A stretch of 64,000 bases of DNA from Deltaproteobacteria bacterium (GTDB lineage: Bacteria > Bdellovibrionota > Bdellovibrionia > Bdellovibrionales > JAMPXM01), in contig JAFLCB010000005.1 of assembly GCA_017302795.1 (NCBI GenBank), forward strand, positions 62,001-126,000. The letters run 5' to 3'. Shown here in pieces: positions 1 to 64,000 of this stretch. The stretch's first letter is position 1, and each line of letters begins with the position of its first letter. The translations under genes were made by a program, and so were the position numbers. A model generated the notes under the pieces. That model did not search any database and was not told where the DNA came from. It saw only the letters and a list, made by a program, of their open reading frames with translations.

Positions 1-3000
1 AGTGCAGGACCAGATTCGCGCGCAGTGATCACTCTCACTGTTTCAAATAGCTCGCCGACTGTGGGAACGATTCGCGGCACAGCAGCCGTGCAGGCAGTTG
101 GAGGCGTCGCTACATTTTCTGGTTTGAATCTACAGGAAGCTGGAGCGAAAATCTTTACCGCAACCAAAGAAGATACGGCCTCGCAAGCTCAGGGGTCGGC
201 TGCAATAACTCAAGATTCTAACCAATTCACAATTACTCCGGGATCGGTTAGTGCGACGAATTCGACGATCGCAATTTCGCCGGCGGTCCCGCCTGCTTCA
301 CCATTAATTGCGAACGGAATCGAATCCTACTCAGTGGTGATTACGTTGAAAGACCAATACGGAAACTCAGTCGCTGGAACCCGGCCTGTGTTTGCCTCCA
401 ACATCTCTGGCGATACTTTGACCCAGCCGGCTTTGAATACAAATGTCACCGGAGCAACAACCGGTTCGATCAGTACGACAGTTGCTGATAGCGGACCACC
501 CTACCGTTCGCTCAATATCACGTCCCCTGCCGGGCTAACCGGCGTGGCAGTGGCCGCGCCATTTTCTGCAGGCACTCCGTCCAAACTTGCATTTTCCACG
601 CAGCCTACTAATTCGCCCGCTGGCGCAAATGGAATGGGTGTCATTCGAGTTGCGGTTCAAGACGCAAACGGAAATGTGATCACCACCGGCGCGAACGCCA
701 CCGCACCGATCTCGATGGCTATTTCGAACAACGTGAACGGCGCGATTTTAACTGGGACTTCGCCGGTCAACGCCGTCAATGGAGTTGCTGTTTTCACCGG
801 CCTTGGCATTAGCAAAACTGGTACCGGATACAAACTCCTCGCCTCTTCCGGCTCATTTACCGCTGCTTACAGCAATAGTTTTAACATCACCGCCGGGACG
901 CCGAATCGAATTACAATCGCTGGGCCGGTGTCGGTGATCTCGGGAGCGTGCAGCACTGCAATTACTTTCCAATTGCAAGATCTTGGAAACAACCCTGCCA
1001 ACGCTGTACAAAACACCTCTATCTCGATTTCTGGCCTTGGAAGCGGCCAGCTGTTCACGAGTTCTACTTGTTCTGGCGCTGCAATTTCGGCAACTCAGAC
1101 TTTCACCGCCGGAACAAACACGAAGACGTACTATTTGAAAGATGTCAAAGGCGAGGGACTCGTCGTCACGGCCTCCGACCCATCGATGGTTTTAACTTCG
1201 GGGACGCTGCCATTAAACGTCCTACCAAATAAGATCGCACTTCTCGCAGAATCTTCTCCAGGCGTACCGCTTTCAGTCGTTTCAGGTCGCTGCTCAAGTG
1301 CGATATATGTCACGCCCGCCGGCGAAAATGGTGCGGCGGCTCCGCTGTTTGCTCCGACAACTGTCGCTCTTACTGGCGTGGCGGGTACGCAGGCAAATGT
1401 CTATTCAGATGCTGCGTGCACAAATTTATTGAGCCCGGGTGCGATCGCTCTTCCTGCAACGAATGGCGGAAGCTTCCCAATTCCCCTTTACTTAAAAGAC
1501 AATCGGGCAGAGTCATTGTCGCTGACCGTGACGGATCCGAATGGAGTGATGACAACCACCTCTGGCCTTCAGCCAGTTTCGGTAACCGCGTCAGCTATAG
1601 GCTTCACCGGTCCCGTGAGTGTGGTGTCTGGACAGTGTTCCTCGGCGTACACGGTTTCACTTCGTGATGCTCAATCTAACCTCGTGGTCGCACCGGCAAA
1701 TAGAGCTTTAACAATTCGAGGTTTGGAATCGAGCGCCGCTGGAATGTTCTACACATCAGCCTCGTGCACCACTGGCGGAAGCAAAACTGCGATGACCATT
1801 CCCCAGGGAAATTCGTCACTCCAAATTTATTTTAAAAACACGGCTGCCGAGAACCTGTCCATCTATCTACAAGACAGTCTTTCGCAAATGAACGATTCGC
1901 CGACCATCAACATCGCGATTTCCCCATCGACATTAACAATCACCCCGCCGGTTGCGGGAAATTCAAAAACCACAGTTTGCGCCGGTCCGTTCACCGTCAA
2001 TACTCGTGACGGTGCTAATAATGTCACTGCTGCACTTTCGCCAATCACCATTGCACTTAGTGGCGCAGGTGTTGGTGGAAACTTCTTTACCTCGAACGCC
2101 TGTTCGACGGCTGTGACACAACTGACATTTGCGATCGGCCAAGGGACTAAGACTTTTTATTTCAAGGGTCAGTATCCGCAGGCAGCCTTGACTTTCACCG
2201 CAACTGACAACGGATCTGTGCTGACTTCTGGATCGGCGAGCTGGGCGGTTACGGCGGCTCCAGGATTCATTGGAACGGCTGCGGCGATAGAAGACTCCAA
2301 CGGTAGTCTATTTTGGTTTTCTCAAGGTGAAGTTCCTGTTTCGGCTCGTCAAGATGCTGCACGAAGTGTCTCGGCGCTTCATTTTGACAGCACCTACACT
2401 CATCTCTATGTCGTTGATTCAACTTCACACCGGGTTTTGAAGTACGATTACGTGCAGAGAAAATATATCGGGTGGATCGGTGGATTCTGGTCAGGTGCCG
2501 GAATTGGACTCAGCGGAAGCACTTTGACCACGCCTAGTTCTGCCGCTTGTGTGTCGATCACACAAAACCAACGCCAATTGCCAGGCTGGTGCAGGGGTGG
2601 ACTATCGACAGCCAACGGAAATACGACTTTAGGTAACTTCCACTGGCCGCGCGGAATTGCGTCCGACAGCACGTACATCTACGTTAGTAATGACGGTTCC
2701 GGAAGCGTCAATCGGTACAACGCGCAAACCGGGGCCTTCGAGGGTTGGATCGGCAGAATTACGACCACACCGACGGGTTCAGGAACCGGCTCAGCAGGTG
2801 GTTGCACCTCAGCGAGTCCCGGAACAAATACGCCGGGCTGGTGTATCGGCGGAAACGTCCAGCAGATAAATGGCGTCGGCGATGGTTCGATGATCTATCC
2901 GAAGCAGTTGGTTGCGAGCGGTGGCTATTTGTACATCGGTGATTACGGAAAAGTACTTCGCTACAACGCCGGCGACGGAAGCTTTGCCGGTTGGATTGGT

Positions 3001-4980
3001 ATGGTTGGTGGATCGTCTCCGACCGGTGGCGCGGCCGGTTGTACTTCAACACTCACGTCTCAGATCACGCCTGGCTGGTGTCTAGGAGGAACAAGTACGT
3101 TGGGAAATCCCCGCACTCAACCCGGATCGATCAGCGACCCGCGCGGGATTCACGTTCTCGGCTCAATTCTCTACGTTGTCGATCCGTCGAACGGCGGAGT
3201 CGTGTCGAGATTCGACACGGATACGGGAGCATTTATTGGGCTGATGACTGGTCTCGCTTACAACTGGATCTCGCCCCGAATGGTGACGAGCGATGGAAGT
3301 CAGTTGTTCATTGCCGATTGGACTCGCCTCATACAGGTTGATATGTCCGGACTCGTTACTGGTTGGGCTGGGAAAGTCAGCAATAACAATTCGATGAGCG
3401 GCACAGGCTGCACTTCGCTCCAACCGAATGACAACACTCCAGGGTTCTGCCTTGGAGGTTCGTCAAAAGCGGGAATGGATGAACGCGCATTCCATAACCT
3501 GACCGCGATTGCTTACGACGGAAATGGAAATATTCTGACCGGACAAGGTGACAATTTTCCGGCAATTAAGATTTTCAATGCGGCAACTGGAGTCTACGGA
3601 GGTTCTTTAGGTGCACGCAGCGTAAGTCCGTCGGAATGGTCAAACGATCCGGATCTGTTTGCGCAGTATCATGGGTTTGACGATAAATCGATGTACACGC
3701 CTGTTGGTTCGTACGTTCATGATGGCCATGCCTATGTGGTGGAATTGCATGCGGCGCGCATCAAGAAAATTGAACTCGCAACAGGAAACTTAAAAGGCTG
3801 GCTAGGTGGAATAACAACTGTTCCAACTGGTGGTGATGCCGGTTGTACATCGGCAAACGCGATGGGGCCTTCTCCTGGGTGGTGCTTAGGCGCGTTGTTT
3901 AACCCTGAATACATGTGGAATTCCATGATCCCGCAAAACACTGCCGGCATCATGTATCAACCCATGGGAATAACCGGTGACGGAACCCATCTCTACGTCG
4001 CCGATAAAGGCCTCGATAGAATTCATAAATTTGTTATCGCAACAGGTGCCTACGTAGGTTGGGTTGGGCGCGCAGGCGGCACAGCTCCGACGGCCGGGGC
4101 CGTTGGCTGTATTGGTCTTGCAAACGGTTCGGCAACGCCGGGCTGGTGTGTCGGTGGATCGTCCCAAGTGGGGTCTGACAATGGCCACCTCTACAATCCG
4201 CTCGACGTGTTGCACGCTGGTGGACAGATTTACGTTCTCGATTCTTCGAACCATCGAATCTCTCGCTACAACGCGACAACAGGCGCGTTCACCGGCTGGA
4301 TTGGACGAACAAACACGGCTCCATCCAGCGGATGCACCGTCGGATCGAATGGAAGTTACAACGTTTCAGTCAGCGGCTGGTGTATGGGCGGGACTTCGCA
4401 AGAATCAAGTCACAACGATCGCGGTGGTGGCTTTGCTTTTTGGTCGGATGGTCGAGGCGGACTTACTTCGGATGGCACATTCCTTTATATCAGTAACTTC
4501 CGAAACATTCGCGTCGACAAGTACTCACTTGCGGGTGTGTGGCAGGGTGCGTTTTCTACACGCCAAGATATTTACACCCGGTCTTTTTCTTCAGATCCGG
4601 ACACGGTCGCTGCTTGGGGGAACACTGGCTGTAGCTGGCCAATAGGTGTTGTCGTTGGTTCGGACGGATTCTTTTACGGAATGAATTATAATTCATGTAA
4701 CGCCAACGGAAATGCTTCACTTCTTTGGAAAGTGACAGGCGCGACAGGAATTATGTATGGCTGGAAGGGGGCGATTCAGTCAGGAAACTCGCCTTCTGGC
4801 GGCGAAGCTGGCTGTTCCGGTTCAACCAATGTGACACCAGCGTGGTGCCAAGGAGGACGCGGCGAAGCCGGCTATCGTCTTGGGCAATTTTCACAAAACG
4901 CTTACCATCTGTCGCAGGATGCAAACTTCCTTTACGTATCCGATGAAAATAGCCACCGGCTGACCCGTATTCCAAAGTAA
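1..4980 (+). CDS. Giant Ig-like / PGWC-propeller surface protein, 5'-truncated by the window
   Basis: The reading frame is open from base 1. The first in-frame GTG (25) is an internal Val codon, because the residues before it match the interior of the next gene (about residue 270 of that protein). Roughly 270 N-terminal residues, with the lipoprotein signal and fibronectin-like domains, therefore lie outside the window. What is visible: Ig-like beta-sandwich domains of the Big_1 type, then four domains of about 105 residues that each carry a Cys pair. The C-terminal half is an NHL/propeller-like region with repeats of GW(I/V)G ... GC(T/I) ... PGWC(L/I/T)GG. It probably acts at the cell surface as an adhesin or binding scaffold (inference). 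It is a tandem paralog of the next gene and lies 171 nt before that gene's chosen start. Confidence 0.9.
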   Translation, partial: SAGPDSRAVITLTVSNSSPTVGTIRGTAAVQAVGGVATFSGLNLQEAGAKIFTATKEDTASQAQGSAAITQDSNQFTITPGSVSATNSTIAISPAVPPASPLIANGIESYSVVITLKDQYGNSVAGTRPVFASNISGDTLTQPALNTNVTGATTGSISTTVADSGPPYRSLNITSPAGLTGVAVAAPFSAGTPSKLAFSTQPTNSPAGANGMGVIRVAVQDANGNVITTGANATAPISMAISNNVNGAILTGTSPVNAVNGVAVFTGLGISKTGTGYKLLASSGSFTAAYSNSFNITAGTPNRITIAGPVSVISGACSTAITFQLQDLGNNPANAVQNTSISISGLGSGQLFTSSTCSGAAISATQTFTAGTNTKTYYLKDVKGEGLVVTASDPSMVLTSGTLPLNVLPNKIALLAESSPGVPLSVVSGRCSSAIYVTPAGENGAAAPLFAPTTVALTGVAGTQANVYSDAACTNLLSPGAIALPATNGGSFPIPLYLKDNRAESLSLTVTDPNGVMTTTSGLQPVSVTASAIGFTGPVSVVSGQCSSAYTVSLRDAQSNLVVAPANRALTIRGLESSAAGMFYTSASCTTGGSKTAMTIPQGNSSLQIYFKNTAAENLSIYLQDSLSQMNDSPTINIAISPSTLTITPPVAGNSKTTVCAGPFTVNTRDGANNVTAALSPITIALSGAGVGGNFFTSNACSTAVTQLTFAIGQGTKTFYFKGQYPQAALTFTATDNGSVLTSGSASWAVTAAPGFIGTAAAIEDSNGSLFWFSQGEVPVSARQDAARSVSALHFDSTYTHLYVVDSTSHRVLKYDYVQRKYIGWIGGFWSGAGIGLSGSTLTTPSSAACVSITQNQRQLPGWCRGGLSTANGNTTLGNFHWPRGIASDSTYIYVSNDGSGSVNRYNAQTGAFEGWIGRITTTPTGSGTGSAGGCTSASPGTNTPGWCIGGNVQQINGVGDGSMIYPKQLVASGGYLYIGDYGKVLRYNAGDGSFAGWIGMVGGSSPTGGAAGCTSTLTSQITPGWCLGGTSTLGNPRTQPGSISDPRGIHVLGSILYVVDPSNGGVVSRFDTDTGAFIGLMTGLAYNWISPRMVTSDGSQLFIADWTRLIQVDMSGLVTGWAGKVSNNNSMSGTGCTSLQPNDNTPGFCLGGSSKAGMDERAFHNLTAIAYDGNGNILTGQGDNFPAIKIFNAATGVYGGSLGARSVSPSEWSNDPDLFAQYHGFDDKSMYTPVGSYVHDGHAYVVELHAARIKKIELATGNLKGWLGGITTVPTGGDAGCTSANAMGPSPGWCLGALFNPEYMWNSMIPQNTAGIMYQPMGITGDGTHLYVADKGLDRIHKFVIATGAYVGWVGRAGGTAPTAGAVGCIGLANGSATPGWCVGGSSQVGSDNGHLYNPLDVLHAGGQIYVLDSSNHRISRYNATTGAFTGWIGRTNTAPSSGCTVGSNGSYNVSVSGWCMGGTSQESSHNDRGGGFAFWSDGRGGLTSDGTFLYISNFRNIRVDKYSLAGVWQGAFSTRQDIYTRSFSSDPDTVAAWGNTGCSWPIGVVVGSDGFFYGMNYNSCNANGNASLLWKVTGATGIMYGWKGAIQSGNSPSGGEAGCSGSTNVTPAWCQGGRGEAGYRLGQFSQNAYHLSQDANFLYVSDENSHRLTRIPK

Positions 4981-5086
4981 GTGTGACGAAAGTCTAGCAA
5001 AAGTTTGCTATTGAAATCTGGCGTCTCACCCTGAAACGCATTTCGATAACTTCGTCGCCACTCCAGCCCCATTTCGAAACGCCACT

Positions 5087-5112
5087 TAAAACATCCTTCA
5101 AGATTCCGATAA
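5087..5112 (+). promoter_or_regulatory. Candidate sigma-28 (FliA-type) promoter
   Basis: TAAA at 5087-5090 is followed after 14 nt by TCCGATAA (5105-5112). The enterobacterial FliA consensus is TAAA-N15-GCCGATAA, so seven of eight bases of the -10 element match and the spacer is one short. The site lies 40 nt before the chosen start of the second giant lipoprotein gene. This was found by eye, without a background test. Confidence 0.4.
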
Positions 5113-5151
5113 GAAACGAAGAGTTGAACGTTTATGAAGGGTTTAGAAGTT

Positions 5152-8100
5152 ATGAGATTTTCTCAAACAAATTTTATTGTTAGAAAATCCGTCGTCGCGC
5201 TGATGTCGATCATCGCGGCTCTGACTCTATCGGCTTGTCCTAAAGATGTTTCACTTCCAACAGACACTGCCTCAACAGGATCGACGCCAGGATATTCAGG
5301 ATTTACGGGAGCAGTAACTGCTACAACTGCCGGCCCAACAAAAGTCAAGCTCACATGGTCGCCGTCGACGGATCCTAAAGTTGTCGCCTACAACGTTTAC
5401 GATGCGACTTTGTTCTTCGCTCCCCGCCTGATCAAAACAGTTACAGGCGAGGCGGCGGAGGTCACGCTAAATGGATTAACCACGCAGACCTATTACAAGT
5501 TCCGCGTTCGCGCTGCGGACAAAGACATGGTCGAAGATGGAAACACAAACGATCTCCCAGCGGTTCCGTATGCTGGTGTTCTGCCGGCTCAGGTTCAAAG
5601 CAGCACCTCTGCCATTGTTCCGTTCACCGACGCGAGTAACGCAGACGCTGTTCAAATTCTCTGTTCGACGGCGACAAATCCCGTTGAAGAAGTAATAGTT
5701 GAAGTCACAAACGTTGTTGCGACCACTCAGGCAACTTTGAACGGCCTCAGCGCCGGTGCGACTTACACTTGCCGTGCGGCTACCGTATTTGGTGATTTCG
5801 TCGATAACAATACGATCACAACGACGTTCCAACCAATGGGAACTGCGGCCTCGTTGGTCTTCGCGACTCAGCCTGGAAGTGCCGCTGCAGGTGCGAATCT
5901 TTCTACTCAACCTTCAATACGTGTTTTAGATGCCAACGGAACGCTTGTCAGCGCCGGACCAGATTCAAGGGCCGTCATTACTTTGACCGTGTCGAACAGC
6001 TCGCCAACCGTCGGCACAATCCGCGGGACAGCGGCGGTGCAAGCCGTCGGTGGTGTTGCAACATTCAGCGGACTCAACCTTCAAGAAGCGGGCGCAAAGA
6101 TCTTCACTGCAACGAAGGAAGATACAGCTTCGCAAGCTCAAGGGTCAGCGGCAATTGCTCGAGATTCAAATCAGTTTACGATTACGCCAGGATCCGTCAG
6201 CGCCACAACTTCGACAATTGCGATTACGCCAGCAGTTCCACCAAACGCTGCGCTGATTGCTAACGGGATCGACGCGTACGCAGTGACAATCACTCTGAAA
6301 GATATGTACGGAAATGCGGTCAGTGGAACTCGACCAGTGTTTGCGTCCAACATACCGGGCGATACTCTGACTCAAGCGGCAGTGAACACCAATACGATGG
6401 GCGAAACATCTGGTTCTATCAGCACGACCGTCGCGGACAGCGTTGCGCCATTTAGATCTCTCAACATCACATCACCAGCCGGATTAACTTCTGTGAGCGT
6501 CGCTGCGCCTTTCGTCGCCGGTACGCCTACTAAACTCGCGTTCACGACGCAACCAACGAACTCCCCCGCTGGTAACAACGGCATGGGTGTCGTTCGAGTC
6601 ACCGTACAAGATGCGAATGGCAACGCGATCACGACGGGAGCCAACGCAACGGCACCAATTTCCATGGCGATTTCAAACAACGTAAACGGTGCTGTTCTGA
6701 CTGGCACTAGTCCCGTCAACGCAGTTTCAGGTGTTGCCATGTTCAGCAACCTTGGTATCAGCAAAACGGGAACTGGTTACAAGCTTCTTGCGACTTCAGG
6801 TTCGTTGACTGCCGCCTACAGCAACAGTTTTAACATAACGGCCGGCACTCCAAATCGCATCGCGGTCAATGGCCCAGCGAGCGTGGTTTCAGGCGCCTGT
6901 AGCACGGCCTTGACCTTCCAGCTTCAAGATCTAGGCGGAAACCCCGCAAACGCCGTTCAAAACACATCGATCTCGATTTCTGGTTTGGGAACAGGACAAC
7001 TGTTTACAAGTTCCACTTGTTCGGGCGCAGCCATTTCGGCCACACAAACTTTCACTGCCGGAACAAACACAAAAACATATTATCTAAAAGACAACAAAGG
7101 CGAAGGTCTTACCGTGACCGCGACAGATCCGTCGATGGTCTTGACGACCGGAACTTTGGCCGTCAACGTTTTGCCGAACAAGATTTCGCTCTTAGCGGAA
7201 ACTTCTCCAGGAGTTCCGCTTTCCGTTGTCGCGGGTCAGTGCTCGACTGCTATGTACGTCACTCCTGCAGGTGAAAACGGCGTAGCAGCACCTCTGTTTG
7301 CTGCAACGACAATTGCGCTGACGGGGGTTGCTGGATCGCAAGCTGCAATTTACACAGACGCCGCTTGTACAAACCTGGTGTCAGCTGGAAGTATCAGTCT
7401 TCCCGCGACCGTCGGTGGCTCTTTTGCGATCCCTCTTTACATCAAAGATGACAAAGCCGAGGCGCTTTCTTTGACAGTAACAGATCCGAACTCTGTGATG
7501 ACAACGACATCTGGACTTCAGCCGGTCTCGATTGTCGCTTCGAACATCGGCTTCACCGGCCCGGTAAGTGTTGTCTCGGGTCAGTGTTCATCGGCCTACA
7601 CGATTTCACTTCGTGATGCTCAAACGAATCTTGTTGTTGCGCCTTCCAATCGAACATTAAATATCCGCGGTTTAGAAGGTAGCGCCACCGCCATGTTCTA
7701 TACCTCCGCTTCGTGTACAACTGGCGGCAGCAAAACTGTTATGACGGTTCCGCAAGGAAGTTCGTCGCTTCAGCTTTACTTTAAAAATACCGCTGCAGAA
7801 AATTTGGCGGTCTTCTTTCAAGATTCCCTTTCACAAATGGCCAACTCGCCTACGATCAACATCGCGATTTCGCCATCAACACTTACCATTGCCGCCCCTG
7901 GCGCAGGCAGCGCAAAGACTTCGGTTTGTGCCGGTCCTTTCACTGTCAACACTCGTGACGGTGCGAACAACATCACAGCCGCGCTTTCCCCGATTGCAGT
8001 GAATTTATCGGGTGCGGGTACAGGCGGAAAGTTCTTTACTTCCAACACCTGTGCGACAGAAACAACATCGGTAACATTCGGTGTAGGAGAAAGCGCAAAG

Positions 8101-10926
8101 ATTTTCTACTTCCAAGGACAGTACCCACAAGCAGCGCTCACTTTCACCGCGACAGACGTTGCGGCCGTATTGACGGCGGGATCCACAAACTGGATCACGA
8201 CTGCTGCTCCTGGTTTCATCGGAACAATTGCAACCACCAAAGATGCTAGCGACAATTTGATCTGGTTCACTCAAGGTGAAGTTCCTGTTTCCGCGAAACA
8301 AGACGCACCACGCGGGGTCTCGGCACTTCACTTTGATAGTACCTACACAAATCTTTATGTGGTCGATCCGACAGCACATCGCGTTTTAAAGTACGATTAT
8401 TCTCAACAGCGGTACATCGGTTGGATCGGCGGCTTCCGATCCGGAACTGGAATCGGTGCGACAGGAAGTAATCTTGCAACACCAAGTCCAGCAGCCTGTG
8501 TGTCGGTCACGGCATGGCAAACTCCAATGCCAGGCTGGTGCGTCGGTGCACTTTCAGTGGAAAACGCCAACACCACCCGCGGAGCTTTCAATTATCCGCA
8601 AGGTATCGCTTCAGATAGTACCTATATTTACGTCACTAACCGGAACAGTTCGACCGTCAACCGTTACAACGCGCAAACCGGAGCATTTGAAGGCTGGGTC
8701 GGTCGAATCTCTACCACTCCAACCGGATTCGCTACAGGCGCGTCCTCAAGCTGTACTTCTGCCTCGCCAGGAACAGTCACTCCAGGATGGTGTATTGGCG
8801 GAGATCGAGCAGGCGCAGCGAATCTTGGCGACGGCTCTATGGATGCACCTCGCGCGATCGCCGCTGGAAGCGGATACGTCTATGTTGGATCGATAGGGGC
8901 AGTGCTGCGCTTCAATGCTGCAGACGGAACCTACGCCGGCTGGGTTGGTATGGTCGGTGGATCTTCACCCACTGGCGGTGCTGCTGGCTGTACTTCGACC
9001 TTGAATACACAAATCACGCCGGGATGGTGCACAGGCGGAACAACTGTTACGGCGAATCCTCGAACAAATCCAGGAGCCATCCGGGATCCCTCTGGAATGG
9101 TCATTGTCGGCACAACACTTTATGTTTCCGATGATCAAAATGGCGGCGTGATCGGGCGCTACGATCTCGACACGGGCGCCTTCATTGGACTCATGCCAAA
9201 TTTGGCTTTCAACTGGGTGTCGCCAAGGCACTTATCAACCGACGGCACGCAACTTTTCGTCGCTGATTGGACTAGGCTCATCCAAGTTGACTCAACTGGT
9301 CTCGTTACTGGTTGGGTTGGAAAAGTCAGCAACAATAACTCGATGAGCGGAACTGGCTGTACCAGCCTTCAACCGAACGACAATACGCCAGGCTGGTGTT
9401 TAGGTGGAACGTCGAAACATGGAATGGACGAACGTGCTTTCCATAACTTGACCGCAGTTGCCTATGACGGATCCGGAAAAGTTGTCACAGGCCAAGGCGG
9501 CAACTTCCCTGCTGTGAAGACGTTCAATTCCGCTACTGGTGCTTACGGTGGATCTCTTGGTGCGAAAAGTATTAGTCCGACCCAGTGGTCAAACAATGCG
9601 GAAACTTATGCCGAGTTTCATGGCTTCGATGACAATTCAATGTATTCACCGAACGGTTCGTACACGGACGGAACACATATCTACTTTGTCGAATCAAACG
9701 CGGCTCGGATCAAGAAAGTAGAGCTGGCAACCGGCCGACTAATCGGATGGCTTGGTGGTATAACAACAGTTCCAACTGGCGGCGACGCAGGCTGTACATC
9801 GGCGAATGCCATGGGGCCTTCACCTGGTTGGTGTACCGGTGCCTTGTTCAGCCCGAATTACATGTGGAATGCGCTGATCCCGCAGACCACTTCTGGCATC
9901 ATGAACTTCCCTACAGGACTTGCCGGAGACGGAACACACCTATACGTCGCGGACAAGAATCTACATCGTATTCACAAGTTCTTGATGTCGACGGGAGCCT
10001 ACGTCGGCTGGGTTGGTCGCGCAGGCGGAACTGCACCTACCGGTGGTGCTGCCGGTTGTATTGGAATAACAAACACAGCTGCACCTGGTTGGTGTCTTGG
10101 CGGAACTTGGTCGGCTGGTAGCGCGAACGGAGAACTCAACGAACCGACCGATGTTGCGGTTGCAGGTGGTCAGCTCTACGTGATGGATTCTCACAATCAT
10201 CGAATTGCCCGTTTCAACGCGACGACTGGTGCCTTCACTGGATGGATTGGAAGAACGAACTCTGCTCCTTCAAGCGGATGTACTGTCGCTTCGAATGGTA
10301 GTTACAATGTTTCCACCAGCGGTTGGTGCATGGGCGGAACCGCCCAAAGTGCTAGCTCGAATGATCGCGGAGGTGGTTTCTACTTCTGGGGTGGAACACG
10401 TGGCGGTCTGACTTCTGACGGGACCTTCCTTTACATCGCAAACTTTTATAATATTCGCGTCGATAAATATTCACTTGCCGGTGTATGGCAGGGATCATTC
10501 TCGACTCGACAAGATATCTACGTTCGCAGCTGGTCGTCGGACCCAGCAACAGTCGCAAGCTGGGGCGGATCGGGCTGTAGCTATCCGACAGATGTTTATT
10601 TTGGTGGCGATGGTTATATTTACGGAACCAACTATAACTCGTGTAACGGCAACGGAACCGCGGGTTCTTTATGGAAAGTGAATGCGACTACCGGGGTTAT
10701 GTACGGCTGGAAAGGCGCGATCATGGCAGGCAACTCTCCCTCTGGTGGAGAAGCAGGCTGCTCCGGAGCAACCATTTCAACGCCGGCATGGTGTCAGGGC
10801 GGACGCGCAGAAACTGGCTACAAACTTGGCCAGTTCTCATCGAACACCTATCAGCTAACTGGTGATGCTCATTTCTTGTATGTGTCGGATCAAGATAACA
10901 ACCGATTGGTAAGGATACCGAAGTAA
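5152..10926 (+). CDS. Giant lipoprotein: FN3 + Ig-like domains + PGWC propeller
   Basis: The protein is 1924 residues from ATG 5152. That ATG has AAGGG 10 nt upstream and gives a clean lipoprotein signal ending in LSAC. An ATG at 5134 is also in frame but has no clear ribosome site. Domains in order: signal peptide; two fibronectin III-like domains (about 40-230); three Ig/Big_1-like domains (about 235-570); four Cys-paired domains (about 570-1010); and a propeller-like region to the end with eight clear GWxG-GC-PGWC motifs plus two degenerate blades. The paired Cys in each blade suggest disulfides, consistent with export. It is the tandem paralog of the gene before it. Role unknown; a cell-surface adhesin or polysaccharide-binding role is inference. 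Confidence 0.92.
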   Translation: MRFSQTNFIVRKSVVALMSIIAALTLSACPKDVSLPTDTASTGSTPGYSGFTGAVTATTAGPTKVKLTWSPSTDPKVVAYNVYDATLFFAPRLIKTVTGEAAEVTLNGLTTQTYYKFRVRAADKDMVEDGNTNDLPAVPYAGVLPAQVQSSTSAIVPFTDASNADAVQILCSTATNPVEEVIVEVTNVVATTQATLNGLSAGATYTCRAATVFGDFVDNNTITTTFQPMGTAASLVFATQPGSAAAGANLSTQPSIRVLDANGTLVSAGPDSRAVITLTVSNSSPTVGTIRGTAAVQAVGGVATFSGLNLQEAGAKIFTATKEDTASQAQGSAAIARDSNQFTITPGSVSATTSTIAITPAVPPNAALIANGIDAYAVTITLKDMYGNAVSGTRPVFASNIPGDTLTQAAVNTNTMGETSGSISTTVADSVAPFRSLNITSPAGLTSVSVAAPFVAGTPTKLAFTTQPTNSPAGNNGMGVVRVTVQDANGNAITTGANATAPISMAISNNVNGAVLTGTSPVNAVSGVAMFSNLGISKTGTGYKLLATSGSLTAAYSNSFNITAGTPNRIAVNGPASVVSGACSTALTFQLQDLGGNPANAVQNTSISISGLGTGQLFTSSTCSGAAISATQTFTAGTNTKTYYLKDNKGEGLTVTATDPSMVLTTGTLAVNVLPNKISLLAETSPGVPLSVVAGQCSTAMYVTPAGENGVAAPLFAATTIALTGVAGSQAAIYTDAACTNLVSAGSISLPATVGGSFAIPLYIKDDKAEALSLTVTDPNSVMTTTSGLQPVSIVASNIGFTGPVSVVSGQCSSAYTISLRDAQTNLVVAPSNRTLNIRGLEGSATAMFYTSASCTTGGSKTVMTVPQGSSSLQLYFKNTAAENLAVFFQDSLSQMANSPTINIAISPSTLTIAAPGAGSAKTSVCAGPFTVNTRDGANNITAALSPIAVNLSGAGTGGKFFTSNTCATETTSVTFGVGESAKIFYFQGQYPQAALTFTATDVAAVLTAGSTNWITTAAPGFIGTIATTKDASDNLIWFTQGEVPVSAKQDAPRGVSALHFDSTYTNLYVVDPTAHRVLKYDYSQQRYIGWIGGFRSGTGIGATGSNLATPSPAACVSVTAWQTPMPGWCVGALSVENANTTRGAFNYPQGIASDSTYIYVTNRNSSTVNRYNAQTGAFEGWVGRISTTPTGFATGASSSCTSASPGTVTPGWCIGGDRAGAANLGDGSMDAPRAIAAGSGYVYVGSIGAVLRFNAADGTYAGWVGMVGGSSPTGGAAGCTSTLNTQITPGWCTGGTTVTANPRTNPGAIRDPSGMVIVGTTLYVSDDQNGGVIGRYDLDTGAFIGLMPNLAFNWVSPRHLSTDGTQLFVADWTRLIQVDSTGLVTGWVGKVSNNNSMSGTGCTSLQPNDNTPGWCLGGTSKHGMDERAFHNLTAVAYDGSGKVVTGQGGNFPAVKTFNSATGAYGGSLGAKSISPTQWSNNAETYAEFHGFDDNSMYSPNGSYTDGTHIYFVESNAARIKKVELATGRLIGWLGGITTVPTGGDAGCTSANAMGPSPGWCTGALFSPNYMWNALIPQTTSGIMNFPTGLAGDGTHLYVADKNLHRIHKFLMSTGAYVGWVGRAGGTAPTGGAAGCIGITNTAAPGWCLGGTWSAGSANGELNEPTDVAVAGGQLYVMDSHNHRIARFNATTGAFTGWIGRTNSAPSSGCTVASNGSYNVSTSGWCMGGTAQSASSNDRGGGFYFWGGTRGGLTSDGTFLYIANFYNIRVDKYSLAGVWQGSFSTRQDIYVRSWSSDPATVASWGGSGCSYPTDVYFGGDGYIYGTNYNSCNGNGTAGSLWKVNATTGVMYGWKGAIMAGNSPSGGEAGCSGATISTPAWCQGGRAETGYKLGQFSSNTYQLTGDAHFLYVSDQDNNRLVRIPK

Positions 10927-10953
10927 TCGAAGTTTAGTTAGTGGAATCCTCCA

Positions 10954-10979
10954 AGGTAGGTCGAGGGGTCGACTTACCT
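10954..10979 (+). promoter_or_regulatory. Intercistronic hairpin before the FG-GAP lipoprotein gene
   Basis: Arms 10954-10964 and 10969-10979 form an 11-bp stem (one G-U pair) around a GGGG loop. No T-run follows, so it is not a standard terminator. It ends five bases before the GAGGAG ribosome site (10984-10989), which argues that translation starts at GTG 10998 rather than at ATG 10941. Possible roles are mRNA end protection or partial attenuation between the two giant genes. Confidence 0.6.
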
Positions 10980-10997
10980 CAACGAGGAGTAGGACGT

Positions 10998-13900
10998 GTG
11001 TTGAGAAGTCATAGGGGTACTTTGAAAATCGCCGCAGCGTTGCTGTTGCCGATTGCCATTTCTGGCTGTCGAGCAGGTGGTGGTGTATCTTCGACTCCCA
11101 GCCAAACCCCGATGGTCACTGTCGTCGACATCCCAACAATTGCTCTACCGTCATCAACTCCCCACTATTCAAATACTGATACGTTAACGATTTCCGGAAT
11201 GTGTATGTCTGGATTTCAAGTCGCACTGTCGGGTGATGCTTCTGAAACGCAAACCTGCGCAAACTCGACCTATTCCTTCAGCGTCTTAAAAGCGCTTGAT
11301 GGGTTATATTCCTTCCAAATCACACAGTCTGGAGAAACAGGAACTACCTCGGCCGGCGCCCCTCTGGTCTGGGTAAAAAAGACGAGCGTTGCACCCCCAA
11401 CGATCACGTCCCCGACAGCAACCCCCTTTGCGTCGGCACAATCGACCCTCTCGATTGTTGGAGGCTGTGAAACTGGCGCTACTGTTACCGTTAGCGGCGA
11501 CAGCGCCGGAAGCTTCATGTGTGCCTCTAGCCTGTTCGCTTTTAGCATTCCAAAGTTGGTGGACGGTGATTATAACTTTGTAATCACGCAAACGGATCGT
11601 GCCGGCAACAGCGCGACGTCCAATATACTGTGGCGTAAATACGGAATTACTGTTTCACCGAGCAACCCGTCACTTGTTGTCGCAACCCCGCAAGTGCTCA
11701 CTATTTCGGGAGGGTCTGGATCCTACACAGTTTCGGTATCCACGAACAATTCTGGCGGATCTTACACATCGGGCACGCGCACATACACGACCGGCACATT
11801 GGCCGCTGTAACTGACACTTTGTTAGTGACTGACTCGCTTGGCGCAACTCAATCAATTGCAATTTCAACCGTAGCAGGTGCAGTCGACCACTTGAGCCTG
11901 CCTCTCGTTAATGGCGACGCACAAGTAAAGCCAGTAGGCCAAGTCCTCGACGAAATGCTTTCGGTCAAAGTTGTCGACCGTTATGAAAATGGAATTTCAA
12001 ATTACCAAGTTTATTTTCAGATTGTCGAAGGTGACGGCGAGATCGTTGGAAATCCCGTAAAATCGACGAATGCACAAGGTCTTGCAACCGTTAGCTTACG
12101 AACCGGTTTCGCAAATACTAAAAATGAAATTTTCGTTTCGCCGCTCTCTGGGGCATTGCCTGATCTAGCGGCGACAGGTCGATCGGTTCTGACGATGGCG
12201 CAAACGACCACCAGTAATGGCAAGGGAACCATGGGTACGACCTTTACCGTGGGCTCTGGACCAACCGCCAATTGGGTTGGAGATCTCAACCAAGATGGCT
12301 ATCGCGACTTACTAGTTCTTAACTCCAGCGAGCCAAGCATTGGGATCCTGCTTGGTCGCGGCAACGGACTCTTTGGGAACATGTCTCGTATTACCGGAGT
12401 TTGCAACAGCCCTAGTGGATTGACCGTCGCAAGTTTGAATTCAACCACCGATGCATTTCTGGATTTAGCTCTTAGCTGTGCCGGCGCTGACGCGATCGTC
12501 GTTTACACAGGGCGCGGAGACGGAACCTTTAACACTCCTGCCACCGTCATTTCTACTGCGCCCAACGCGACACTCCCGCTTGCCATTACCAACGGAGATT
12601 TCAATCGCGATGGCTACCTCGATCTTGCGATCGCTTCCATTGGCGGGTCTGTCGTCGCAACCTATTCTGGCAACGGTGCTGGGGCGTTTAGCAATGAACG
12701 CTTATTCAACGTCGGACTTTCGCCAAACTCGATTACCACCTTAGATATCGACAAGGACAGTTATCTCGACATCGCGGTGACGAACGCTGGAGACAACACG
12801 TTGAGCATCCTGAATGGCGACGGCGCAGGGATGTTTGATCCGCAAACTGTTTATGGAACCGGCATCGGCGCGATTTCGATGGGGGTCGCGGACTTTGACA
12901 AAAACACTTGGCCAGATTTAGCGGTCGCAATCAACGGCGAAGACACGGTGTCAGTTTTCTTAAACGATGGGACTGGTCTGCTGGATGCTCCCAACGGAAA
13001 CGTCGTCGGCGTTGGGCCGATCTCACTGTCGATCTTTGACTACGACTCGGACGGCAATGACGACATCGTCACAGCGACCAACGGCGACAACTCACTTAGT
13101 ATCCTACCCGGTCTAGGCAACGGAGCCTTTGGCGGAGCGATCACACAACTGACAGTCATCAATCCAGCCTTCGTTTCTGTCGCGGATTCAAATGGCGACA
13201 ACATCAAAGATCTCTTTGTTTCGGGCGATGGGAAGGTCGAGATGATTCCAGTATTTTCCGCTGGCAAAATAGGAATGCTAGCGGACGTTGGCGCGACTCC
13301 CGCGGACGCGATTTTGGCGCACTTCGATTCAGATGTTTATTTGGATATGGCCGTTGCCAACAATGGATCGAACACAATCACGACCTTTACTGGTGACGGA
13401 AAAGGTAGCTTCACTTTTAAAGAGACACTCGCAACTGGACTGTCTCCGGTCGCACTCAAAAAAGCTGACTTCAACCATGACGGTTATGCAGATCTGGTCG
13501 TTGCTAACAATAGTTCTTCCAGCGTTCGAGTTTACCGAGGTAAATCCGACGGAACTTTTGAACCTCATGCCGACTTCACAACTGGTTCGGGTCCAACGGG
13601 AATTGCAATTCAAGATTATAATCACGATGGACATGACGATTTGGCGGTATCTGCATCAAACGCCAACAAAGTGAGCATTCTGCTAGGCGTGGGCGATGGA
13701 ACTTTCGGATCAAAGGTCGATTACTCAACGGGATCATCACCTGCCGGTGTTACATCGATCGATCTCGATGGAGACATGGCTCTTGACCTGATCACCGCCA
13801 ATAACTCTAGCAATGACGTAAGCGTTCTCATCGGCAATGGCGACGGCACCTTCAGGAGCAACCTTGAATACGTGGCAGGTAATGGACCTGCATCAATTGT

Positions 13901-14282
13901 TTCGGCGGACTTTAACAACGACGGCAACGGCGATGTTGCGGTGCTCAACTCCACGGATGCAACGGTAAGCGTTCTTCGCGGTGTGGGCGATGGGTCCCTG
14001 ACTGTAAACAGTGATTTTTCCGCAGGGCTAACGCCGGTCGGACTTATCACTGGCGACTTCAATGGTGACACGCGAATCGACCTTGCCACTGGAAATGGTT
14101 CGAGTTTTGGATTTACGACTCTTAACGGCGCCGGCAACGGTCAGTTCAACGTCACCAATTCTTTCACAACGGATTACCCCGTGAACGGAATCGGGCTAGG
14201 AGATGTGAACGGCGATTTCACTTTAGACTTTATAATTCTTGATTCAGGTAACTCAAAGGCACGTACGTGGTTGGGACAATAG
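10998..14282 (+). CDS. FG-GAP/VCBS repeat surface lipoprotein
   Basis: The protein is 1094 residues from GTG 10998, which has GAGGAG eight nt upstream and gives a short signal peptide ending in the lipobox ISGC (Cys 24). An in-frame ATG at 10941 would put a leader hairpin inside the coding region. After two Ig-like domains (about 40-210) and a further beta domain comes a long run of about 13 FG-GAP/VCBS repeats. These have the calcium-loop pattern D-x-(N/D)-x-D-G-x-x-D-(L/I)-x-V, for example DFNRDGYLDLAI. The family folds as a calcium-binding beta-propeller, as in integrin alpha chains, and is usually extracellular. It lies 71 nt after the previous giant gene and overlaps the next one by 16 nt, so co-expression is likely. 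Confidence 0.9.
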   Translation: MLRSHRGTLKIAAALLLPIAISGCRAGGGVSSTPSQTPMVTVVDIPTIALPSSTPHYSNTDTLTISGMCMSGFQVALSGDASETQTCANSTYSFSVLKALDGLYSFQITQSGETGTTSAGAPLVWVKKTSVAPPTITSPTATPFASAQSTLSIVGGCETGATVTVSGDSAGSFMCASSLFAFSIPKLVDGDYNFVITQTDRAGNSATSNILWRKYGITVSPSNPSLVVATPQVLTISGGSGSYTVSVSTNNSGGSYTSGTRTYTTGTLAAVTDTLLVTDSLGATQSIAISTVAGAVDHLSLPLVNGDAQVKPVGQVLDEMLSVKVVDRYENGISNYQVYFQIVEGDGEIVGNPVKSTNAQGLATVSLRTGFANTKNEIFVSPLSGALPDLAATGRSVLTMAQTTTSNGKGTMGTTFTVGSGPTANWVGDLNQDGYRDLLVLNSSEPSIGILLGRGNGLFGNMSRITGVCNSPSGLTVASLNSTTDAFLDLALSCAGADAIVVYTGRGDGTFNTPATVISTAPNATLPLAITNGDFNRDGYLDLAIASIGGSVVATYSGNGAGAFSNERLFNVGLSPNSITTLDIDKDSYLDIAVTNAGDNTLSILNGDGAGMFDPQTVYGTGIGAISMGVADFDKNTWPDLAVAINGEDTVSVFLNDGTGLLDAPNGNVVGVGPISLSIFDYDSDGNDDIVTATNGDNSLSILPGLGNGAFGGAITQLTVINPAFVSVADSNGDNIKDLFVSGDGKVEMIPVFSAGKIGMLADVGATPADAILAHFDSDVYLDMAVANNGSNTITTFTGDGKGSFTFKETLATGLSPVALKKADFNHDGYADLVVANNSSSSVRVYRGKSDGTFEPHADFTTGSGPTGIAIQDYNHDGHDDLAVSASNANKVSILLGVGDGTFGSKVDYSTGSSPAGVTSIDLDGDMALDLITANNSSNDVSVLIGNGDGTFRSNLEYVAGNGPASIVSADFNNDGNGDVAVLNSTDATVSVLRGVGDGSLTVNSDFSAGLTPVGLITGDFNGDTRIDLATGNGSSFGFTTLNGAGNGQFNVTNSFTTDYPVNGIGLGDVNGDFTLDFIILDSGNSKARTWLGQ

Positions 14283-17200
14283 GGCAAAAAGAACTTCTGT
14301 CTCTGATAAAACGTGCGATCTGCGCGGCGGCGCTGCTTACTTCATTGCCAGGTTGCCTCGGCGGTGGTGGTGGTGGCTCCACTCAGCAAACCAGCTTAGG
14401 AAGTGTTGAGTTTATTGGAATCAGCGTTCAAATCTATGATGCTCTCACAGTTGAAATGCTTATTCAGGGTCGATTGCGACTTGCGGGCGCGACTGATCTC
14501 AATCAGATTTCAATTTATACAGATTCCAACTGTCTCATCGAAAAAGTGGGCGAAGGTATACATCAAGACTTTTTCGGAGCAGGAATTTCGGTTTCAATAC
14601 CAAGCACTTCGGTTACTGATCTTTACGTGTTGACGAACACTGAAGACGAATGTTTTTTCTTGCACGAATACGTTCCGCGGTTTGATGCTCCGCCCGGTCC
14701 AACTTTTAGTTCTTTTAGCCCAGTCTCACCTTCTCGTCTTACCTTCCAACCCTACATCTCTGGAAATGCGTCGACCACCACGGCGACCGTGAAATTCTTC
14801 AGCAACAGCCTCTGCACCTCTCAGGTAGGAACCGGCAGCGTTCAACAATTTCGCACGACTGGGATTCAATTAAGTTTGACTGCTGATTCCGATAATCAAG
14901 TTTACGCGACCGCCACTGACGCCTTTGGGAAAACGTCTGACTGCACACTCATGGCGAGTTTCCTCCACGATTCCACTGGTCCCGAGGTGCCGGTCTATAC
15001 CGCGGCCGTTCCAGTTTCTCCGTCCGGTGCATCAACGACCCCACTCATCATCGGGACCGTCGATATAGACTCGCAGCTAGTATCCATCTACACGGATGCG
15101 GCCTGCACGGTACTCAGCGGCTCTGGGACCTCGGCAGACTTTCGAACGACGGGAATTCAAGTGACGGCGGCGCAAAACTCTTCGACGTCTTACTACGGAA
15201 CTTCCACCGATCAGAATATGGTTGTGTCGGACTGTGCCTTCATGACGATTTATACCCATGACTCTGTCGCACCCACAGCGCCAACTTTATCGAGCACCGA
15301 TCCTACTTCACCCACGAGAACAACTCTTGTACCGAAAATTCGCGGGACCGTGTCTGCGGATGCCCAACTAGTTCGTCTCTTCAACAACTCGACATGCACA
15401 ACGATGTCCGGGGCGGGCACCAAGCTCACTTTTGAAGGAGCTGGAATTCCGACTGCGATATTACCAAACGAAAGTACGAACATTTATGCACAAGCGTTTG
15501 ACGCCGCTGGAAACAGCAGTGCGTGCACATTAATGACATCTTTTGTGCACGACACAATTGCTCCAGACCCGCCGGTTTTCGCAATGTCCACCCCCGCTTC
15601 CCCGAACAATCAATCGGTGACGCCACGTATTTCCGGAACCACTGATATTTCCGCAATAGATGTGAAAATCTATAATGACGATACCTGTTTGAATTTGATT
15701 GGGAGCGGAACTGTCGACGCCTTCGATGCGCCCGGAGTTCAAGTCACTGTAACCGGAAACACGACGACAACTTTGTACGGAACTTCCGCCGATGTGGCCG
15801 GTAACATTTCTCTTTGCTCGGCACTTTCGAACTACTCTCATTCGACGACTCCGGCTCCAGCGCCTGCTTTTTTTATCGCATCGCCAGTTTCACCGACTCG
15901 TGTCACGAATCGACCCTATATTGTTGGGACAGCTGCCAACACCGTCACGCGAGTCACCCTTTACGGCGATGCAGCTTGCACGGGCTCGCTCGGGACGGCA
16001 TCTCGATCATTATTTGTTACTTCGGGTATTCAAGCGACTGTAGCCTTGAATGCGCAAACAGGACTCTATGCGATTTCCGAAGACATTTACGGCAACGTCT
16101 CGGGATGCACATTTATGACAAACTACATTCACAACACGGTGCCGCCGTTAGATCCGATATTCACATCCGTGACACCACTTTCCCCAAACAACTCGTCGAC
16201 ATCGCCGGTCATTGTCGGCTCATTGACATTTGATCCAGGAAACATTTTGCAACCGAACGAAGTATCGCTATACGACGGTTTCCTCTGCCTAAATAGAATT
16301 GGCACTGGCACACCGACGGCTTTCCAAACAACCGGCTTGATCGCCTCTGCACCGGCGAACACCGCAACCAGTATTTATGCAAAAGTGTTTGATGCCGCAG
16401 GCAACACCACGGCGTGTACGTTTCTTACCGACTATGTACACGACGCACTCGTGCCGGGAAGGCCACTTCTTGGAGGCGCGACACCTGGGACGCCATCTTA
16501 CACTGCGGACGTCATACTTGCAGGAAACGTCGGCGCCACAACTGATTTCCTTCCGCCGACAAATCTCGTTATTTACTCCGACTCGGCTTGCGCTACTCAG
16601 ATGAAGGCCGATCCAGTCACGTTATTTACAAGTGGGACTTACCCTCTCGCAGTACCGAAGAATACAACTACTTCTTTGTATGGCGCGATCTTCAATGAGG
16701 TTGGTACTGCTTCACCCTGTACTCTGTTAGTGAACTATCGGCATTCCGACCTGGGCCCAGCGTCCTTGATGGCTAGTCAAGGTGCCGATGGGTCTGTGGC
16801 ACTGAACTGGTCGCCGGACAACACTGCAAGCCCAATCCCTACTTACGAAATTCGGCGAGCACTGCAAAGTGGCGGTCCCTACACCACGGTTTCCGAAGGA
16901 GTGAATGGTGCTACCTTCACGGACTTCAACGTCAGTAACGGACAAACTTACTATTACGTTGTTGCCGCACGCAACATCACTGGTGTTTCGAAGAATTCAA
17001 CCGAAGTCGCGCACACCGTCAGTGTCTCCGTTCCAGCGGGGATCATTGGTTTGTCCGCGGCACCTGGGCCTGCGCGGGTGACATTGAACTGGGTGGGCAC
17101 CAGTGAGAATATGACCTACACCCTTCGCCGCTCAACCAATCGCGGCGGACCGTACACGCAAATAGCTGCTGGCCTCACCTCAGCAACCTATAATGATACT

Positions 17201-20200
17201 TCAGTCACAAATGGAACGAGCTATTACTACGTCGTAACCGGAAAAAACCCTGCGGGCGTAAGTTCCGATTCCAACGAGGCGCAAGCGACTCCAATAGGAA
17301 TTCCGACGGCACCAACAAATCTTGCACTCACTCAGCTTCGCAGCAGTACGGCCTGCGGGGGAGCTCCAGGAGTCTTGCTAGCGTGGACTCCACCGCCTTA
17401 CTTCAGCAATTTCAGTGTTTACCGTGGAACGAGTTCCGCAGGCGGCACACCGATTTTCTCGACGACCTCGACGTCATGGGTGGATTGTAATCCAGTTAAT
17501 AACATCGGTGGCGGTGGACAGGTCGACTACAACTACTACTCGATTGTCGCTAACTGGGGACCATTGCAGTCCGGTGAATCAAACAAAGTCGTCTTCGCAA
17601 ATGACAGTGCAGGGACCATTCGCGTCGATCCAGGAAATGGTTTGATCAATGTGACATGGACCGCGGTGAACTTCGCCGTACGATATCATATCTATCGTTC
17701 GACGGTTTCAGATGGTCCTTACACGCTCCTCGACAACACGATAACGTCTACAAGCTACATTGATTCGTCTGTGGTAAACGGGCAAGCTTACTTCTACGTG
17801 CTCTATGCGGAATATCCAAATGACGTTGCACTCAGCTGGCGCACGGATGAACAGGGCGGAATCCCCGGAGCGATCCCTGGAAATCCTTCGAATCTCACCT
17901 TGGCAGTGAATTCCAGTCGACAGCCGATTTTAACTTGGACGGCGCCAGAGGCTTTCAACTTCTTCCGAATTTATCGAAGCGCGAATGCAGGCGGGCCATA
18001 TTTTTTAAGTGGTACGTCTAACTCAACCTCCTACCTCGATTCCTCCCCTAGCATAGGAATGAATTTCTACCGCGTGGTGCGTGTCTGGGGCACTTCCGAA
18101 TCCAGCCCTAGCAACACTGTTCAACTGCGCTATGGATACCCGATCACGGTCTCAAGCACACAAACTGAGACTCAGATTGATGTCTCCTGGTCTGTGGTTG
18201 CCGGCGCGCTCGAGTACGATGTTTTCCGTTCGAATTTTTCTGGAGGTCCGTACTCACTGATCGCGACCACTGCAACGACCAGCCACGCCGATCTCACGCC
18301 GGTCATTGACGAAGGTTACTTCTACGTTGTTCAAGCGAAATTTTCCGATCTAACCGCAGGGCAACTTTCCAACGAAGTTTCTGGCACACTTGCGAACTCA
18401 ACTATTCCAAATGCACTGACCGTACTCGGTACGACCCAATCAAGCGTGAACTTAAATTGGCCCAAATACAGCGGAGCAACCAGCTACAAAATTTATCGTG
18501 CGACAAATTCCGGCGGACCCTATTCACTTGTCGCTCAGCAAAGCGCGATTGGCCTCAATGTGACGGCACTTTCCGGCCTTAATGAGCACTTTTTCAGATA
18601 CTCGTTTGTCCGCGGCGGCATCGAGTCTGCCGCTTCAAATCCAATCTCAGCTTACACCTATGCTCCACCTTCCGCTCCAGTCGCCACGCCAGGAAACAAC
18701 TCAATCTCGCTGTCGTGGGGAATAATTGGCGGCGCCACTTCTTACAGCGTCGAACGCTCAACTGATTCGGTTGGCTTCTCGTCTTTGATCACGGGACTTG
18801 GGTCGCCAGCTTACACCGACAACACGGCGGTAAATGCCACGCTTTATTTCTACCGGGTCACCGCGGTGTTCCCGACAGAATCAAAAACTTCAGGAATCAG
18901 CACCGGCGTGACACCGGGTCTTGTTCCACGTGCGCCTAGCGGATTGGTTGTTACAAAAAATTTGACCGGAACCGATATCGAACTTAGCTGGGGTGCGTCT
19001 GCCGGAGTGTCGCTTTATCGAATTTACCAAGCCACGTCGAGCGGCGGCCCGTATACACAGGTTTCCCAAACATCGTCAGCGATTCAAAATCCAGTCGTCG
19101 GTTTAACAGCGGAGACGAAATATTTCTACGTCGTGCGCGCTTTCACGGGAAGTCTCCAATCGTCGGATTCCAACGAAGTTTCTGTTATTCCTTTGCTCCA
19201 ACCGAACGCACCTGTAGCGATTGTTAACGGTGTCGGTATCGATGTGACGTGGGGGGCGGTCGCAGGTGCGGCGACCTATGAGATTCAAAGATCTTCGGAT
19301 GGCGCCACTTTCACCACAATCGTAAGCGGCTTAGGCACTACAAGCTACACCGACATGACTGGTTCGATCGGCTCGACATATTCGTATCGCTATGTTCCTC
19401 AAGACGCTTCCGGAACTTCCTTCGCAACCTCTTTGGCGAGTGTCGGCGTTTCGCTTGGCTTGGCACCAGAAATTCCCAGAAACTTAATCGGTTTTGCGAC
19501 GAGCAATTCCTCGATTCGCTTAGACTGGATTCAAACTCCTAACTCTGTGGCCTACATACTCTCGCGGTCTGCCGTTTCTGGCGGGCCGTATGTTTCAGTG
19601 ACATCAACGACCGCTACGACCTATGTAGATTCAGGGCTCACCCCTGGAACCGTGTACTACTACACCGTCACGGCACAAGATCAGTCCGGCAACCTTTCTT
19701 CTGCTTCGAATGAAGTCGGTATTTCGCTTGCTGCAGTTCCAACCGGGCTCACCGCGACGGCAGTTCCAAACTACCAACAACTGTCGTGGAATCTGGTCGC
19801 TTCGGCAACTGGATATTCCGTGTTCCGATCTACAGCTGCCGGCGGCCCCTATGGAAAGATCGCTACCGGTGTAGCGGCAACTAGCTATCAAGACGCAGAT
19901 ATCAAGGACAGCGTGCTTTACTACTATGTTGTTGCGGCCGAATTCCCTACAGCTCTGTCGGTTTTTTCCAATGAGGCAAGCGCAACGGCAATTCGCCGTA
20001 TGAACATTCAAGTACCCGTCGAACTAGTCGATCAAAGCTTGTCGTCGGCAGATGTTCCGACAACCTTTGAACGCACTTTAACCACTTTAGACACTAGCCA
20101 TTATGACGGAACAGTTGTGTACGAGTTCGAAATCGTCGCAACCAACCAAGACACTTTCAGCCGTAACATCGAACTCGTAAATGCGAGTGGGGCCGTGGTG

Positions 20201-21190
20201 GCGACAATCATTGTACCTAGCGCGACGACAGATCGAACTCGATTGCGATCGGTGTTCACTCCGACGGCGGGGCCAAACCGATATCGAGTCCGCGTTGCAG
20301 GAACGACGTCTTCAGGTTTATTAGAGGTCGCCACGGGCCGAATTTTGATTACTCAAACTGCGGCAAGTAAAACCGCCATCTATGTACCACTGTTAAGTTC
20401 GGCAGCCGGGGCATACATTGGCGACGAATCAGGACCCGTAAGCCTCACGACTGCAACTACTTACCAGCCGTTGATGCATGCGAATATCTATAGACGTCAG
20501 GCAGCCAAGTACGCCCAATTAATTTCACAGAACCCCTGGCTCCTAGAAACACTCGTCAGCGCCTCTGGTACAGCGGTCGGAGCAGTTGCACTCTACAATA
20601 CGAACTTGGCGGCTCATGTCGACGATACGGAATCCATTTTTGCTGGTACCGGCGTTCAGATGTCGCTTGCGCCGTTTCAAGAAGGGGTTACCGGCTTCAG
20701 CAGTTCCAATGAGAATCACGAATTCCAAGTTTCGATTCGCTGCCTCGACAACTGTGATGATGGGCAGGTTCGAATTTATAAGGCGGGACTATGGGTGCGG
20801 TTAGAAAATCTCGACAAAGCGCAGGTCATCTTCCGAACTAGCTTGGGTGCGACACCGCCAGGATCAACCAACTATGACCATCAAAGAACGCTGATCAATC
20901 TCAGCTTGTTTTCAAATCCTGTTGCTTATTTTCAGGCCACAGCTACGATTCTCGCCGGAATGGATACCGGGTCGATTTTCCTCAATACAAATGGCGCAAA
21001 CGATTCAGGCCTCACGGGACTTTTACCAGTGGTAAACTCGACGCTGTCTGTGACTTCAAACACAAAGTCTTTGTTGCGATCGCCAGCGATCACTCTGAAC
21101 TCGGGACACCGATTCGTCCCGACCGCCGATCCAACAATCTCAATGCTGATGATGACAGACAGCGCGATCGTGATCGACGTCAGCTATTAA
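14267..21190 (+). CDS. Giant lipoprotein with Ig-like and fibronectin III repeats
   Basis: The protein is 2307 residues. The GTG start at 14267 lies inside the end of the previous gene (16-nt overlap) and has AAAGG seven nt upstream, suggesting translational coupling. The signal peptide ends in LPGC followed by a Gly run, typical of an exported lipoprotein. Residues about 140-830 hold repeats of about 90 residues with a Cys pair (pattern YxDxxC ... SxCTxMxxYxHD), which resemble bacterial Ig-like domains. Residues about 830-1925 hold about a dozen fibronectin III repeats with the signature (I/V)xLxWxxxxxATxYxVxRSxxxGGPY. The last 380 residues are beta-rich and not recognised. Likely a long surface stalk or adhesin; binding partner unknown. 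Confidence 0.9.
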   Translation: MVGTIGQKELLSLIKRAICAAALLTSLPGCLGGGGGGSTQQTSLGSVEFIGISVQIYDALTVEMLIQGRLRLAGATDLNQISIYTDSNCLIEKVGEGIHQDFFGAGISVSIPSTSVTDLYVLTNTEDECFFLHEYVPRFDAPPGPTFSSFSPVSPSRLTFQPYISGNASTTTATVKFFSNSLCTSQVGTGSVQQFRTTGIQLSLTADSDNQVYATATDAFGKTSDCTLMASFLHDSTGPEVPVYTAAVPVSPSGASTTPLIIGTVDIDSQLVSIYTDAACTVLSGSGTSADFRTTGIQVTAAQNSSTSYYGTSTDQNMVVSDCAFMTIYTHDSVAPTAPTLSSTDPTSPTRTTLVPKIRGTVSADAQLVRLFNNSTCTTMSGAGTKLTFEGAGIPTAILPNESTNIYAQAFDAAGNSSACTLMTSFVHDTIAPDPPVFAMSTPASPNNQSVTPRISGTTDISAIDVKIYNDDTCLNLIGSGTVDAFDAPGVQVTVTGNTTTTLYGTSADVAGNISLCSALSNYSHSTTPAPAPAFFIASPVSPTRVTNRPYIVGTAANTVTRVTLYGDAACTGSLGTASRSLFVTSGIQATVALNAQTGLYAISEDIYGNVSGCTFMTNYIHNTVPPLDPIFTSVTPLSPNNSSTSPVIVGSLTFDPGNILQPNEVSLYDGFLCLNRIGTGTPTAFQTTGLIASAPANTATSIYAKVFDAAGNTTACTFLTDYVHDALVPGRPLLGGATPGTPSYTADVILAGNVGATTDFLPPTNLVIYSDSACATQMKADPVTLFTSGTYPLAVPKNTTTSLYGAIFNEVGTASPCTLLVNYRHSDLGPASLMASQGADGSVALNWSPDNTASPIPTYEIRRALQSGGPYTTVSEGVNGATFTDFNVSNGQTYYYVVAARNITGVSKNSTEVAHTVSVSVPAGIIGLSAAPGPARVTLNWVGTSENMTYTLRRSTNRGGPYTQIAAGLTSATYNDTSVTNGTSYYYVVTGKNPAGVSSDSNEAQATPIGIPTAPTNLALTQLRSSTACGGAPGVLLAWTPPPYFSNFSVYRGTSSAGGTPIFSTTSTSWVDCNPVNNIGGGGQVDYNYYSIVANWGPLQSGESNKVVFANDSAGTIRVDPGNGLINVTWTAVNFAVRYHIYRSTVSDGPYTLLDNTITSTSYIDSSVVNGQAYFYVLYAEYPNDVALSWRTDEQGGIPGAIPGNPSNLTLAVNSSRQPILTWTAPEAFNFFRIYRSANAGGPYFLSGTSNSTSYLDSSPSIGMNFYRVVRVWGTSESSPSNTVQLRYGYPITVSSTQTETQIDVSWSVVAGALEYDVFRSNFSGGPYSLIATTATTSHADLTPVIDEGYFYVVQAKFSDLTAGQLSNEVSGTLANSTIPNALTVLGTTQSSVNLNWPKYSGATSYKIYRATNSGGPYSLVAQQSAIGLNVTALSGLNEHFFRYSFVRGGIESAASNPISAYTYAPPSAPVATPGNNSISLSWGIIGGATSYSVERSTDSVGFSSLITGLGSPAYTDNTAVNATLYFYRVTAVFPTESKTSGISTGVTPGLVPRAPSGLVVTKNLTGTDIELSWGASAGVSLYRIYQATSSGGPYTQVSQTSSAIQNPVVGLTAETKYFYVVRAFTGSLQSSDSNEVSVIPLLQPNAPVAIVNGVGIDVTWGAVAGAATYEIQRSSDGATFTTIVSGLGTTSYTDMTGSIGSTYSYRYVPQDASGTSFATSLASVGVSLGLAPEIPRNLIGFATSNSSIRLDWIQTPNSVAYILSRSAVSGGPYVSVTSTTATTYVDSGLTPGTVYYYTVTAQDQSGNLSSASNEVGISLAAVPTGLTATAVPNYQQLSWNLVASATGYSVFRSTAAGGPYGKIATGVAATSYQDADIKDSVLYYYVVAAEFPTALSVFSNEASATAIRRMNIQVPVELVDQSLSSADVPTTFERTLTTLDTSHYDGTVVYEFEIVATNQDTFSRNIELVNASGAVVATIIVPSATTDRTRLRSVFTPTAGPNRYRVRVAGTTSSGLLEVATGRILITQTAASKTAIYVPLLSSAAGAYIGDESGPVSLTTATTYQPLMHANIYRRQAAKYAQLISQNPWLLETLVSASGTAVGAVALYNTNLAAHVDDTESIFAGTGVQMSLAPFQEGVTGFSSSNENHEFQVSIRCLDNCDDGQVRIYKAGLWVRLENLDKAQVIFRTSLGATPPGSTNYDHQRTLINLSLFSNPVAYFQATATILAGMDTGSIFLNTNGANDSGLTGLLPVVNSTLSVTSNTKSLLRSPAITLNSGHRFVPTADPTISMLMMTDSAIVIDVSY

Positions 21191-21218
21191 AATATTCAGG
21201 CTCTTCAAAAAAAATCAG

Positions 21219-21899
21219 CTAGAAGTTCATAAACAGCCCGCAACCGAGCGAATACTCTGACAGGCTTGACGCCAAGGTGGGCGATTGAAAAATCGTTGTC
21301 GAGTAAAGAAATTCGGGTCGTATCCCAATACCTGGAGCCAGTGGATAGTCTGCGCCCAACCGCAACCCAAAGTACAAACCTGATCCCTCGATGTTTGGAA
21401 CCAAATCGTTGTCGCGCCGAATGCTCGCCATCGCTGCGCCGATACCTACACCGGCGTAAGGCGTAAATCGTCGGATTAAAAGCAACGCCTCAGTCCCTTC
21501 CGATTCAGCTACCGAGGCGGCGGGACCCCAAAAATAGTAGCGCCCGGTCAGACCGGTGAAAGAAGAACCCATCGAAAACGGAGCGAAGTTAACACCGCGA
21601 GTGTGTTCCAAACCCAGACTAAAGTAATCGGACATCAGCCGGTCAGCGAAAAATGAAATCACCGCAGGCCCTTCGCTGCGTTCAACGATTGTCAGCTGCT
21701 CATTGACGGTCGCAACTTGTGTGACGCCCGATCCACCGAATCCAACTGATCCGCCGACCCGGTAGCGCCGAGAGTTCGAGCTTTGTGCGTCAAAGGAAAA
21801 TAGAAAAACCAGAAGCGCCATCAACACTGAAGTTCCGCATTGAAACTGCTTCTGGTTTCTAGACAGGCCGTTTAACTTACGCAGCCTTTTTGCCAACAT
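21219..21899 (-). CDS. Outer-membrane beta-barrel protein
   Basis: The protein is 226 residues from ATG 21899, preceded by a G-rich ribosome site. A longer in-frame start at 21983 would overlap the upstream gene by more than 100 nt. A basic N-terminus and a hydrophobic stretch (MALLVFLFSF) form a signal peptide. The rest alternates short glycine/aromatic beta strands and ends in Phe, the usual C-terminal signal of outer-membrane barrels; OmpW/OmpA-like size. It overlaps the end of the FliF-FliG-like gene by 23 nt, so it is the last gene of a three-gene operon. It may be the outer-membrane part of that assembly (inference). Confidence 0.8.
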   Translation of the reverse strand: MLAKRLRKLNGLSRNQKQFQCGTSVLMALLVFLFSFDAQSSNSRRYRVGGSVGFGGSGVTQVATVNEQLTIVERSEGPAVISFFADRLMSDYFSLGLEHTRGVNFAPFSMGSSFTGLTGRYYFWGPAASVAESEGTEALLLIRRFTPYAGVGIGAAMASIRRDNDLVPNIEGSGLYFGLRLGADYPLAPGIGIRPEFLYSTTIFQSPTLASSLSEYSLGCGLFMNF

Positions 21900-23748
21900 T
21901 CGCGTTGCCCCCAGCCTCAAGGCTACCATCGCCTTTTGCCGCTGGGAAGATTTCTTCCAAGACCAGTGCCTTTGACAAGACAAGGGTTCGAAGCCGCTTC
22001 GTCAAAGCTTCAATCCAAATACCTTTTTCTTTCGCCGAAAGTCGATCTGGTTTTGCAAATTCATCACTTACCATGGCGACCGTCATCTTTGGCGCGAGAT
22101 TCAAGACGCGCTCTTTGACATCCGGGCGCACTCGACAAAGGGCCAAGATTTCGTCGGTCGTCGCCTGGGACAAGAGAATCGAAAGAGGCTCATCTTCCCA
22201 TTCGGAAATAAAGGCCAGCGACGGTGTCGAGCGGCGGAACTCTTCGGCCGCTGGACCTTGCATCCCCGCAAGTAAAACAAGTTCTTCTGCGGGAGTCAGT
22301 GCCTCGACCAATTTGTTCAAAGTCATTTCGAGTGGGATCACATCTTCACGACTTTGCGGCTTGAATCGCGCCATCAAGCCTTGATCCAATTGCGAAAGTT
22401 CCTTAGTTGGGATTTCACTCATTCCGGCCGCCGCGATTAACAACTCTCTTTTCGCTTCAAGTGACATCGTACCCATAAATTTGGCACGCAGGTCTGGCGG
22501 CATGAAAAGCGAAACCACCGTGCGCATCTTCGGGTTCTGCTCCATCAAGACTTGGCTTACCATACCGACGTTGAAGCCGCCGAGGTACCCGAACGGTTGT
22601 TCGAGGGCTGCGGGACCAAGATTCATCACAGTCAATAAGTCCCAGTAGGACTTTTGTAATGCGTCTCGCTTCTCTGTTATCTCAACGCCAGACATTTTGG
22701 TGAAAGCGCGCGTGACGTCAGATACAGCATCGACAGGAATGGGCAATTTTCCTAGCTCCTTGCCTACAACTTCTGACAGAACGGCAACTTTCGCCCAGCC
22801 TAGGTCGCCCGTCTGACACCACGATCGCAACACGGCTTCCAAATGTTCCGAAATTTTCGGAAGGATTTCTAAAACACGAATCTTTAAGCTTTCTACTTCA
22901 GCAGTTGCCGCCGCGCGATCACGAGCGAGCTTTTCGTCAGCAAGACGCTGCTTTTCTTCTTCGCTGAGACCAGCTGCAACAGCGGCGGCGGGCGAATTAG
23001 CAGGTTGTGAGGCTGAAGAAGTATTTGCGGTTTCTGTGCCACCTGCAACGGTCGACTTTCGTGGCGTCAGTATTCCCCATAGCAAAACGCCTAGAATAAT
23101 TGCAGTGGCAAGTGCCAATTGACCAGCCAACGATTGAAACTGGCTCAAAAGGTCCCAAGTAGTTTTTGGCGGTGCAATTTCTTGAGCCTTGGGAAGCGGC
23201 ATCTTGATAACAGTCACAAGTCCCTTGCCGACTTTTCCGAATTCCGAGTTAAGCCGATCTTTCAACCACTTTTCGACCTCTGCTTTTACCTCGGGAGCAA
23301 GCGCTTCGCTCAAACCAACGTTGACTGCGACAGTTTTGATTTTGAATCCCTCTAAGAATGCCATCGCCACCTGACGCTCTTCGCCTGGTGGGGAATAGCT
23401 TTTCAGAAGCGCTTCTGGATCCAGCATGCCTAACGCGAGATCGGAAATTGGCTCCATCTCTCCTGAAGTCGGTGGAACAAGTGGGTTGTTGACCTTTTTA
23501 GGCACGGCCTGAAGATCAAGTTCCGCACTTATTGAAAACGTCGTCTTGTCGATCTTTGTCGCGAGTGTCTGCGTGAATCTTCGAGCCAAAAGGTCCTCGA
23601 GAAGTGCTTTTGCGCTCAACGCGTCGGGGGCCAAGGCTGTCGAAGAGACCGCGCCCGCTAGAAGAGGTGTTATCAACGACACAATGACAGCCATGGCTGC
23701 CAACGATCGAAGAACTTTTAGTTTTTGAATCCCACTTCGTAATTTCAT
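21877..23748 (-). CDS. Membrane-anchored FliF-FliG-like fusion protein
   Basis: The protein is 623 residues. ATG 23748 has GAGGG eight nt upstream; an in-frame TTG at 23763 is less likely. Topology: N-terminal membrane/signal segment (about 12-33), periplasmic part (34-210), second membrane segment (211-228), Ala/Ser linker, charged coiled coil (262-300), cytoplasmic helical region. The periplasmic part contains two blocks resembling the last ring-building domain of FliF: SAELDLQ (74-80), and the block around 138-185 with pattern VAVNVG...VTVIKMPLP. Residues 395-460 (EQNPKM, MPPDLRAKFM) resemble the FliG middle domain, and 475-590 resembles FliG-C. This reads as an MS-ring subunit fused to a rotor switch protein, outside any flagellar operon. 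Not verified by search; a merely helical-repeat resemblance is the alternative. Confidence 0.65.
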   Translation of the reverse strand: MKLRSGIQKLKVLRSLAAMAVIVSLITPLLAGAVSSTALAPDALSAKALLEDLLARRFTQTLATKIDKTTFSISAELDLQAVPKKVNNPLVPPTSGEMEPISDLALGMLDPEALLKSYSPPGEERQVAMAFLEGFKIKTVAVNVGLSEALAPEVKAEVEKWLKDRLNSEFGKVGKGLVTVIKMPLPKAQEIAPPKTTWDLLSQFQSLAGQLALATAIILGVLLWGILTPRKSTVAGGTETANTSSASQPANSPAAAVAAGLSEEEKQRLADEKLARDRAAATAEVESLKIRVLEILPKISEHLEAVLRSWCQTGDLGWAKVAVLSEVVGKELGKLPIPVDAVSDVTRAFTKMSGVEITEKRDALQKSYWDLLTVMNLGPAALEQPFGYLGGFNVGMVSQVLMEQNPKMRTVVSLFMPPDLRAKFMGTMSLEAKRELLIAAAGMSEIPTKELSQLDQGLMARFKPQSREDVIPLEMTLNKLVEALTPAEELVLLAGMQGPAAEEFRRSTPSLAFISEWEDEPLSILLSQATTDEILALCRVRPDVKERVLNLAPKMTVAMVSDEFAKPDRLSAKEKGIWIEALTKRLRTLVLSKALVLEEIFPAAKGDGSLEAGGNANVGKKAA

Positions 23749-23773
23749 CCTTGAAACCCTCAAATCCTAATAC

Positions 23774-24430
23774 CTAGGGACCTCGGCCAGCTGGTGAAGT
23801 CACTGCTGCTGGATCTCTTCCACTCTGCATTGCCTTCACCTTTGCAACCATCTTCACGGCATCTTCCATCTGTGGATCGGCCGCAAGAGCTTGCTCGTAG
23901 AACTTTAAACTTTCAGAAAAGTTCTTTTGCGCAAAGTAAATCGAAGCTTTCATTGAAAGCGCTCGCGCGAAGCCTGGAAAGTCGGCAAGAATTTTGTCGA
24001 CTTCAATCAGCGCTCGCTCATATTGCGTGGACAGCGCAAACTTTTGCGCCAAGAACAGCCGATCGATAACAGATTTCGCGAACCGCTCTTCCTTTGGCGT
24101 CGCCCCCTGCTTGAGTGGCACTGTCAGTTCGGTCACTAGTGTGCCGAATTGGGCAGCAGGCAGAAGAAATGTCTGCGTGACGTGCCCGGACTTTTCCACA
24201 CCAACCGTAATGAACTCCCCTGAAACCATGTCTTCACCCATTTTCTCACGGATGTCTGACATCGGCATTTCCAGCGGAGTTTTCCCTACGAGCTTCTTAT
24301 CGCCTGTTTTTGGATTAACGAAAAAGACGTCAGCCTCAATGGGTTCGCTCTGCACCTTAAAAAGGTGTGTGCATCCGCTTAGACTGACGACCATTCCGAT
24401 CCATAGAATGAGTGTTTTCATCTGAGTCAT
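23774..24430 (-). CDS. PEGA-like/TPR lipoprotein
   Basis: The protein is 218 residues from ATG 24430, preceded by AGGT. The signal peptide ends in the lipobox LSGC (Cys 20). Residues 25-110 resemble a PEGA-type beta domain (VQSEPIEADVFF, then GKTPLEM). Residues 120-200 form two or three TPR-like helical pairs (YERALIEVDKILADFPGFARAL; the next starts YFAQKNFSESLKFYEQAL). PEGA/TPR lipoproteins often bind peptidoglycan or partner proteins in envelope machines. It is the first gene of the operon, 25 nt before the FliF-FliG-like gene, so it may be that protein's periplasmic or outer-membrane partner (inference). Confidence 0.8.
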   Translation of the reverse strand: MTQMKTLILWIGMVVSLSGCTHLFKVQSEPIEADVFFVNPKTGDKKLVGKTPLEMPMSDIREKMGEDMVSGEFITVGVEKSGHVTQTFLLPAAQFGTLVTELTVPLKQGATPKEERFAKSVIDRLFLAQKFALSTQYERALIEVDKILADFPGFARALSMKASIYFAQKNFSESLKFYEQALAADPQMEDAVKMVAKVKAMQSGRDPAAVTSPAGRGP

Positions 24431-24473
24431 TTATCGACCTAGTTCGAGACATTCTTGAGACCTAATATTTATT

Positions 24474-24504
24474 ACGACTTTGGTCGTGCTGGGCCTGCCC
24501 AAGC
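24474..24504. promoter_or_regulatory. Two adjacent inverted repeats in a divergent promoter region
   Basis: ACGAC-TTTG-GTCGT (24474-24487) and TGGGC-CT-GCCCA (24490-24501, extendable by two pairs) sit side by side between the divergent starts of the PEGA/TPR lipoprotein gene (24430) and the FKBP gene (24563). They may be operators for one or both genes, or hairpins in the leader. No regulator was identified. Confidence 0.35.
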
Positions 24505-24562
24505 CTTGCGACTTCGCACTACAATTCAAGGCAATGTCCATCCAACAGTCGAGGTTTGCAAA

Positions 24563-25276
24563 ATGCGTCTGCACTTCTTAATTTTTTTTACTGCGGCCAC
24601 TTTTCTTGTTTCAGCTGGATGTCAACGACAACCAGATCTCGCGGACGCGAATAATCAAACGAGCTACGCCCTTGGCCAGCAAGTTGGCGCAACCTTGGTT
24701 CGCCAAGAAATCAAGATCGACGAACCTTCATTTCTACTCGGGCTTCGCGATGCACTTTCCAAAACCCCTTCGAAACTAGACGACAAAACAATCGCCGAAG
24801 CTTCAATGCGCGCTCAACAGCAAGCTATGAAAAAACAAGCCGAGCTTCAGGCGAAAGCGGGAGAGTTTCTTACGGCCAGCGAAGCCTATTTGGCCGAGAA
24901 CAAAAAGAAGTCAGAAGTGAAGACGACGGCATCAGGACTCCAGTACGAAATCGTAACGATGGGAAAAGGCGCAAAGCCGAAAGACGACCAAATGGTCGAA
25001 GTCCATTACGTAGGTAAGCTTGTCGACGGTACCGTCTTTGACTCATCCATCGAGCGGAAACGGACCGCGACCTTTAATATCAACCAAGTAGTGCCCGGAT
25101 GGACGGAAGCGCTAAAGCTTATGCCCACCGGTTCAAAGTGGATCGTGACGATTCCGCCTGGACTTGGCTACGGCGCCCCTGGTGCGCCGCCACGTATTCC
25201 ACCAAATAGTGTCCTCATTTTCGAAATCGAGTTGATCTCGGTGTCGAACGCGCCGACGCCTCCCAAGAATCCTTGA
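24563..25276 (+). CDS. FKBP-type peptidyl-prolyl isomerase lipoprotein (Mip/FkpA-like)
   Basis: The protein is 237 residues from ATG 24563, with GAGG eight nt upstream. The signal peptide ends in VSAGC (Cys 20), so it is probably anchored in the outer membrane or periplasm. Residues 30-115 match the FKBP N-terminal dimerisation domain (SYALGQQVGA and a long charged helix). Residues 125-230 are the FKBP catalytic domain (VEVHYVGKLVDGTVFDSS, VVPGWTEAL, PPGLGYG, IPPNSVLIFEIELI). It speeds proline isomerisation during folding of exported proteins, useful given the many exported proteins nearby. It ends 32 nt before nadA, with a strong hairpin between them. Confidence 0.93.
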   Translation: MRLHFLIFFTAATFLVSAGCQRQPDLADANNQTSYALGQQVGATLVRQEIKIDEPSFLLGLRDALSKTPSKLDDKTIAEASMRAQQQAMKKQAELQAKAGEFLTASEAYLAENKKKSEVKTTASGLQYEIVTMGKGAKPKDDQMVEVHYVGKLVDGTVFDSSIERKRTATFNINQVVPGWTEALKLMPTGSKWIVTIPPGLGYGAPGAPPRIPPNSVLIFEIELISVSNAPTPPKNP

Positions 25277-25280
25277 CCGT

Positions 25281-25318
25281 CGCTAGCTAGCCGCCGGATA
25301 AACGGCGGATGGCTAGCG
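25281..25318 (+). promoter_or_regulatory. Hairpin enclosing the nadA start codon
   Basis: Arms 25281-25296 and 25303-25318 pair over 16 positions with one mismatch and one G-U pair, around a six-nt loop. The nadA ATG (25309-25311) lies in the 3' arm, and the only G-rich stretch that could act as a ribosome site (25304-25308) is paired too. The hairpin begins five nt after the FKBP stop. No T-run follows, so it is not a usual terminator. The likely effect is to make nadA translation depend on ribosomes arriving from the FKBP gene. Confidence 0.65.
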
Positions 25319-26304
25319 CAAACCACGATTTAAAAGCTGAGATCAAAGAACTTCAAACAAAGCACGATGCTTTGATTTTGGCGCATTACTATGAAGATGG
25401 CGCAATTCAAGACATCGCCGATCACGTCGGAGACTCACTGGCGCTTGCTCAGTGGGGTCAACGGGCGAAAAACCCTGTGGTTCTTATGGCCGGTGTGGTG
25501 TTCATGGGCGAAAGTGTTAAACTTTTGTCGCCCGAGAAACGCGTTCTTGTTCCTGATCTAAAAGCTGGTTGTTCACTTGTAGATCATTCTCCCTACGGAA
25601 AGTATCTCAACTGGCGACTTCAGCATCGCGACGCAATCTGCCTTACCTATGTAAATTCGAGCGCCGAAGTGAAGGCGATCACCGATGTCTGTGTCACGTC
25701 TTCGAATGCGGAAAAAATTGTCGCTGCGATTCCGAAAGATCGAAAAATTCTTTTTGGACCCGATCGAAATCTCGGACGTTACCTGGCAAAAAAATTGAAT
25801 CGCGAAATGACTATCTGGCCGGGCTCGTGCGAAGTTCATGTGCTGTTTTCAGCAAGACGCCTGCAGGAGCTAAAGTTAAAACATCCCGAAGCGCTCGTCA
25901 TTGCTCATCCAGAATGTGATGACGCCATCCTCGCTCAGTCGGATGTTATTGGATCGACCTCTCGGTTACTAGAAGAAGTTCGCGGCAATCACAATCGCAA
26001 ATCGTTTATTGTCGCTACCGAACACGGCATTCTTCATCAGATGCATCTAGCTCGGCCAGAGGCGGAACTAATTCAAGCTCCGGCCGAAGGGTCTTGTGCC
26101 TGCAATGAATGCCCCTATATGAAGCTCAACACCCTCGAAAAAATCCGCGACGCTTTAAAAAATCTAAGCCCAGAAGTGAATGTACGAAAAGACGTTCAAG
26201 AACTTGCGCGAGTCAGCCTCGATCGCATGATGGCGCTGACAGATGGAAAGTCGACCGACTGGCCGGCCGAGTTCAAAGATCCAAAACTCCTCGGCTTTGC
26301 ATGA
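25309..26304 (+). CDS. nadA: Quinolinate synthase A
   Basis: The protein is 331 residues. NadA condenses iminoaspartate with dihydroxyacetone phosphate to quinolinate in de novo NAD synthesis, using a [4Fe-4S] cluster in the cytoplasm. Family motifs are clear: LAHYYEDGAIQDIADHVGDS, VVFMGESVKLL, PDLKAGCSL (Cys 88), WPGSCEVH (Cys 174) and the C-terminal CxCxxC (263, 265, 268), which together supply the cluster ligands. ATG 25309 is the only reasonable start; it sits inside a strong hairpin and lacks a free ribosome site. No nadB or nadC is nearby. The next gene overlaps by four nt (ATGA). Confidence 0.96.
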   Translation: MASANHDLKAEIKELQTKHDALILAHYYEDGAIQDIADHVGDSLALAQWGQRAKNPVVLMAGVVFMGESVKLLSPEKRVLVPDLKAGCSLVDHSPYGKYLNWRLQHRDAICLTYVNSSAEVKAITDVCVTSSNAEKIVAAIPKDRKILFGPDRNLGRYLAKKLNREMTIWPGSCEVHVLFSARRLQELKLKHPEALVIAHPECDDAILAQSDVIGSTSRLLEEVRGNHNRKSFIVATEHGILHQMHLARPEAELIQAPAEGSCACNECPYMKLNTLEKIRDALKNLSPEVNVRKDVQELARVSLDRMMALTDGKSTDWPAEFKDPKLLGFA

Positions 26305-27038
26305 GCGACTTTCGTTTTTTGAGCAATATAGTGGAAATCGAAATGGCCCGTGCACTGAATCTTGCGGGTCTTCATTGCGAGCTTTCTGAACTTTTTGCTT
26401 CAGAGGCGCCCGACCATCGCGACAAAATTCGCCATGCACTTAAACGATCGATTTCTTCCAGTTCCGCAGGCAATTCCATTGATAACCTTGATTCATTGCT
26501 GGATGTGAAAATGCTTCCGCGGCTTCCGCACCAAGCAGTCAGTATTTCCCATTGCCCGTCTCTAGGTGGATTCGTTCACTTGGCCAAAAATAAAAGCTTC
26601 CTAGCGATAGGATTCGACATCGAAATTGCTAACCGCGTTTCAGTCGCGGTCGCACGAAAGGTTTTACCGCACTCATCAGAGTTATTCCTCCGCACACTTG
26701 TTGACGTTGAAAGTGAAGACCAGGCAGAAGACCGAGCAGAAGTCCCAGCAATTGCGGCATGTATATGGGCAGCGAAAGAATCGGCAATTAAAAGTATCGG
26801 GAACGCGCTAGCAAATTCATTAGTCGATCAACAGATATTTTACGGCAATCTTGCGCTTACTGAATTTGCTTCAGCGGGTGATCGCACGTGTTTCCACTTT
26901 CGCGCTGGCCTCACGGATAGTGTCACTTCGATGGGCGCCGAAAGAGGAATCGAAGCGCGCGGAATTGTGCAGAAAAATGATCAATGGATCCTAGCCTTGG
27001 CTATCAGTTATTCACTTCCCGCGGGGCTTGAGCAATAA
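26301..27038 (+). CDS. 4'-phosphopantetheinyl transferase (Sfp-type superfamily)
   Basis: The protein is 245 residues, starting at ATG 26301 in an ATGA overlap with the nadA stop. These enzymes move phosphopantetheine from CoA to a carrier-protein serine. The signature elements are in order: SISHC (81-85), GFDIE (104-108, the Mg-binding Asp and Glu) and WAAKESAIKS (from 156, with the catalytic Lys-Glu pair). A longer open frame upstream runs inside nadA and is not used. The carrier-protein substrate is not visible here; it could be the fatty-acid ACP or a secondary-metabolite system. Coupling to nadA may reflect shared cofactor metabolism (inference). Confidence 0.85.
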   Translation: MSDFRFLSNIVEIEMARALNLAGLHCELSELFASEAPDHRDKIRHALKRSISSSSAGNSIDNLDSLLDVKMLPRLPHQAVSISHCPSLGGFVHLAKNKSFLAIGFDIEIANRVSVAVARKVLPHSSELFLRTLVDVESEDQAEDRAEVPAIAACIWAAKESAIKSIGNALANSLVDQQIFYGNLALTEFASAGDRTCFHFRAGLTDSVTSMGAERGIEARGIVQKNDQWILALAISYSLPAGLEQ

Positions 27039-27128
27039 ATCAACACCGCAAAATCCATCTCGTAAATATTTGAAATTACAATAGAAAGCGCTGCAAATTC
27101 CCACTCTGATACGGCCCGTTTCCAGGAC

Positions 27129-27177
27129 CGTAAGACTTCTCTCAACTTAGGTCTTGGCAAGACCGAAAAGTCTTATG
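27129..27177 (+). promoter_or_regulatory. Structured leader with alternative hairpins
   Basis: Four arms share the core AAGAC or its complement GTCTT: 27131-27138, 27050-based inner arm at 27150-27155, 27159-27164 and 27168-27175. One fold nests the inner stem (27150-27155 with 27159-27164) in an outer stem (27129-27138 with 27168-27177). The alternative pairs 27132-27136 with 27151-27155 and 27159-27163 with 27170-27174. The two folds exclude each other, as in a switch. It ends 26 nt before the ATG of the PilZ-like gene. A second reading is a FliA-like promoter (TCAA 27142, ACCGAAAA 27162). Confidence 0.45.
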
Positions 27178-27203
27178 AAGGACTTTAGTGAAAGGTGGCT
27201 GAA

Positions 27204-27602
27204 ATGTCAGACAGAAAACCGAGTACTCCAAGAACCAATCGAGCCATCCGAGAATCTCTCGAGCCACTGCCAATACGGGGGCTGACATCGATCGACCACA
27301 TGACGTTGTTGGCGAGGAAAGGGTTCTTGGTTGAAGCCTCGACGACTGGATTCTTGATTGAAGTCGAGCGACGCGACTTAGCGCCAAAAACATTTCGAGA
27401 TTCTCTGTCGCTGAAAGAGCTCGAAGGCGACAAAGTCTATTTAATGATAGATGCGATGAATCTGGAAGTTGGCGGAGTCATTACAAGAACCCATCGTGTT
27501 ACAAAAGATCGCTGGCAAATCGCCGTCGACTTCCGAGAAGATGCTCCGGAATATTGGCGCGAATGCTTGCTGGAATTGCTACCTAAACCAGGCGGGTTTT
27601 AA
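27204..27602 (+). CDS. PilZ-like domain protein
   Basis: The protein is 132 residues from ATG 27204, which has AAAGG eight nt upstream; an in-frame GTG at 27195 is less likely. The beta-strand pattern and the stretch FLVEASTTGFLIEV recall the D/NxSxxG element of PilZ domains, and DFREDAPEYWRECLLELLP resembles the C-terminal strand and helix. The RxxxR motif that binds cyclic-di-GMP is not apparent, so binding may be lost. It is cytoplasmic, with no signal peptide. It is preceded by a structured leader and converges on the next gene with a four-nt overlap. Confidence 0.55.
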   Translation: MSDRKPSTPRTNRAIRESLEPLPIRGLTSIDHMTLLARKGFLVEASTTGFLIEVERRDLAPKTFRDSLSLKELEGDKVYLMIDAMNLEVGGVITRTHRVTKDRWQIAVDFREDAPEYWRECLLELLPKPGGF

Positions 27603-28249
27603 AGTTCGACGAACCCTGGCAATGTATGTTCCTTCATTAGCACCAGCGAATAGTGGGCCGGCAAAAACCAACTCATCGCTTCTGCGATATCCGGATGCTC
27701 CTGCTCTGGTGGGTTTCCCAAAGAATCCAACGATACAGCTAAATCCCAAGTCTTTTGATCTTCGCTCACCATCAATACTTTTGGAGTATCAACTTTTTGC
27801 TGTTTTAAGAACTCACGCAGGATGAATCTGACCTCTTTTGGTAAATACGATTCACTTGGCGGGCCGGCATAAACCTGTTGGCCATTTTGCAGTTCCACTG
27901 GGCCAGATCGAACATTTGAAGCAGACGTGAAAAACTCTCCGCGTTCACGAAAGTTCCAAACCATTCCATAACTCAAAACGTAATCTGGGATCGGCTTTTC
28001 AGGGTTAATCACCATTCCAACGCCCTGGCTGACTAACCATCGGATCAAATTCGAAAGCGGCTCTTCACCATCCGTCGCTACTAGCAAATAGGGCCAACCA
28101 TCCGGCCCAGCAACCGGCGTCTCACTCACGATTCGAAAGCGTGCCGTGGGCAGCGCCTTTAGAAATGCAGCCTCCCAGGCTTCATCGCGGCTAGATACGT
28201 TTGTGGCCAATAAGTCCTTTAAATTTTCTGCAGTTTGATCATCGCCCAT
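27599..28249 (-). CDS. Conserved-looking cytoplasmic protein, function unknown
   Basis: The protein is 216 residues from an ATG at 28249, with no signal peptide or membrane segment. The sequence alternates hydrophobic strands and helices (LLVATDGEEPLSNLIRWLVS; VRFILREFLKQQ; PKVLMVSEDQ), giving a compact alpha/beta impression. The halves recall the layout of SseB-like proteins, but the match is too weak to name. Its stop overlaps the stop of the PilZ-like gene. The divergent region to the next forward gene is about 160 nt and must hold both promoters. Confidence 0.7.
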   Translation of the reverse strand: MGDDQTAENLKDLLATNVSSRDEAWEAAFLKALPTARFRIVSETPVAGPDGWPYLLVATDGEEPLSNLIRWLVSQGVGMVINPEKPIPDYVLSYGMVWNFRERGEFFTSASNVRSGPVELQNGQQVYAGPPSESYLPKEVRFILREFLKQQKVDTPKVLMVSEDQKTWDLAVSLDSLGNPPEQEHPDIAEAMSWFLPAHYSLVLMKEHTLPGFVEL

Positions 28250-28410
28250 GGCGCGCCAAGCTAGAGCTGGCCTCCCGTCGAAGCAAGCTCGAAATTGTCA
28301 GCAGATTCTGTCATTAACTGTCGCGGCGGTGCTTCATAAAAAAACGGATTCGACATTCAAGCCGGGCTTGAGTGAGACTCGTTTTTACATTTTTTCAGAG
28401 GGGAACAAAG

Positions 28411-30987
28411 TTGAAACTAGGCGCAACCACCATTGCCATGTCTAAAGCTTCAAAATCGGTCAGCATGATCGCGATCGGTGCGGTTTTTTTATTGATCGCA
28501 GCTTCATGCACTCGACACAAAGAGCTCGACTCCGCTGCACCGGTCGTTTCTCTCTTAGAGAGCGCCGCGCTCACAAAGTCTGAAATCGCACCGGCCGTAT
28601 CTCTTAGCCAAGCAAAGATCTCGCGCCTCAAAAAGGCCCGACTCGCCAGGGTGCCGTCCGATCATCGCAAGTCTGCACTTGCCGCGTTTAGCTCCGAAAC
28701 AAGTCCAGTAATTTCTAGCACTGTCGTTTTCGAAAAAGCCGCCATCTTAGATCGAGTTTTTCTTTATGGATCTGATCTTCAATATTCCTCTATCGGCGAA
28801 GAAGACGGCATGATGCTTCAGTCGATGGCCGTCGGCCACGCCAACGCTCGATTTCAAGTTTTAGGCGATCGACTCCAGCTTGTAGCAGAAGAAAAATATC
28901 GCTTTCAGTCTGATATCAACATTCCTCTTCGTCTCTTGCACGAGTGGCCGATCGTCAATGATTCTGCCTCGCAGCTCACCGTTAAAATTTCGTCTGGATC
29001 TCCAGTTCTAGCTGGCCTCTTCGGTTCAGAAAGCCCGGCTCGAACTTCTTGGATTCGTTCGGTCGAATTTATTCCAACCGGCAACTATCTTCTCATCGAA
29101 TCATCGCTCGAGCTTGCTGACGGTAAGGTCGCAGAGTTTATGGAAAGCCTTTTCCCGCGCGAAACACTTGTTGCAAACGCGCCGGCGCCGATTTTTGACG
29201 ACGAGTCACTCGAACCGATGGCTTCACGTTTCGGATTCCTCAGCGACAACGTCTGGCTGACGCTTCCCTCGGGCAGAACTAGAACGGCTGTTGCCAACCG
29301 CTTCGCACCACCCGCCGTCGGTCAAACAATTGACTGGTACGTGACAAGCAATATTCCAGAAGAATATCTTCCCGCCGTTCGCGATGGTGTCGAGGGCTGG
29401 AATCGCTATTCACAGAAAATGTGGGGCCGTGATTTTATTAGATTCAAAGGGCATTTGCCAAAAGGGATAAAAATTGGCGACCCACGGTTTAACGTCATCA
29501 ATTGGGACTCGGTCGTGGACGCAAGTTCTGCCTACGAATCTCAAGCAGCGGACCCAGAGACAGGGATTCAATCCCATTCGTTGATTTATCTTCCTTATGC
29601 TTGGATAAAAATCGGTGAAGAATTCTGGGAAAATGGCGAAGTGACCCAAGATCGCACAGCGGTTTTAAAAGCGGCGCTCGACAAGATTCATTTCCTCGGC
29701 AAAAAATTGAATGTCCGCTGCTTCAACGAAGGTGAAAACGCAATCAATCCGTTGATGATGCAGGACCCAGCTACGTTTGCTAAAGAGCTTTTAAAAGGCG
29801 TTCTCTTCCATGAGGTCGGCCATGCACTTGGGCTCGCTCACAATTTCAAAGGTTCACTCGAGTGGGATCCAGACGTTCCTGGTACACTGTTTACTTCTTC
29901 GGTGATGGAATATAGCCAATATCAAATCGAGGGCGGTGCTTTCGATGCCCTTAGCACGGAAACTGCTTCCGGAGCCGGCGGCCCGCTGCTCGAGTACGAT
30001 CGACAAATTCTTTCTGTGCTCTACAACTCCGCAAAAGACATCGCACCCACCGATCGCGTGGTCCCTCACTGCGACGATGCGGCTGCGGATTCGACCGCTG
30101 GCGGTGTTGACCCGTTCTGTTTGCGTTACGATGCCGGCAAAGACCCAAGTGTAATTTTGGAAAAAACTCTGAAGCTCATCCAGGATCCAACATCACGTAT
30201 TGGTAAAACCAAGAGCCTTGCACAAGCGATCGAAAATCTTCACGCCAGCTTTCCAGATCCGGCGGAAGTGACGACGATTGAAGAGGTCCGCGATGTTGAA
30301 ACGGAATATAGCACGAAAGCAATGGGCGTAACCCAGTTCTATCTTTCGGCTGGCGCACAAGGGCTGAGCTACATGCTCAATCAAAATCTGCGTGCCCTAT
30401 CGGTTTTCCGAGCTGGCGCTGATCCAGTGGGAGCCGACCCAGCAGCAGTTCGCGATCGAGTTGTTTCAACCATGGATTTCGTCATGGACATGGAGAGTTT
30501 TTCTCCTGCGACCAGAAAGGCGATTGAAAAACTAGGCGACCACGCGCTTCAATGGGTGCGAAAAACTGCTTGGTACACCGGTGCCGCGCAGAATCTTCGC
30601 ACGGAACGCGAAGAGACTATGCGCCTATCGGCACTCAAGACGGTGACTGCGCTGGAGGCAAGCCTGCTGCCTCGAATCCGCGCTCGCCAGATCGGAACAC
30701 TGAAAGCTAGTTCGACCGCACCCTTCTTTCTTTCGGCAGAAGCGGACTTCGAAAAGAAGGCTGTCGACTGGATCGGAAAAGCGTTGGTTGGAAAATTGCC
30801 CTCAGGCGCAAGCTACGGATTATCCGAGCGTCTCGCGGCCGCACAAAGCTTAACGACTTACGTTCTAGCTCCTGAGGCCTATAAGGTTCGCGATGCTGCG
30901 CGGACCTCGATCTTAGCTGAAACCGCAAGTGCAAGCACGGCTCAAGAGCGCCAAGCTCTGCGGGCGATTCTGCAGGCGCTGAATTAA
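28411..30987 (+). CDS. Zinc-dependent Met-zincin lipoprotein protease
   Basis: The protein is 858 residues. TTG 28411 has AGAGGGG seven nt upstream; an ATG at 28438 lacks a ribosome site but gives the same signal peptide, which ends in IAASC. The zinc site FHEVGHALGLAHNFKGS (about residues 465-480) has HExxHxxGxxH, and SVMEY follows as the Met-turn. These are marks of the DUF4953/DUF5117 Met-zincin family. It is expected to be a periplasmic or surface-anchored protease. The ~300-residue C-terminal region is helical. It ends one nt before the msrC start, so the two are probably co-transcribed. Confidence 0.88.
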   Translation: MKLGATTIAMSKASKSVSMIAIGAVFLLIAASCTRHKELDSAAPVVSLLESAALTKSEIAPAVSLSQAKISRLKKARLARVPSDHRKSALAAFSSETSPVISSTVVFEKAAILDRVFLYGSDLQYSSIGEEDGMMLQSMAVGHANARFQVLGDRLQLVAEEKYRFQSDINIPLRLLHEWPIVNDSASQLTVKISSGSPVLAGLFGSESPARTSWIRSVEFIPTGNYLLIESSLELADGKVAEFMESLFPRETLVANAPAPIFDDESLEPMASRFGFLSDNVWLTLPSGRTRTAVANRFAPPAVGQTIDWYVTSNIPEEYLPAVRDGVEGWNRYSQKMWGRDFIRFKGHLPKGIKIGDPRFNVINWDSVVDASSAYESQAADPETGIQSHSLIYLPYAWIKIGEEFWENGEVTQDRTAVLKAALDKIHFLGKKLNVRCFNEGENAINPLMMQDPATFAKELLKGVLFHEVGHALGLAHNFKGSLEWDPDVPGTLFTSSVMEYSQYQIEGGAFDALSTETASGAGGPLLEYDRQILSVLYNSAKDIAPTDRVVPHCDDAAADSTAGGVDPFCLRYDAGKDPSVILEKTLKLIQDPTSRIGKTKSLAQAIENLHASFPDPAEVTTIEEVRDVETEYSTKAMGVTQFYLSAGAQGLSYMLNQNLRALSVFRAGADPVGADPAAVRDRVVSTMDFVMDMESFSPATRKAIEKLGDHALQWVRKTAWYTGAAQNLRTEREETMRLSALKTVTALEASLLPRIRARQIGTLKASSTAPFFLSAEADFEKKAVDWIGKALVGKLPSGASYGLSERLAAAQSLTTYVLAPEAYKVRDAARTSILAETASASTAQERQALRAILQALN

Positions 30988-30988
30988 G

Positions 30989-31474
30989 ATGGCAGCTTTT
31001 CCGGAAGGAAAATACCGAGAGCTTCACCTCGAGCTCTCGGGACTTTTGACAGAAGACTGGATTTCCAATTTGGCAAATTTCAGTGCCTCGGTTTTTGGCT
31101 CCCTTCCTGATCTCAACTGGTGCGGCTTCTATCTCGTCCGCGGTGCTACGGGCCCAACCCATTTGAAGCTCGGTCCCTTTCAAGGTCGCCCCGCCTGCCT
31201 CGACATTCCCTTTGATCGCGGAGTTTGCGGAAAGGCAGCTCGCACCCGCGCCACGGTCATCGTTGAAGATGTGCATGAATTCCCAGGACACATCGCTTGT
31301 GACGAACGATCGCGCTCGGAACTTGTCGTACCTCTTATAAAAGACGGCCGGGTAATTGGCGTTCTCGATTTAGATTCGCCAAATGTCGGTCGCTTTTCTT
31401 CCGCGGACGCCGCTGGACTTGAAGGACTGGTCGCTCTTTTACTGGAAAAAACCAATTGGCCCGCCCAAATTTGA
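30989..31474 (+). CDS. msrC: Free methionine-(R)-sulfoxide reductase, GAF fold
   Basis: The protein is 161 residues. fRMsr enzymes reduce free Met-R-sulfoxide, repairing oxidised methionine in the cytoplasm. It is a single GAF domain. The three cysteines at 70, 80 and 104 have the same spacing (10 and 24) as the catalytic set 84/94/118 of the E. coli enzyme, and the motif VEDVHEFPGHIACD is diagnostic. Other marks are NWCGFYL near 43-49 and GVLDLDSP at the end. It starts one nt after the protease gene and overlaps the next gene by 19 nt. Confidence 0.94.
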   Translation: MAAFPEGKYRELHLELSGLLTEDWISNLANFSASVFGSLPDLNWCGFYLVRGATGPTHLKLGPFQGRPACLDIPFDRGVCGKAARTRATVIVEDVHEFPGHIACDERSRSELVVPLIKDGRVIGVLDLDSPNVGRFSSADAAGLEGLVALLLEKTNWPAQI

Positions 31475-32499
31475 TTCGATACTTGAGACTGATTTTAGTT
31501 TCCGGCGCGTCCGTGATACTTCACGTCCTCGCGACTCTCTCGATTTATTTTGCTGTCGATCACGCTCCACCAAAAACAAAGCCGCCCGAACAGCTTGTCG
31601 AAATCGTTTTTCAGGACTTGCCGTCCAAAGTAGCCACGGCGAAAAAAAATCCCTTACCAGCTGGGCTAGCCAGCCGAACGCAATCGGCATCGCGATCAGC
31701 CGCGCCAACTGAAGCGCTCACCGCCGACATTTTTTCGGGTGGCTTTCGAAGACAAACTCTTCAGAAATTAGCGCAGTCTTCGGGCGATAACGTCGGTTCT
31801 TCGACAGTCGAAAGATCTGCCACAGGTCACGGCTGGTCCGACGCAGTTCAGTTTGGTAACTCCATGGATCTCCAGCAAACTTTCGTAACTCTTCCGTTTT
31901 TTATGGCGCTTCACGCGAAGGTGGATTCCGCTCTCGTTTACCCCGACGACTTTTCGCGACAGCGCTTGATGGGAAAAGTTCGTATCGAAGCCGAACTGGG
32001 TCCCGACGGTCGCCTCCTTCGCTTTGTCGGGTCCGTAGCACAGGACAAAGTTCTGCAAACATATTGTCTCGCCTACCTGATGCAAACCTTAAGAAATCCG
32101 CTGCCGCAAAGAGCGTGGGCCAACGGGCCACAAATTGTTGCATTTGAATTCGACTTTCACACCCACATTCCCGGAGAACCTCGACGCGTTTTTCCTTCAG
32201 TAGTACGGAAAAATCGGCTCGCCTTCGGCCGCGACAATCAAATCGAACCCTGGGTCAACGAACGCCTCACCGAAATTTTCACTCACTATATTCCGCCGAT
32301 CATTCCTCTTCCGGGTGGCGTTTACATCGACTTTGTCTTGGCCTATCAGTACATCGAAAACCTAATCGAGGGCGCACCGACGGAACGCGATTTACGTCAA
32401 GGCCGCATTGATTCTTTGCACTTGCACTTAAAGGACTTCTTGCGCCACTCAGCCAGTCCGACGCCACAGCCAAGTCGAACAACTTCGCCAGAATCTTAA
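31456..32499 (+). CDS. TonB-like energy-transducer family protein
   Basis: The protein is 347 residues from TTG 31456 inside the end of msrC (19-nt overlap); a TTG at 31471 overlapping the msrC stop is also possible. One N-terminal membrane segment (about 12-34) is followed by a Pro/Lys-rich start of the periplasmic part (PPKTKPPEQLVEIVF). Residues 160-225 resemble the TonB C-terminal domain (GKVRIEAELGPDGRLLRFVG ... YLMQTLRNPLP). The remaining 120 residues are unusual for TonB. It could link the inner membrane to an outer-membrane receptor. No ExbB/ExbD genes are near. Confidence 0.65.
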   Translation: MARPNLIRYLRLILVSGASVILHVLATLSIYFAVDHAPPKTKPPEQLVEIVFQDLPSKVATAKKNPLPAGLASRTQSASRSAAPTEALTADIFSGGFRRQTLQKLAQSSGDNVGSSTVERSATGHGWSDAVQFGNSMDLQQTFVTLPFFMALHAKVDSALVYPDDFSRQRLMGKVRIEAELGPDGRLLRFVGSVAQDKVLQTYCLAYLMQTLRNPLPQRAWANGPQIVAFEFDFHTHIPGEPRRVFPSVVRKNRLAFGRDNQIEPWVNERLTEIFTHYIPPIIPLPGGVYIDFVLAYQYIENLIEGAPTERDLRQGRIDSLHLHLKDFLRHSASPTPQPSRTTSPES

Positions 32500-32581
32500 G
32501 ACCAAACATTTTTGCTCGACCAACGCCGAGATATTGTGTCCACAGCTCCGCCTTCGGCGGCAGACCGATTAAGCTGTTAAA

Positions 32582-33376
32582 ATGCGACGCTATCGGATTT
32601 TCATTTTATCGGTCGTGGCTTTTTGTTGCGCACTCTCAGTCAGCTGCGGAAATACTTTTCAGGCCGCCTCCACAGACTCGGAACTTGATGACGTACGCCC
32701 GCCCGATCCGCCAGGTCCTCCGCCCCCTGTTCCACCGAAAACTTTTCAGCTGCCAACGATTCAGTGGGAATCAAAAGGCGGCGTGCGACAATGGTCCCTC
32801 CACGCCTACAAAACTGTGTTGGCAAAGGCGCCCCACTTGCTTGAAGGATCAACCGACGTCGCCGAGTATTGCCCTCGATTCTTTGAACTTTCCATCGAAG
32901 AGCGCGCTTGGTTTTGGACGGCGCTGATATCAGGAATGGCGTTTTATGAGAGCGGCTGGGACCCTACCGGCCGCATGCAAGAAACGACGATGGGCACTGA
33001 CCCCGTCACGGGTCAGCCCGTTTACAGCGAAGGACTCTTACAACTTTCTTATCAGGACCGCCAAGGCCACCCTTACTGCAACGAGTTTGATTGGTCGGCA
33101 GATCGCCATTTACCTTCTCGCGATCCGCGCAAAACAATTTTGAATCCCGAAAAAAACTTATCCTGTGGGATTCAAATTTTGAATCACCAGATTCGCAAAC
33201 ATCGTAGAATCGGAATCGGCAAAGGTGCCTATTGGTCGGTTATCAAAATCACAAAGCCTCGAAATAAAATACCAAAGATAAAGGATCGCCTAAAGTCAGT
33301 TGCTCCGTGTTTTGCATACTTTAAGTTTTCAAAAGCGGTCCAACAAGGCGCCTCGCATCCGCATCGGTCATCCTAA
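32582..33376 (+). CDS. Lytic-transglycosylase-like exported protein
   Basis: The protein is 264 residues. The hydrophobic N-terminus ends in VSC (Cys 22), an imperfect lipobox, followed by a Pro-rich tether (RPPDPPGPPPPVPPK). Residues 105-215 follow the SLT pattern: GMAFYESGWDP with the candidate catalytic Glu 123, then EGLLQLSYQD and the later helix with NLSCGIQIL. These enzymes cleave the glycan strands of peptidoglycan. The catalytic assignment is by motif only. A short GC-rich hairpin lies upstream at 32548-32560. Its 3' end overlaps the converging next gene by 56 nt. Confidence 0.75.
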   Translation: MRRYRIFILSVVAFCCALSVSCGNTFQAASTDSELDDVRPPDPPGPPPPVPPKTFQLPTIQWESKGGVRQWSLHAYKTVLAKAPHLLEGSTDVAEYCPRFFELSIEERAWFWTALISGMAFYESGWDPTGRMQETTMGTDPVTGQPVYSEGLLQLSYQDRQGHPYCNEFDWSADRHLPSRDPRKTILNPEKNLSCGIQILNHQIRKHRRIGIGKGAYWSVIKITKPRNKIPKIKDRLKSVAPCFAYFKFSKAVQQGASHPHRSS

Positions 33377-34379
33377 ACATAATCGAATCGATGTAGTAAT
33401 GGACGTACTCAATCCATAAGCCAAATATCAACACAGGCGTAATATCGACTCCCGGATTCGTCGCCGCACTTCCCGCGCGACCGAAATACAAACTTACGGC
33501 CTTGGCCGTTCCGGCAGCGAACATTAATCCAATCGCAAGCGCAACCGCACTGGTTCGCCAGGTAATCACTGATCGCGCCGCCATTCGATGAGCGAGAAAC
33601 ACATATTCCACCCCGTGCAGCGCTCTTTGGAAAACAAATGCTGCTGGATAGATCGTCAAGAGAACGTGAAAGACAGCCGTAAATGAGAACAACGTTTTGT
33701 TCGAGTGCGAGACCTTCGGGTACTTCATGCTATTAATAATGATCGCAAGAAATGCCAGCGCAGCGACACCCGCACAAACAGCCAATGTTTGATCTGGTAT
33801 GTAGATAGCGTATTCATCCATGCTTTCCCTCACTGCGAGGCCGAGAAAAACTGCAGCGACTAAAATGTTAAATAGCCATCGCTCGTTTTTTTCACAGCGT
33901 TTTGCAAGAGGCACCTCACTTTCAACCAATAGGCTGCGAAGACCTGCATTGTATAACATCGCCATGCCTTTTGTTTGTCCGACGTTATGCATGGCGACCA
34001 AAATCAGAAGCAAAAGTGCAAGATATGGCGCCATCGGCGAAAGAAATTGTGATTCCGGCTTCGTCGCGATCTGTGTGACCGCCAAAGAAATCCCTAGAAA
34101 CAAGAGGGCAATTATTGGAATTCGACGAGGCGACAACTGGGTCTTTGCCCAGCTTCTTAGTTCGGGAAGCAATAATATTCCAACCCAGGTCAGCATCGCG
34201 TGTAGCGAGTTAAAAAATACAAATGCGACAATCCATTTTGTCCATGTCTGATTCCAACGAACAGTTGGTATCCACCCGACGCTCATCGCCAACATCAAAA
34301 TCAGAAAGGCGAAAAAGATCGCAAAATACAGTCGTTCAAGTTTTGGATGAAAAATTAAAACAGATTTGCCGTGCAACAT
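33321..34379 (-). CDS. Polytopic membrane protein, function unknown
   Basis: The protein is 352 residues with about nine hydrophobic helices. Histidine-containing motifs inside or next to helices stand out: AMHNVGQTKG, RALHGVEYVFLAHR and WIEYVHYYIDSIMFR near the C-terminus. Such membrane-embedded His residues can bind heme or metal, but no family was recognised. It lies 45 nt downstream of the next gene on the same strand and is probably co-transcribed with it. The 56-nt overlap with the converging transglycosylase-like gene means the two transcripts are antisense at their ends. Confidence 0.8.
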   Translation of the reverse strand: MLHGKSVLIFHPKLERLYFAIFFAFLILMLAMSVGWIPTVRWNQTWTKWIVAFVFFNSLHAMLTWVGILLLPELRSWAKTQLSPRRIPIIALLFLGISLAVTQIATKPESQFLSPMAPYLALLLLILVAMHNVGQTKGMAMLYNAGLRSLLVESEVPLAKRCEKNERWLFNILVAAVFLGLAVRESMDEYAIYIPDQTLAVCAGVAALAFLAIIINSMKYPKVSHSNKTLFSFTAVFHVLLTIYPAAFVFQRALHGVEYVFLAHRMAARSVITWRTSAVALAIGLMFAAGTAKAVSLYFGRAGSAATNPGVDITPVLIFGLWIEYVHYYIDSIMFRMTDADARRLVGPLLKT

Positions 34380-34424
34380 GCTTTTTGAAGACTAAATCGA
34401 CACTAAGAAATTTACCTTCTCTTT

Positions 34425-35618
34425 TTAAGGGCTCGTCCCCGTCGTTGGTCGAGTCTGCACGAAGCTGCGCTCGCAACTTTGCGGCGCTAAGGGCACATGG
34501 CCCACCGGAGACGGACCGCCTGGCGACGGGCCGGAGGGCCCAAGCCCCGTTCCTCGACTGACCATCAGCTCACTCGCAATTCGAAAGGTCTTTTCGTCAC
34601 CGCTGCTTCGCGCGACACGGGCCAGCTGAAAGTACCGATCGCTCGGCTGGGCCAATATATCTTTGCGAACCAAGGCTTCCACTTTTTCGTTGTAGCCAGA
34701 AAGGCCGTTGATCAAGCGAGCTCGCTGCTCTCGCATCGTTCGAAGTTCGCGCACCCACTCTAACAGTTTCGGTCCGCGCAGCTCCGGATTTTCCATTAAC
34801 CAAGACACAAATTTCGAGTGCATGTAGCCGGGTCCCAGAAAATCAAGTTCCAGTGACGCCTTTACCGTTTCGACAGCTTGTAGGTTGGCCAACTCTTGGC
34901 GAATGGTGTCGGTCCCCATTTTTTTTAAGACTTCGTCGACGAACAACGACGTCACAATCTTGTTCAACATGTCGAGCACTGGAAAATAGAGGCGATACTC
35001 AGCACCGCGATTTACATCTCGGGCCGCATAAGCCTGCCCGATTTCTATCATAGCAATTAGGCGATGCAGCCTTTGTAAACCGGGCGAATTTTCTAGGCCG
35101 GATACGATTTCGACCGAGATGCCGTTCCCAGATAGCAAGACTCCCCGAACATGGCGCCCTCCGTTGGAGTTCCGCCACACCTCGTCGGTCACTTGAATGG
35201 ACTCTCCCGCAAAGTACATCTTTCGTAGCTGCAGCTGAATTTCAATTGGTGATTGAGCAACTATCAACTCGGCCGCTTGGTTCAGGTAGTTCAAAAACGG
35301 GGATGCACCTACGGAACCAGAAGCGGCTTTTCTGCCCTTCACCAGATCAGTTAATTCTAAATAGGGAAATATCGCGGCGAGGTGGGATTGGCCTGCCAGT
35401 GATTTCAATTCATCGGACCTGTGCACGACATTTTTCACGGCCTCTGGGTAAATCGTCCGCCTAGAACCACCCTCGTCTTCTGATTGAAAACTAATTGCCA
35501 TTGATTGCGCGGCCGCGATCGTCAACGCCAACCCTGTCAAAAAGCCGAACAAGAATGAAAACTTAGACCCACGTAGAATCCACAGCTGATGGCCATTTTT
35601 GCGCTTCACAATATCCAC
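34425..35618 (-). CDS. Single-pass membrane protein with Pro/Gly-rich tail, function unknown
   Basis: The protein is 397 residues from GTG 35618, which has GAGGA eight nt upstream. The longer in-frame ATG at 35669 would leave only two nt to the divergent frame. A single membrane segment (about 19-38) follows a basic N-terminus, so most of the protein is probably periplasmic. The body is helical (leucine/arginine-rich), and the last 45 residues are Pro, Gly and Ser-rich with one Cys. No family was recognised. It is followed after 45 nt by the polytopic membrane protein gene. Confidence 0.75.
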   Translation of the reverse strand: MDIVKRKNGHQLWILRGSKFSFLFGFLTGLALTIAAAQSMAISFQSEDEGGSRRTIYPEAVKNVVHRSDELKSLAGQSHLAAIFPYLELTDLVKGRKAASGSVGASPFLNYLNQAAELIVAQSPIEIQLQLRKMYFAGESIQVTDEVWRNSNGGRHVRGVLLSGNGISVEIVSGLENSPGLQRLHRLIAMIEIGQAYAARDVNRGAEYRLYFPVLDMLNKIVTSLFVDEVLKKMGTDTIRQELANLQAVETVKASLELDFLGPGYMHSKFVSWLMENPELRGPKLLEWVRELRTMREQRARLINGLSGYNEKVEALVRKDILAQPSDRYFQLARVARSSGDEKTFRIASELMVSRGTGLGPSGPSPGGPSPVGHVPLAPQSCERSFVQTRPTTGTSP

Positions 35619-35701
35619 TTCATATTTCCTCAAACTGAACCAGCGTTTAAATGAACATCTAACGAACATATTTGCATGTATTGCGCCAGTTTAGCGCGCA
35701 G

Positions 35702-36466
35702 ATGACCGTGCATTTCCCTCGGCCAAGTAATAAGCTAGATCCCGTGAGAAAAGTGATTTCACGCCACGTTAGAAAGCACGACGACCATACGTTTAGACTG
35801 TTCCTCTTGCGAACTGTTTCAGCGCAGCTACACCTATTAGGGCTTTTGATCGCAGTCGCAGCCTTTGCTGTTTTACTCTACCTCGTGATCTCAAAAACAC
35901 CGACACTCACGCATATTTTGGCTTGCAGTATTTTTGGTATCACTGGCATCTCAGTCTTTGCCAGTAGCTCGCTCTATCACTTTATGGCTGACGGGTTCCA
36001 AATTTCTGACAAGGCTAATTCTTGGCTTAACAACTACGATCACTTTTCTATCTACTTCTTTATCGCTGGTACTTACACCGCATTCATCGTCAATGCGATC
36101 CAACCGCCATGGGACGCGTATTTGCTGATCACAGTATGGACGCTAGCGATCATCGGTATGACATACACGATACTGAAGTCTCGACTTCCGAAGGCGCTTC
36201 AAAGTCGGTACCTATCGACAGCTCTCTTTGTTGCTCTCGGCTGGACACTTTGTATTCGAATTTCAGAAGCCTGGGCCGCCATCGATTCTGCAAGTCGATT
36301 TTATTTAACCGCCGGCGGCCTCGCGTATACACTCGGCGCCGTTGTCTATGCCACAAAAAAGCCAGATCCGTTTCCTAACCGCTTTGGCTATCACGAAATC
36401 TGGCACATCGCGGTTCTCTTAGGGTTCGCAATGCATGCGATCCTCATTCTACGATTTTATCTATAG
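35702..36466 (+). CDS. Hemolysin III / PAQR-family membrane protein
   Basis: The protein is 254 residues from ATG 35702; GTG 35744 is another possible start, and neither has a strong ribosome site. There are seven hydrophobic helices. PAQR family motifs are present: SSLYHF, the DHFSIYFFIAGTYTAF stretch, and HEIWHIAVLLGFAMH near the end. The conserved Ser, Asp and three His form the metal site of this hydrolase-like family. Bacterial members are annotated hemolysin III, but their physiological role is unsettled (membrane homeostasis has been proposed). It converges on the SbtA-type gene with 22 nt between stops. Confidence 0.9.
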   Translation: MTVHFPRPSNKLDPVRKVISRHVRKHDDHTFRLFLLRTVSAQLHLLGLLIAVAAFAVLLYLVISKTPTLTHILACSIFGITGISVFASSSLYHFMADGFQISDKANSWLNNYDHFSIYFFIAGTYTAFIVNAIQPPWDAYLLITVWTLAIIGMTYTILKSRLPKALQSRYLSTALFVALGWTLCIRISEAWAAIDSASRFYLTAGGLAYTLGAVVYATKKPDPFPNRFGYHEIWHIAVLLGFAMHAILILRFYL

Positions 36467-36488
36467 AGAATTAGCATAACGAAGTTGG

Positions 36489-37433
36489 TCAGAGAAGTAG
36501 ACTAAGTTCCATATAAAATGAAATGCCGAACAAGAGATTGAACGGAAAAGTCAGCGCCAGCGGCAGAGCTAGATAAAGGCCAGGATTGGCGTCGGTGATA
36601 GAAGATCGGATCGCAGTTGGAGCCGCAATGTACGAAGCGCTTCCTGCCAAAACCGCAAGCAGTACTGCATCGCCGCGGGACATGCCAATGGCTTTCGCAG
36701 CCACCAGCGAAACTGTACCGAAGGCGATTGGGAGCAAAAATCCAATTCCCAGTGAAATCAATTTGTATCTGAGTGCTTCTTTCAGCTGCTTTTGTGCAAC
36801 CACGCCAAGATCCAAAAGGAAAAATGCCAACGATCCTTTGAATAGGCCTTCAACAACCGGCGAAATTCCGTTCCACGAACGAGCGTTGATGACGAGGCCG
36901 ATGGCAAATCCGCCGGCCAACAAAATCACAGATTTTGTCGACGCCAAATACTTTAGAATCCCAAGACTGCTTGCCGCTCCGTCGGACGAGTTTCTTTTAT
37001 AGAGAAAGACGGCAATTAAAATCGCTGGAATTTCCATCAGCGCCATGACCGCGACCATATAGCCACTAAAAACTATTTGCTCATTTTGTAGAATACTTTG
37101 TGCAGTAACAAACGTCACCGCACTGACAGAACCATAAGCCGCCGCAAGCCCCGCTGCGTTTGCCGCACCGAACTTTTTCTTAAACATCAGAAACATAGCA
37201 ATCGGTATCAAAAGACAGCTGAGGACGCCTAGGCCAACCGAGGCCGCAACACTCGTCAGATCACCTGCGTGTTGAACTTCGTGTCCGCCCTTTAGCCCCA
37301 ATGATAACAGAAGATAAATCGAAAGAAATTTCGACGCCGATTCAGGAACTTCTAAATCGGATTTGACCCACGAGGCGAACACACCAAGAAGGAAGAAAAG
37401 AATAATGAGGTCAAAACTTGCAAAGTGACTCAA
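36489..37433 (-). CDS. SbtA-type sodium-dependent bicarbonate transporter family protein
   Basis: The protein is 314 residues. TTG 37433 has GAGG five nt upstream. About ten membrane helices in two inverted halves are visible. Family motifs include LGLKGG (about 45-50), AAYGSVSAVTF and GSASYIAAPTAIRSS. In cyanobacteria SbtA imports bicarbonate with sodium; in heterotrophs the substrate is untested. It is the last gene of the reverse cluster that begins with the TerC-like gene, 24 nt after the HPF-like gene. A sodium-coupled carrier next to a sodium-type channel and an NhaR-like regulator fits ion or pH homeostasis (inference). Confidence 0.85.
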   Translation of the reverse strand: MSHFASFDLIILFFLLGVFASWVKSDLEVPESASKFLSIYLLLSLGLKGGHEVQHAGDLTSVAASVGLGVLSCLLIPIAMFLMFKKKFGAANAAGLAAAYGSVSAVTFVTAQSILQNEQIVFSGYMVAVMALMEIPAILIAVFLYKRNSSDGAASSLGILKYLASTKSVILLAGGFAIGLVINARSWNGISPVVEGLFKGSLAFFLLDLGVVAQKQLKEALRYKLISLGIGFLLPIAFGTVSLVAAKAIGMSRGDAVLLAVLAGSASYIAAPTAIRSSITDANPGLYLALPLALTFPFNLLFGISFYMELSLLL

Positions 37434-37457
37434 TGTTGCCTCAAAAGTGCCTCTGTG

Positions 37458-37835
37458 CTATCCATCGATCTTCAGTTCAGATCCTGTTAGATTGTTAACA
37501 GCACTTCTTGCTTGTTTTCGATTTTTTACGCGTGCTCGATCGCCGAATCGGTTCAATCGCTCTAAGAGATTTTCGATTACGAATGCAAGGGCCACATACA
37601 TGTTACCATCTGATTTTTTGATAGCAACTCCGCGGTACCGGCCATTCACAACCTGCATCTTCACCGTAAACAAGTCAGGTCCCGGTTTATGAGGTGAGTT
37701 TTCCATTTCCAAAAGTGTCACAATCCGACATGACTTCAAATCCGGGAACTTGTCCATCAAAGAATCCATGCGTTCGGTGACGGCCTCTCGAGCTAACTCC
37801 GAGGCATCTAGGTTTTTAAATTTGATTGTCGTCAT
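37458..37835 (-). CDS. Short ribosome hibernation factor-like protein (HPF/RaiA family), copy 1
   Basis: The protein is 125 residues from ATG 37835, with GGGGAG five nt upstream. It overlaps the previous gene by four nt (ATGA). The sequence shows the HPF/YfiA beta-alpha-beta pattern: MTTIKFKNLDASELAREAV, then helix ERMDSLMDKFPDL, then paired strands and helix MYVALAFVIENLLERLNRFGDR. There is no long-HPF C-terminal domain. HPF proteins bind the 30S decoding centre and silence ribosomes under stress. It is paralogous to the protein at 43830-44216, including a shared NRFGDR tail motif, and sits downstream of a baeRF gene as its paralog does. Confidence 0.82.
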   Translation of the reverse strand: MTTIKFKNLDASELAREAVTERMDSLMDKFPDLKSCRIVTLLEMENSPHKPGPDLFTVKMQVVNGRYRGVAIKKSDGNMYVALAFVIENLLERLNRFGDRARVKNRKQARSAVNNLTGSELKIDG

Positions 37836-38287
37836 ATGATCTCCCCGCCGGCCTCGCTGGATTTTTCGGTAGTTTCTTCCGTGTTTATAGGCAGTTTGGA
37901 CTTCATTGCAGCCAAACATGCATTCTTCATCGAAATCAGTGCTCCCTGAAGCCCCCCTGCTAGACTGCCGCCCAGCAAGTTTTCAGACTCGACGATGCCC
38001 TGAACCGTCGTCCAACATTTTTCTGCAGAAGTAATAAGCCCTAACGCGGGAACTTTGCCATGCGAGATTGCTGTCTCTGCACTTTCAACAGCCTTCATGC
38101 TTGTGGCGACCGTCGGTTCTATTCCCTTTACCAAATATTTCGCCGCCGACCAACCAGCCCAAATCACTAGTCCGCCCGAAAGAACCAAACCGATAATCCC
38201 AACTATGGCCATTGTTTTTAGCTTCCTTCGCCATTGCGGGTTCTCAATAATAAGACTAACGGCTTTGATTAAAAACTTTGCGTTCAT
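37832..38287 (-). CDS. Single-pass membrane protein between baeRF and HPF
   Basis: The protein is 151 residues, with four-nt ATGA overlaps on both sides, so its translation is tightly coupled to the baeRF-like gene before it and the HPF-like gene after it. One membrane helix (about 25-48, AIVGIIGLVLSGGLVIWAGW) follows a basic N-terminus. The rest is Ala/Ser/Lys-rich and ends in an acidic tail. No family was recognised. The second baeRF-HPF copy lacks this gene, so it is an optional part of the module. It might bring the ribosome-directed proteins to the membrane (speculative). Confidence 0.8.
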   Translation of the reverse strand: MNAKFLIKAVSLIIENPQWRRKLKTMAIVGIIGLVLSGGLVIWAGWSAAKYLVKGIEPTVATSMKAVESAETAISHGKVPALGLITSAEKCWTTVQGIVESENLLGGSLAGGLQGALISMKNACLAAMKSKLPINTEETTEKSSEAGGEII

Positions 38288-39381
38288 AAAACTCTCCCAA
38301 AAGTCAAATCTGTCTGATCAAAGATCTGATCCCTCTCTTGGTCCATACGGACCGTTGGCCCACGTTTAAGAATTGCCATTGCGATCCGATGTTGTGGCAT
38401 TTGATCATCGTCCGCGACGATGACTTCGCCACCCTGTGCAATCACGGCCTGCGCGAGGTCGTCCAAAATGTCGTCATCTTCGTGATCGAGATCATAAGGA
38501 TGAATCGCCAGACTACCAGACTTGTCGTCAATTTTACCAAACACCCTGGTTCCAGAGGCGATCATGAGCTTACGAACCTCTCCACGCGCAACGGCTTTGG
38601 AAATCTGAAAAATATTTTTCGCAATCCGGCTCTCATCTTCTGCGACTGAAAACTCGATCAGATTTGCTTGAAGGTACCCCTTCGCTCGTTGTGCAAAAAT
38701 GCTGCGGATTTCCGCACATGTTTTGGTTAGACTCTCTCGGTCGAATGAACGATCAAAGGACAACGCCACATCTGAAAAAAGATCCCGGCGAGACTCAAGC
38801 GAGATTTGCTGTTCAATCACATCCGGCAGGCTCATTACGAACAAATCCGGTGCTGCCGATCCACGATGCTTCCGCAGCCAATGAAGAAGCCGTGTGCCGT
38901 TATCTGCCTGACTACTATTGGCGAACTGAAAACTTGAAATTTGCATGAACGAACCTGAGTCACCTTTGAAAAGATGTGCCTCCGCTTTATCAAAAGCCAA
39001 AAAATGAAAGTCGCATTCGGTCTGTACCCACTGAAGAAGTGGCTTCACATGAAACGAAGTCGCTACAATGCAGACATCCTTTACGGCGATCGGCACGCAG
39101 ATCACTCTAAGGTAGCTCTCATTTCGAAAGATTCCAATATTGCCGCGCACGGCACCCAAACCGCTGACGTTTTTCGCGAGAGCTTCAATCGGCGCGAGGA
39201 ACTTCGAAAGTCGATCAGGCTCCATGACTGGCTGTAGAGACTCGTAGACATTCTCAATCAGATTTTTCAACTTCTTCTCTGTGGCGGTCCTGTCTCCTGC
39301 ATTTGAAACGTATCCTGTGACATGAATGCCAGATTTTGATTTCAGTATGGGAAGCAACCCAGATTTTTTTGCTGCCATCAT
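38284..39381 (-). CDS. Bacterial archaeo-eukaryotic release-factor-like protein (baeRF), copy 1
   Basis: The protein is 365 residues; ATG 39381 or 39378, both served by GAGGA. Marks of the baeRF group: GNIGIFRNESYLRV, VATSFHVKPLLQWV (about 105-120), and the C-terminal LDHEDDDILDDLAQAVIAQGGEVIVADDDQMP stretch, matching the eRF1 domain-3/L7Ae-like end. The usual GGQ is not seen. These proteins are thought to act on stalled or resting ribosomes, often beside hibernation factors. It is paralogous to 42666-43781. Its stop overlaps the next gene by four nt. Confidence 0.78.
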   Translation of the reverse strand: MMAAKKSGLLPILKSKSGIHVTGYVSNAGDRTATEKKLKNLIENVYESLQPVMEPDRLSKFLAPIEALAKNVSGLGAVRGNIGIFRNESYLRVICVPIAVKDVCIVATSFHVKPLLQWVQTECDFHFLAFDKAEAHLFKGDSGSFMQISSFQFANSSQADNGTRLLHWLRKHRGSAAPDLFVMSLPDVIEQQISLESRRDLFSDVALSFDRSFDRESLTKTCAEIRSIFAQRAKGYLQANLIEFSVAEDESRIAKNIFQISKAVARGEVRKLMIASGTRVFGKIDDKSGSLAIHPYDLDHEDDDILDDLAQAVIAQGGEVIVADDDQMPQHRIAMAILKRGPTVRMDQERDQIFDQTDLTFGRVL

Positions 39382-39532
39382 AGCGATCCTCTATTTTCTG
39401 TTTGACCGTTGATTCGGCCTTTAGAAGAGAGTACGCCACACGCATAGATTCGAAAAATGGATAAATACTCTCAGTGGTATCGCTTTTAGCTATACTTAAA
39501 AAGGTCGCTTCGTCGCCCACCTCTTTCGGCAT
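39254..39532 (-). CDS. Possible small open frame overlapping baeRF copy 1
   Basis: A 92-codon frame begins at ATG 39532 in the gap between the channel and baeRF genes and runs 128 nt into the baeRF gene in another frame. The non-overlapping first 50 residues look protein-like (acidic, helical). No ribosome site is visible and the overlapping part looks like shadow sequence. It could be a decayed gene fragment or simply the leader of the baeRF gene. Confidence 0.2.
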   Translation of the reverse strand: MPKEVGDEATFLSIAKSDTTESIYPFFESMRVAYSLLKAESTVKQKIEDRYDGSKKIWVASHTEIKIWHSCHRIRFKCRRQDRHREEVEKSD

Positions 39533-39558
39533 CCAAGCTTGCCAGTGATCTGATGGCC

Positions 39559-40509
39559 TTACTCTTTTGCCGGTCCAGATAATTTCCTAAATCCAGCCAT
39601 TTCTTCTCTCAAAACGCGGATCTCATTCGAAAGCGATTTAAGTGCCGCGTCCGAAACACCGGCTCCGCCCTCCATCTCTTCCTGGGACTCTGCCATTCCA
39701 TTGACAACGACCCCAATAAGCAAATTTAGGATAATCATCGTTCCCATTACAATAAACGTGATGAAGTAAAGAACAGCCGAAATAGGCTGCGCGACAGAGT
39801 TCGTGCACTGTCCAGGGAAGTTTTCATAGCCAAATTCTGCGCAACCGTAAATTTGGATTCGCATTAAATCCGCCCAGCCCTCAAGCGTAAGCGTCTGGAA
39901 CAAAGTAAGAAACGTACTCCCTAGGCCGCCAAAGTGGACGGGATCGTTTTCAGCAAATAGAAAAGTTCCGAGAACACCAAACATATAGAAGTGGATTCCC
40001 AAAATGACGACCACGTAGGACATTGACGGAATGCTTTTCAATAAAGCCGACACAATAGTCTGGAGTTTAGGTAGTGCCGTAATCAGACGGAGCACCCGCA
40101 ATACTCGAACCAATCTAAATATCGCCATCGCATTTGAACCAGTTGGTATCAAGCATCCAATCACGATGAATAGGTCAATGACATTCCAAGGATCCTTAAA
40201 GTAGAGAAGTGGTCGTCTACCGAACGAAAGGATCTTGAGGGAAATTTCAAAAATAAAAAATGAAATCACAAATTGATCGAGCGATTTCAACTGGCTTCCA
40301 TATTTCTGCATAATTTGGGCATCGGTTTCTAGCCCAAGCAAAACGGCAGAAAGTAAAATCATGGCAATCACTAGCTTATTAAAGCGATCGCTGGAGGCAA
40401 TCGATCTCACGCGTTCAATGAAATTCACTTTTCTCATTCTCCATTTCGGCGCCCAAAGGCCCAGTTCGCACTCAAACGATTCTGGGCCGTTTAACAGACT
40501 GCCTATCAT
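39559..40509 (-). CDS. BacNaV-type voltage-gated cation channel
   Basis: The protein is 316 residues (ATG 40509; an in-frame ATG at 40437 is an alternative). It has six membrane helices of one channel domain. S4 carries Arg every third residue (132, 135, 138, 141). The pore has TLEGW (208-212) where NaChBac-type sodium channels have TLESW, so the ring glutamate is kept and the next position is Gly. A Cys pair (223, 235) in the loop between filter and S6 may form an extracellular disulfide. A C-terminal coiled coil (about 280-310) fits a tetramerisation helix. It lies 16 nt after the TerC-like gene. Sodium selectivity is inferred. Confidence 0.9.
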   Translation of the reverse strand: MIGSLLNGPESFECELGLWAPKWRMRKVNFIERVRSIASSDRFNKLVIAMILLSAVLLGLETDAQIMQKYGSQLKSLDQFVISFFIFEISLKILSFGRRPLLYFKDPWNVIDLFIVIGCLIPTGSNAMAIFRLVRVLRVLRLITALPKLQTIVSALLKSIPSMSYVVVILGIHFYMFGVLGTFLFAENDPVHFGGLGSTFLTLFQTLTLEGWADLMRIQIYGCAEFGYENFPGQCTNSVAQPISAVLYFITFIVMGTMIILNLLIGVVVNGMAESQEEMEGGAGVSDAALKSLSNEIRVLREEMAGFRKLSGPAKE

Positions 40510-40525
40510 GTGTTTTCAAATCGGC

Positions 40526-41542
40526 TTAAGAAGCCAAAAGCTTTTGTCTTCTGCGATCGATCAAGATCGAAGCAACGATGGAAGAACCAATCAAGAATGC
40601 GATAATCCCGAGTGACCACTTGATGGGAAATTTTCCACCAAAGGCTTCGTTGAGCCATACCATTTTAAGACCGACGAAAACGAGAACCGAGGCCAGGCCA
40701 TACTTAATGTATGCAAACCGGTCCATCACACCAGCTAACATGAAGTACATGGACCGAAGGCCCAAAATCGCAAAGATATTGGAAGTGAAAACAATCAAGG
40801 GCTCTTTCGTGAGCGCAAAAATAGCTGGAACGGAATCAACTGCAAAGATGATGTCGCTAAGCTCGAGAAAAATGAGCGCTAGAAAGAGCGGCGTTACGTA
40901 AGTGAGTCCGTCTTTCTTAATAAAGAATTTGTCGCCCTCGATTTGAGGATGAACTCGAAATACTTTTTTCAATTGTCGGACTAGGAAGTTGTTTTCAAGT
41001 TCCTGCGGCTTCGTGCCCGCAAAGAACATTTTGAAACCCGTCAATATCAGGAGGGCCCCGAAGAACAATACAACCCATTGATACTGCATAAGTATCGAAC
41101 CCATCGCAATAAATAAGGCCCGAAACACCAATGCTCCTAGGATTCCCCAGAAGAGTATGCGGTGTTGGTAAATTTTTGGAATTCCGAAGTACGCAAATAC
41201 GACCGCGAAGACGAAGATGTTATCGATGGCTAAAGATTTCTCGACCACAAAGCCAGTTAAAAATTCGAGGGCGGTTGTCTTGGCCTGCGCATCAGGGTCG
41301 AAGTCGGGAAGCGATGTATATCGTTCGTGGGTTGAGAATCTATGCTGCGCATATATGTAGAAGAGATAGTTGAACACGAAGGCCAAGCTGATCCATATCG
41401 TCGTCCAGATCGAAGCCTCTTTGAAACTAACCTCATGCGCCTTTTTGTGAAAGACACCTAAATCGAGGGCCAGCAGCGCAAGTACGAAAGCCGTAAAGCC
41501 TGCGTAAAACCACCAGTAATCATAAAACGGGAAAAGTATCAT
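40526..41542 (-). CDS. TerC/Alx family membrane protein
   Basis: The protein is 338 residues with about nine membrane helices and AGGAG ten nt before ATG 41542. Family signatures are EKSLAIDNIFVFAVVF and LELSDIIFAVDSVPAIFA, whose acidic residues are thought to bind metal. In E. coli Alx is induced at alkaline pH and moves manganese; TerC relatives are linked to tellurite and metal secretion. It is the first gene of a reverse cluster (channel, baeRF, membrane protein, HPF, SbtA) and diverges from the NhaR-like regulator, which is likely to control it. Confidence 0.9.
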   Translation of the reverse strand: MILFPFYDYWWFYAGFTAFVLALLALDLGVFHKKAHEVSFKEASIWTTIWISLAFVFNYLFYIYAQHRFSTHERYTSLPDFDPDAQAKTTALEFLTGFVVEKSLAIDNIFVFAVVFAYFGIPKIYQHRILFWGILGALVFRALFIAMGSILMQYQWVVLFFGALLILTGFKMFFAGTKPQELENNFLVRQLKKVFRVHPQIEGDKFFIKKDGLTYVTPLFLALIFLELSDIIFAVDSVPAIFALTKEPLIVFTSNIFAILGLRSMYFMLAGVMDRFAYIKYGLASVLVFVGLKMVWLNEAFGGKFPIKWSLGIIAFLIGSSIVASILIDRRRQKLLAS

Positions 41543-41599
41543 ATTTAAAATTCTCCTGCGAACTTGATTCTGATCAATATCACTGAAAACAGCGCATCT

Positions 41600-41622
41600 A
41601 TCAAATCGATATTAGATTTGAT
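41600..41622. promoter_or_regulatory. Candidate operator for the NhaR-like regulator
   Basis: ATCAAATC (41600-41607) and GATTTGAT (41615-41622) form a perfect eight-bp inverted repeat with a seven-nt spacer, in the 120-nt divergent region between the TerC/Alx-like gene (start 41542) and the regulator gene (start 41663). LysR-type regulators usually bind such sites next to their own gene. Confidence 0.55.
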
Positions 41623-41662
41623 TTATATCGCTTTGAGCGATACATTAAATGCAGGAGGCCAT

Positions 41663-42547
41663 ATGACCCCATGGATCAACTACCACCACCTTTTCTATTT
41701 TAAAACGATCGCCGAGGAAGGTACCGTATCGAAGGCTGCGGAAAAACTTCGCGTGGGTCAGCCGACTTTGTCTGCGCAACTAAAGCAGTTTGAAGATACG
41801 CTCGGTGTTCAGCTTTTCGATCGGCAACATAAAAAACTCGCGCTCACAGAACAAGGCAAGGTGGCTCTCGATTACTCAAAAGGCATCTTTCGTATGGGCT
41901 CCGAGATGTACGAGGTACTTCACGACAGGTTCAAACCATTGAAGCCGTCGCTTCATTTAGGCGCGCTTGATAGTGTTCCAAAGCAAATTATTCTTCAGCT
42001 CGTCAAGCATGCATATCGAATCTCGCCCTGCCAAATCACTTTGTCAGAGGGTAAGCCTGACGAGCTTTTGCGCGAGCTCGTCTCTCACCGAATGGACCTC
42101 ATGGTCACTAATTTCCTTCCCACAGGGACGGACGCCAAAGGTCTGTATCCGAAGTCCATTACTAAGAAGAATGTCGCCTTCTACGGCGCGCCAAAATTCA
42201 AGTCGTTGAGAAGAGGATTTCCAACTTCAGTTTCTGGACAGCCGATGATTCTTCCGACTTATGACAGCAGGTTACGACAAGACCTCGACCATTGGGTAAA
42301 ACTGAACAAGATTGAACTCAACATCATCTGCGAGAGCCAAGACATCTCCCTGAAGAAACTTATGGCGATCAATGAGCTCGGGCTAATCCCCACAGCTACG
42401 CACACCGCGACCGGACAAGTCCTAAGAGGCGAGCTTGTTGAAATTGGCCAGCTTCAGGGCGTTCACGAAGAACTCTATTTAATATCCGCCCAGAGAAGAA
42501 TCGAAAATCCAATTGCCGCAAAGCTGAAGGATTCCTTTATAGTATAG
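41663..42547 (+). CDS. NhaR-like LysR-family transcription regulator
   Basis: The protein is 294 residues from ATG 41663, with AGGAGG four nt upstream. The N-terminal winged helix reads INYHHLFYFKTIAEEGTVSKAAEKLRVGQPTLSAQLKQFEDTLG in pattern, close to NhaR, the sodium-responsive activator of nhaA in E. coli, followed by the usual LysR effector-binding domain. It lies between two divergent units: TerC/Alx-channel-baeRF-HPF-SbtA on the left and baeRF-HPF on the right. Control of both by sodium or alkaline pH is a reasonable inference. Confidence 0.87.
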   Translation: MTPWINYHHLFYFKTIAEEGTVSKAAEKLRVGQPTLSAQLKQFEDTLGVQLFDRQHKKLALTEQGKVALDYSKGIFRMGSEMYEVLHDRFKPLKPSLHLGALDSVPKQIILQLVKHAYRISPCQITLSEGKPDELLRELVSHRMDLMVTNFLPTGTDAKGLYPKSITKKNVAFYGAPKFKSLRRGFPTSVSGQPMILPTYDSRLRQDLDHWVKLNKIELNIICESQDISLKKLMAINELGLIPTATHTATGQVLRGELVEIGQLQGVHEELYLISAQRRIENPIAAKLKDSFIV

Positions 42548-42551
42548 CTTT

Positions 42552-42579
42552 TTGACATGCATATTAGCATTTTTATCAA
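42552..42579 (+). promoter_or_regulatory. Candidate sigma-70 promoter for the second baeRF-HPF pair
   Basis: TTGACA (42552-42557) matches the -35 consensus exactly. After a 16-nt spacer TATCAA (42574-42579) matches four of six -10 bases. It lies five nt after the regulator's stop codon and 86 nt before the baeRF start, which leaves a leader of about 80 nt. Confidence 0.5.
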
Positions 42580-42665
42580 CTTTAACGATCCAATGTTCTT
42601 CCGTAAAGTATTGAGAGTGAGGAATCGAATCCGCCACTTAAACTCGACATCTAACGGAGGACCGA

Positions 42666-43781
42666 ATGCTGAGCTCGAAACACACTGCTCTGAAGCCACT
42701 TCTTGAGTCGCAAAACGGGATACATTTGTCTGCCTACCTCGTCAATCACGGCGACTTGATTGACCTAAAGTCCCAACTTAGGACAGTAATACTTGAGTCG
42801 AAAGATTGCCTCAACGATGCAATGTCCCCTGAAGAGGTCCAGCGATTCCTGGAGCCTCTTGATTCTCTTTTAGATGATGCTCGTATGTTGAAGCGAATAA
42901 ACGGGAACATCGGACTCTTCAGAACCTTCGATTCCTTTCGAGTACTCAATGTTCCTGTCGATGTTGAATTCATCTCTCAGATCGCAACAAGTTTCCATGT
43001 GAAACCATTGCTGCGGTGGCTTCAAGCAGATCGAGAGTTTTTGCTTTTGGGACTCGAGAAAGACTGCGCCCGACTTTACTTAGGAAGCCAGGACTCATTC
43101 AAGCTGGTGGATTCAGTTCTATTTCCAGATTCTTTTAAGGGAATCAATTCTTTTGATGATTACTTGAGCCTTCGAGACTCGAGAGAAAAGAACGCTAAAC
43201 AAGATGCCACTTTCGCGTGGCTCAACGACTGGCTCAACGACCTGACCGTTTCCACAAAGCCTAAGCTCTTTGTTGCGGGTGAAAAGTCCCTTGTCGCAGG
43301 TCTACATCGGCATCTCGCTTACAAAAACGCGATACGGACCCCCATCGCGAACTCTTTCGGCAAACACAACGTCGGCGATATTTGTGCCGATATTAGAACG
43401 GTTTTAAAAAGAGAATCGAGAGTGGCTTTAGAAAGGTCTTTGCTTGAGTTCAAAGTCTTAGGTGGCGACAAACGCCTGCAGAGAAATATTTTTCAAATCG
43501 CCAAAGCAGTGATTCAAGGGAAGGTACGCAAACTTGTAGTGACCGACGAAATGAGTATCTTCGGAACGATCGATAAGAAAACCGGAGGGCTCGCGCTTCA
43601 CCCTTTTGATCTTGACCATGAAGATGACTGCATCTTGGACGACTTGGCTCAAATGGTACTCAGCCAAGGCGGCGAAGTCGTCATTGCAAAGCGGGATGAT
43701 ATTCCCAATGGGCGTCCAATTCTTGCAATTTTAGACGACGATGGTTCCGTCTTGGATAAAAGAGCGGAACTTGAAAACTAA
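42666..43781 (+). CDS. Bacterial archaeo-eukaryotic release-factor-like protein (baeRF), copy 2
   Basis: The protein is 371 residues with GGAGG before ATG 42666. It aligns end to end with the protein at 38284-39381: INGNIGLFRTFDSFRV, IATSFHVKPLLRWLQ, the NIFQIAKAVIQGKVRKLVV stretch, and LDHEDDCILDDLAQMVLSQGGEVVIA near the end. Both copies share the eRF1-like C-terminal half and lack a GGQ loop. The gene is followed after 48 nt by an HPF-like gene, the same order as in copy 1. Cytoplasmic; a role on resting or stalled ribosomes follows from family knowledge. Confidence 0.78.
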   Translation: MLSSKHTALKPLLESQNGIHLSAYLVNHGDLIDLKSQLRTVILESKDCLNDAMSPEEVQRFLEPLDSLLDDARMLKRINGNIGLFRTFDSFRVLNVPVDVEFISQIATSFHVKPLLRWLQADREFLLLGLEKDCARLYLGSQDSFKLVDSVLFPDSFKGINSFDDYLSLRDSREKNAKQDATFAWLNDWLNDLTVSTKPKLFVAGEKSLVAGLHRHLAYKNAIRTPIANSFGKHNVGDICADIRTVLKRESRVALERSLLEFKVLGGDKRLQRNIFQIAKAVIQGKVRKLVVTDEMSIFGTIDKKTGGLALHPFDLDHEDDCILDDLAQMVLSQGGEVVIAKRDDIPNGRPILAILDDDGSVLDKRAELEN

Positions 43782-43829
43782 CTCTGAGGAAAAAAATCTC
43801 TAAATTACTACACACAGAGGGAGAGCAAT

Positions 43830-44216
43830 ATGCTGCATGTAAAGTTTAAAAATTTAGATAAATCAGAGATGATAGATTCAGCCACTCGGCAAAGGCTTGA
43901 ATCACTCGTTGACAAGTTTCCTGATTTGTCTGCCAGCAAAATTCTAGTCACGCTAGAGATGGAAAATTCTCCGTTCCAAGCAGGTCCGGACTTTTTCAAA
44001 GTTAAACTACACATAGCACGAGGACGTTATGACGGAATCATCATTGAGAAATCCGACGCGAGCATCTATGTAGCGCTCGCCGAAGTGGTGGACCATATGC
44101 TCGAAAAGTTGAACCGCTTTGGCGACCGACAGCGAGTTCAACAAAGAAGTAAAGCTCGCAGAATTGCGCGAGCCTTAGGGCAAATTTCTGGAAGATATGA
44201 TCAAAAAACTGGGTAG
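43830..44216 (+). CDS. Short ribosome hibernation factor-like protein (HPF/RaiA family), copy 2
   Basis: The protein is 128 residues with a GGGAG-type ribosome site before ATG 43830. It is clearly paralogous to 37458-37835: shared VKFKNLD, the DKFPDL helix end, LEMENSP, GPDFF, KSDASIYVALAEV and NRFGDR. The single S30AE-type domain without the long-HPF dimerisation tail marks a short HPF. It is expected to bind 30S subunits and inactivate ribosomes. Two copies, each behind a baeRF gene and flanking an ion-stress regulator, suggest paired, differently regulated versions. Confidence 0.82.
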   Translation: MLHVKFKNLDKSEMIDSATRQRLESLVDKFPDLSASKILVTLEMENSPFQAGPDFFKVKLHIARGRYDGIIIEKSDASIYVALAEVVDHMLEKLNRFGDRQRVQQRSKARRIARALGQISGRYDQKTG

Positions 44217-44247
44217 GCCCCACGCTTTTTATAAAAAGCTCCTGTGA

Positions 44248-44274
44248 GCCCGCGAGCCCACAAAGATCGCGGGC
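44248..44274. terminator. Hairpin between converging genes
   Basis: GCCCGCGA (44248-44255) and TCGCGGGC (44267-44274) form a perfect eight-bp GC-rich stem with an 11-nt loop between the HPF copy 2 stop and the stop of the converging outer-membrane gene. The forward tail is only pyrimidine-rich (CTCCTTC). On the reverse strand a T5 run comes about a dozen nt later. It may serve both transcripts weakly. The self-complementary GCTTTTT-AT-AAAAAGC lies just upstream (44224-44239). Confidence 0.5.
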
Positions 44275-44287
44275 CTCCTTCAAAGGT

Positions 44288-44920
44288 TCATTCAAATGAG
44301 TTAGCCGAGGCAATCGTGGCAGTGCGAGTTTCGCCACCCCACCCAAGTTGAAATTCGATAAGCGCCATGTTTACCGCGGCATCGTTGACGTTGATGCATG
44401 TCATAGCTCTCGCTCCGACACGTCCCAAAAATCGATCCCCTAAACTAAATTCTCTTAACACCTGAACTCCAAGAAATTGGGCGTCTCCCTGATTGGCGCC
44501 ATACTCAAAACCATTGTCGAGAAGCTGGTTATAGACAGCGCCCAGCTGCCATCGATTGCTGAACTGATGTCTTCCGGCAAGCTCAATCACTCGACCTGAT
44601 ACAACTTCCTCGAGATTTCGATCGGCCGAGAAAGCCTGGTTATGAATCCCAAAACCAAGGTCGCCGACAAAGCTTGTGTCAGGAGAAACGAACGAGCCGA
44701 TGAGCTTAAAGGAACTCGGCATTCCATCGACATTCGCGAATGAATTAGAATCCGTGAAACCCGCTGTAGCCGAAAGATAACCAGCAAATCCCTTTTGGGC
44801 CGAATACGAATCGCTAGCAATTTGGCGATTTGTCCTAATGTACTGGGATTCATCCCGTTGAGCCATTGCTACCGAACCCACCAGCAAACTAATCACAGTG
44901 ACAATCATTTTTGAACCCAC
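44288..44920 (-). CDS. Exported beta-rich (outer-membrane) protein
   Basis: The protein is 210 residues. GTG 44920 has AGGAGG five nt upstream and gives a short signal peptide ending in AMA before Gln; the longer frame from 45064 has no ribosome site. The mature part alternates short strands such as FLGVQVLREFSLGDRFLGRVGARA and MALIEFQLGW, suggesting an outer-membrane barrel, but the last residues (NSFE) are not the classical aromatic end. Function unknown. It converges on HPF copy 2. Confidence 0.72.
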   Translation of the reverse strand: MGSKMIVTVISLLVGSVAMAQRDESQYIRTNRQIASDSYSAQKGFAGYLSATAGFTDSNSFANVDGMPSSFKLIGSFVSPDTSFVGDLGFGIHNQAFSADRNLEEVVSGRVIELAGRHQFSNRWQLGAVYNQLLDNGFEYGANQGDAQFLGVQVLREFSLGDRFLGRVGARAMTCINVNDAAVNMALIEFQLGWGGETRTATIASANSFE

Positions 44921-45180
44921 GACGACCTCCTGAACGCTGTTAACAACTAAGCGCACTTTTGCTTCACGATGCGATTTCTCGCTCGCACTGCCGTGCAAAG
45001 CTGAAACCGCAACCATCAACTTCCAGTGGTCCCTGATAAAATTCGAAATCTCAATAGGGGGCAAATATGTACGCGATTCTTGATTCGCGATCTAAATCGC
45101 CCGAGGTCGAGGTAGTACGTGAAGCCGGCCATTCTGTGTGTATTGAAAAGCCGGGACAGATATTGCAAAGGTAGCAGGAC

Positions 45181-46004
45181 ATGCGCTCGGCCCTTCCGCC
45201 CAAAATTAAACAACGCAACGCCGAACGGTTTCCCAAGCTCCAATCATTTCAAAAGAAAATCGAACGACCGATGCTCGTGCTATGCTTTGTTTGGCTCTGT
45301 GTTCTGTTGATTGAGCTTGTGAATGGACCCAATCCTATTCTCTCGGATCTCGGAAATGGTTTATGGATTGTTTTTGTAGCCTACTTTCTCATTCGCCTAT
45401 TCGCGGCAGCCAACAGAAAACAGTTTCTAAAAAAAACCGGCTCTTCGTTGTCGCTATTCTTGTTTCTCTACTCAGACTCTTTCCGACATTGCAACCTCTA
45501 CCAATTGTTCGAGTATTGACCGCCACTTTCGGTATGCAGGTTTTATGGATCTTCGTCTCGGCAGATCAGGGAATGCGATCCCTTAGACGAACGCTCGGCA
45601 AACGAGGAGTTGTTTATGCATTGGCATTCACAGCGGTTGTTCTGTTTGCTGGTGCTGCCGGCCTACTACAATTCGAGCGCGACGCCGAAGACCCTCTTCG
45701 AATTCAGTCCTATTTCAGCGCCCTTTGGTGGACAGCCATGCAGATGACCAACATAGGCAGTTCGTACTCGATTAAGACCACTGGCGCGCGTATTGTCGCT
45801 CTTGCAGTCTCGATTTACTCTGCGGGGATGTTCGGATATCTCACAGCCCTATTTGCTTCATTTATCATTGATCGTGATACCGGCCAGCAAAAACTGAATG
45901 CCATCAATCAACAAATGCTTCTCGACATAAAGTCCGACCTTGCGTCGCTCAAGGAGTCTATTGGCGAACAGGCTTCCCGGCCACGTAGTCACGAACAAAT
46001 TTAG
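45181..46004 (+). CDS. 6TM ion-channel-like protein split by a -1 frameshift
   Basis: The first frame (45181-45519, 112 residues) carries two membrane helices. The second (open to 46004) carries S3-S6. They join if the ribosome moves -1 at the A8 run 45429-45436, giving 274 residues. Helices: PMLVLCFVWLCVLLIELV, WIVFVAYFLIRLF, FVVAILVSLLRLF, an Arg-bearing S4 (DQGMRSLRRTLG), S5, and a pore with WWTAMQMTNIGSSY before S6. The filter differs from TVGYG; a related form (MTTMGSEYWP) is remembered from some bacterial channel families. The tail is a charged helix. Explanations: programmed frameshift, pseudogene, or homopolymer sequencing error. Confidence 0.75.
45429..45436 (+). other. A8 slippery run at the channel frameshift
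   Basis: In the zero frame the sequence reads CT[A AAA AAA] ACC, which fits the -1 slippery pattern X XXY YYZ. Moving back one base continues as AAC CGG CTC, exactly the frame encoding the rest of the channel. No strong downstream stem-loop was seen by eye. Confidence 0.6.
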
Positions 46005-46545
46005 GAAACCCCACCAATACCCCACGCTGTTCTATAAAGCGCTCCAGTTCCGCCCGCGAACCGACAAAAATTCGCGGCTCAACGTAATTCGTTCCGAACT
46101 GCTGAAGCGTGGGATCAATATAAAGATGCTCACCTTTTCCGAAAAAGTCCGGAACTTTTAAAAAATAATGAGTATCCGGCTGATCACCAAACGAACTAGA
46201 TATGAAAGCTTCGACGTGCGTCGTCTTGAAGCCATACTCCGCTTCCAATAGACGCTTCAAGCCTAGCGACGCCTGCCAGCAGAACGGCATGTAAAGTCCA
46301 TTAGGACCCTTACCAACGATCTCGGTTACTTTTTTTTCTAGAGCTTTCGTGGCCGCGAGCCATGCCTGAATCTGATTATCTTTCGACAAAGTTCTCGCTT
46401 TTTTAGAGCGTGTTTCTACAAAGCTCTTTTCACATTCAGCCGAAAACAGGTCTGGCGAAAACACCAAAACGCAGGTCGCCACTGACGGCGCTATGACTGT
46501 CATCGCCATGAATGGAGTCAAAACCTGTCGGATACGAGTGACCAT
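45958..46545 (-). CDS. Exported papain/transglutaminase-like protein
   Basis: The protein is 195 residues with an N-terminal hydrophobic signal segment (about 9-33). Residues 88-148 hold a possible catalytic triad in the right order: Cys in MPFCWQASLG, His in DTHYFLKVPD and Asp in HLYIDPTLQQF. This order is typical of papain-fold or transglutaminase-like enzymes, so a secreted peptidase or cross-linking enzyme is plausible. It could also be inactive. The 3' end overlaps the converging channel gene by 47 nt. Confidence 0.6.
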   Translation of the reverse strand: MVTRIRQVLTPFMAMTVIAPSVATCVLVFSPDLFSAECEKSFVETRSKKARTLSKDNQIQAWLAATKALEKKVTEIVGKGPNGLYMPFCWQASLGLKRLLEAEYGFKTTHVEAFISSSFGDQPDTHYFLKVPDFFGKGEHLYIDPTLQQFGTNYVEPRIFVGSRAELERFIEQRGVLVGFPKFVRDYVAGKPVRQ

Positions 46546-46618
46546 AAGGGGTCGAGTGTAACATGCCGCAAGAGGTGGCTCACCTGTATAGACAACTGAA
46601 CAAAGTGACAGTTTCCGG

Positions 46619-46810
46619 CTAGCCGTAAGCCTTTTCAGCCCTAAACAGCCGAAGCTTTTCCTCAGATACGGAATACGTTACCTCGATGGGCTGGCAGCAA
46701 ACTTCACAATCCTCAATATACGTTTGGGGACCCTCGACCGACAGATCCAGAACAAAGCTAATCTTCTCGAGGCAATACGGGCAGGTAAATTTCTTTTCTA
46801 TTTCTTCCAC
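46619..46810 (-). CDS. CPXCG-motif cysteine-rich small protein
   Basis: The protein is 63 residues. Two Cys pairs, FTCPYCLE (residues 9-14) and EDCEVCCQPIEV (34-40), form a zinc-ribbon-like site. The size, the spacing and the acidic N-terminus match the small CPXCG-motif family seen in many Gram-negative bacteria, whose function is unknown. Cytoplasmic. It lies 73 nt downstream of nothing on its own strand except the papain-like gene's start region, and it is divergent from the barrel operon that begins at 46860. Confidence 0.85.
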   Translation of the reverse strand: MEEIEKKFTCPYCLEKISFVLDLSVEGPQTYIEDCEVCCQPIEVTYSVSEEKLRLFRAEKAYG

Positions 46811-46830
46811 GGATGCAGTTTAGAATTGTC

Positions 46831-46863
46831 ATGAGAAATATTCTAGATATGATTTTCTCGTGA
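46831..46863 (+). CDS. Possible ten-residue leader peptide coupled to the barrel operon
   Basis: ATG 46831 opens a ten-codon frame (MRNILDMIFS) whose TGA stop (46861-46863) overlaps the GTG start of the next gene (46860) as GTGA. The following two genes use the same four-nt overlaps. No clear ribosome site precedes the small frame. It could feed ribosomes to the GTG start, or be chance. Confidence 0.25.
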   Translation: MRNILDMIFS

Positions 46864-47345
46864 GATTTATTGCGATTATTTTCTTTTTTATTTCGTCTTC
46901 ATGCTGGGCATCGTTTGACTTTGGTATCGGAGCATCCAGCATCACTTCGGGACGACCTTCGCCGGCGCTAGCGCTAGGAGCCGAGTCGACGGAATGGGGC
47001 GTCCTTTTCCGAAGTGTTGGCGTTCAGACGACTGTCTACGCACAAAATGCTTGGACACTTGGCGGCTACAAGAAAATTCTCAATGAACCAATGGGTCCCT
47101 TCGCGGTGTCCGCCGGAGCGGGCCTCGGAGCAACCTACATGCTTCGCGACTATCGCGACTCACCTTCAGCGAGCAACGAAACCGAAAGCGACGCCATCGT
47201 CGGACCTCAATTTCTGGTCAAATTTCAATACGGCGTCTTCTATCTCGGATTCGACACGCTCCTTGGTCTCACGTCTCGCTTTGAGCAACATATAACGCTG
47301 AATTTTCAAGATGTGTCGCATATTACGGTTGGGATGAGTTTGTGA
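46860..47345 (+). CDS. Small exported outer-membrane-barrel-like protein
   Basis: The protein is 161 residues from GTG 46860. A signal peptide (FIAIIFFFISSSCWA) is followed by Gly/aromatic beta strands such as VGPQFLVKFQYGVFYLGFDTLLG. A small barrel is likely; function unknown. The start lacks a clear ribosome site but overlaps the stop of a ten-codon leader frame. It is the first gene of a three-gene operon with four-nt overlaps, ending with a matrixin-like protease. Confidence 0.72.
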   Translation: MRFIAIIFFFISSSCWASFDFGIGASSITSGRPSPALALGAESTEWGVLFRSVGVQTTVYAQNAWTLGGYKKILNEPMGPFAVSAGAGLGATYMLRDYRDSPSASNETESDAIVGPQFLVKFQYGVFYLGFDTLLGLTSRFEQHITLNFQDVSHITVGMSL

Positions 47346-47731
47346 AATCAATTTTTGTTTTCATAGGCTCATTGCCTCTTTGTCTCACTCTTCACGCCGA
47401 ACCAATTCAAAGTCGAATTGGACATTTCTATTGGGGCTTAGGCCCCAACTTTGGCCTCATGGGAAACATTCGCCTGGGCTTCGGAAGCATCGAGCTTGGA
47501 GTTCTGCAGGGCACTGGGCTCGGTGTTGCCTATGTCCATCGCACGAACTCGCCACTTTTTCTGCAAATCGGACTCGTTTCAGCAACGGGAGGCGCGGGTC
47601 TCATCGGCGGCGGCGGCCTCGAGTGGAACACTTCTTCTTTTTTTCGATTTCGAACCGACATTACAGCGAAAACTGACAGTACCTTTAGAACAGAGGGATT
47701 CGTCAGTGTCGGAGGGGTCCTAATTTTATGA
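47342..47731 (+). CDS. Small exported Gly-rich beta protein
   Basis: The protein is 129 residues from GTG 47342 in a GTGA overlap with the previous stop. The signal peptide (MKSIFVFIGSLPLCLTLHA) is followed by Gly-rich strands (FYWGLGPNFGLMGNIRLGFG; SATGGAGLIGGGGLEW). It resembles the previous protein in style and may be a paralogous half-size barrel. Function unknown. It overlaps the metalloprotease gene by four nt, so the three are made together. Confidence 0.7.
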   Translation: MKSIFVFIGSLPLCLTLHAEPIQSRIGHFYWGLGPNFGLMGNIRLGFGSIELGVLQGTGLGVAYVHRTNSPLFLQIGLVSATGGAGLIGGGGLEWNTSSFFRFRTDITAKTDSTFRTEGFVSVGGVLIL

Positions 47732-48420
47732 GCCGACTAGCTAAACTTCTTACGTGGACCTTTCTAGTCACCTTGTGTTTCGGGTTCAGAGTGTTTCCAG
47801 AAAAGTGGGACATTTCAAAAAGTGATCCGACCATTTGGATTAAGTTTTGCGACACGAATTACTCGATTGAAGAAAATGACCTCGAAAGCGGCGACCCGCT
47901 TGCCGGCATATCTGGCTTGACGTTCAACCAAGTCGTTCAATCGATCATTGATGATTACAATAATATTCCAACTTCGTTCCTCCGCTTAGCGCTCTACCCT
48001 TCGGATCCAAATAATCCGGGCTCGCCCGTAGCCGGTGACTCTGCATTCACAATCGAGAAAGCGAGTCAGCGAACCATCGAGATCTGCTTCGGCGGTACTG
48101 ACGCGGCGGCAGGAGTTTCCGGAGGACACGCGAAGCCCACTTTCGAAGGCCGAAAGATCGTTCGCTGCGAGATTAAGGCAAAGCCTGAGCACACGAAAAA
48201 GGCAAAATTTTTAACCCATCTGCTAGCGCACGAACTGGGGCATTGCTTTGGTCTCGAGCATCCACAAGAAAGTACAAACTCGGTCATGTCTTATTTCGGG
48301 AACGCAATTCCCCGACTGGGAAATGATGACGCCTCGGGAATCACATTTGGCTATCCAGAAGAGGAAGCCTACGGAAGCGAAAGCTACACGCTGGGCCTAA
48401 CAGGCTGTTCGCCTAAGTAA
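47728..48420 (+). CDS. Matrixin-like secreted zinc metalloprotease
   Basis: The protein is 230 residues from ATG 47728 in an ATGA overlap. An N-terminal hydrophobic segment (7-20) directs export. The zinc-binding sequence HELGHCFGLEH (168-178) has HExxHxxGxxH, and VMSYF with Met 187 supplies the Met-turn, as in M10 matrixins. The Asn/Asp-rich region near 92-105 may bind calcium. It probably cleaves exported or prey proteins (inference from lifestyle). No propeptide Cys switch is obvious. The two small barrel proteins translated just before it may help export or hold it at the surface. Confidence 0.88.
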   Translation: MSRLAKLLTWTFLVTLCFGFRVFPEKWDISKSDPTIWIKFCDTNYSIEENDLESGDPLAGISGLTFNQVVQSIIDDYNNIPTSFLRLALYPSDPNNPGSPVAGDSAFTIEKASQRTIEICFGGTDAAAGVSGGHAKPTFEGRKIVRCEIKAKPEHTKKAKFLTHLLAHELGHCFGLEHPQESTNSVMSYFGNAIPRLGNDDASGITFGYPEEEAYGSESYTLGLTGCSPK

Positions 48421-48462
48421 AGTGATTCGCCTGGCCAGCCCAAATTCTACTTTGGCCAAAAT

Positions 48463-50736
48463 CTACTTTGGATTGATCGCTTGCTCGAGACGCACCAGTC
48501 TGTTCTCAAGCTCCTCGATCTTAACCTGCTGATCAGAAGTCAGCTGCTTGAGTGCAGCATTTTCTTGCTTTTGTTTTTCAGCTTCGACCTTGAGCTTCGC
48601 GTTCTCACGAACCTGAGAATCGATTTTCTGATCCTGAACTGCCTGATGAGCTTCAACACCTGTAATACGGCTGTAGAGCGTTTTAGTAGCCTCTGTAATC
48701 CACGGAATGAACGCGTCATAGTAGACTTGCAACAATCCATCTTCGTTTTCACGAACAAACTCAGGAGCAACCTTTTGAACTTCTTGAGCTTTGTAACCAG
48801 TTCGACGGTTATCAGCTGAAGAAGTTTTGAAGTTGTAGGTCACAGCTTGAAGTTGCAGAATACGATCAAGAGCAAAAGAGCCTGTTACATCTTTAAAGTT
48901 TTCTTTGAGTCTTTCATCTGAAGAACAAGCGATACCAGAGCCAGAAGATGCTGGCGTGATCGTGCAAGTTCCATCGATGTTTTGAAAATTTGCGACTGCG
49001 AGACCAGTACCGACAGAAGGACTTCCCACATGAAGCAGTTTTGCTGGAGCGGTGTTACCGATACCGACGTTACCAGCAGAATCGATGCGCATTTTCTCAC
49101 CCAAAGTGCCAGAACTTACCGTTGATAACGAAAAAACTCCGTCTTCTAACCCAACTGTTTGGGTCGAGAGAAAGCCCGATATTTTCGCCGCGGTTCGAAC
49201 CGAAGATCCACCATTAAGTCCTGCCAGTTCTAATGCGGTCCCACTATTGGAAAGACCGTTTATATTAATTAGTGTTAAATTTGTAGGTGCTCCAGAGGAA
49301 TTGTTCCTGATTGAAACAGGACCTTCAAATTGAGCCATTTGCGCGCTGCTCGGACTGCCACCGACATGCAATGGAAAACTTGGAGAAGCCGTCCCAATCC
49401 CGACGTTGCCCGTATTTGTGATTCGCATTTGCTCACTGGAGTTCGTGGAAAACCCAAGTGCGCTTCCGGTATTGAACAATCCATATCCAGCAACGCCCAC
49501 TTTCATTGCTGGAGATGCGGCGCTTCCATTGGCGCTTGCGATAGCTCCTGAAGAAACAGTTAACCCTCCGTTTGCCATGATCAGCCCGCTCGCTGTTAAC
49601 GAACCGAGCGATGTTGCCCCAGATGCCGTCAAATTTCCTGTCACGTTCAGTGCACCGGTGATTGTTCCACCGGAAGAGAGATCGGCCGAGGTCGACGGCT
49701 CCCAGCGAGACATTCCCAAATTGTATTTTAAAACCTGACCATCTGATGGCGCTGTTGCAGAAACATTGACACCGCGAATTTTGTCGACAGACGTCGTCGT
49801 CACGCCGCCAGTCACATCACCCGTCAATGCAACCGGCAAGAGATCCGCCGTGGTAAGCGCCATGCCTGCCGTCACTCGACCTTTATTGTCCACCGTTACC
49901 TTTGGGTAGGTCCCAGCACTTACCCCGGTGGTTGAGAGCACTGGATTTGGATAAGAACCAGTCAGATCTCCTCCGGCTGGAGTTCCAATCGAAACGCACG
50001 AAGCCCAGGTAAGTCCGCCCGCTCCGTTTGTCGTCAAACAATTCCCGCTTGAGCCATCCGTAAATGGCCAAAAATACGCCGTGGGTGACGGCATCGCCGG
50101 CTGCGCCTGAAACGAAACATAGTTCGCATTGGTGCTGCCGAATCTCACTTCACCCTGATTCGAAAGAGTCATTGGACCAGTGAGCGAGGTCGCTCCAGAT
50201 GCCGCCACAAAATCGGTTGGCTGTTTGCCTTGCAATGTTTCAGCAACCGTCGCCATAGGAACTGGGGACAGCGCATACTCTGGCGTCAACGCAGTACCGT
50301 TAACGGTCACACGAAGATTACGTCCATCGCCCGATGCAGGAGTATAACCTGCTGCACAGCCAGCCCCCACACCTCGCACCTGACCATTATTCTGAAATAT
50401 CTGTTTGAGCGCCAAGCCGCCATCAGCGGCAGCCGCGGCACGAGCTCCGGATCCGATCTTTACGGCAAAGCCTCCAGCGGAATCCAAAGCTACCGAAGAG
50501 TGCAATTCTTCATATACCAAACACGTGTTTGCGGGATCATAGATCTGAAACACAATCGACACTGGTCCAACCATGGGCTGACCGGTCGAGCTGGAAATCA
50601 ATATTCCGTCGAAGTTAAAGTTTTGCGGAAGATCAATTGCACGTGATGTCGAAGGCACGATTGAAACCATCACGCTCAAAGCAAGAGCGCCGAGGCAGGC
50701 AAAACGGGATTCAATTCTATCGGTTAAGCGCGCCAT
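48463..50736 (-). CDS. Secreted fibre protein with S74 intramolecular chaperone
   Basis: The protein is 757 residues with GGGAG seven nt before ATG 50736. A signal peptide (about 1-33, ending SRA) is followed by a domain seen at the N-terminus of similar secreted fibres. The long middle is a beta-rich repeat region (GDLTGSYPNPVLSTTGV, then NVGIGTASPSFPLHVG). The end is a peptidase S74/endosialidase-chaperone domain with SDERLKENF (Ser-Lys site of self-cleavage), GYKAQEV and a C-terminal trimeric coiled coil. S74 domains fold trimeric fibres and are then released. Similar chimeric fibres of Bdellovibrio are reported prey-recognition adhesins. A lipoprotein gene precedes it by 45 nt. Confidence 0.92.
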   Translation of the reverse strand: MARLTDRIESRFACLGALALSVMVSIVPSTSRAIDLPQNFNFDGILISSSTGQPMVGPVSIVFQIYDPANTCLVYEELHSSVALDSAGGFAVKIGSGARAAAAADGGLALKQIFQNNGQVRGVGAGCAAGYTPASGDGRNLRVTVNGTALTPEYALSPVPMATVAETLQGKQPTDFVAASGATSLTGPMTLSNQGEVRFGSTNANYVSFQAQPAMPSPTAYFWPFTDGSSGNCLTTNGAGGLTWASCVSIGTPAGGDLTGSYPNPVLSTTGVSAGTYPKVTVDNKGRVTAGMALTTADLLPVALTGDVTGGVTTTSVDKIRGVNVSATAPSDGQVLKYNLGMSRWEPSTSADLSSGGTITGALNVTGNLTASGATSLGSLTASGLIMANGGLTVSSGAIASANGSAASPAMKVGVAGYGLFNTGSALGFSTNSSEQMRITNTGNVGIGTASPSFPLHVGGSPSSAQMAQFEGPVSIRNNSSGAPTNLTLININGLSNSGTALELAGLNGGSSVRTAAKISGFLSTQTVGLEDGVFSLSTVSSGTLGEKMRIDSAGNVGIGNTAPAKLLHVGSPSVGTGLAVANFQNIDGTCTITPASSGSGIACSSDERLKENFKDVTGSFALDRILQLQAVTYNFKTSSADNRRTGYKAQEVQKVAPEFVRENEDGLLQVYYDAFIPWITEATKTLYSRITGVEAHQAVQDQKIDSQVRENAKLKVEAEKQKQENAALKQLTSDQQVKIEELENRLVRLEQAINPK

Positions 50737-50781
50737 TTGGTTGCTCCCATTCTTTAAAAACGTTCAATCACCGTTCTTTGG

Positions 50782-51537
50782 TCACTCAGCTATTAACTTT
50801 ATTCCGCCACCTGAAAGAACTTTTCCATTAGCGGCGCCTACTCGTCCCGAAAGCGTGATGTTTCCGCCCGTGACAACTCGGCGATCAGGAATGACCGAGA
50901 AGCCAGGCTGCACCTGAGGAAAAGTCGTGCAACTCGCTGGATAAGAGTTCACTGCGGCAAATGTTTGCTCCAGTCCGGGAAAGCTCGCGACAATATTGAT
51001 CTCTTCAACAAGTTTCGTCAGCGAAACTGGTCCTGAGGTCCCGATGTAATAAAGGTTCTTTAACTGCGCTGTTGAAAAACGCAGAGGCATTGGTGGGCAA
51101 GGACTTACATCGCCCTCTGGAGCCAAGTAGAGATAGAGATCAAAAGTCCTTCGCTCGCCCCTTGGGACTTCAAGTGAAATCGTGCCGCCGGACTCTATGA
51201 ATCCAGCGACTATTCCGACCTTCGGGTTGCAACTGTTCTCCGGCAGAGCGACGATATCGTCCGCTAAAACGTTTACTCCAAAACAGGCTTTGCGATTGAC
51301 TGGAATTGCGGAAAAGGCCGAGACGCCGCCTTTCCCTAATGCTTTTGATGACCCATCTTTGGCGGGAAGCTGCAGCGAAATGACGGTGCTTCCTCCATTC
51401 AAGCCGGGCTTCTTAGTACAGGAAAGGCCAAAAAGAACAAAGCAAAGCGCTGCAACCTTTCCGCTGAACCGAAGAACTCGCAAGATTTTAACCCGTGAAG
51501 AAGGCACCGAAGTGCGCCCATTTGAGCCTTTAAACAA
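50782..51537 (-). CDS. Lipoprotein partner of the S74 fibre
   Basis: The protein is 251 residues from TTG 51537, which has TGGAGG six nt upstream. TTG 51480 would give a more typical short signal, and GTG 51570 is the longest option. The lipobox is FGLSC before TKK. The mature part is beta-rich with several Cys, and ends with GGNITLSGRVGAANGKVLSGGGIKL. No family was recognised. It is upstream of the fibre gene on the same strand with a 45-nt gap, so it may anchor or export the fibre (inference). Confidence 0.72.
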   Translation of the reverse strand: MFKGSNGRTSVPSSRVKILRVLRFSGKVAALCFVLFGLSCTKKPGLNGGSTVISLQLPAKDGSSKALGKGGVSAFSAIPVNRKACFGVNVLADDIVALPENSCNPKVGIVAGFIESGGTISLEVPRGERRTFDLYLYLAPEGDVSPCPPMPLRFSTAQLKNLYYIGTSGPVSLTKLVEEINIVASFPGLEQTFAAVNSYPASCTTFPQVQPGFSVIPDRRVVTGGNITLSGRVGAANGKVLSGGGIKLIAE

Positions 51538-51674
51538 ATCAGGCCTCCATAGATTCCCGAAAAAAACCACAGCACATCACCTATCGGTGGTTAATATGAA
51601 ATTCTAAAGGACCAATCTCAAACCGATACACATCGTCCGACTTGTGAATCAGAGTTGATCAACAGTTTGGGAAT

Positions 51675-51923
51675 CTACTTGGCTTGTTTCTTTAGAATTC
51701 GGTAGGTCGCCCCGTGTTCGCCAGACACCCAGCCATAGGAAATACTTCGCCTCGATCGAGTTGTGACTTCAAGCAAATCACCAACTCGCAAGTTTTCTTC
51801 TGGCTTGAAAAAGAATCGAACGATTTTATCAGACGAAACTTCATTTACTATTTCCTTAAACTTGCGCGCGGGAGATGGATCACCCCGCTTCCTCTTCAAA
51901 CTATGTGGAGCGCCTTCCGGCAT
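51675..51923 (-). CDS. Small basic protein, function unknown
   Basis: The protein is 82 residues from ATG 51923. The frame is open further upstream, but that part runs through the tRNA-Val gene and cannot be protein. No ribosome site is clear, so the true start is uncertain. The sequence is strongly basic with short strands (KIVRFFFKPEENLRVGDLLEV; GEHGATYRILKK). It could be a small RNA- or DNA-binding protein. It lies just downstream of the tRNA on the same strand. Confidence 0.45.
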   Translation of the reverse strand: MPEGAPHSLKRKRGDPSPARKFKEIVNEVSSDKIVRFFFKPEENLRVGDLLEVTTRSRRSISYGWVSGEHGATYRILKKQAK

Positions 51924-52009
51924 ATCGGGAAATTGCAATTTTGCATCGGTGCTGAACTCGAAGCGCCGTAGAACCGGACGAACGAACTGGCCTAGGAGTG
52001 AAAGAAAAA

Positions 52010-52085
52010 TGGTAGGGGATACCGGACTCGAACCGATGACATCCACCTTGTAAGGGTGGCGCTCTACCAACTGAGCTAATCCCCT
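52010..52085 (-). tRNA. tRNA-Val(UAC)
   Basis: The reverse strand folds as a complete cloverleaf. The seven-bp acceptor stem pairs AGGGGAT (52085-52079) with ATCCCCT. The D-loop contains AGTTGGTAGAG, the anticodon stem CCACC/GGTGG encloses CTTACAA with anticodon TAC (valine), and the T-loop is GGTTCGAGTCC. The CCA end is encoded (52012-52010), and a short T-run follows directly. Confidence 0.95.
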
Positions 52086-52103
52086 GAACCGAGAAGAGAA
52101 ATG

Positions 52104-52132
52104 TAGTTACCGACCGTTTCAATCTTAGTCAA
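52104..52132 (-). promoter_or_regulatory. Candidate promoter of tRNA-Val
   Basis: On the reverse strand TTGACT (52132-52127) is followed after 17 nt by TAACTA (52109-52104), about 18 nt before the tRNA 5' end. The -35 element is good and the -10 is weak. Confidence 0.4.
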
Positions 52133-52182
52133 CAGCCTGTGTGCTGGTGCCTGAAAAACAGTCGGTAAGATCCTAAAAATGC

Positions 52183-52851
52183 TTACCAAATTCGAAGCCT
52201 GGCAGCGGCTTCCCGCTGTGCCTGAATCTCTTGCTGTCGGCGAATGTATTGATCGAGCGTTAACGAAGAGGCCTTGCGAGCAATCATATGAAGATCGTCC
52301 ACATTGCTTCCGTTGAAAGGGCGAATCGTTACAACAGTCGAGATTTTGGAACCCAATTTACCAACCGGCAATTTGTACTGGCGAATAAAGATCATGTGTT
52401 GTGAAGACAGCGAGGTCATTACCGCTCGAACCATCGTGTCGTTAGACTGCGTAAGGCCGAAACCTTCTGACTGCACCCGGAACGACTTTTGATCGAAGTT
52501 AATAACACGCAGGAAACGACGACCATCACAGTCCGTCTGAGCTTGAAGACTTAAATGGACTTGAGTCCCGTCCGGCAACTTCATCGACCAAATTCCGTCA
52601 ATCGAGTTCCAAGAAAGAGGAATCAGCGCTGAAAGCGGAAAAGGACCAACCGGATCTGTCGAGCGAAGCTCTAAACCCGAAGTCGAATAGTCCGGAAAAG
52701 TTGGCTCCGCTGGGGGCGTTGGCAACAAAGTGCACGCGCCTGGCTGAGCCATTGCAGCCACAGATTGAGGTTGTAAACCCGCAGTACCCGCAGTTACGGC
52801 CATCGACGCTAATACAACCAATACCGAAAACTTAATCGTTGTGATGAACAA
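52183..52851 (-). CDS. Secreted protein coupled to the TPR regulator
   Basis: The protein is 222 residues. TTG 52851 follows GGGGGAGG at good spacing and gives a signal peptide (MFITTIKFSVLVVLASMAVTA). ATG 52866 or GTG 52869, overlapping the upstream stop, are alternatives that give a longer N-terminus. The mature part contains beta strands and a Cys pair (ACTLL, TDCDG) and ends in a charged helix (QYIRRQQEIQAQREAAARL). No family was recognised. Being coupled to a transcription regulator gene, it could be a periplasmic sensor or target linked to that circuit. Confidence 0.75.
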   Translation of the reverse strand: MFITTIKFSVLVVLASMAVTAGTAGLQPQSVAAMAQPGACTLLPTPPAEPTFPDYSTSGLELRSTDPVGPFPLSALIPLSWNSIDGIWSMKLPDGTQVHLSLQAQTDCDGRRFLRVINFDQKSFRVQSEGFGLTQSNDTMVRAVMTSLSSQHMIFIRQYKLPVGKLGSKISTVVTIRPFNGSNVDDLHMIARKASSLTLDQYIRRQQEIQAQREAAARLRIW

Positions 52852-52865
52852 GTTCCCCTCCCCCA

Positions 52866-54071
52866 TCACTGCTCTAACAGAACTTTGGTGTTTTTATTCA
52901 GGTAGTAGCCATTCTTAGCTCTGAAAATATATCGAGGCTTTTCGTATTCAGGCTCGATCAGTTTTCTCAACCTCTTGATAGTGACATAGATCTTATTGTC
53001 GTGAACTGCAGGATCGTACTCCTGCTTCCACACTTGTTTCACAAGAAATTCTTTCGAGTAAACCTGGCCCGGCGTCTTCATAAACAACCGTAGCATGTCG
53101 AGCAGAATGAACTGGTTTTTGAAATCAACGCGACCCTTTTTGCGCTCAAGGACCGAGTGTGAACCAGCATCAAAAACGAGATCGTAATCTTCCTTAGAGG
53201 TGACGCCCAAATCGCCTAGTTGCGAATCAATGTGGCGGCTCAAGTACTTTAGATTTTCCGGATCAGCGGATTTCTTCGCCAGCTTGAAGTACATACGCGC
53301 CATATCGGTTTCTCCCGAATCGCGGTACGTAGCAGCTGTCGAGTAGAGAAGCTGAAGATACATATAGAGATTTTTTTCTTCACGAAGCAGATCATAACAG
53401 TCCCAAAAGATTTCGAGGGCCTGATCGTACTTCTTCATCTTTCGAAGAATGTTGCCATTCATCATTTGGCTAGAAAGCTTCAGGTCGCGCAGCTGCATGA
53501 CCTGGAAGAATACCTGAAGGTTGTATATCTCTTTGAGCGCTTCGCTAAGGCGATCGAGTGAGTAGTACGTCACGGCCAAGCCGTTGATGGCATAACAAAT
53601 GTCTGCCTTTTGATCACTTGCCAGTGCGATCGCCAACGACTTCTGGAAATAGTCTAATGCCACGTCAAATTGATTTTTGTAAGCCGCGCAGATTCCGAGG
53701 GTGTAATAGGTCTTCGCGTTCAGCTCGAAGCCCTCTTTTAGTACGAGATCTTGCAGTGCTTCTTTGGTTTGGTTAATCGATTCCGCATCTTCTCGTTCGG
53801 CGTACATTCGCAAAAGATGGTTCTGACATTTCAGATATTTTTCGTAATCTTTTAAACGAAATGCCTCTTTGGCGGCGCCTCGGAACTTTTCAATCGCAAC
53901 AACGAAATCACAACGTTCGTAGTAGAGCTTCGCTAGTTCCATCATGCCGTCTAGAGGAGTATTGCTGACTGGCTCAACGCCAGTTCCCACGGTCTTTCCA
54001 GCGGTCTTTTCTTCGACCGTTTCGTTCCGCTCTGATCGATTGTTTTGATAGTCATCGCCCGTTTGCGCCAT
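52866..54071 (-). CDS. TPR-domain transcription regulator with OmpR-type winged helix
   Basis: The protein is 401 residues. An N-terminal polar stretch (1-40) is followed by about six TPR-like helix pairs (45-290), for example YYTLGICAAYKNQFDVALDYF. The last 95 residues are an OmpR/PhoB-type DNA-binding domain (VYSKEFLVKQVWKQEY, DNKIYVTIKRLRKLIE, YIFRAKNGYYLN). There is no receiver domain, so input probably comes through protein binding to the TPRs rather than phosphorylation. Cytoplasmic. Its stop touches the start region of the secreted-protein gene. Targets unknown. Confidence 0.88.
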   Translation of the reverse strand: MAQTGDDYQNNRSERNETVEEKTAGKTVGTGVEPVSNTPLDGMMELAKLYYERCDFVVAIEKFRGAAKEAFRLKDYEKYLKCQNHLLRMYAEREDAESINQTKEALQDLVLKEGFELNAKTYYTLGICAAYKNQFDVALDYFQKSLAIALASDQKADICYAINGLAVTYYSLDRLSEALKEIYNLQVFFQVMQLRDLKLSSQMMNGNILRKMKKYDQALEIFWDCYDLLREEKNLYMYLQLLYSTAATYRDSGETDMARMYFKLAKKSADPENLKYLSRHIDSQLGDLGVTSKEDYDLVFDAGSHSVLERKKGRVDFKNQFILLDMLRLFMKTPGQVYSKEFLVKQVWKQEYDPAVHDNKIYVTIKRLRKLIEPEYEKPRYIFRAKNGYYLNKNTKVLLEQ

Positions 54072-54263
54072 AGAACTTTCTTAAATGTTCTGTCGGTAGT
54101 TCGGCCACCGTTCTTACACCGCCTTTCAGGGGCGTCAACCGGCGTCCGGCCAAACATTGGGGAATGTTGTCAGTGGGAAAGACTTTTAGGGTCTGATGGC
54201 AAAGAAACACTCCGGTGCACCGCCAGGAGCGATGCGTCACCCATGGATTTCAGCCTGCGAGAA

Positions 54264-55238
54264 TCATTGGGCCGATGACTTGGGTGTCGGACGCCCGCAT
54301 TCAATCGACGGCAAACTTGGATAGTCGACAAGCTCCAGCTTCGGCTCGCGAGAATCGCCATTGGTTTTTCGCCCAGAATTATTTTCCTGGTTAAGCGGAG
54401 CGAAGTCCTGTCGCAATCGGTGTTTGAACTCGAACCTCAAACCCATTAATCGCGGACTTGAATCGCGAGATATATAAAATTTCGTTTTTAAGAAGTCCGG
54501 AACAAGTTTGCCTAGCTTAAACATGTGTTCGTTGTTCGGCGCGAGAAGTTCGACCTCATCTACTATTTGTCCAGCCACCAGAACACCTCTTGAACTAAAG
54601 CTGCTCGAGTTAATATGCTGCCAAGCATTCATCCCCGGCCAAGCGATCGCGTGCGATTGACAGCTAAGACCGGATTCCGTGATCGCCCCGCGATGGTCCC
54701 CGCAAACGGTAGAGTAATGTGGAAGATCAAACTTTTTTCTGAAGGCGTCCGTCGATGCGTTCGACAAATCCGTAATGTTAGATACGAAACTCATGTAAAT
54801 GGAAAGTCCATCGTACCGGCTTTGAGAGACCGATAAGCTGCAAGCCGCTTCGAGGTCCTTGAAGTAGGGACTCATTCCGGAAGAGACCATGTAGCGATCG
54901 CCTGCGGCGACCGAGCGCGCGAAGGCCCGCACGAACTCTGGAAAATCAAGTTTTGATACGGCTCGGTCCCACGGAAAACCAAAACCTAAACGTTGTCTTG
55001 CAGCCGCGACTTTAACCGCGGAAAGTTCGGCGCCTTTTTCGGCGAGGTAAGCCGTCATGGCACGCACAGCCTCATGATCTTCTGCATTCATGATCATCGC
55101 TTGCTTTGGGTCGACATCGACAGATTCAGCAATCGCCAGAACCGCGGGATCTGAACACAACGCTGAATCTGTTTTTGAAAGACGTTGGCATTGTTCTTTT
55201 GCGGGTTTTTTCATTAGAAGTCGCGCGCCCATCACCAT
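54264..55238 (-). CDS. Unknown protein with unclear N-terminus
   Basis: The protein is 324 residues from ATG 55238, with no ribosome site before this or the following ATG codons (55232, 55214). The same frame stays open for about 59 more codons upstream to a TAA near 55415, with protein-like sequence (ALLLHEMVMGARLL spans the proposed start) but no ATG, GTG or TTG. Either a rare start codon is used, or a frameshift separates the true N-terminus. The visible part is mixed alpha/beta with several Cys; no family was recognised. The C-terminal 60 residues look disordered. Confidence 0.6.
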   Translation of the reverse strand: MVMGARLLMKKPAKEQCQRLSKTDSALCSDPAVLAIAESVDVDPKQAMIMNAEDHEAVRAMTAYLAEKGAELSAVKVAAARQRLGFGFPWDRAVSKLDFPEFVRAFARSVAAGDRYMVSSGMSPYFKDLEAACSLSVSQSRYDGLSIYMSFVSNITDLSNASTDAFRKKFDLPHYSTVCGDHRGAITESGLSCQSHAIAWPGMNAWQHINSSSFSSRGVLVAGQIVDEVELLAPNNEHMFKLGKLVPDFLKTKFYISRDSSPRLMGLRFEFKHRLRQDFAPLNQENNSGRKTNGDSREPKLELVDYPSLPSIECGRPTPKSSAQ

Positions 55239-55570
55239 TTCGTGAAGCAGTAATGCTGCACGCGGTTTCAGGCGTTGATTGAAGTAATGCTTTTGGCCCT
55301 TTAGCGGTGATTTCGATTCTGGATTCGGTTCGCCGACCAGCCCGGAAAATCGTTTTAGGTTTTTGTTGGCCCTCAGCTCTCTTATGATGCCGCGAAAAAG
55401 TGCTCGAATAACACTTTAACAAACGCGATGGAACTCGACGACCGCATTGATCAACTTCTATCAACCGGTGAATTCCTATATAAAAACTCGGAAGTTACTT
55501 TTCATTTCTATTTCGTCAACGCCGTGAACACGCGGTCGAGGCAATTAGCTCACTGATACATGCGATTCAA

Positions 55571-55604
55571 TTAAAAAAGGGGCCACGATCTGTGACCCCT
55601 TTCA
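55571..55604 (-). terminator. Rho-independent terminator of lon
   Basis: On the reverse strand the stem AAAGGGGTCAC / GTGGCCCCTTT (11 bp with one G-U pair; forward 55576-55586 and 55592-55602) has a five-nt loop and runs into TTTTTT (forward 55573-55578). It is 55 nt downstream of the lon stop. Confidence 0.85.
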
Positions 55605-55656
55605 GAGATAGCTGCTAAGTTGCCGTCAGCGGCCGACTGGTGCAGAGTGCGTTTGC

Positions 55657-58194
55657 CTAATGCGTTTGTAGCTGATGACCCAAATGCTGCGGCTTTACGC
55701 CCGAGCCCCGTTCGGGACGATTCTTAAAGAGTTCTTTCGGATTTTTGATATCAAGAGCGTTCACCAGGACCTGGTCGACGTGGTCAACCAAGATGATTCG
55801 CAGTTCTTTCAATACTTCCTTCGGAATATCTTTGATGTCTTTCTCGTTCTCTTTCGGACAGATGATTGTTCGAATTCCTCCGCGGTGAGCCGCAAGAGTT
55901 TTTTCTTTCAAACCACCAATCGCCAGCACGCGTCCGCGCAGCGTCACTTCACCAGTCATCGCAACTGTGCGACGAACCGGAATTTTCATACACGCCGATA
56001 CAATCGAAGTTGTGATCGCACAGCCTGCAGACGGTCCATCTTTCGGAATCGCGCCTTCTGGGAAGTGAATGTGAACGTCGACGTTGGCAAAGTACTCTTT
56101 ATCTAGGCCAAAAAGTGGTCCTCGCGAGCGCACATAGCTCATCGCTGCCGAACAACTTTCTTTCATCACATCGCCAAGTTGACCGGTGATGGTGAACTTA
56201 CCTTTACCTGGAACAATCGTAACTTCGATGGGCAAAAGATCCCCGCCAACTTCTGTGTACGCCATTCCATTGGTAAGTCCAATTTCGTTCGCCTCCTCGA
56301 TTTTACCATGCTTGTACTTATGCGGACCAAGAAGCTCGACAAGTTTCTTCGGCGTGACCGCGAAACCTTTCGCATACTTGCCAACACCTTTTCCAGCTTT
56401 GCCGACCGCCTTCTTTTCTTTGGTCGCACCGCCAGCTTTTGATTCAACGATAGCACGTTCTTTAATCAAGACAGTTGCGACTTTTCGACAAACGTTCGCG
56501 ACTTGGCGCTCGAGGTTACGGACGCCCGACTCCCTTGTGTAAAACTGAATCAGGTGACGAATTGTAAGATCCGGAATTGTGACTTTGTAGTCAGTCAAAC
56601 CGTGCATCTTCAACTGCTTTGGCACCAGGTACTTGCGAGCAATATGGAACTTTTCGTTTTCAATGTAGCCTTCGATGCTGATCACTTCCATCCGATCCAG
56701 AAGTGGACGTGGAATCGTGTAAAGCGAGTTCGCGGTCGTGACAAACATTGATTTCGAAAGATCGTAGTCCACTTCAAGATAATGGTCATTGAAGGTCGCG
56801 TTCTGTTCTGGATCTAAAACCTCAAGCAGCGCCGAGGAAGGATCGCCACGGAAGTCACTCGACATTTTGTCGATTTCATCTAGCAACAATACTGGATTTC
56901 CAGTGTCAGTTTTACGGAACGCCTGAAGGATTTTTCCGGGCATCGCACCGACATAGGTCTTTCTGTGGCCTCTGATTTCCGCTTCGTCTCGAACTCCGCC
57001 AAGCGAAATTCTCGCAAAACTTCGACCCAGCGACTTCGCAATCGATCGCGCCAGCGATGTTTTACCAACGCCTGGAGGTCCAACAAGACAAAGAATTGGT
57101 CCACGCATATCGGGCGCAATCGCCTGAACGGAAAGATGTTCTAGAATCCGCTCTTTCACTTTTTCGAGACCCCAGTGATCCTCATCTAAGATCCGCTGCG
57201 CCTCGTGAATATCATGTTTGTCGGTCGAGTAGTTTTGCCATGGCAGACCAAGCATCCAGTCGATATAGTTGCGAACGACCGTCGCTTCCGCCGACATCGG
57301 CGACATCATTTTCAACTTCTTGATCTCTTTCAACGTCTTTTCTCGAGCTTCCGGAGATAATTTCTTTTTCTTGGTCTGCTCTTCTAACTCAAGAATTTCG
57401 GCTTGGTAATCGTCCTTCTCGCCGAGTTCTTTTTGAATCGCCTGCATTTGCTCGTTGAGGTAGTATTCCTTTTGCGAACGCTCCATCTGCTTCTTCACGC
57501 GCGTACGAATCTTCTTTTCGACTTCAAGAATTTCGATTTCGCCCGACATCATTTCTAGCAGCTGCTCGAGGCGTTTACCTGGATCGTTCAGCTCGAGGAT
57601 CTTTTGTTTGTCTTCCAGCTTCAAATTCATTTGTGCGGCGATGATATCGGCAAGCTCAGAAGAGTTTTCGATGTTGGTCACCTTCATGAGGATTTCCGGC
57701 GGGATGCGCTTGTTCAGCTTTACGTATTGTTCAAAGGTGGCCTTCACGGACCTCATCAACGCCTGTACTTCTACTTCTCGTTCACTGATTTCAGGAAGGT
57801 CTCGCACTTCAACCATGAAAAAGCCGTCGTTAGAAATATAACGTTCAATTCGAACGCGACGTTTGCCTTCGACCAACACTTTCACTGTGCCATCAGGCAA
57901 ACGCAAAAGTTGGATGATCGATCCAACGGTTCCGACATCATAGATGTCCCCCGCTTCTGGGTTATTAGTCTTTGCATCTCGCTGAGCCGCGAGAACTATA
58001 TCGAGCTGCTTTGACATCGCTTCTTCAAGCGCGTTGATCGACTTTTCGCGGCCCACAAATAGTGGCATCATCATGTGCGGGAAAATAATTAAATCCCGCA
58101 ATGGCAACATTGGCAATTGGTGCGTTGCCGCACCTTCACCTGCACCTGATCCACCTGATTTGTCGGATGATCGATCGTTCTTGCGTCCCGACAT
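55657..58194 (-). CDS. lon: ATP-dependent protease Lon
   Basis: The protein is 845 residues. Lon unfolds and degrades damaged and regulatory proteins in the cytoplasm as a hexamer. The N-terminal substrate-binding domain ([22 protein letters not shown]) spans about 25-220. The AAA+ module has [15 protein letters not shown] (near 372) and LLLDEIDKM. The protease domain has the catalytic Ser in KDGPSAGC (near 718) and Lys in [11 protein letters not shown] (near 761). A Lys/Gly/Ala-rich insert (about 580-610, [18 protein letters not shown]) is longer than in E. coli Lon. It has its own terminator and, with two palindromes upstream, its own promoter region. Confidence 0.98.
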
Positions 58195-58270
58195 AGCCCC
58201 TCCTCCGTGATAAGTACTTGGTCGTACTGGTCGTATGCTTTACTAAATATCCAAAGTTCGTCTTCGAACA

Positions 58271-58291
58271 GAAACTCCTTTTCAGAGTTTC
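58271..58291. promoter_or_regulatory. Palindrome upstream of lon
   Basis: GAAACTC (58271-58277) and GAGTTTC (58285-58291) form a perfect seven-bp inverted repeat with a seven-nt spacer, 77 nt before the lon ATG. It shares the ACTC/GAGT core of the HrcA CIRCE element, but its flanks and spacing differ. A second repeat, GCCGAA-N5-TTCGGC, lies at 58342-58358. Candidate heat-shock or stress operator. Confidence 0.45.
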
Positions 58292-58483
58292 CTTCTTAAT
58301 GATGGCAGACCCGCGCCGAAGAGCAATCGGTCAATTTCAAACGCCGAATTGCGTTCGGCCCTCGGACCTATTGAACTTGAGGCCGTTGCCGTCTTTGTAA
58401 AGATTTAACGAATGGAAAACGCTGGTCTGCCATAAGAGGCACCTATGGTTCTCGACTTTGGTTTGGGCTCCACGCAGTTCACT

Positions 58484-58512
58484 AAAAAAAACGCCCAGTC
58501 TCCCAGGCGCGT
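58484..58512 (-). terminator. Rho-independent terminator of clpX
   Basis: On the reverse strand a CGCC-rich stem with two G-U pairs and a GAGA tetraloop (58492-58509) runs directly into a T8 tract (forward A8 at 58484-58491). It is 77 nt downstream of the clpX stop. Confidence 0.8.
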
Positions 58513-58588
58513 CGTGACTCAGCGCATTTCAAAAATGTAGGCGGTACCTTTTGGTAGCGCAGGGATGTCAAAGGCCGCAGCGACACAT

Positions 58589-59893
58589 TTAAGCGCCCTG
58601 CTTCTTTTGAGTCTCTAGTTCTTCGAGTGCGCGCATCTCGTCGTCGGTGCGATAGATCAACGTCGGCTGCTTCTTGTTCACAATGACGTCTTCATCGATA
58701 ATGCATTCTTTGACGTTTGTTTTCGAAGGAATTTCGAACATCACATCAAGCATCGCCGTTTCGATAACACCGCGAAGACCGCGGGCACCGGTTTTACGGA
58801 TCAAAGCTTGCTTTGCGATTGCACGCAAAGCCTCGTCGGTGAACTTCAAATCTACTTTCTCGTAGCTCATAAGCTTCGAGTATTGCTTCGTGACCGCATT
58901 TTTTGGTTTTACCAAAATGTCGATCAGAGCCTCTTCGCTCAATGGGTCAAGAACCGCCGTCACAGGCATACGGCCGATGAATTCCGGAATTAGACCGAAC
59001 TTCACCAAGTCGTCTGGCTCAACAAACTGAAGAACGTTTATGTCGGCATCGCGCTCGCTGGAAGTGCGGATGTCTGCACCGATTCCGAGGGACTTCGAAG
59101 AGCGACGGTTTTCGATAACTTTGTCGAGACCGACAAACGCACCACCCACGATGAAGAGAATGTTGCTGGTATCGACTTGAATGAATTCTTGCTGTGGATG
59201 TTTACGACCACCTTTAGGGGGGAGGTTCGCAACTGTGCCTTCGAGAATTTTCAAAAGTGCTTGCTGAACGCCTTCGCCCGAAACGTCGCGCGTAATAGAT
59301 GGATTTTCGCTCTTGCGAGAAATCTTGTCGATCTCGTCGACGTAGATGACGCCCTTTTGTGCTTTCTCAACGTCATAGTCAGCCGCCTGAAGGAGGTTGA
59401 GAACAACGTTCTCAACATCCTCACCCACATAGCCGGCCTCAGTCAGAGTCGTCGCATCCGCCATAGCAAAGGGAACGTTCAAAATTTTGGCAATCGTTTG
59501 TGCGAGCAGGGTTTTGCCGGATCCGGTTGGGCCGATTAGAAGGATGTTCGACTTCTGAATTTCGACATCGTCTTTTCGGTGTGTCGAAAGAGCGTTGATC
59601 CGCTTGTAGTGGTTATGCACGGCAACCGCGAGCGATTTTTTCGCCCGCTCTTGGCCGATCACGTAATCATCAAGGTAACTCTTAATATCAAGCGGCTTTG
59701 GAACCTTCAGCGTTGGCTTGACCGTCTCTTCGCGGTCTTTCTCCTCGGCAATAATATCGTTACATAGCTCGATGCACTCGTCGCAGATATAGACACCGGG
59801 GCCAGCAATCAGCTTTTTTACTTCGTTCTGCGTTTTGTTACAGAACGAACAACGAAGTATTCCGGAGCCTGATTCTTTTTTGTTCATTTTCAC
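58589..59893 (-). CDS. clpX: ATP-dependent Clp protease ATP-binding subunit ClpX
   Basis: The protein is 434 residues. ClpX is the AAA+ unfoldase that recognises tagged substrates and feeds them to ClpP. The N-terminal zinc domain has four Cys at 15, 18, 37 and 40. The Walker A stretch is [15 protein letters not shown], Walker B is [11 protein letters not shown], followed by the [26 protein letters not shown] box and the pore and IGF-type contact region. ATG 59893 is the usual family start. It lies 49 nt after clpP and is followed by its own terminator, then lon. Confidence 0.98.
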
Positions 59894-59942
59894 TTCCTAC
59901 GTTCCTTGCTGCGTTCCAGGGCTGCGTTCCAGGGCTGCATTC

Positions 59943-60545
59943 TTAAGCTTTCGAACCTTTTCGAACTTTTACGACAGTATCTACGATTCCCCAATCCATA
60001 GCCTCTGTGGCGCTTAGATAAAAGTCCCGATCCATCGCTTTGTCGAGGGTGTCGTAATCTTTACCTGTATGGGCCGCGTAGATTTCTGTCAGACGCTTTT
60101 TCGTGTTCAACATTTCATTTGCAGCAATCTCAATGTCACTCGCCTGTCCCGACAAGCCGCCCATGATGTGCGGTTGATGCAGCATGACTCGTGCGTGGGG
60201 AAGAATAAAACGCTTCCCCTTCGCTCCTGCAGTCAAAAGCAGTGATCCCATACTAGCCGCGAGACCAATGCAGGTCGTCGCCACGTCACATTTTACAAAC
60301 TGCATGATGTCATAAATCCCGAGACCAGAGGAAACTGAACCGCCCGGAGAATTTATATAGAGCTGAATGTCTTTATCTGGGTTGTCAGCTTCCAAAAAAA
60401 GCATTTGCGCGATGACAGCGTTTGCGACGTCATCATTAATGGGAGTTCCCAAAATAACGATTCGGTCCTTCAGGAGCCGTGAATAAATATCGTAACTTCG
60501 TTCTCCGCGTGCTGTCTGCTCTACAACTATTGGAATCAATGCCAC
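59943..60545 (-). CDS. clpP: ATP-dependent Clp protease proteolytic subunit ClpP
   Basis: The protein is 200 residues. ClpP forms a barrel of two heptamers that degrades proteins delivered by ClpX or ClpA. The triad is Ser 98 (LAASMGS), His 123 (MLHQPH) and Asp 172 (MDRDFYL), one residue offset from E. coli numbering. The start ([25 protein letters not shown]) matches the family without a long propeptide. It is the first gene of the clpP-clpX-lon series. The trigger factor gene that often precedes clpP is absent; a 0.5-kb divergent region leads to pepA instead. Confidence 0.98.
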
Positions 60546-60870
60546 AGCCGAACCCTTTCCTTCTCATCGAACTACCCGCAAGGCCTTCACGGAAGACCAA
60601 ACGGCATTTACCTATCGGCCAACGTGGTCGCTAGCTGAAACGAAGCCAGTCCCCGCACCAAACTTTCACCAATGACCGCATTTATCGTCTCAGATCGATA
60701 AGTTAACATCATGTTGCGCAAGGTCGAGGTCGACCAAAGTAAGTCGCAAAATGATCTCTACAAATGTCTGGGACCCCAAATTGTAGGCGAAGATTCGCAC
60801 CGAACACAATGAACTAAATAAATCATTCTCAACCGCGCACGCGGCCCTCCGCAGATCACAGTTTTCATTT

Positions 60871-60898
60871 TTTTACTCACTCCATTTTACTCACTCCG
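60871..60898. repeat. 14-nt tandem repeat, two copies
   Basis: TTTTACTCACTCCA (60871-60884) is followed directly by the same sequence ending in G (60885-60898), and a TTTT begins a third partial copy. The repeats may be two tandem binding sites upstream of pepA or simple replication slippage. Confidence 0.7.
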
Positions 60899-60908
60899 TT
60901 TTGCAAAC

Positions 60909-60933
60909 AACGTGGAAATTCTGAGTCCACGTT
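60909..60933. promoter_or_regulatory. Inverted repeat upstream of pepA
   Basis: AACGTGGA (60909-60916) and TCCACGTT (60926-60933) form a perfect eight-bp inverted repeat with a nine-nt spacer, 158 nt before the pepA start and 10 nt after the tandem repeat. Candidate operator. Confidence 0.45.
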
Positions 60934-61090
60934 CCATTTTCACTTCATGTGATTGACGCTCGCTGTCTAGGCTCTCCGCCTGGCAAAAAATTTGTGACGA
61001 AAGCGAAAGTCTGGGTGCCCCGAAATCAAACACTCGATTAGGATGTGCGACGTCGACCAGTCATTAACCAAAAGCAGAGGTCCTGGAAAT

Positions 61091-62662
61091 ATGCACGATG
61101 TTCTAGAAATTAAATTAGAAAAATCAAATCTCGATCACCTTAGCACCGATCTCGTTGTCGTATTCGCCGCGAAAAAACCAGGCGCAAAAGAATCTGGCAA
61201 AACGGCTAAGGGGAAGGGCCCGAAGTCCGAAGCGAAGTCGCCGAAAGAAAATATGGTGCTTCTCGAGGGCACCAGCAAATCCATCCACGCGAAACTCCAA
61301 GCAGCAGCAGAGAGTGGCTCAATCACCGGCGCCACATCAGAGTTCGTTTTATTTCGTGATGCTCAAATCGGTAGCGCCAAACATCTCGCGGTCATTGGTC
61401 TTGGTGAACTAAAGGACTTCGATGCCGAGGTTTTGCGGCAAGCTGTTGCGACAGCTTTCACTCAGGCGAAGGCGGCAAAAGTTAAGTCAGTTGCGTTTGG
61501 GATGGATACCTTACCGAAGGTAGACTTATCAGCCGAACAAATTTTGCAAGCGGCAACCGAGGGCGCGGGCCTTGCCAGCTACTCGTATTCAGAATTTAAA
61601 ACTGGTAAAAAGGATGAGCGTGTTGCGACCGTCACGTTCGTCGCGAATTCAAAAAACAAAGGTCATGAAAAGGGCCTCGAGGTTGGGCGTACGGTCGTTG
61701 AGTGCGTAAACTTCTCGCGCTGGTTGGGCGATCGCCCAGGCAACCGAATGAATCCGACGACGCTGGCGGAGGAGACAGAGAAAGCCGCGAAGGGCACGAA
61801 ACTTAAAGTCACCGTTTGGGATAAATCCAAAATCAAGTCGGAAAAGATGGGCTCGTTTCTATCAGTTTCGTTGGGATCCGTACAAGATCCAAAATTTATC
61901 ATTATGGAATACAACGGAGCCGGCGCATCTAAAAAGCCGGTTTGCTTCGTGGGCAAAGGTTTGACGTTCGATAGCGGTGGGATCTCGATCAAACCATCAG
62001 CTGGTATGGAAGAAATGAAGTACGACATGTGCGGCGGCGCAAACGTTATCGGCGCAATGCTCGCGATCGCAAAACTGAAACTGAAGGTCAATGTTATCGG
62101 CCTCGTCCCTGCGACAGAAAATATGCCTGGTCCAAATGCGAACAAGCCGGGCGACATCGTCATCGCGCGAAACGGGAAGACGATAGAAGTGAACAACACC
62201 GATGCCGAAGGTCGTTTGATTTTGAATGACGCTTTGGTTTACGCCTGTGAACAAAAGCCAGCCGCAATTTTCGATGCTGCGACATTGACTGGAGCGATGG
62301 TTGTTGCCCTTGGCAACATTCACACTGGGTTCTTCACTCGAAACGATAAACTCGCAGCAAAAGTTGAAGCGGCAGCAAAAGCGACCGGCGAACTTGTTTG
62401 GCGCATGCCACTAACAGACTTTCATGTCCGCGACATGAAAGGCACCTATGCGGATTTATCTAACATCAGTTCAGGAAAAGGAGCGGGCAGCGCAACGGCA
62501 GCCGCTTTCCTCGAACAGTTCGTGGAAAAAGATATTCCATGGGCGCACTTTGATATCGCGGGAACCGGGTGGCACAACGGCGACCGTTTCCCGTATAACC
62601 CAAGAAAAGGCGCCTCCGGCGCGATGATTCGTACGTTTATCGAGTTAGCTCAGTCCGTTTAA
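61091..62662 (+). CDS. pepA: Leucyl aminopeptidase (peptidase family M17)
   Basis: The protein is 523 residues from ATG 61091. It removes N-terminal residues from peptides, finishing the work of Clp and Lon in the cytoplasm as a two-metal hexamer. The C-terminal catalytic domain has GLTFDSGGISIKPS (near 290) with metal-binding Lys/Asp and the signature NTDAEGRLILNDAL (near 370). The N-terminal domain contains a Lys/Gly/Ser-rich insert (about 28-55), longer than usual and probably disordered. An upstream in-frame start at 61043 is less likely. It is followed by a strong terminator. Confidence 0.95.
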   Translation: MHDVLEIKLEKSNLDHLSTDLVVVFAAKKPGAKESGKTAKGKGPKSEAKSPKENMVLLEGTSKSIHAKLQAAAESGSITGATSEFVLFRDAQIGSAKHLAVIGLGELKDFDAEVLRQAVATAFTQAKAAKVKSVAFGMDTLPKVDLSAEQILQAATEGAGLASYSYSEFKTGKKDERVATVTFVANSKNKGHEKGLEVGRTVVECVNFSRWLGDRPGNRMNPTTLAEETEKAAKGTKLKVTVWDKSKIKSEKMGSFLSVSLGSVQDPKFIIMEYNGAGASKKPVCFVGKGLTFDSGGISIKPSAGMEEMKYDMCGGANVIGAMLAIAKLKLKVNVIGLVPATENMPGPNANKPGDIVIARNGKTIEVNNTDAEGRLILNDALVYACEQKPAAIFDAATLTGAMVVALGNIHTGFFTRNDKLAAKVEAAAKATGELVWRMPLTDFHVRDMKGTYADLSNISSGKGAGSATAAAFLEQFVEKDIPWAHFDIAGTGWHNGDRFPYNPRKGASGAMIRTFIELAQSV

Positions 62663-62702
62663 TTCGAAGCCCCCTTTGTGGGCTTCGACCAAAGTCGAGT
62701 TG

Positions 62703-62733
62703 AAGAGGGGCAGGCTCGCCCCTCTTTTCTTTT
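62703..62733 (+). terminator. Rho-independent terminator of pepA
   Basis: AAGAGGGGC (62703-62711) and GCCCCTCTT (62718-62726) form a perfect nine-bp stem with a six-nt loop, running into TTTTCTTTT. A second nine-bp hairpin without a T-run (62664-62672 with 62680-62688) starts directly after the pepA stop. Confidence 0.88.
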
Positions 62734-62793
62734 GGTGTTTGAGTTCGAGACGTTTTATTCCGATATCAAGGGAGAGTGTCCTTCGGAGGAACA

Positions 62794-63495
62794 ATGTCAG
62801 CAAAGCACACGGACTTGTCATTTTGGGGTGGAGTCGCGACGTTTACGATTTTTGCCGCATTCGGATTTTGGATCTCCGTCAGCGCTTGGGACGGCATGGT
62901 CTACGTTTCAGACTTAAAATTGAAAGGCCTCTCGGGACGGGTTCCAGCTGCGATTCGAAAGGACCTCGACTTTTCTCGCCTCAACGGTGCCGAGCTCATG
63001 TCCGCTTCGCAAAAACGCTTATTGACGGCCGCGCGCGTGATCACAACCAGCAGAAATGTCGGTATCGAGTTTGGGCAGTTTATCATTCGCTCCGAGGAAG
63101 GCCAACGGCAGCTTGCATGCGACTTCTATGATCGTGTTCGAGTGCGACTTGAAGCAGATGGCATGGCTGTTTCTGGTGAAAAACCGTCCATCGAAGTGAA
63201 TGCACCTTGTGCGACATCAAATGATTTGGCACTCACTGAACCAATTTGGATTCCGACCGACGAGATTCTTGCCGGTCGAGCGATTGATGGCGAGGCGACT
63301 TTCGCCAGTGTCGAACGCACATCATTTAAGTTTGTTAACATGACAAATCAGTGGCCTCGTCGTTGGGCCGTGACGGAAGTTACGCTTTTTCGTGAAGCAG
63401 ATCCCGGCCAAGTTGTTCACGTTGACCAGTCCGATATGAAAGAATTTAATCGCAAGCCGCTGATTCTAGTGTGGCCGAATGAAACCACAAACTAA
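62794..63495 (+). CDS. Single-pass membrane protein, function unknown
   Basis: The protein is 233 residues from ATG 62794, which follows GGAGGA at close spacing; the ATG-like start at 62776 is less likely. One membrane segment (about 13-34) is followed by a periplasmic part of about 200 residues with a Cys pair (ACDFYD and APCATS). No family was recognised. It is behind the pepA terminator, so it needs its own promoter. It converges on the last gene of the window. Confidence 0.75.
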   Translation: MSAKHTDLSFWGGVATFTIFAAFGFWISVSAWDGMVYVSDLKLKGLSGRVPAAIRKDLDFSRLNGAELMSASQKRLLTAARVITTSRNVGIEFGQFIIRSEEGQRQLACDFYDRVRVRLEADGMAVSGEKPSIEVNAPCATSNDLALTEPIWIPTDEILAGRAIDGEATFASVERTSFKFVNMTNQWPRRWAVTEVTLFREADPGQVVHVDQSDMKEFNRKPLILVWPNETTN

Positions 63496-63530
63496 TCACA
63501 AAGAATACTCGCTGAAGTAATTTGCGATTA

Positions 63531-64000
63531 CTATTCGACGATCGAACACTCACTTCCACTGCCCAATCGGTCGTAGCCATTGTACCTGACGCCCATCTCT
63601 TTTGCTTCTCGGCCAATTGCCAACACACCAAGACGCGAGACCCATCCGTAGACATTTTCTAGGGGATGACCTTCGACAGAAATCTTTAGATCCGAAACAC
63701 AAAGTCGTTTGTAAACCGCTCCGGGACTATTTAGCGACTCCGTTGGGCCTTTTTCAGAATGGGTCCGCAAAAAACCACCAGCCAGCTGACATCCAAAAAG
63801 GTAGAGCGTGGGTTCAGCAGTGACTCCCTCAGCTTGCACGATCGACGGTACTCCCTCTTGAATAATTACCTCTTCGACCTGCCGGCCGCCCTTGGCCGCC
63901 TTCATTTTCGTACGCGCTCGATTGTTCAGCTGCATCACCTCTTCGCCGGACGCCACTCGCATGACTGCTAACCCGTAGGTGCCTGCATTGTTTTTTACAA
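63531..64000 (-). CDS. Unknown protein, 5' part beyond the window
   Basis: The reverse frame from the stop at 63531 stays open to the end of the window. An ATG at 63962 exists, but the codons before it read as continuing protein (NAGTYGLAV before the Met), so the real start is probably outside. The visible 156 residues include a basic helix (NNRARTKMKAAKG), beta strands and a Cys-containing stretch (LYLFGCQLAGG), ending in SGSECSIVE. No family was recognised. Confidence 0.6.
   Translation of the reverse strand, partial: VKNNAGTYGLAVMRVASGEEVMQLNNRARTKMKAAKGGRQVEEVIIQEGVPSIVQAEGVTAEPTLYLFGCQLAGGFLRTHSEKGPTESLNSPGAVYKRLCVSDLKISVEGHPLENVYGWVSRLGVLAIGREAKEMGVRYNGYDRLGSGSECSIVE

Follow-up and report, generated by a model that had tools for sequence, protein, structure and literature searches.

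Natural FliF–FliG fusions are not unprecedented. The fusion protein of the Chlamydiaceae combines an SctJ-like part with only the M-like part of FliG, and has no RBM3 (PMC4768692). In the laboratory, FliF–FliG fusions of Salmonella still assemble and rotate (PMC4768692), and a Vibrio fusion (8z4d) forms the S-ring (PMC11481574). The laboratory proteins show that FliF and FliG can be joined, as in the protein described here, but they are engineered or mutant, contain nearly complete FliF and FliG, and act within the flagellum. Ion-driven units of the MotAB class are also found outside flagella, as in AglRQS–Glt gliding, GldLM–T9SS, TolQR–Pal, ExbBD–TonB and ZorAB, whereas a FliG-type rotor is reported for none of these systems in the literature searched. 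The same literature, with preprints and most subscription journals lying outside it, contained no description of a non-flagellar FliF–FliG–MotAB module.

The window analysed here is a stretch of 64,000 nucleotides from a genome of the Bdellovibrionota. It encodes a protein in which a FliF-like periplasmic domain is followed by a transmembrane helix and a FliG-like region (Table 1). A sequence-only reading had regarded this protein as a natural FliF–FliG fusion, suggesting a reduced ring or rotary machine that spans the envelope. The proposal appears to be largely right, being supported by the RBM3 model, the FliG profiles, the linked MotAB genes and the genomes without a flagellum. It is probable, in our view, that the fusion contributes the ring or rotor subunit to a small machine of the envelope that is driven by ions, resembles the core of the flagellar motor and works outside the flagellum. 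Like the Chlamydiaceae protein (PMC4768692), it is a natural fusion found in organisms without flagella. It is differently built, however, with RBM3 only, both the M and C domains of FliG, a MotAB pair, and lipoprotein and outer-membrane protein genes. The Chlamydia-type make-up, SctJ-like RBMs and FliG M without RBM3, is not that of the window protein.

Table 1. Fusion gene, its predicted domains and the neighbouring genes in the window
Feature	Coordinates	Strand	Remarks
Fusion open reading frame	21877..23763	(-)	628 aa from TTG, 623 aa from the first ATG; FliF-RBM3-like domain, transmembrane helix and FliG-like region
Probable signal peptide, residues 1 to ~40	23644..23763	(-)	AFA/AQ-type cleavage sites in homologues; hydropathy peak 14-45
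RBM3 first half, residues 45-85	23509..23631	(-)	Helix and strand; matches FliF RBM3a
Short insert, residues 86-138	23350..23508	(-)	In the place of the FliF beta-collar; two short helices, partly low confidence
RBM3 second half, residues 139-190	23194..23349	(-)	Strand-helix-strand; matches FliF RBM3b
Single transmembrane helix, residues 209-235 (about)	23059..23139	(-)	
Charged helical linker, probable coiled coil, residues 265-305	22849..22971	(-)	From sequence; helix in the low-confidence model
FliG middle-domain-like, residues 400-470	22354..22566	(-)	EHPQ motif absent
FliG C-domain-like, residues 490-600	21964..22296	(-)	D567-E568 at the positions of E. coli D288/D289
PEGA/TPR lipoprotein gene, 218 aa	23774..24430	(-)	Directly upstream, same strand; LSGC lipobox, TPR by Pfam, PEGA-like N-terminal part
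Outer-membrane beta-barrel gene	21219..21983 (ORF limits)	(-)	Probable true start ~21821, past the fusion stop; Pfam OMP_b-brl 1.8e-6; downstream, conserved neighbour
Giant fibronectin-type-III-repeat protein, 2307 aa	14267..21190	(+)	Convergent to the fusion

Domains of the fusion protein

The reading frame first described as 623 residues long is real, and is five codons longer if the TTG start is used. Full-length homologues are present in dozens of species, and no match was obtained against NCBIfam. The homologues have a common layout, in which the helical C-terminal half is preceded by a signal peptide, a two-block periplasmic domain, one transmembrane segment and a variable charged linker. 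The sequence-only reading had placed a signal or membrane segment at the N-terminus and a second membrane segment behind the periplasmic part. The hydrophobic N-terminus and the later transmembrane helix were confirmed. In most homologues, however, the N-terminal hydrophobic stretch ends in AFA/AQ-type sites. Thus, the N-terminus probably serves as a cleavable signal peptide rather than as a first transmembrane helix, and the protein would cross the membrane only once.

The Pfam FliF models matched no member of the fusion families, and YscJ_FliF_C (PF08345) matched true FliF only, and no fusion, above its cut-off. Therefore, other tests of the FliF likeness were needed. With hhalign, the full profile of family 1 was aligned weakly to FliF (3%). 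In the profile–profile alignments, the first block of family 1 was placed on FliF RBM3a, and the last block of family 2, which has a 'GDSVTV' stretch like that of FliF, was placed on RBM3b, each at the expected position. The combined periplasmic profile scored 33.4 against FliF. In the controls, 200 column-shuffled FliF profiles averaged 13.0 and reached no more than 20.5, and the highest score among 200 unrelated neighbour proteins was 21.7.

Residues 40–205 were modelled with AlphaFold2 from two sequences (mean pLDDT 64.7; 70–84 in the core), and the elements of the model are arranged in the order alpha-beta-[insert]-beta-alpha-beta. In the Foldseek search against 350,542 PDB chains, the first rank was taken by a FliF model (5.4e-4). 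On re-alignment with VIA, ranks 1–15 were all FliF RBM3 with Z scores of 9.0–10.3, and mostly about 100 residues were aligned at 2.4–3.7 Å. The best unrelated family reached 8.6. The OsmC/Ohr fold, with a Z score of 8.6 against 10.3 for FliF and without sequence support, was rejected. The structural alignment covers FliF 228–438, and the insert of the fusion lies at the position of the FliF beta-collar. The full-length model from two sequences is poor (pLDDT 43.5), and a FliF model is again ranked first by Foldseek, a list to which no further weight is given. The confidence of both two-sequence models and the missing Pfam match to FliF count against a ring motor.

The periplasmic part is one domain of about 165 residues after the signal peptide. 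RBM1–RBM2 (SctJ-like) and an N-terminal transmembrane segment are absent, and YscJ_FliF is unmatched in all members. According to the model, the FliF-like part of the fusion is RBM3 alone. The two periplasmic blocks, which had been compared with the last ring-building domain of FliF, match the two halves of RBM3 in both profiles and model. The fusion shares with flagellar FliF the RBM3 fold, the order of helices and strands, the insertion between strands 1 and 2, and the succession of transmembrane helix and FliG part after RBM3. It differs in that RBM1/RBM2 are missing, the signal peptide replaces the first transmembrane helix, an insert of about 50 residues takes the place of the beta-collar, and YscJ_FliF_C is unmatched.

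The window protein alone gave Pfam matches to FliG_M (2.9e-4) and FliG_C (0.011), both short of the cut-offs. By phmmer against the PDB, it matched FliG alone (3ajc, 1.4e-4). With the profile of family 1 (26 homologues), the best PDB match was FliG 1lkv (E 4.2e-12), and all 13 matches were FliG or a FliF–FliG construct. The profile also picks up the flagellar FliG of the window genome. At E values up to 0.1, Pfam FliG_C was found in 17 of the 26 members and FliG_M in 11. Family 2, which comprises paralogous fusions, matched 1lkv with an E value of 7e-28, and also matched FliG_C (4.5e-12), FliG_M (2.1e-8) and FliG_N (1.6e-7). The profiles of the two families were aligned over 530 columns (99.4%, E 1e-21). 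Judged from these profiles, the C-terminal half of the fusion can be firmly assigned as a FliG homologue with M and C domains, and the E values against 1lkv bear out the middle- and C-domain-like patterns recognized earlier. Structure comparison and profile searches, either of which could have spoken against FliF RBM3 or FliG, were examined, and neither did so.

The 26 family-1 members were aligned with 20 true FliGs, and the residues facing the stator and the switch were compared. In E. coli, FliG D288–D289 are paired with MotA R90 (PMC12505986). The D288 position is acidic in all 26 members, and the D289 position in 24. A basic residue is present at the K264 position in 18 members, at the R281 position in 14 and at the R297 position in two; the partial retention at the last two positions counts against a ring motor. 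EHPQ, the FliM-binding motif, is found in all 20 true FliGs but in none of the 26 members. The EQNPKM stretch of the window protein, which had been taken as a FliG pattern, is aligned with EHPQ, but the motif itself is not kept. Thus, the stator face is partly retained in family 1, and the switch-binding motif is gone.

The fusions resemble flagellar FliG in the M and C domains (and the N domain in family 2), the acidic torque pair and the association with MotAB. They differ from it in the joining to a membrane protein, the loss of EHPQ and of the R297-type residue, the absence of FliM/FliN genes nearby, and the persistence without a flagellum.

Distribution in Bdellovibrionota and the MotA–MotB pair

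Sixty distinct fusion genes were counted across the phylum (62 entries, of which L197 and L198 repeat L214 and L215), three of them being assigned from position and weak profile matches. They form at least four divergent groups, namely family 1, family 2, proteins of 618–726 residues and proteins of 749–829 residues, the last with FliG_M matches down to 8e-13. The window fusion had been located between the genes of a PEGA/TPR lipoprotein and an outer-membrane barrel, and the lipobox and the Pfam match of these neighbours agree with that placement. The order also holds in other Bdellovibrionota: a PEGA/TPR lipoprotein gene lies within 3 kb of 54 of the 60 fusions, mostly overlapping or touching, and the outer-membrane protein is a conserved neighbour.

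In related loci, the lipoprotein, fusion and outer-membrane protein genes are followed by conserved genes of MotA (MotA_ExbB, 3e-22) and MotB (MotB_plug 2e-15, OmpA 4e-16). Both genes are found within 8 kb of 39 of the 60 fusions, many contigs being short. Each genome (about 3.5 Mb) has roughly 2–8 MotA-like genes, and linkage by chance would be expected in a few percent. The search for linked MotA/B-like stators was thus strongly positive: most relatives carry the pair at the fusion locus, and the window genome has it on a separate contig (C2, 318930 onwards; locus L165). By their plug and OmpA domains, the fusion-linked MotBs resemble those of flagella, in which they differ from the other stator-driven machines. 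With defence-system models, the only matches were those of MotB to ZorB (PADLOC 1.4e-14), and they were rejected, as they reflect shared MotB ancestry.

In the MotA tree, the linked copies cluster by fusion type. The unlinked copies fall within the same clades, and the MotA of the window genome is the sister of the fusion-linked copy in its sister genome. The distances of fusion and MotA in 26 genomes are correlated with r 0.70 (maximum of 0.23 in 1000 permutations), a value to which the species history shared by both genes contributes. Two genomes (G331 and G339) are placed across taxonomic class in both the fusion and MotA trees. From these placements and from the clustering by fusion type, the stator seems to be a dedicated one that has mostly been passed on together with the fusion. 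One clear discrepancy with the fusion tree is shown by the MotA of G000/G083. As this MotA groups differently and the pair of the window genome is unlinked, the MotAB pair may have been swapped. Both observations count against a ring motor.

Proposed machine and alternative explanations

No flagellar genes were seen near the fusion in the window, in agreement with the sequence-only reading. In the class survey of 144 genomes, FliF was found in 119 and FlhA in 123. Two genomes, G120 (97% complete) and G122 (99%), have a full-length fusion together with a MotA–MotB pair of the fusion's clade. Searches of these two genomes, both small multi-contig assemblies, found no FliF, FlhA or FliM/FliN, no flagellar FliG match by profile search, and no export-gate gene (FlhA/SctV family, PF00771). 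That the fusion is retained where the flagellum is missing speaks for a dedicated machine outside the flagellum.

A flagellum-independent ring driven by MotAB is the most likely explanation, in which ring formation, rotation and output are what we infer. The supported steps begin with a fusion whose N-terminus is probably secreted, placing one FliF-type RBM3 domain in the periplasm. The protein would cross the inner membrane once and end in the cytoplasmic FliG-like region, and it appears to belong with a dedicated MotA–MotB stator and the PEGA/TPR lipoprotein. In the further steps, the RBM3 domains would oligomerise into a ring. Ion flow would let MotAB push the FliG-type torque helix through the retained acidic pair, and the ring would turn without a FliM/FliN switch. 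By way of the ring in the periplasm, the motion may reach the lipoprotein and the barrel, and perhaps the giant fibronectin-like surface proteins. The output would serve tasks at the cell surface, for example adhesion, gliding or contact with prey.

The fusion might instead be an accessory of the ordinary flagellar motor, serving as an additional ring or as a docking platform which stores or positions alternative MotAB stators. FliF and FlhA are indeed also present in most fusion genomes, and the Bdellovibrio MotAB pairs have been treated as flagellar stators (PMC11323537). We regard this explanation as unlikely, because G120 and G122 keep the fusion and the stator without FliF, FlhA and FliM/FliN, the fusion genes lie outside flagellar clusters, and EHPQ is lost. 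It is similarly unlikely that the fusion is a static scaffold energised by the stator, as in TolQR–Pal or ExbBD–TonB. Here the FliG-like region would dock MotAB, and the force would serve outer-membrane tethering or the dynamics of the lipoprotein and outer-membrane protein, with no turning ring. The short module of lipoprotein, outer-membrane protein and MotB with an OmpA domain, the partial loss of basic torque residues, and the resemblance of FliG domains to MgtE_N, a non-rotary fold, would suit such a scaffold, whereas the retention of the ring-building RBM3 and of the acidic pair facing the stator speaks against it. For the natural Chlamydia FliF–FliG fusion, which occurs in an aflagellate bacterium that has an injectisome, a part in a type III secretion-like apparatus has been proposed (PMC4768692). 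Such a part is very improbable here and was set aside, because G120 and G122 have no FlhA-family export-gate gene, the fusion has the RBM3 which the Chlamydia protein does not, and the SctJ part is missing from the fusion.

MotAB2 of Bdellovibrio bacteriovorus and the giant neighbour

Genome G004, presumably that of B. bacteriovorus HD100, has three MotA-type genes, at 128, 2919 and 3172 kb. A family-2 fusion (locus L160) lies no more than about 4 kb from the middle MotAB pair. From order and rough spacing, we infer that the three genes are MotA1, MotA2 (Bd3021) and MotA3 (Bd3254), the locus tags of the latter two being those of PMC11323537. The pair beside the fusion is probably motAB2, which has been treated so far as a flagellar stator (PMC11323537). 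In the literature searched, the MotA2 tag appears in PMC11323537 only, and the expected tags of its neighbour genes appear in no paper. Defects of HD100 in motA3 or fliL (bd1076) are not compensated by the other copies (PMC11323537). This non-compensation would be in keeping with a distinct task of MotAB2, and it argues against a flagellar accessory. In the work of Morehouse from 2011, every motAB pair is said to contribute to swimming of B. bacteriovorus. Caution is therefore required, and a flagellar role is allowed for the stator.

With this caution, we lean towards the view that the loci, which are widespread in Bdellovibrionota, represent a class of ion-driven rotary machine not described before. 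It would consist of a fused FliF–FliG ring with its own MotAB and a link to the lipoprotein and barrel of the outer membrane, without export gate, rod and filament, and MotAB2 of HD100 would be its stator instead of, or besides, serving the flagellum. A stand-alone FliFG–MotAB motor would show how far a rotary motor can shrink, and would be a possible intermediate in the evolutionary assembly or dismantling of flagella. The reading of experiments on the three motAB pairs of HD100 would also change, because one pair appears inside a fusion locus. The force generator of Bdellovibrio surface motility is listed as open in a 2026 review (PMC13104615), and such a motor would be a candidate for it.

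Giant fibronectin/Ig-like proteins are frequent neighbours of the fusions. These neighbours make a surface role of the module plausible, and the giant fibronectin-type-III-repeat protein is a possible surface partner. Its family adjoins the fusion in about 14 loci.

Phylogenetic placement and stator position

The family-1 (window-type) fusions of three genomes from other classes, G331, G339 and G351, nest within the window's class in the fusion tree, and this nesting suggests that the module was transferred horizontally. In the MotA tree, G331 and G339 are placed similarly to their placement in the fusion tree.

In the sister genome, motA-motB sits between nadA and the FKBP gene, whereas in the window genome the gap between the two genes is only about 33 bp and the pair is found on another contig. 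Thus, the pair has been moved or replaced.

Genes adjoining the fusions

At the family-2 (paralogous) loci, the lipoprotein gene and the fusion are separated by two additional genes. One encodes an OMP barrel; no Pfam family was found for the other product, of ~325 aa.

The giant genes of the window encode Ig-like, fn3, NHL and FG-GAP repeats, and the family of the last one repeatedly adjoins the fusion locus. A HAMP/SpoIIE-phosphatase-like membrane protein, as judged by eye, adjoins fusions of several groups at more than 10 loci, and is possibly a regulator of the fusion module.

Coordinates of the compared features
Feature	Location	Strand	Product
Region of the nadA-FKBP comparison, window	24455-25309
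Region of the nadA-FKBP comparison, sister genome	L003:2962-4461
Two additional family-2 genes	L162:11462-13023		OMP barrel; ~325 aa, N-terminal hydrophobic stretch
Four consecutive giant genes	window 25-21190	+	1651, 1930, 1113, 2307 aa
HAMP/SpoIIE-like protein	L160:7672-9423, L162:7984-9735, L199:10525-12339, others
Divergent fusion relative, genome G027	L064:9711-11405		564 aa
FliG_C-like protein, own genome (L002)	G000:C2:19018-19332	minus	~257 aa

Related proteins

Both a linked MotAB pair and the PEGA/TPR lipoprotein gene are absent from the locus neighbourhood of the divergent fusion relative.

The window's own genome encodes an additional FliG_C-like protein (Pfam FliG_C, 1.3e-8). A membrane part is not evident and the tail is coiled-coil-like; the protein is distinct from the flagellar FliG of the same genome.
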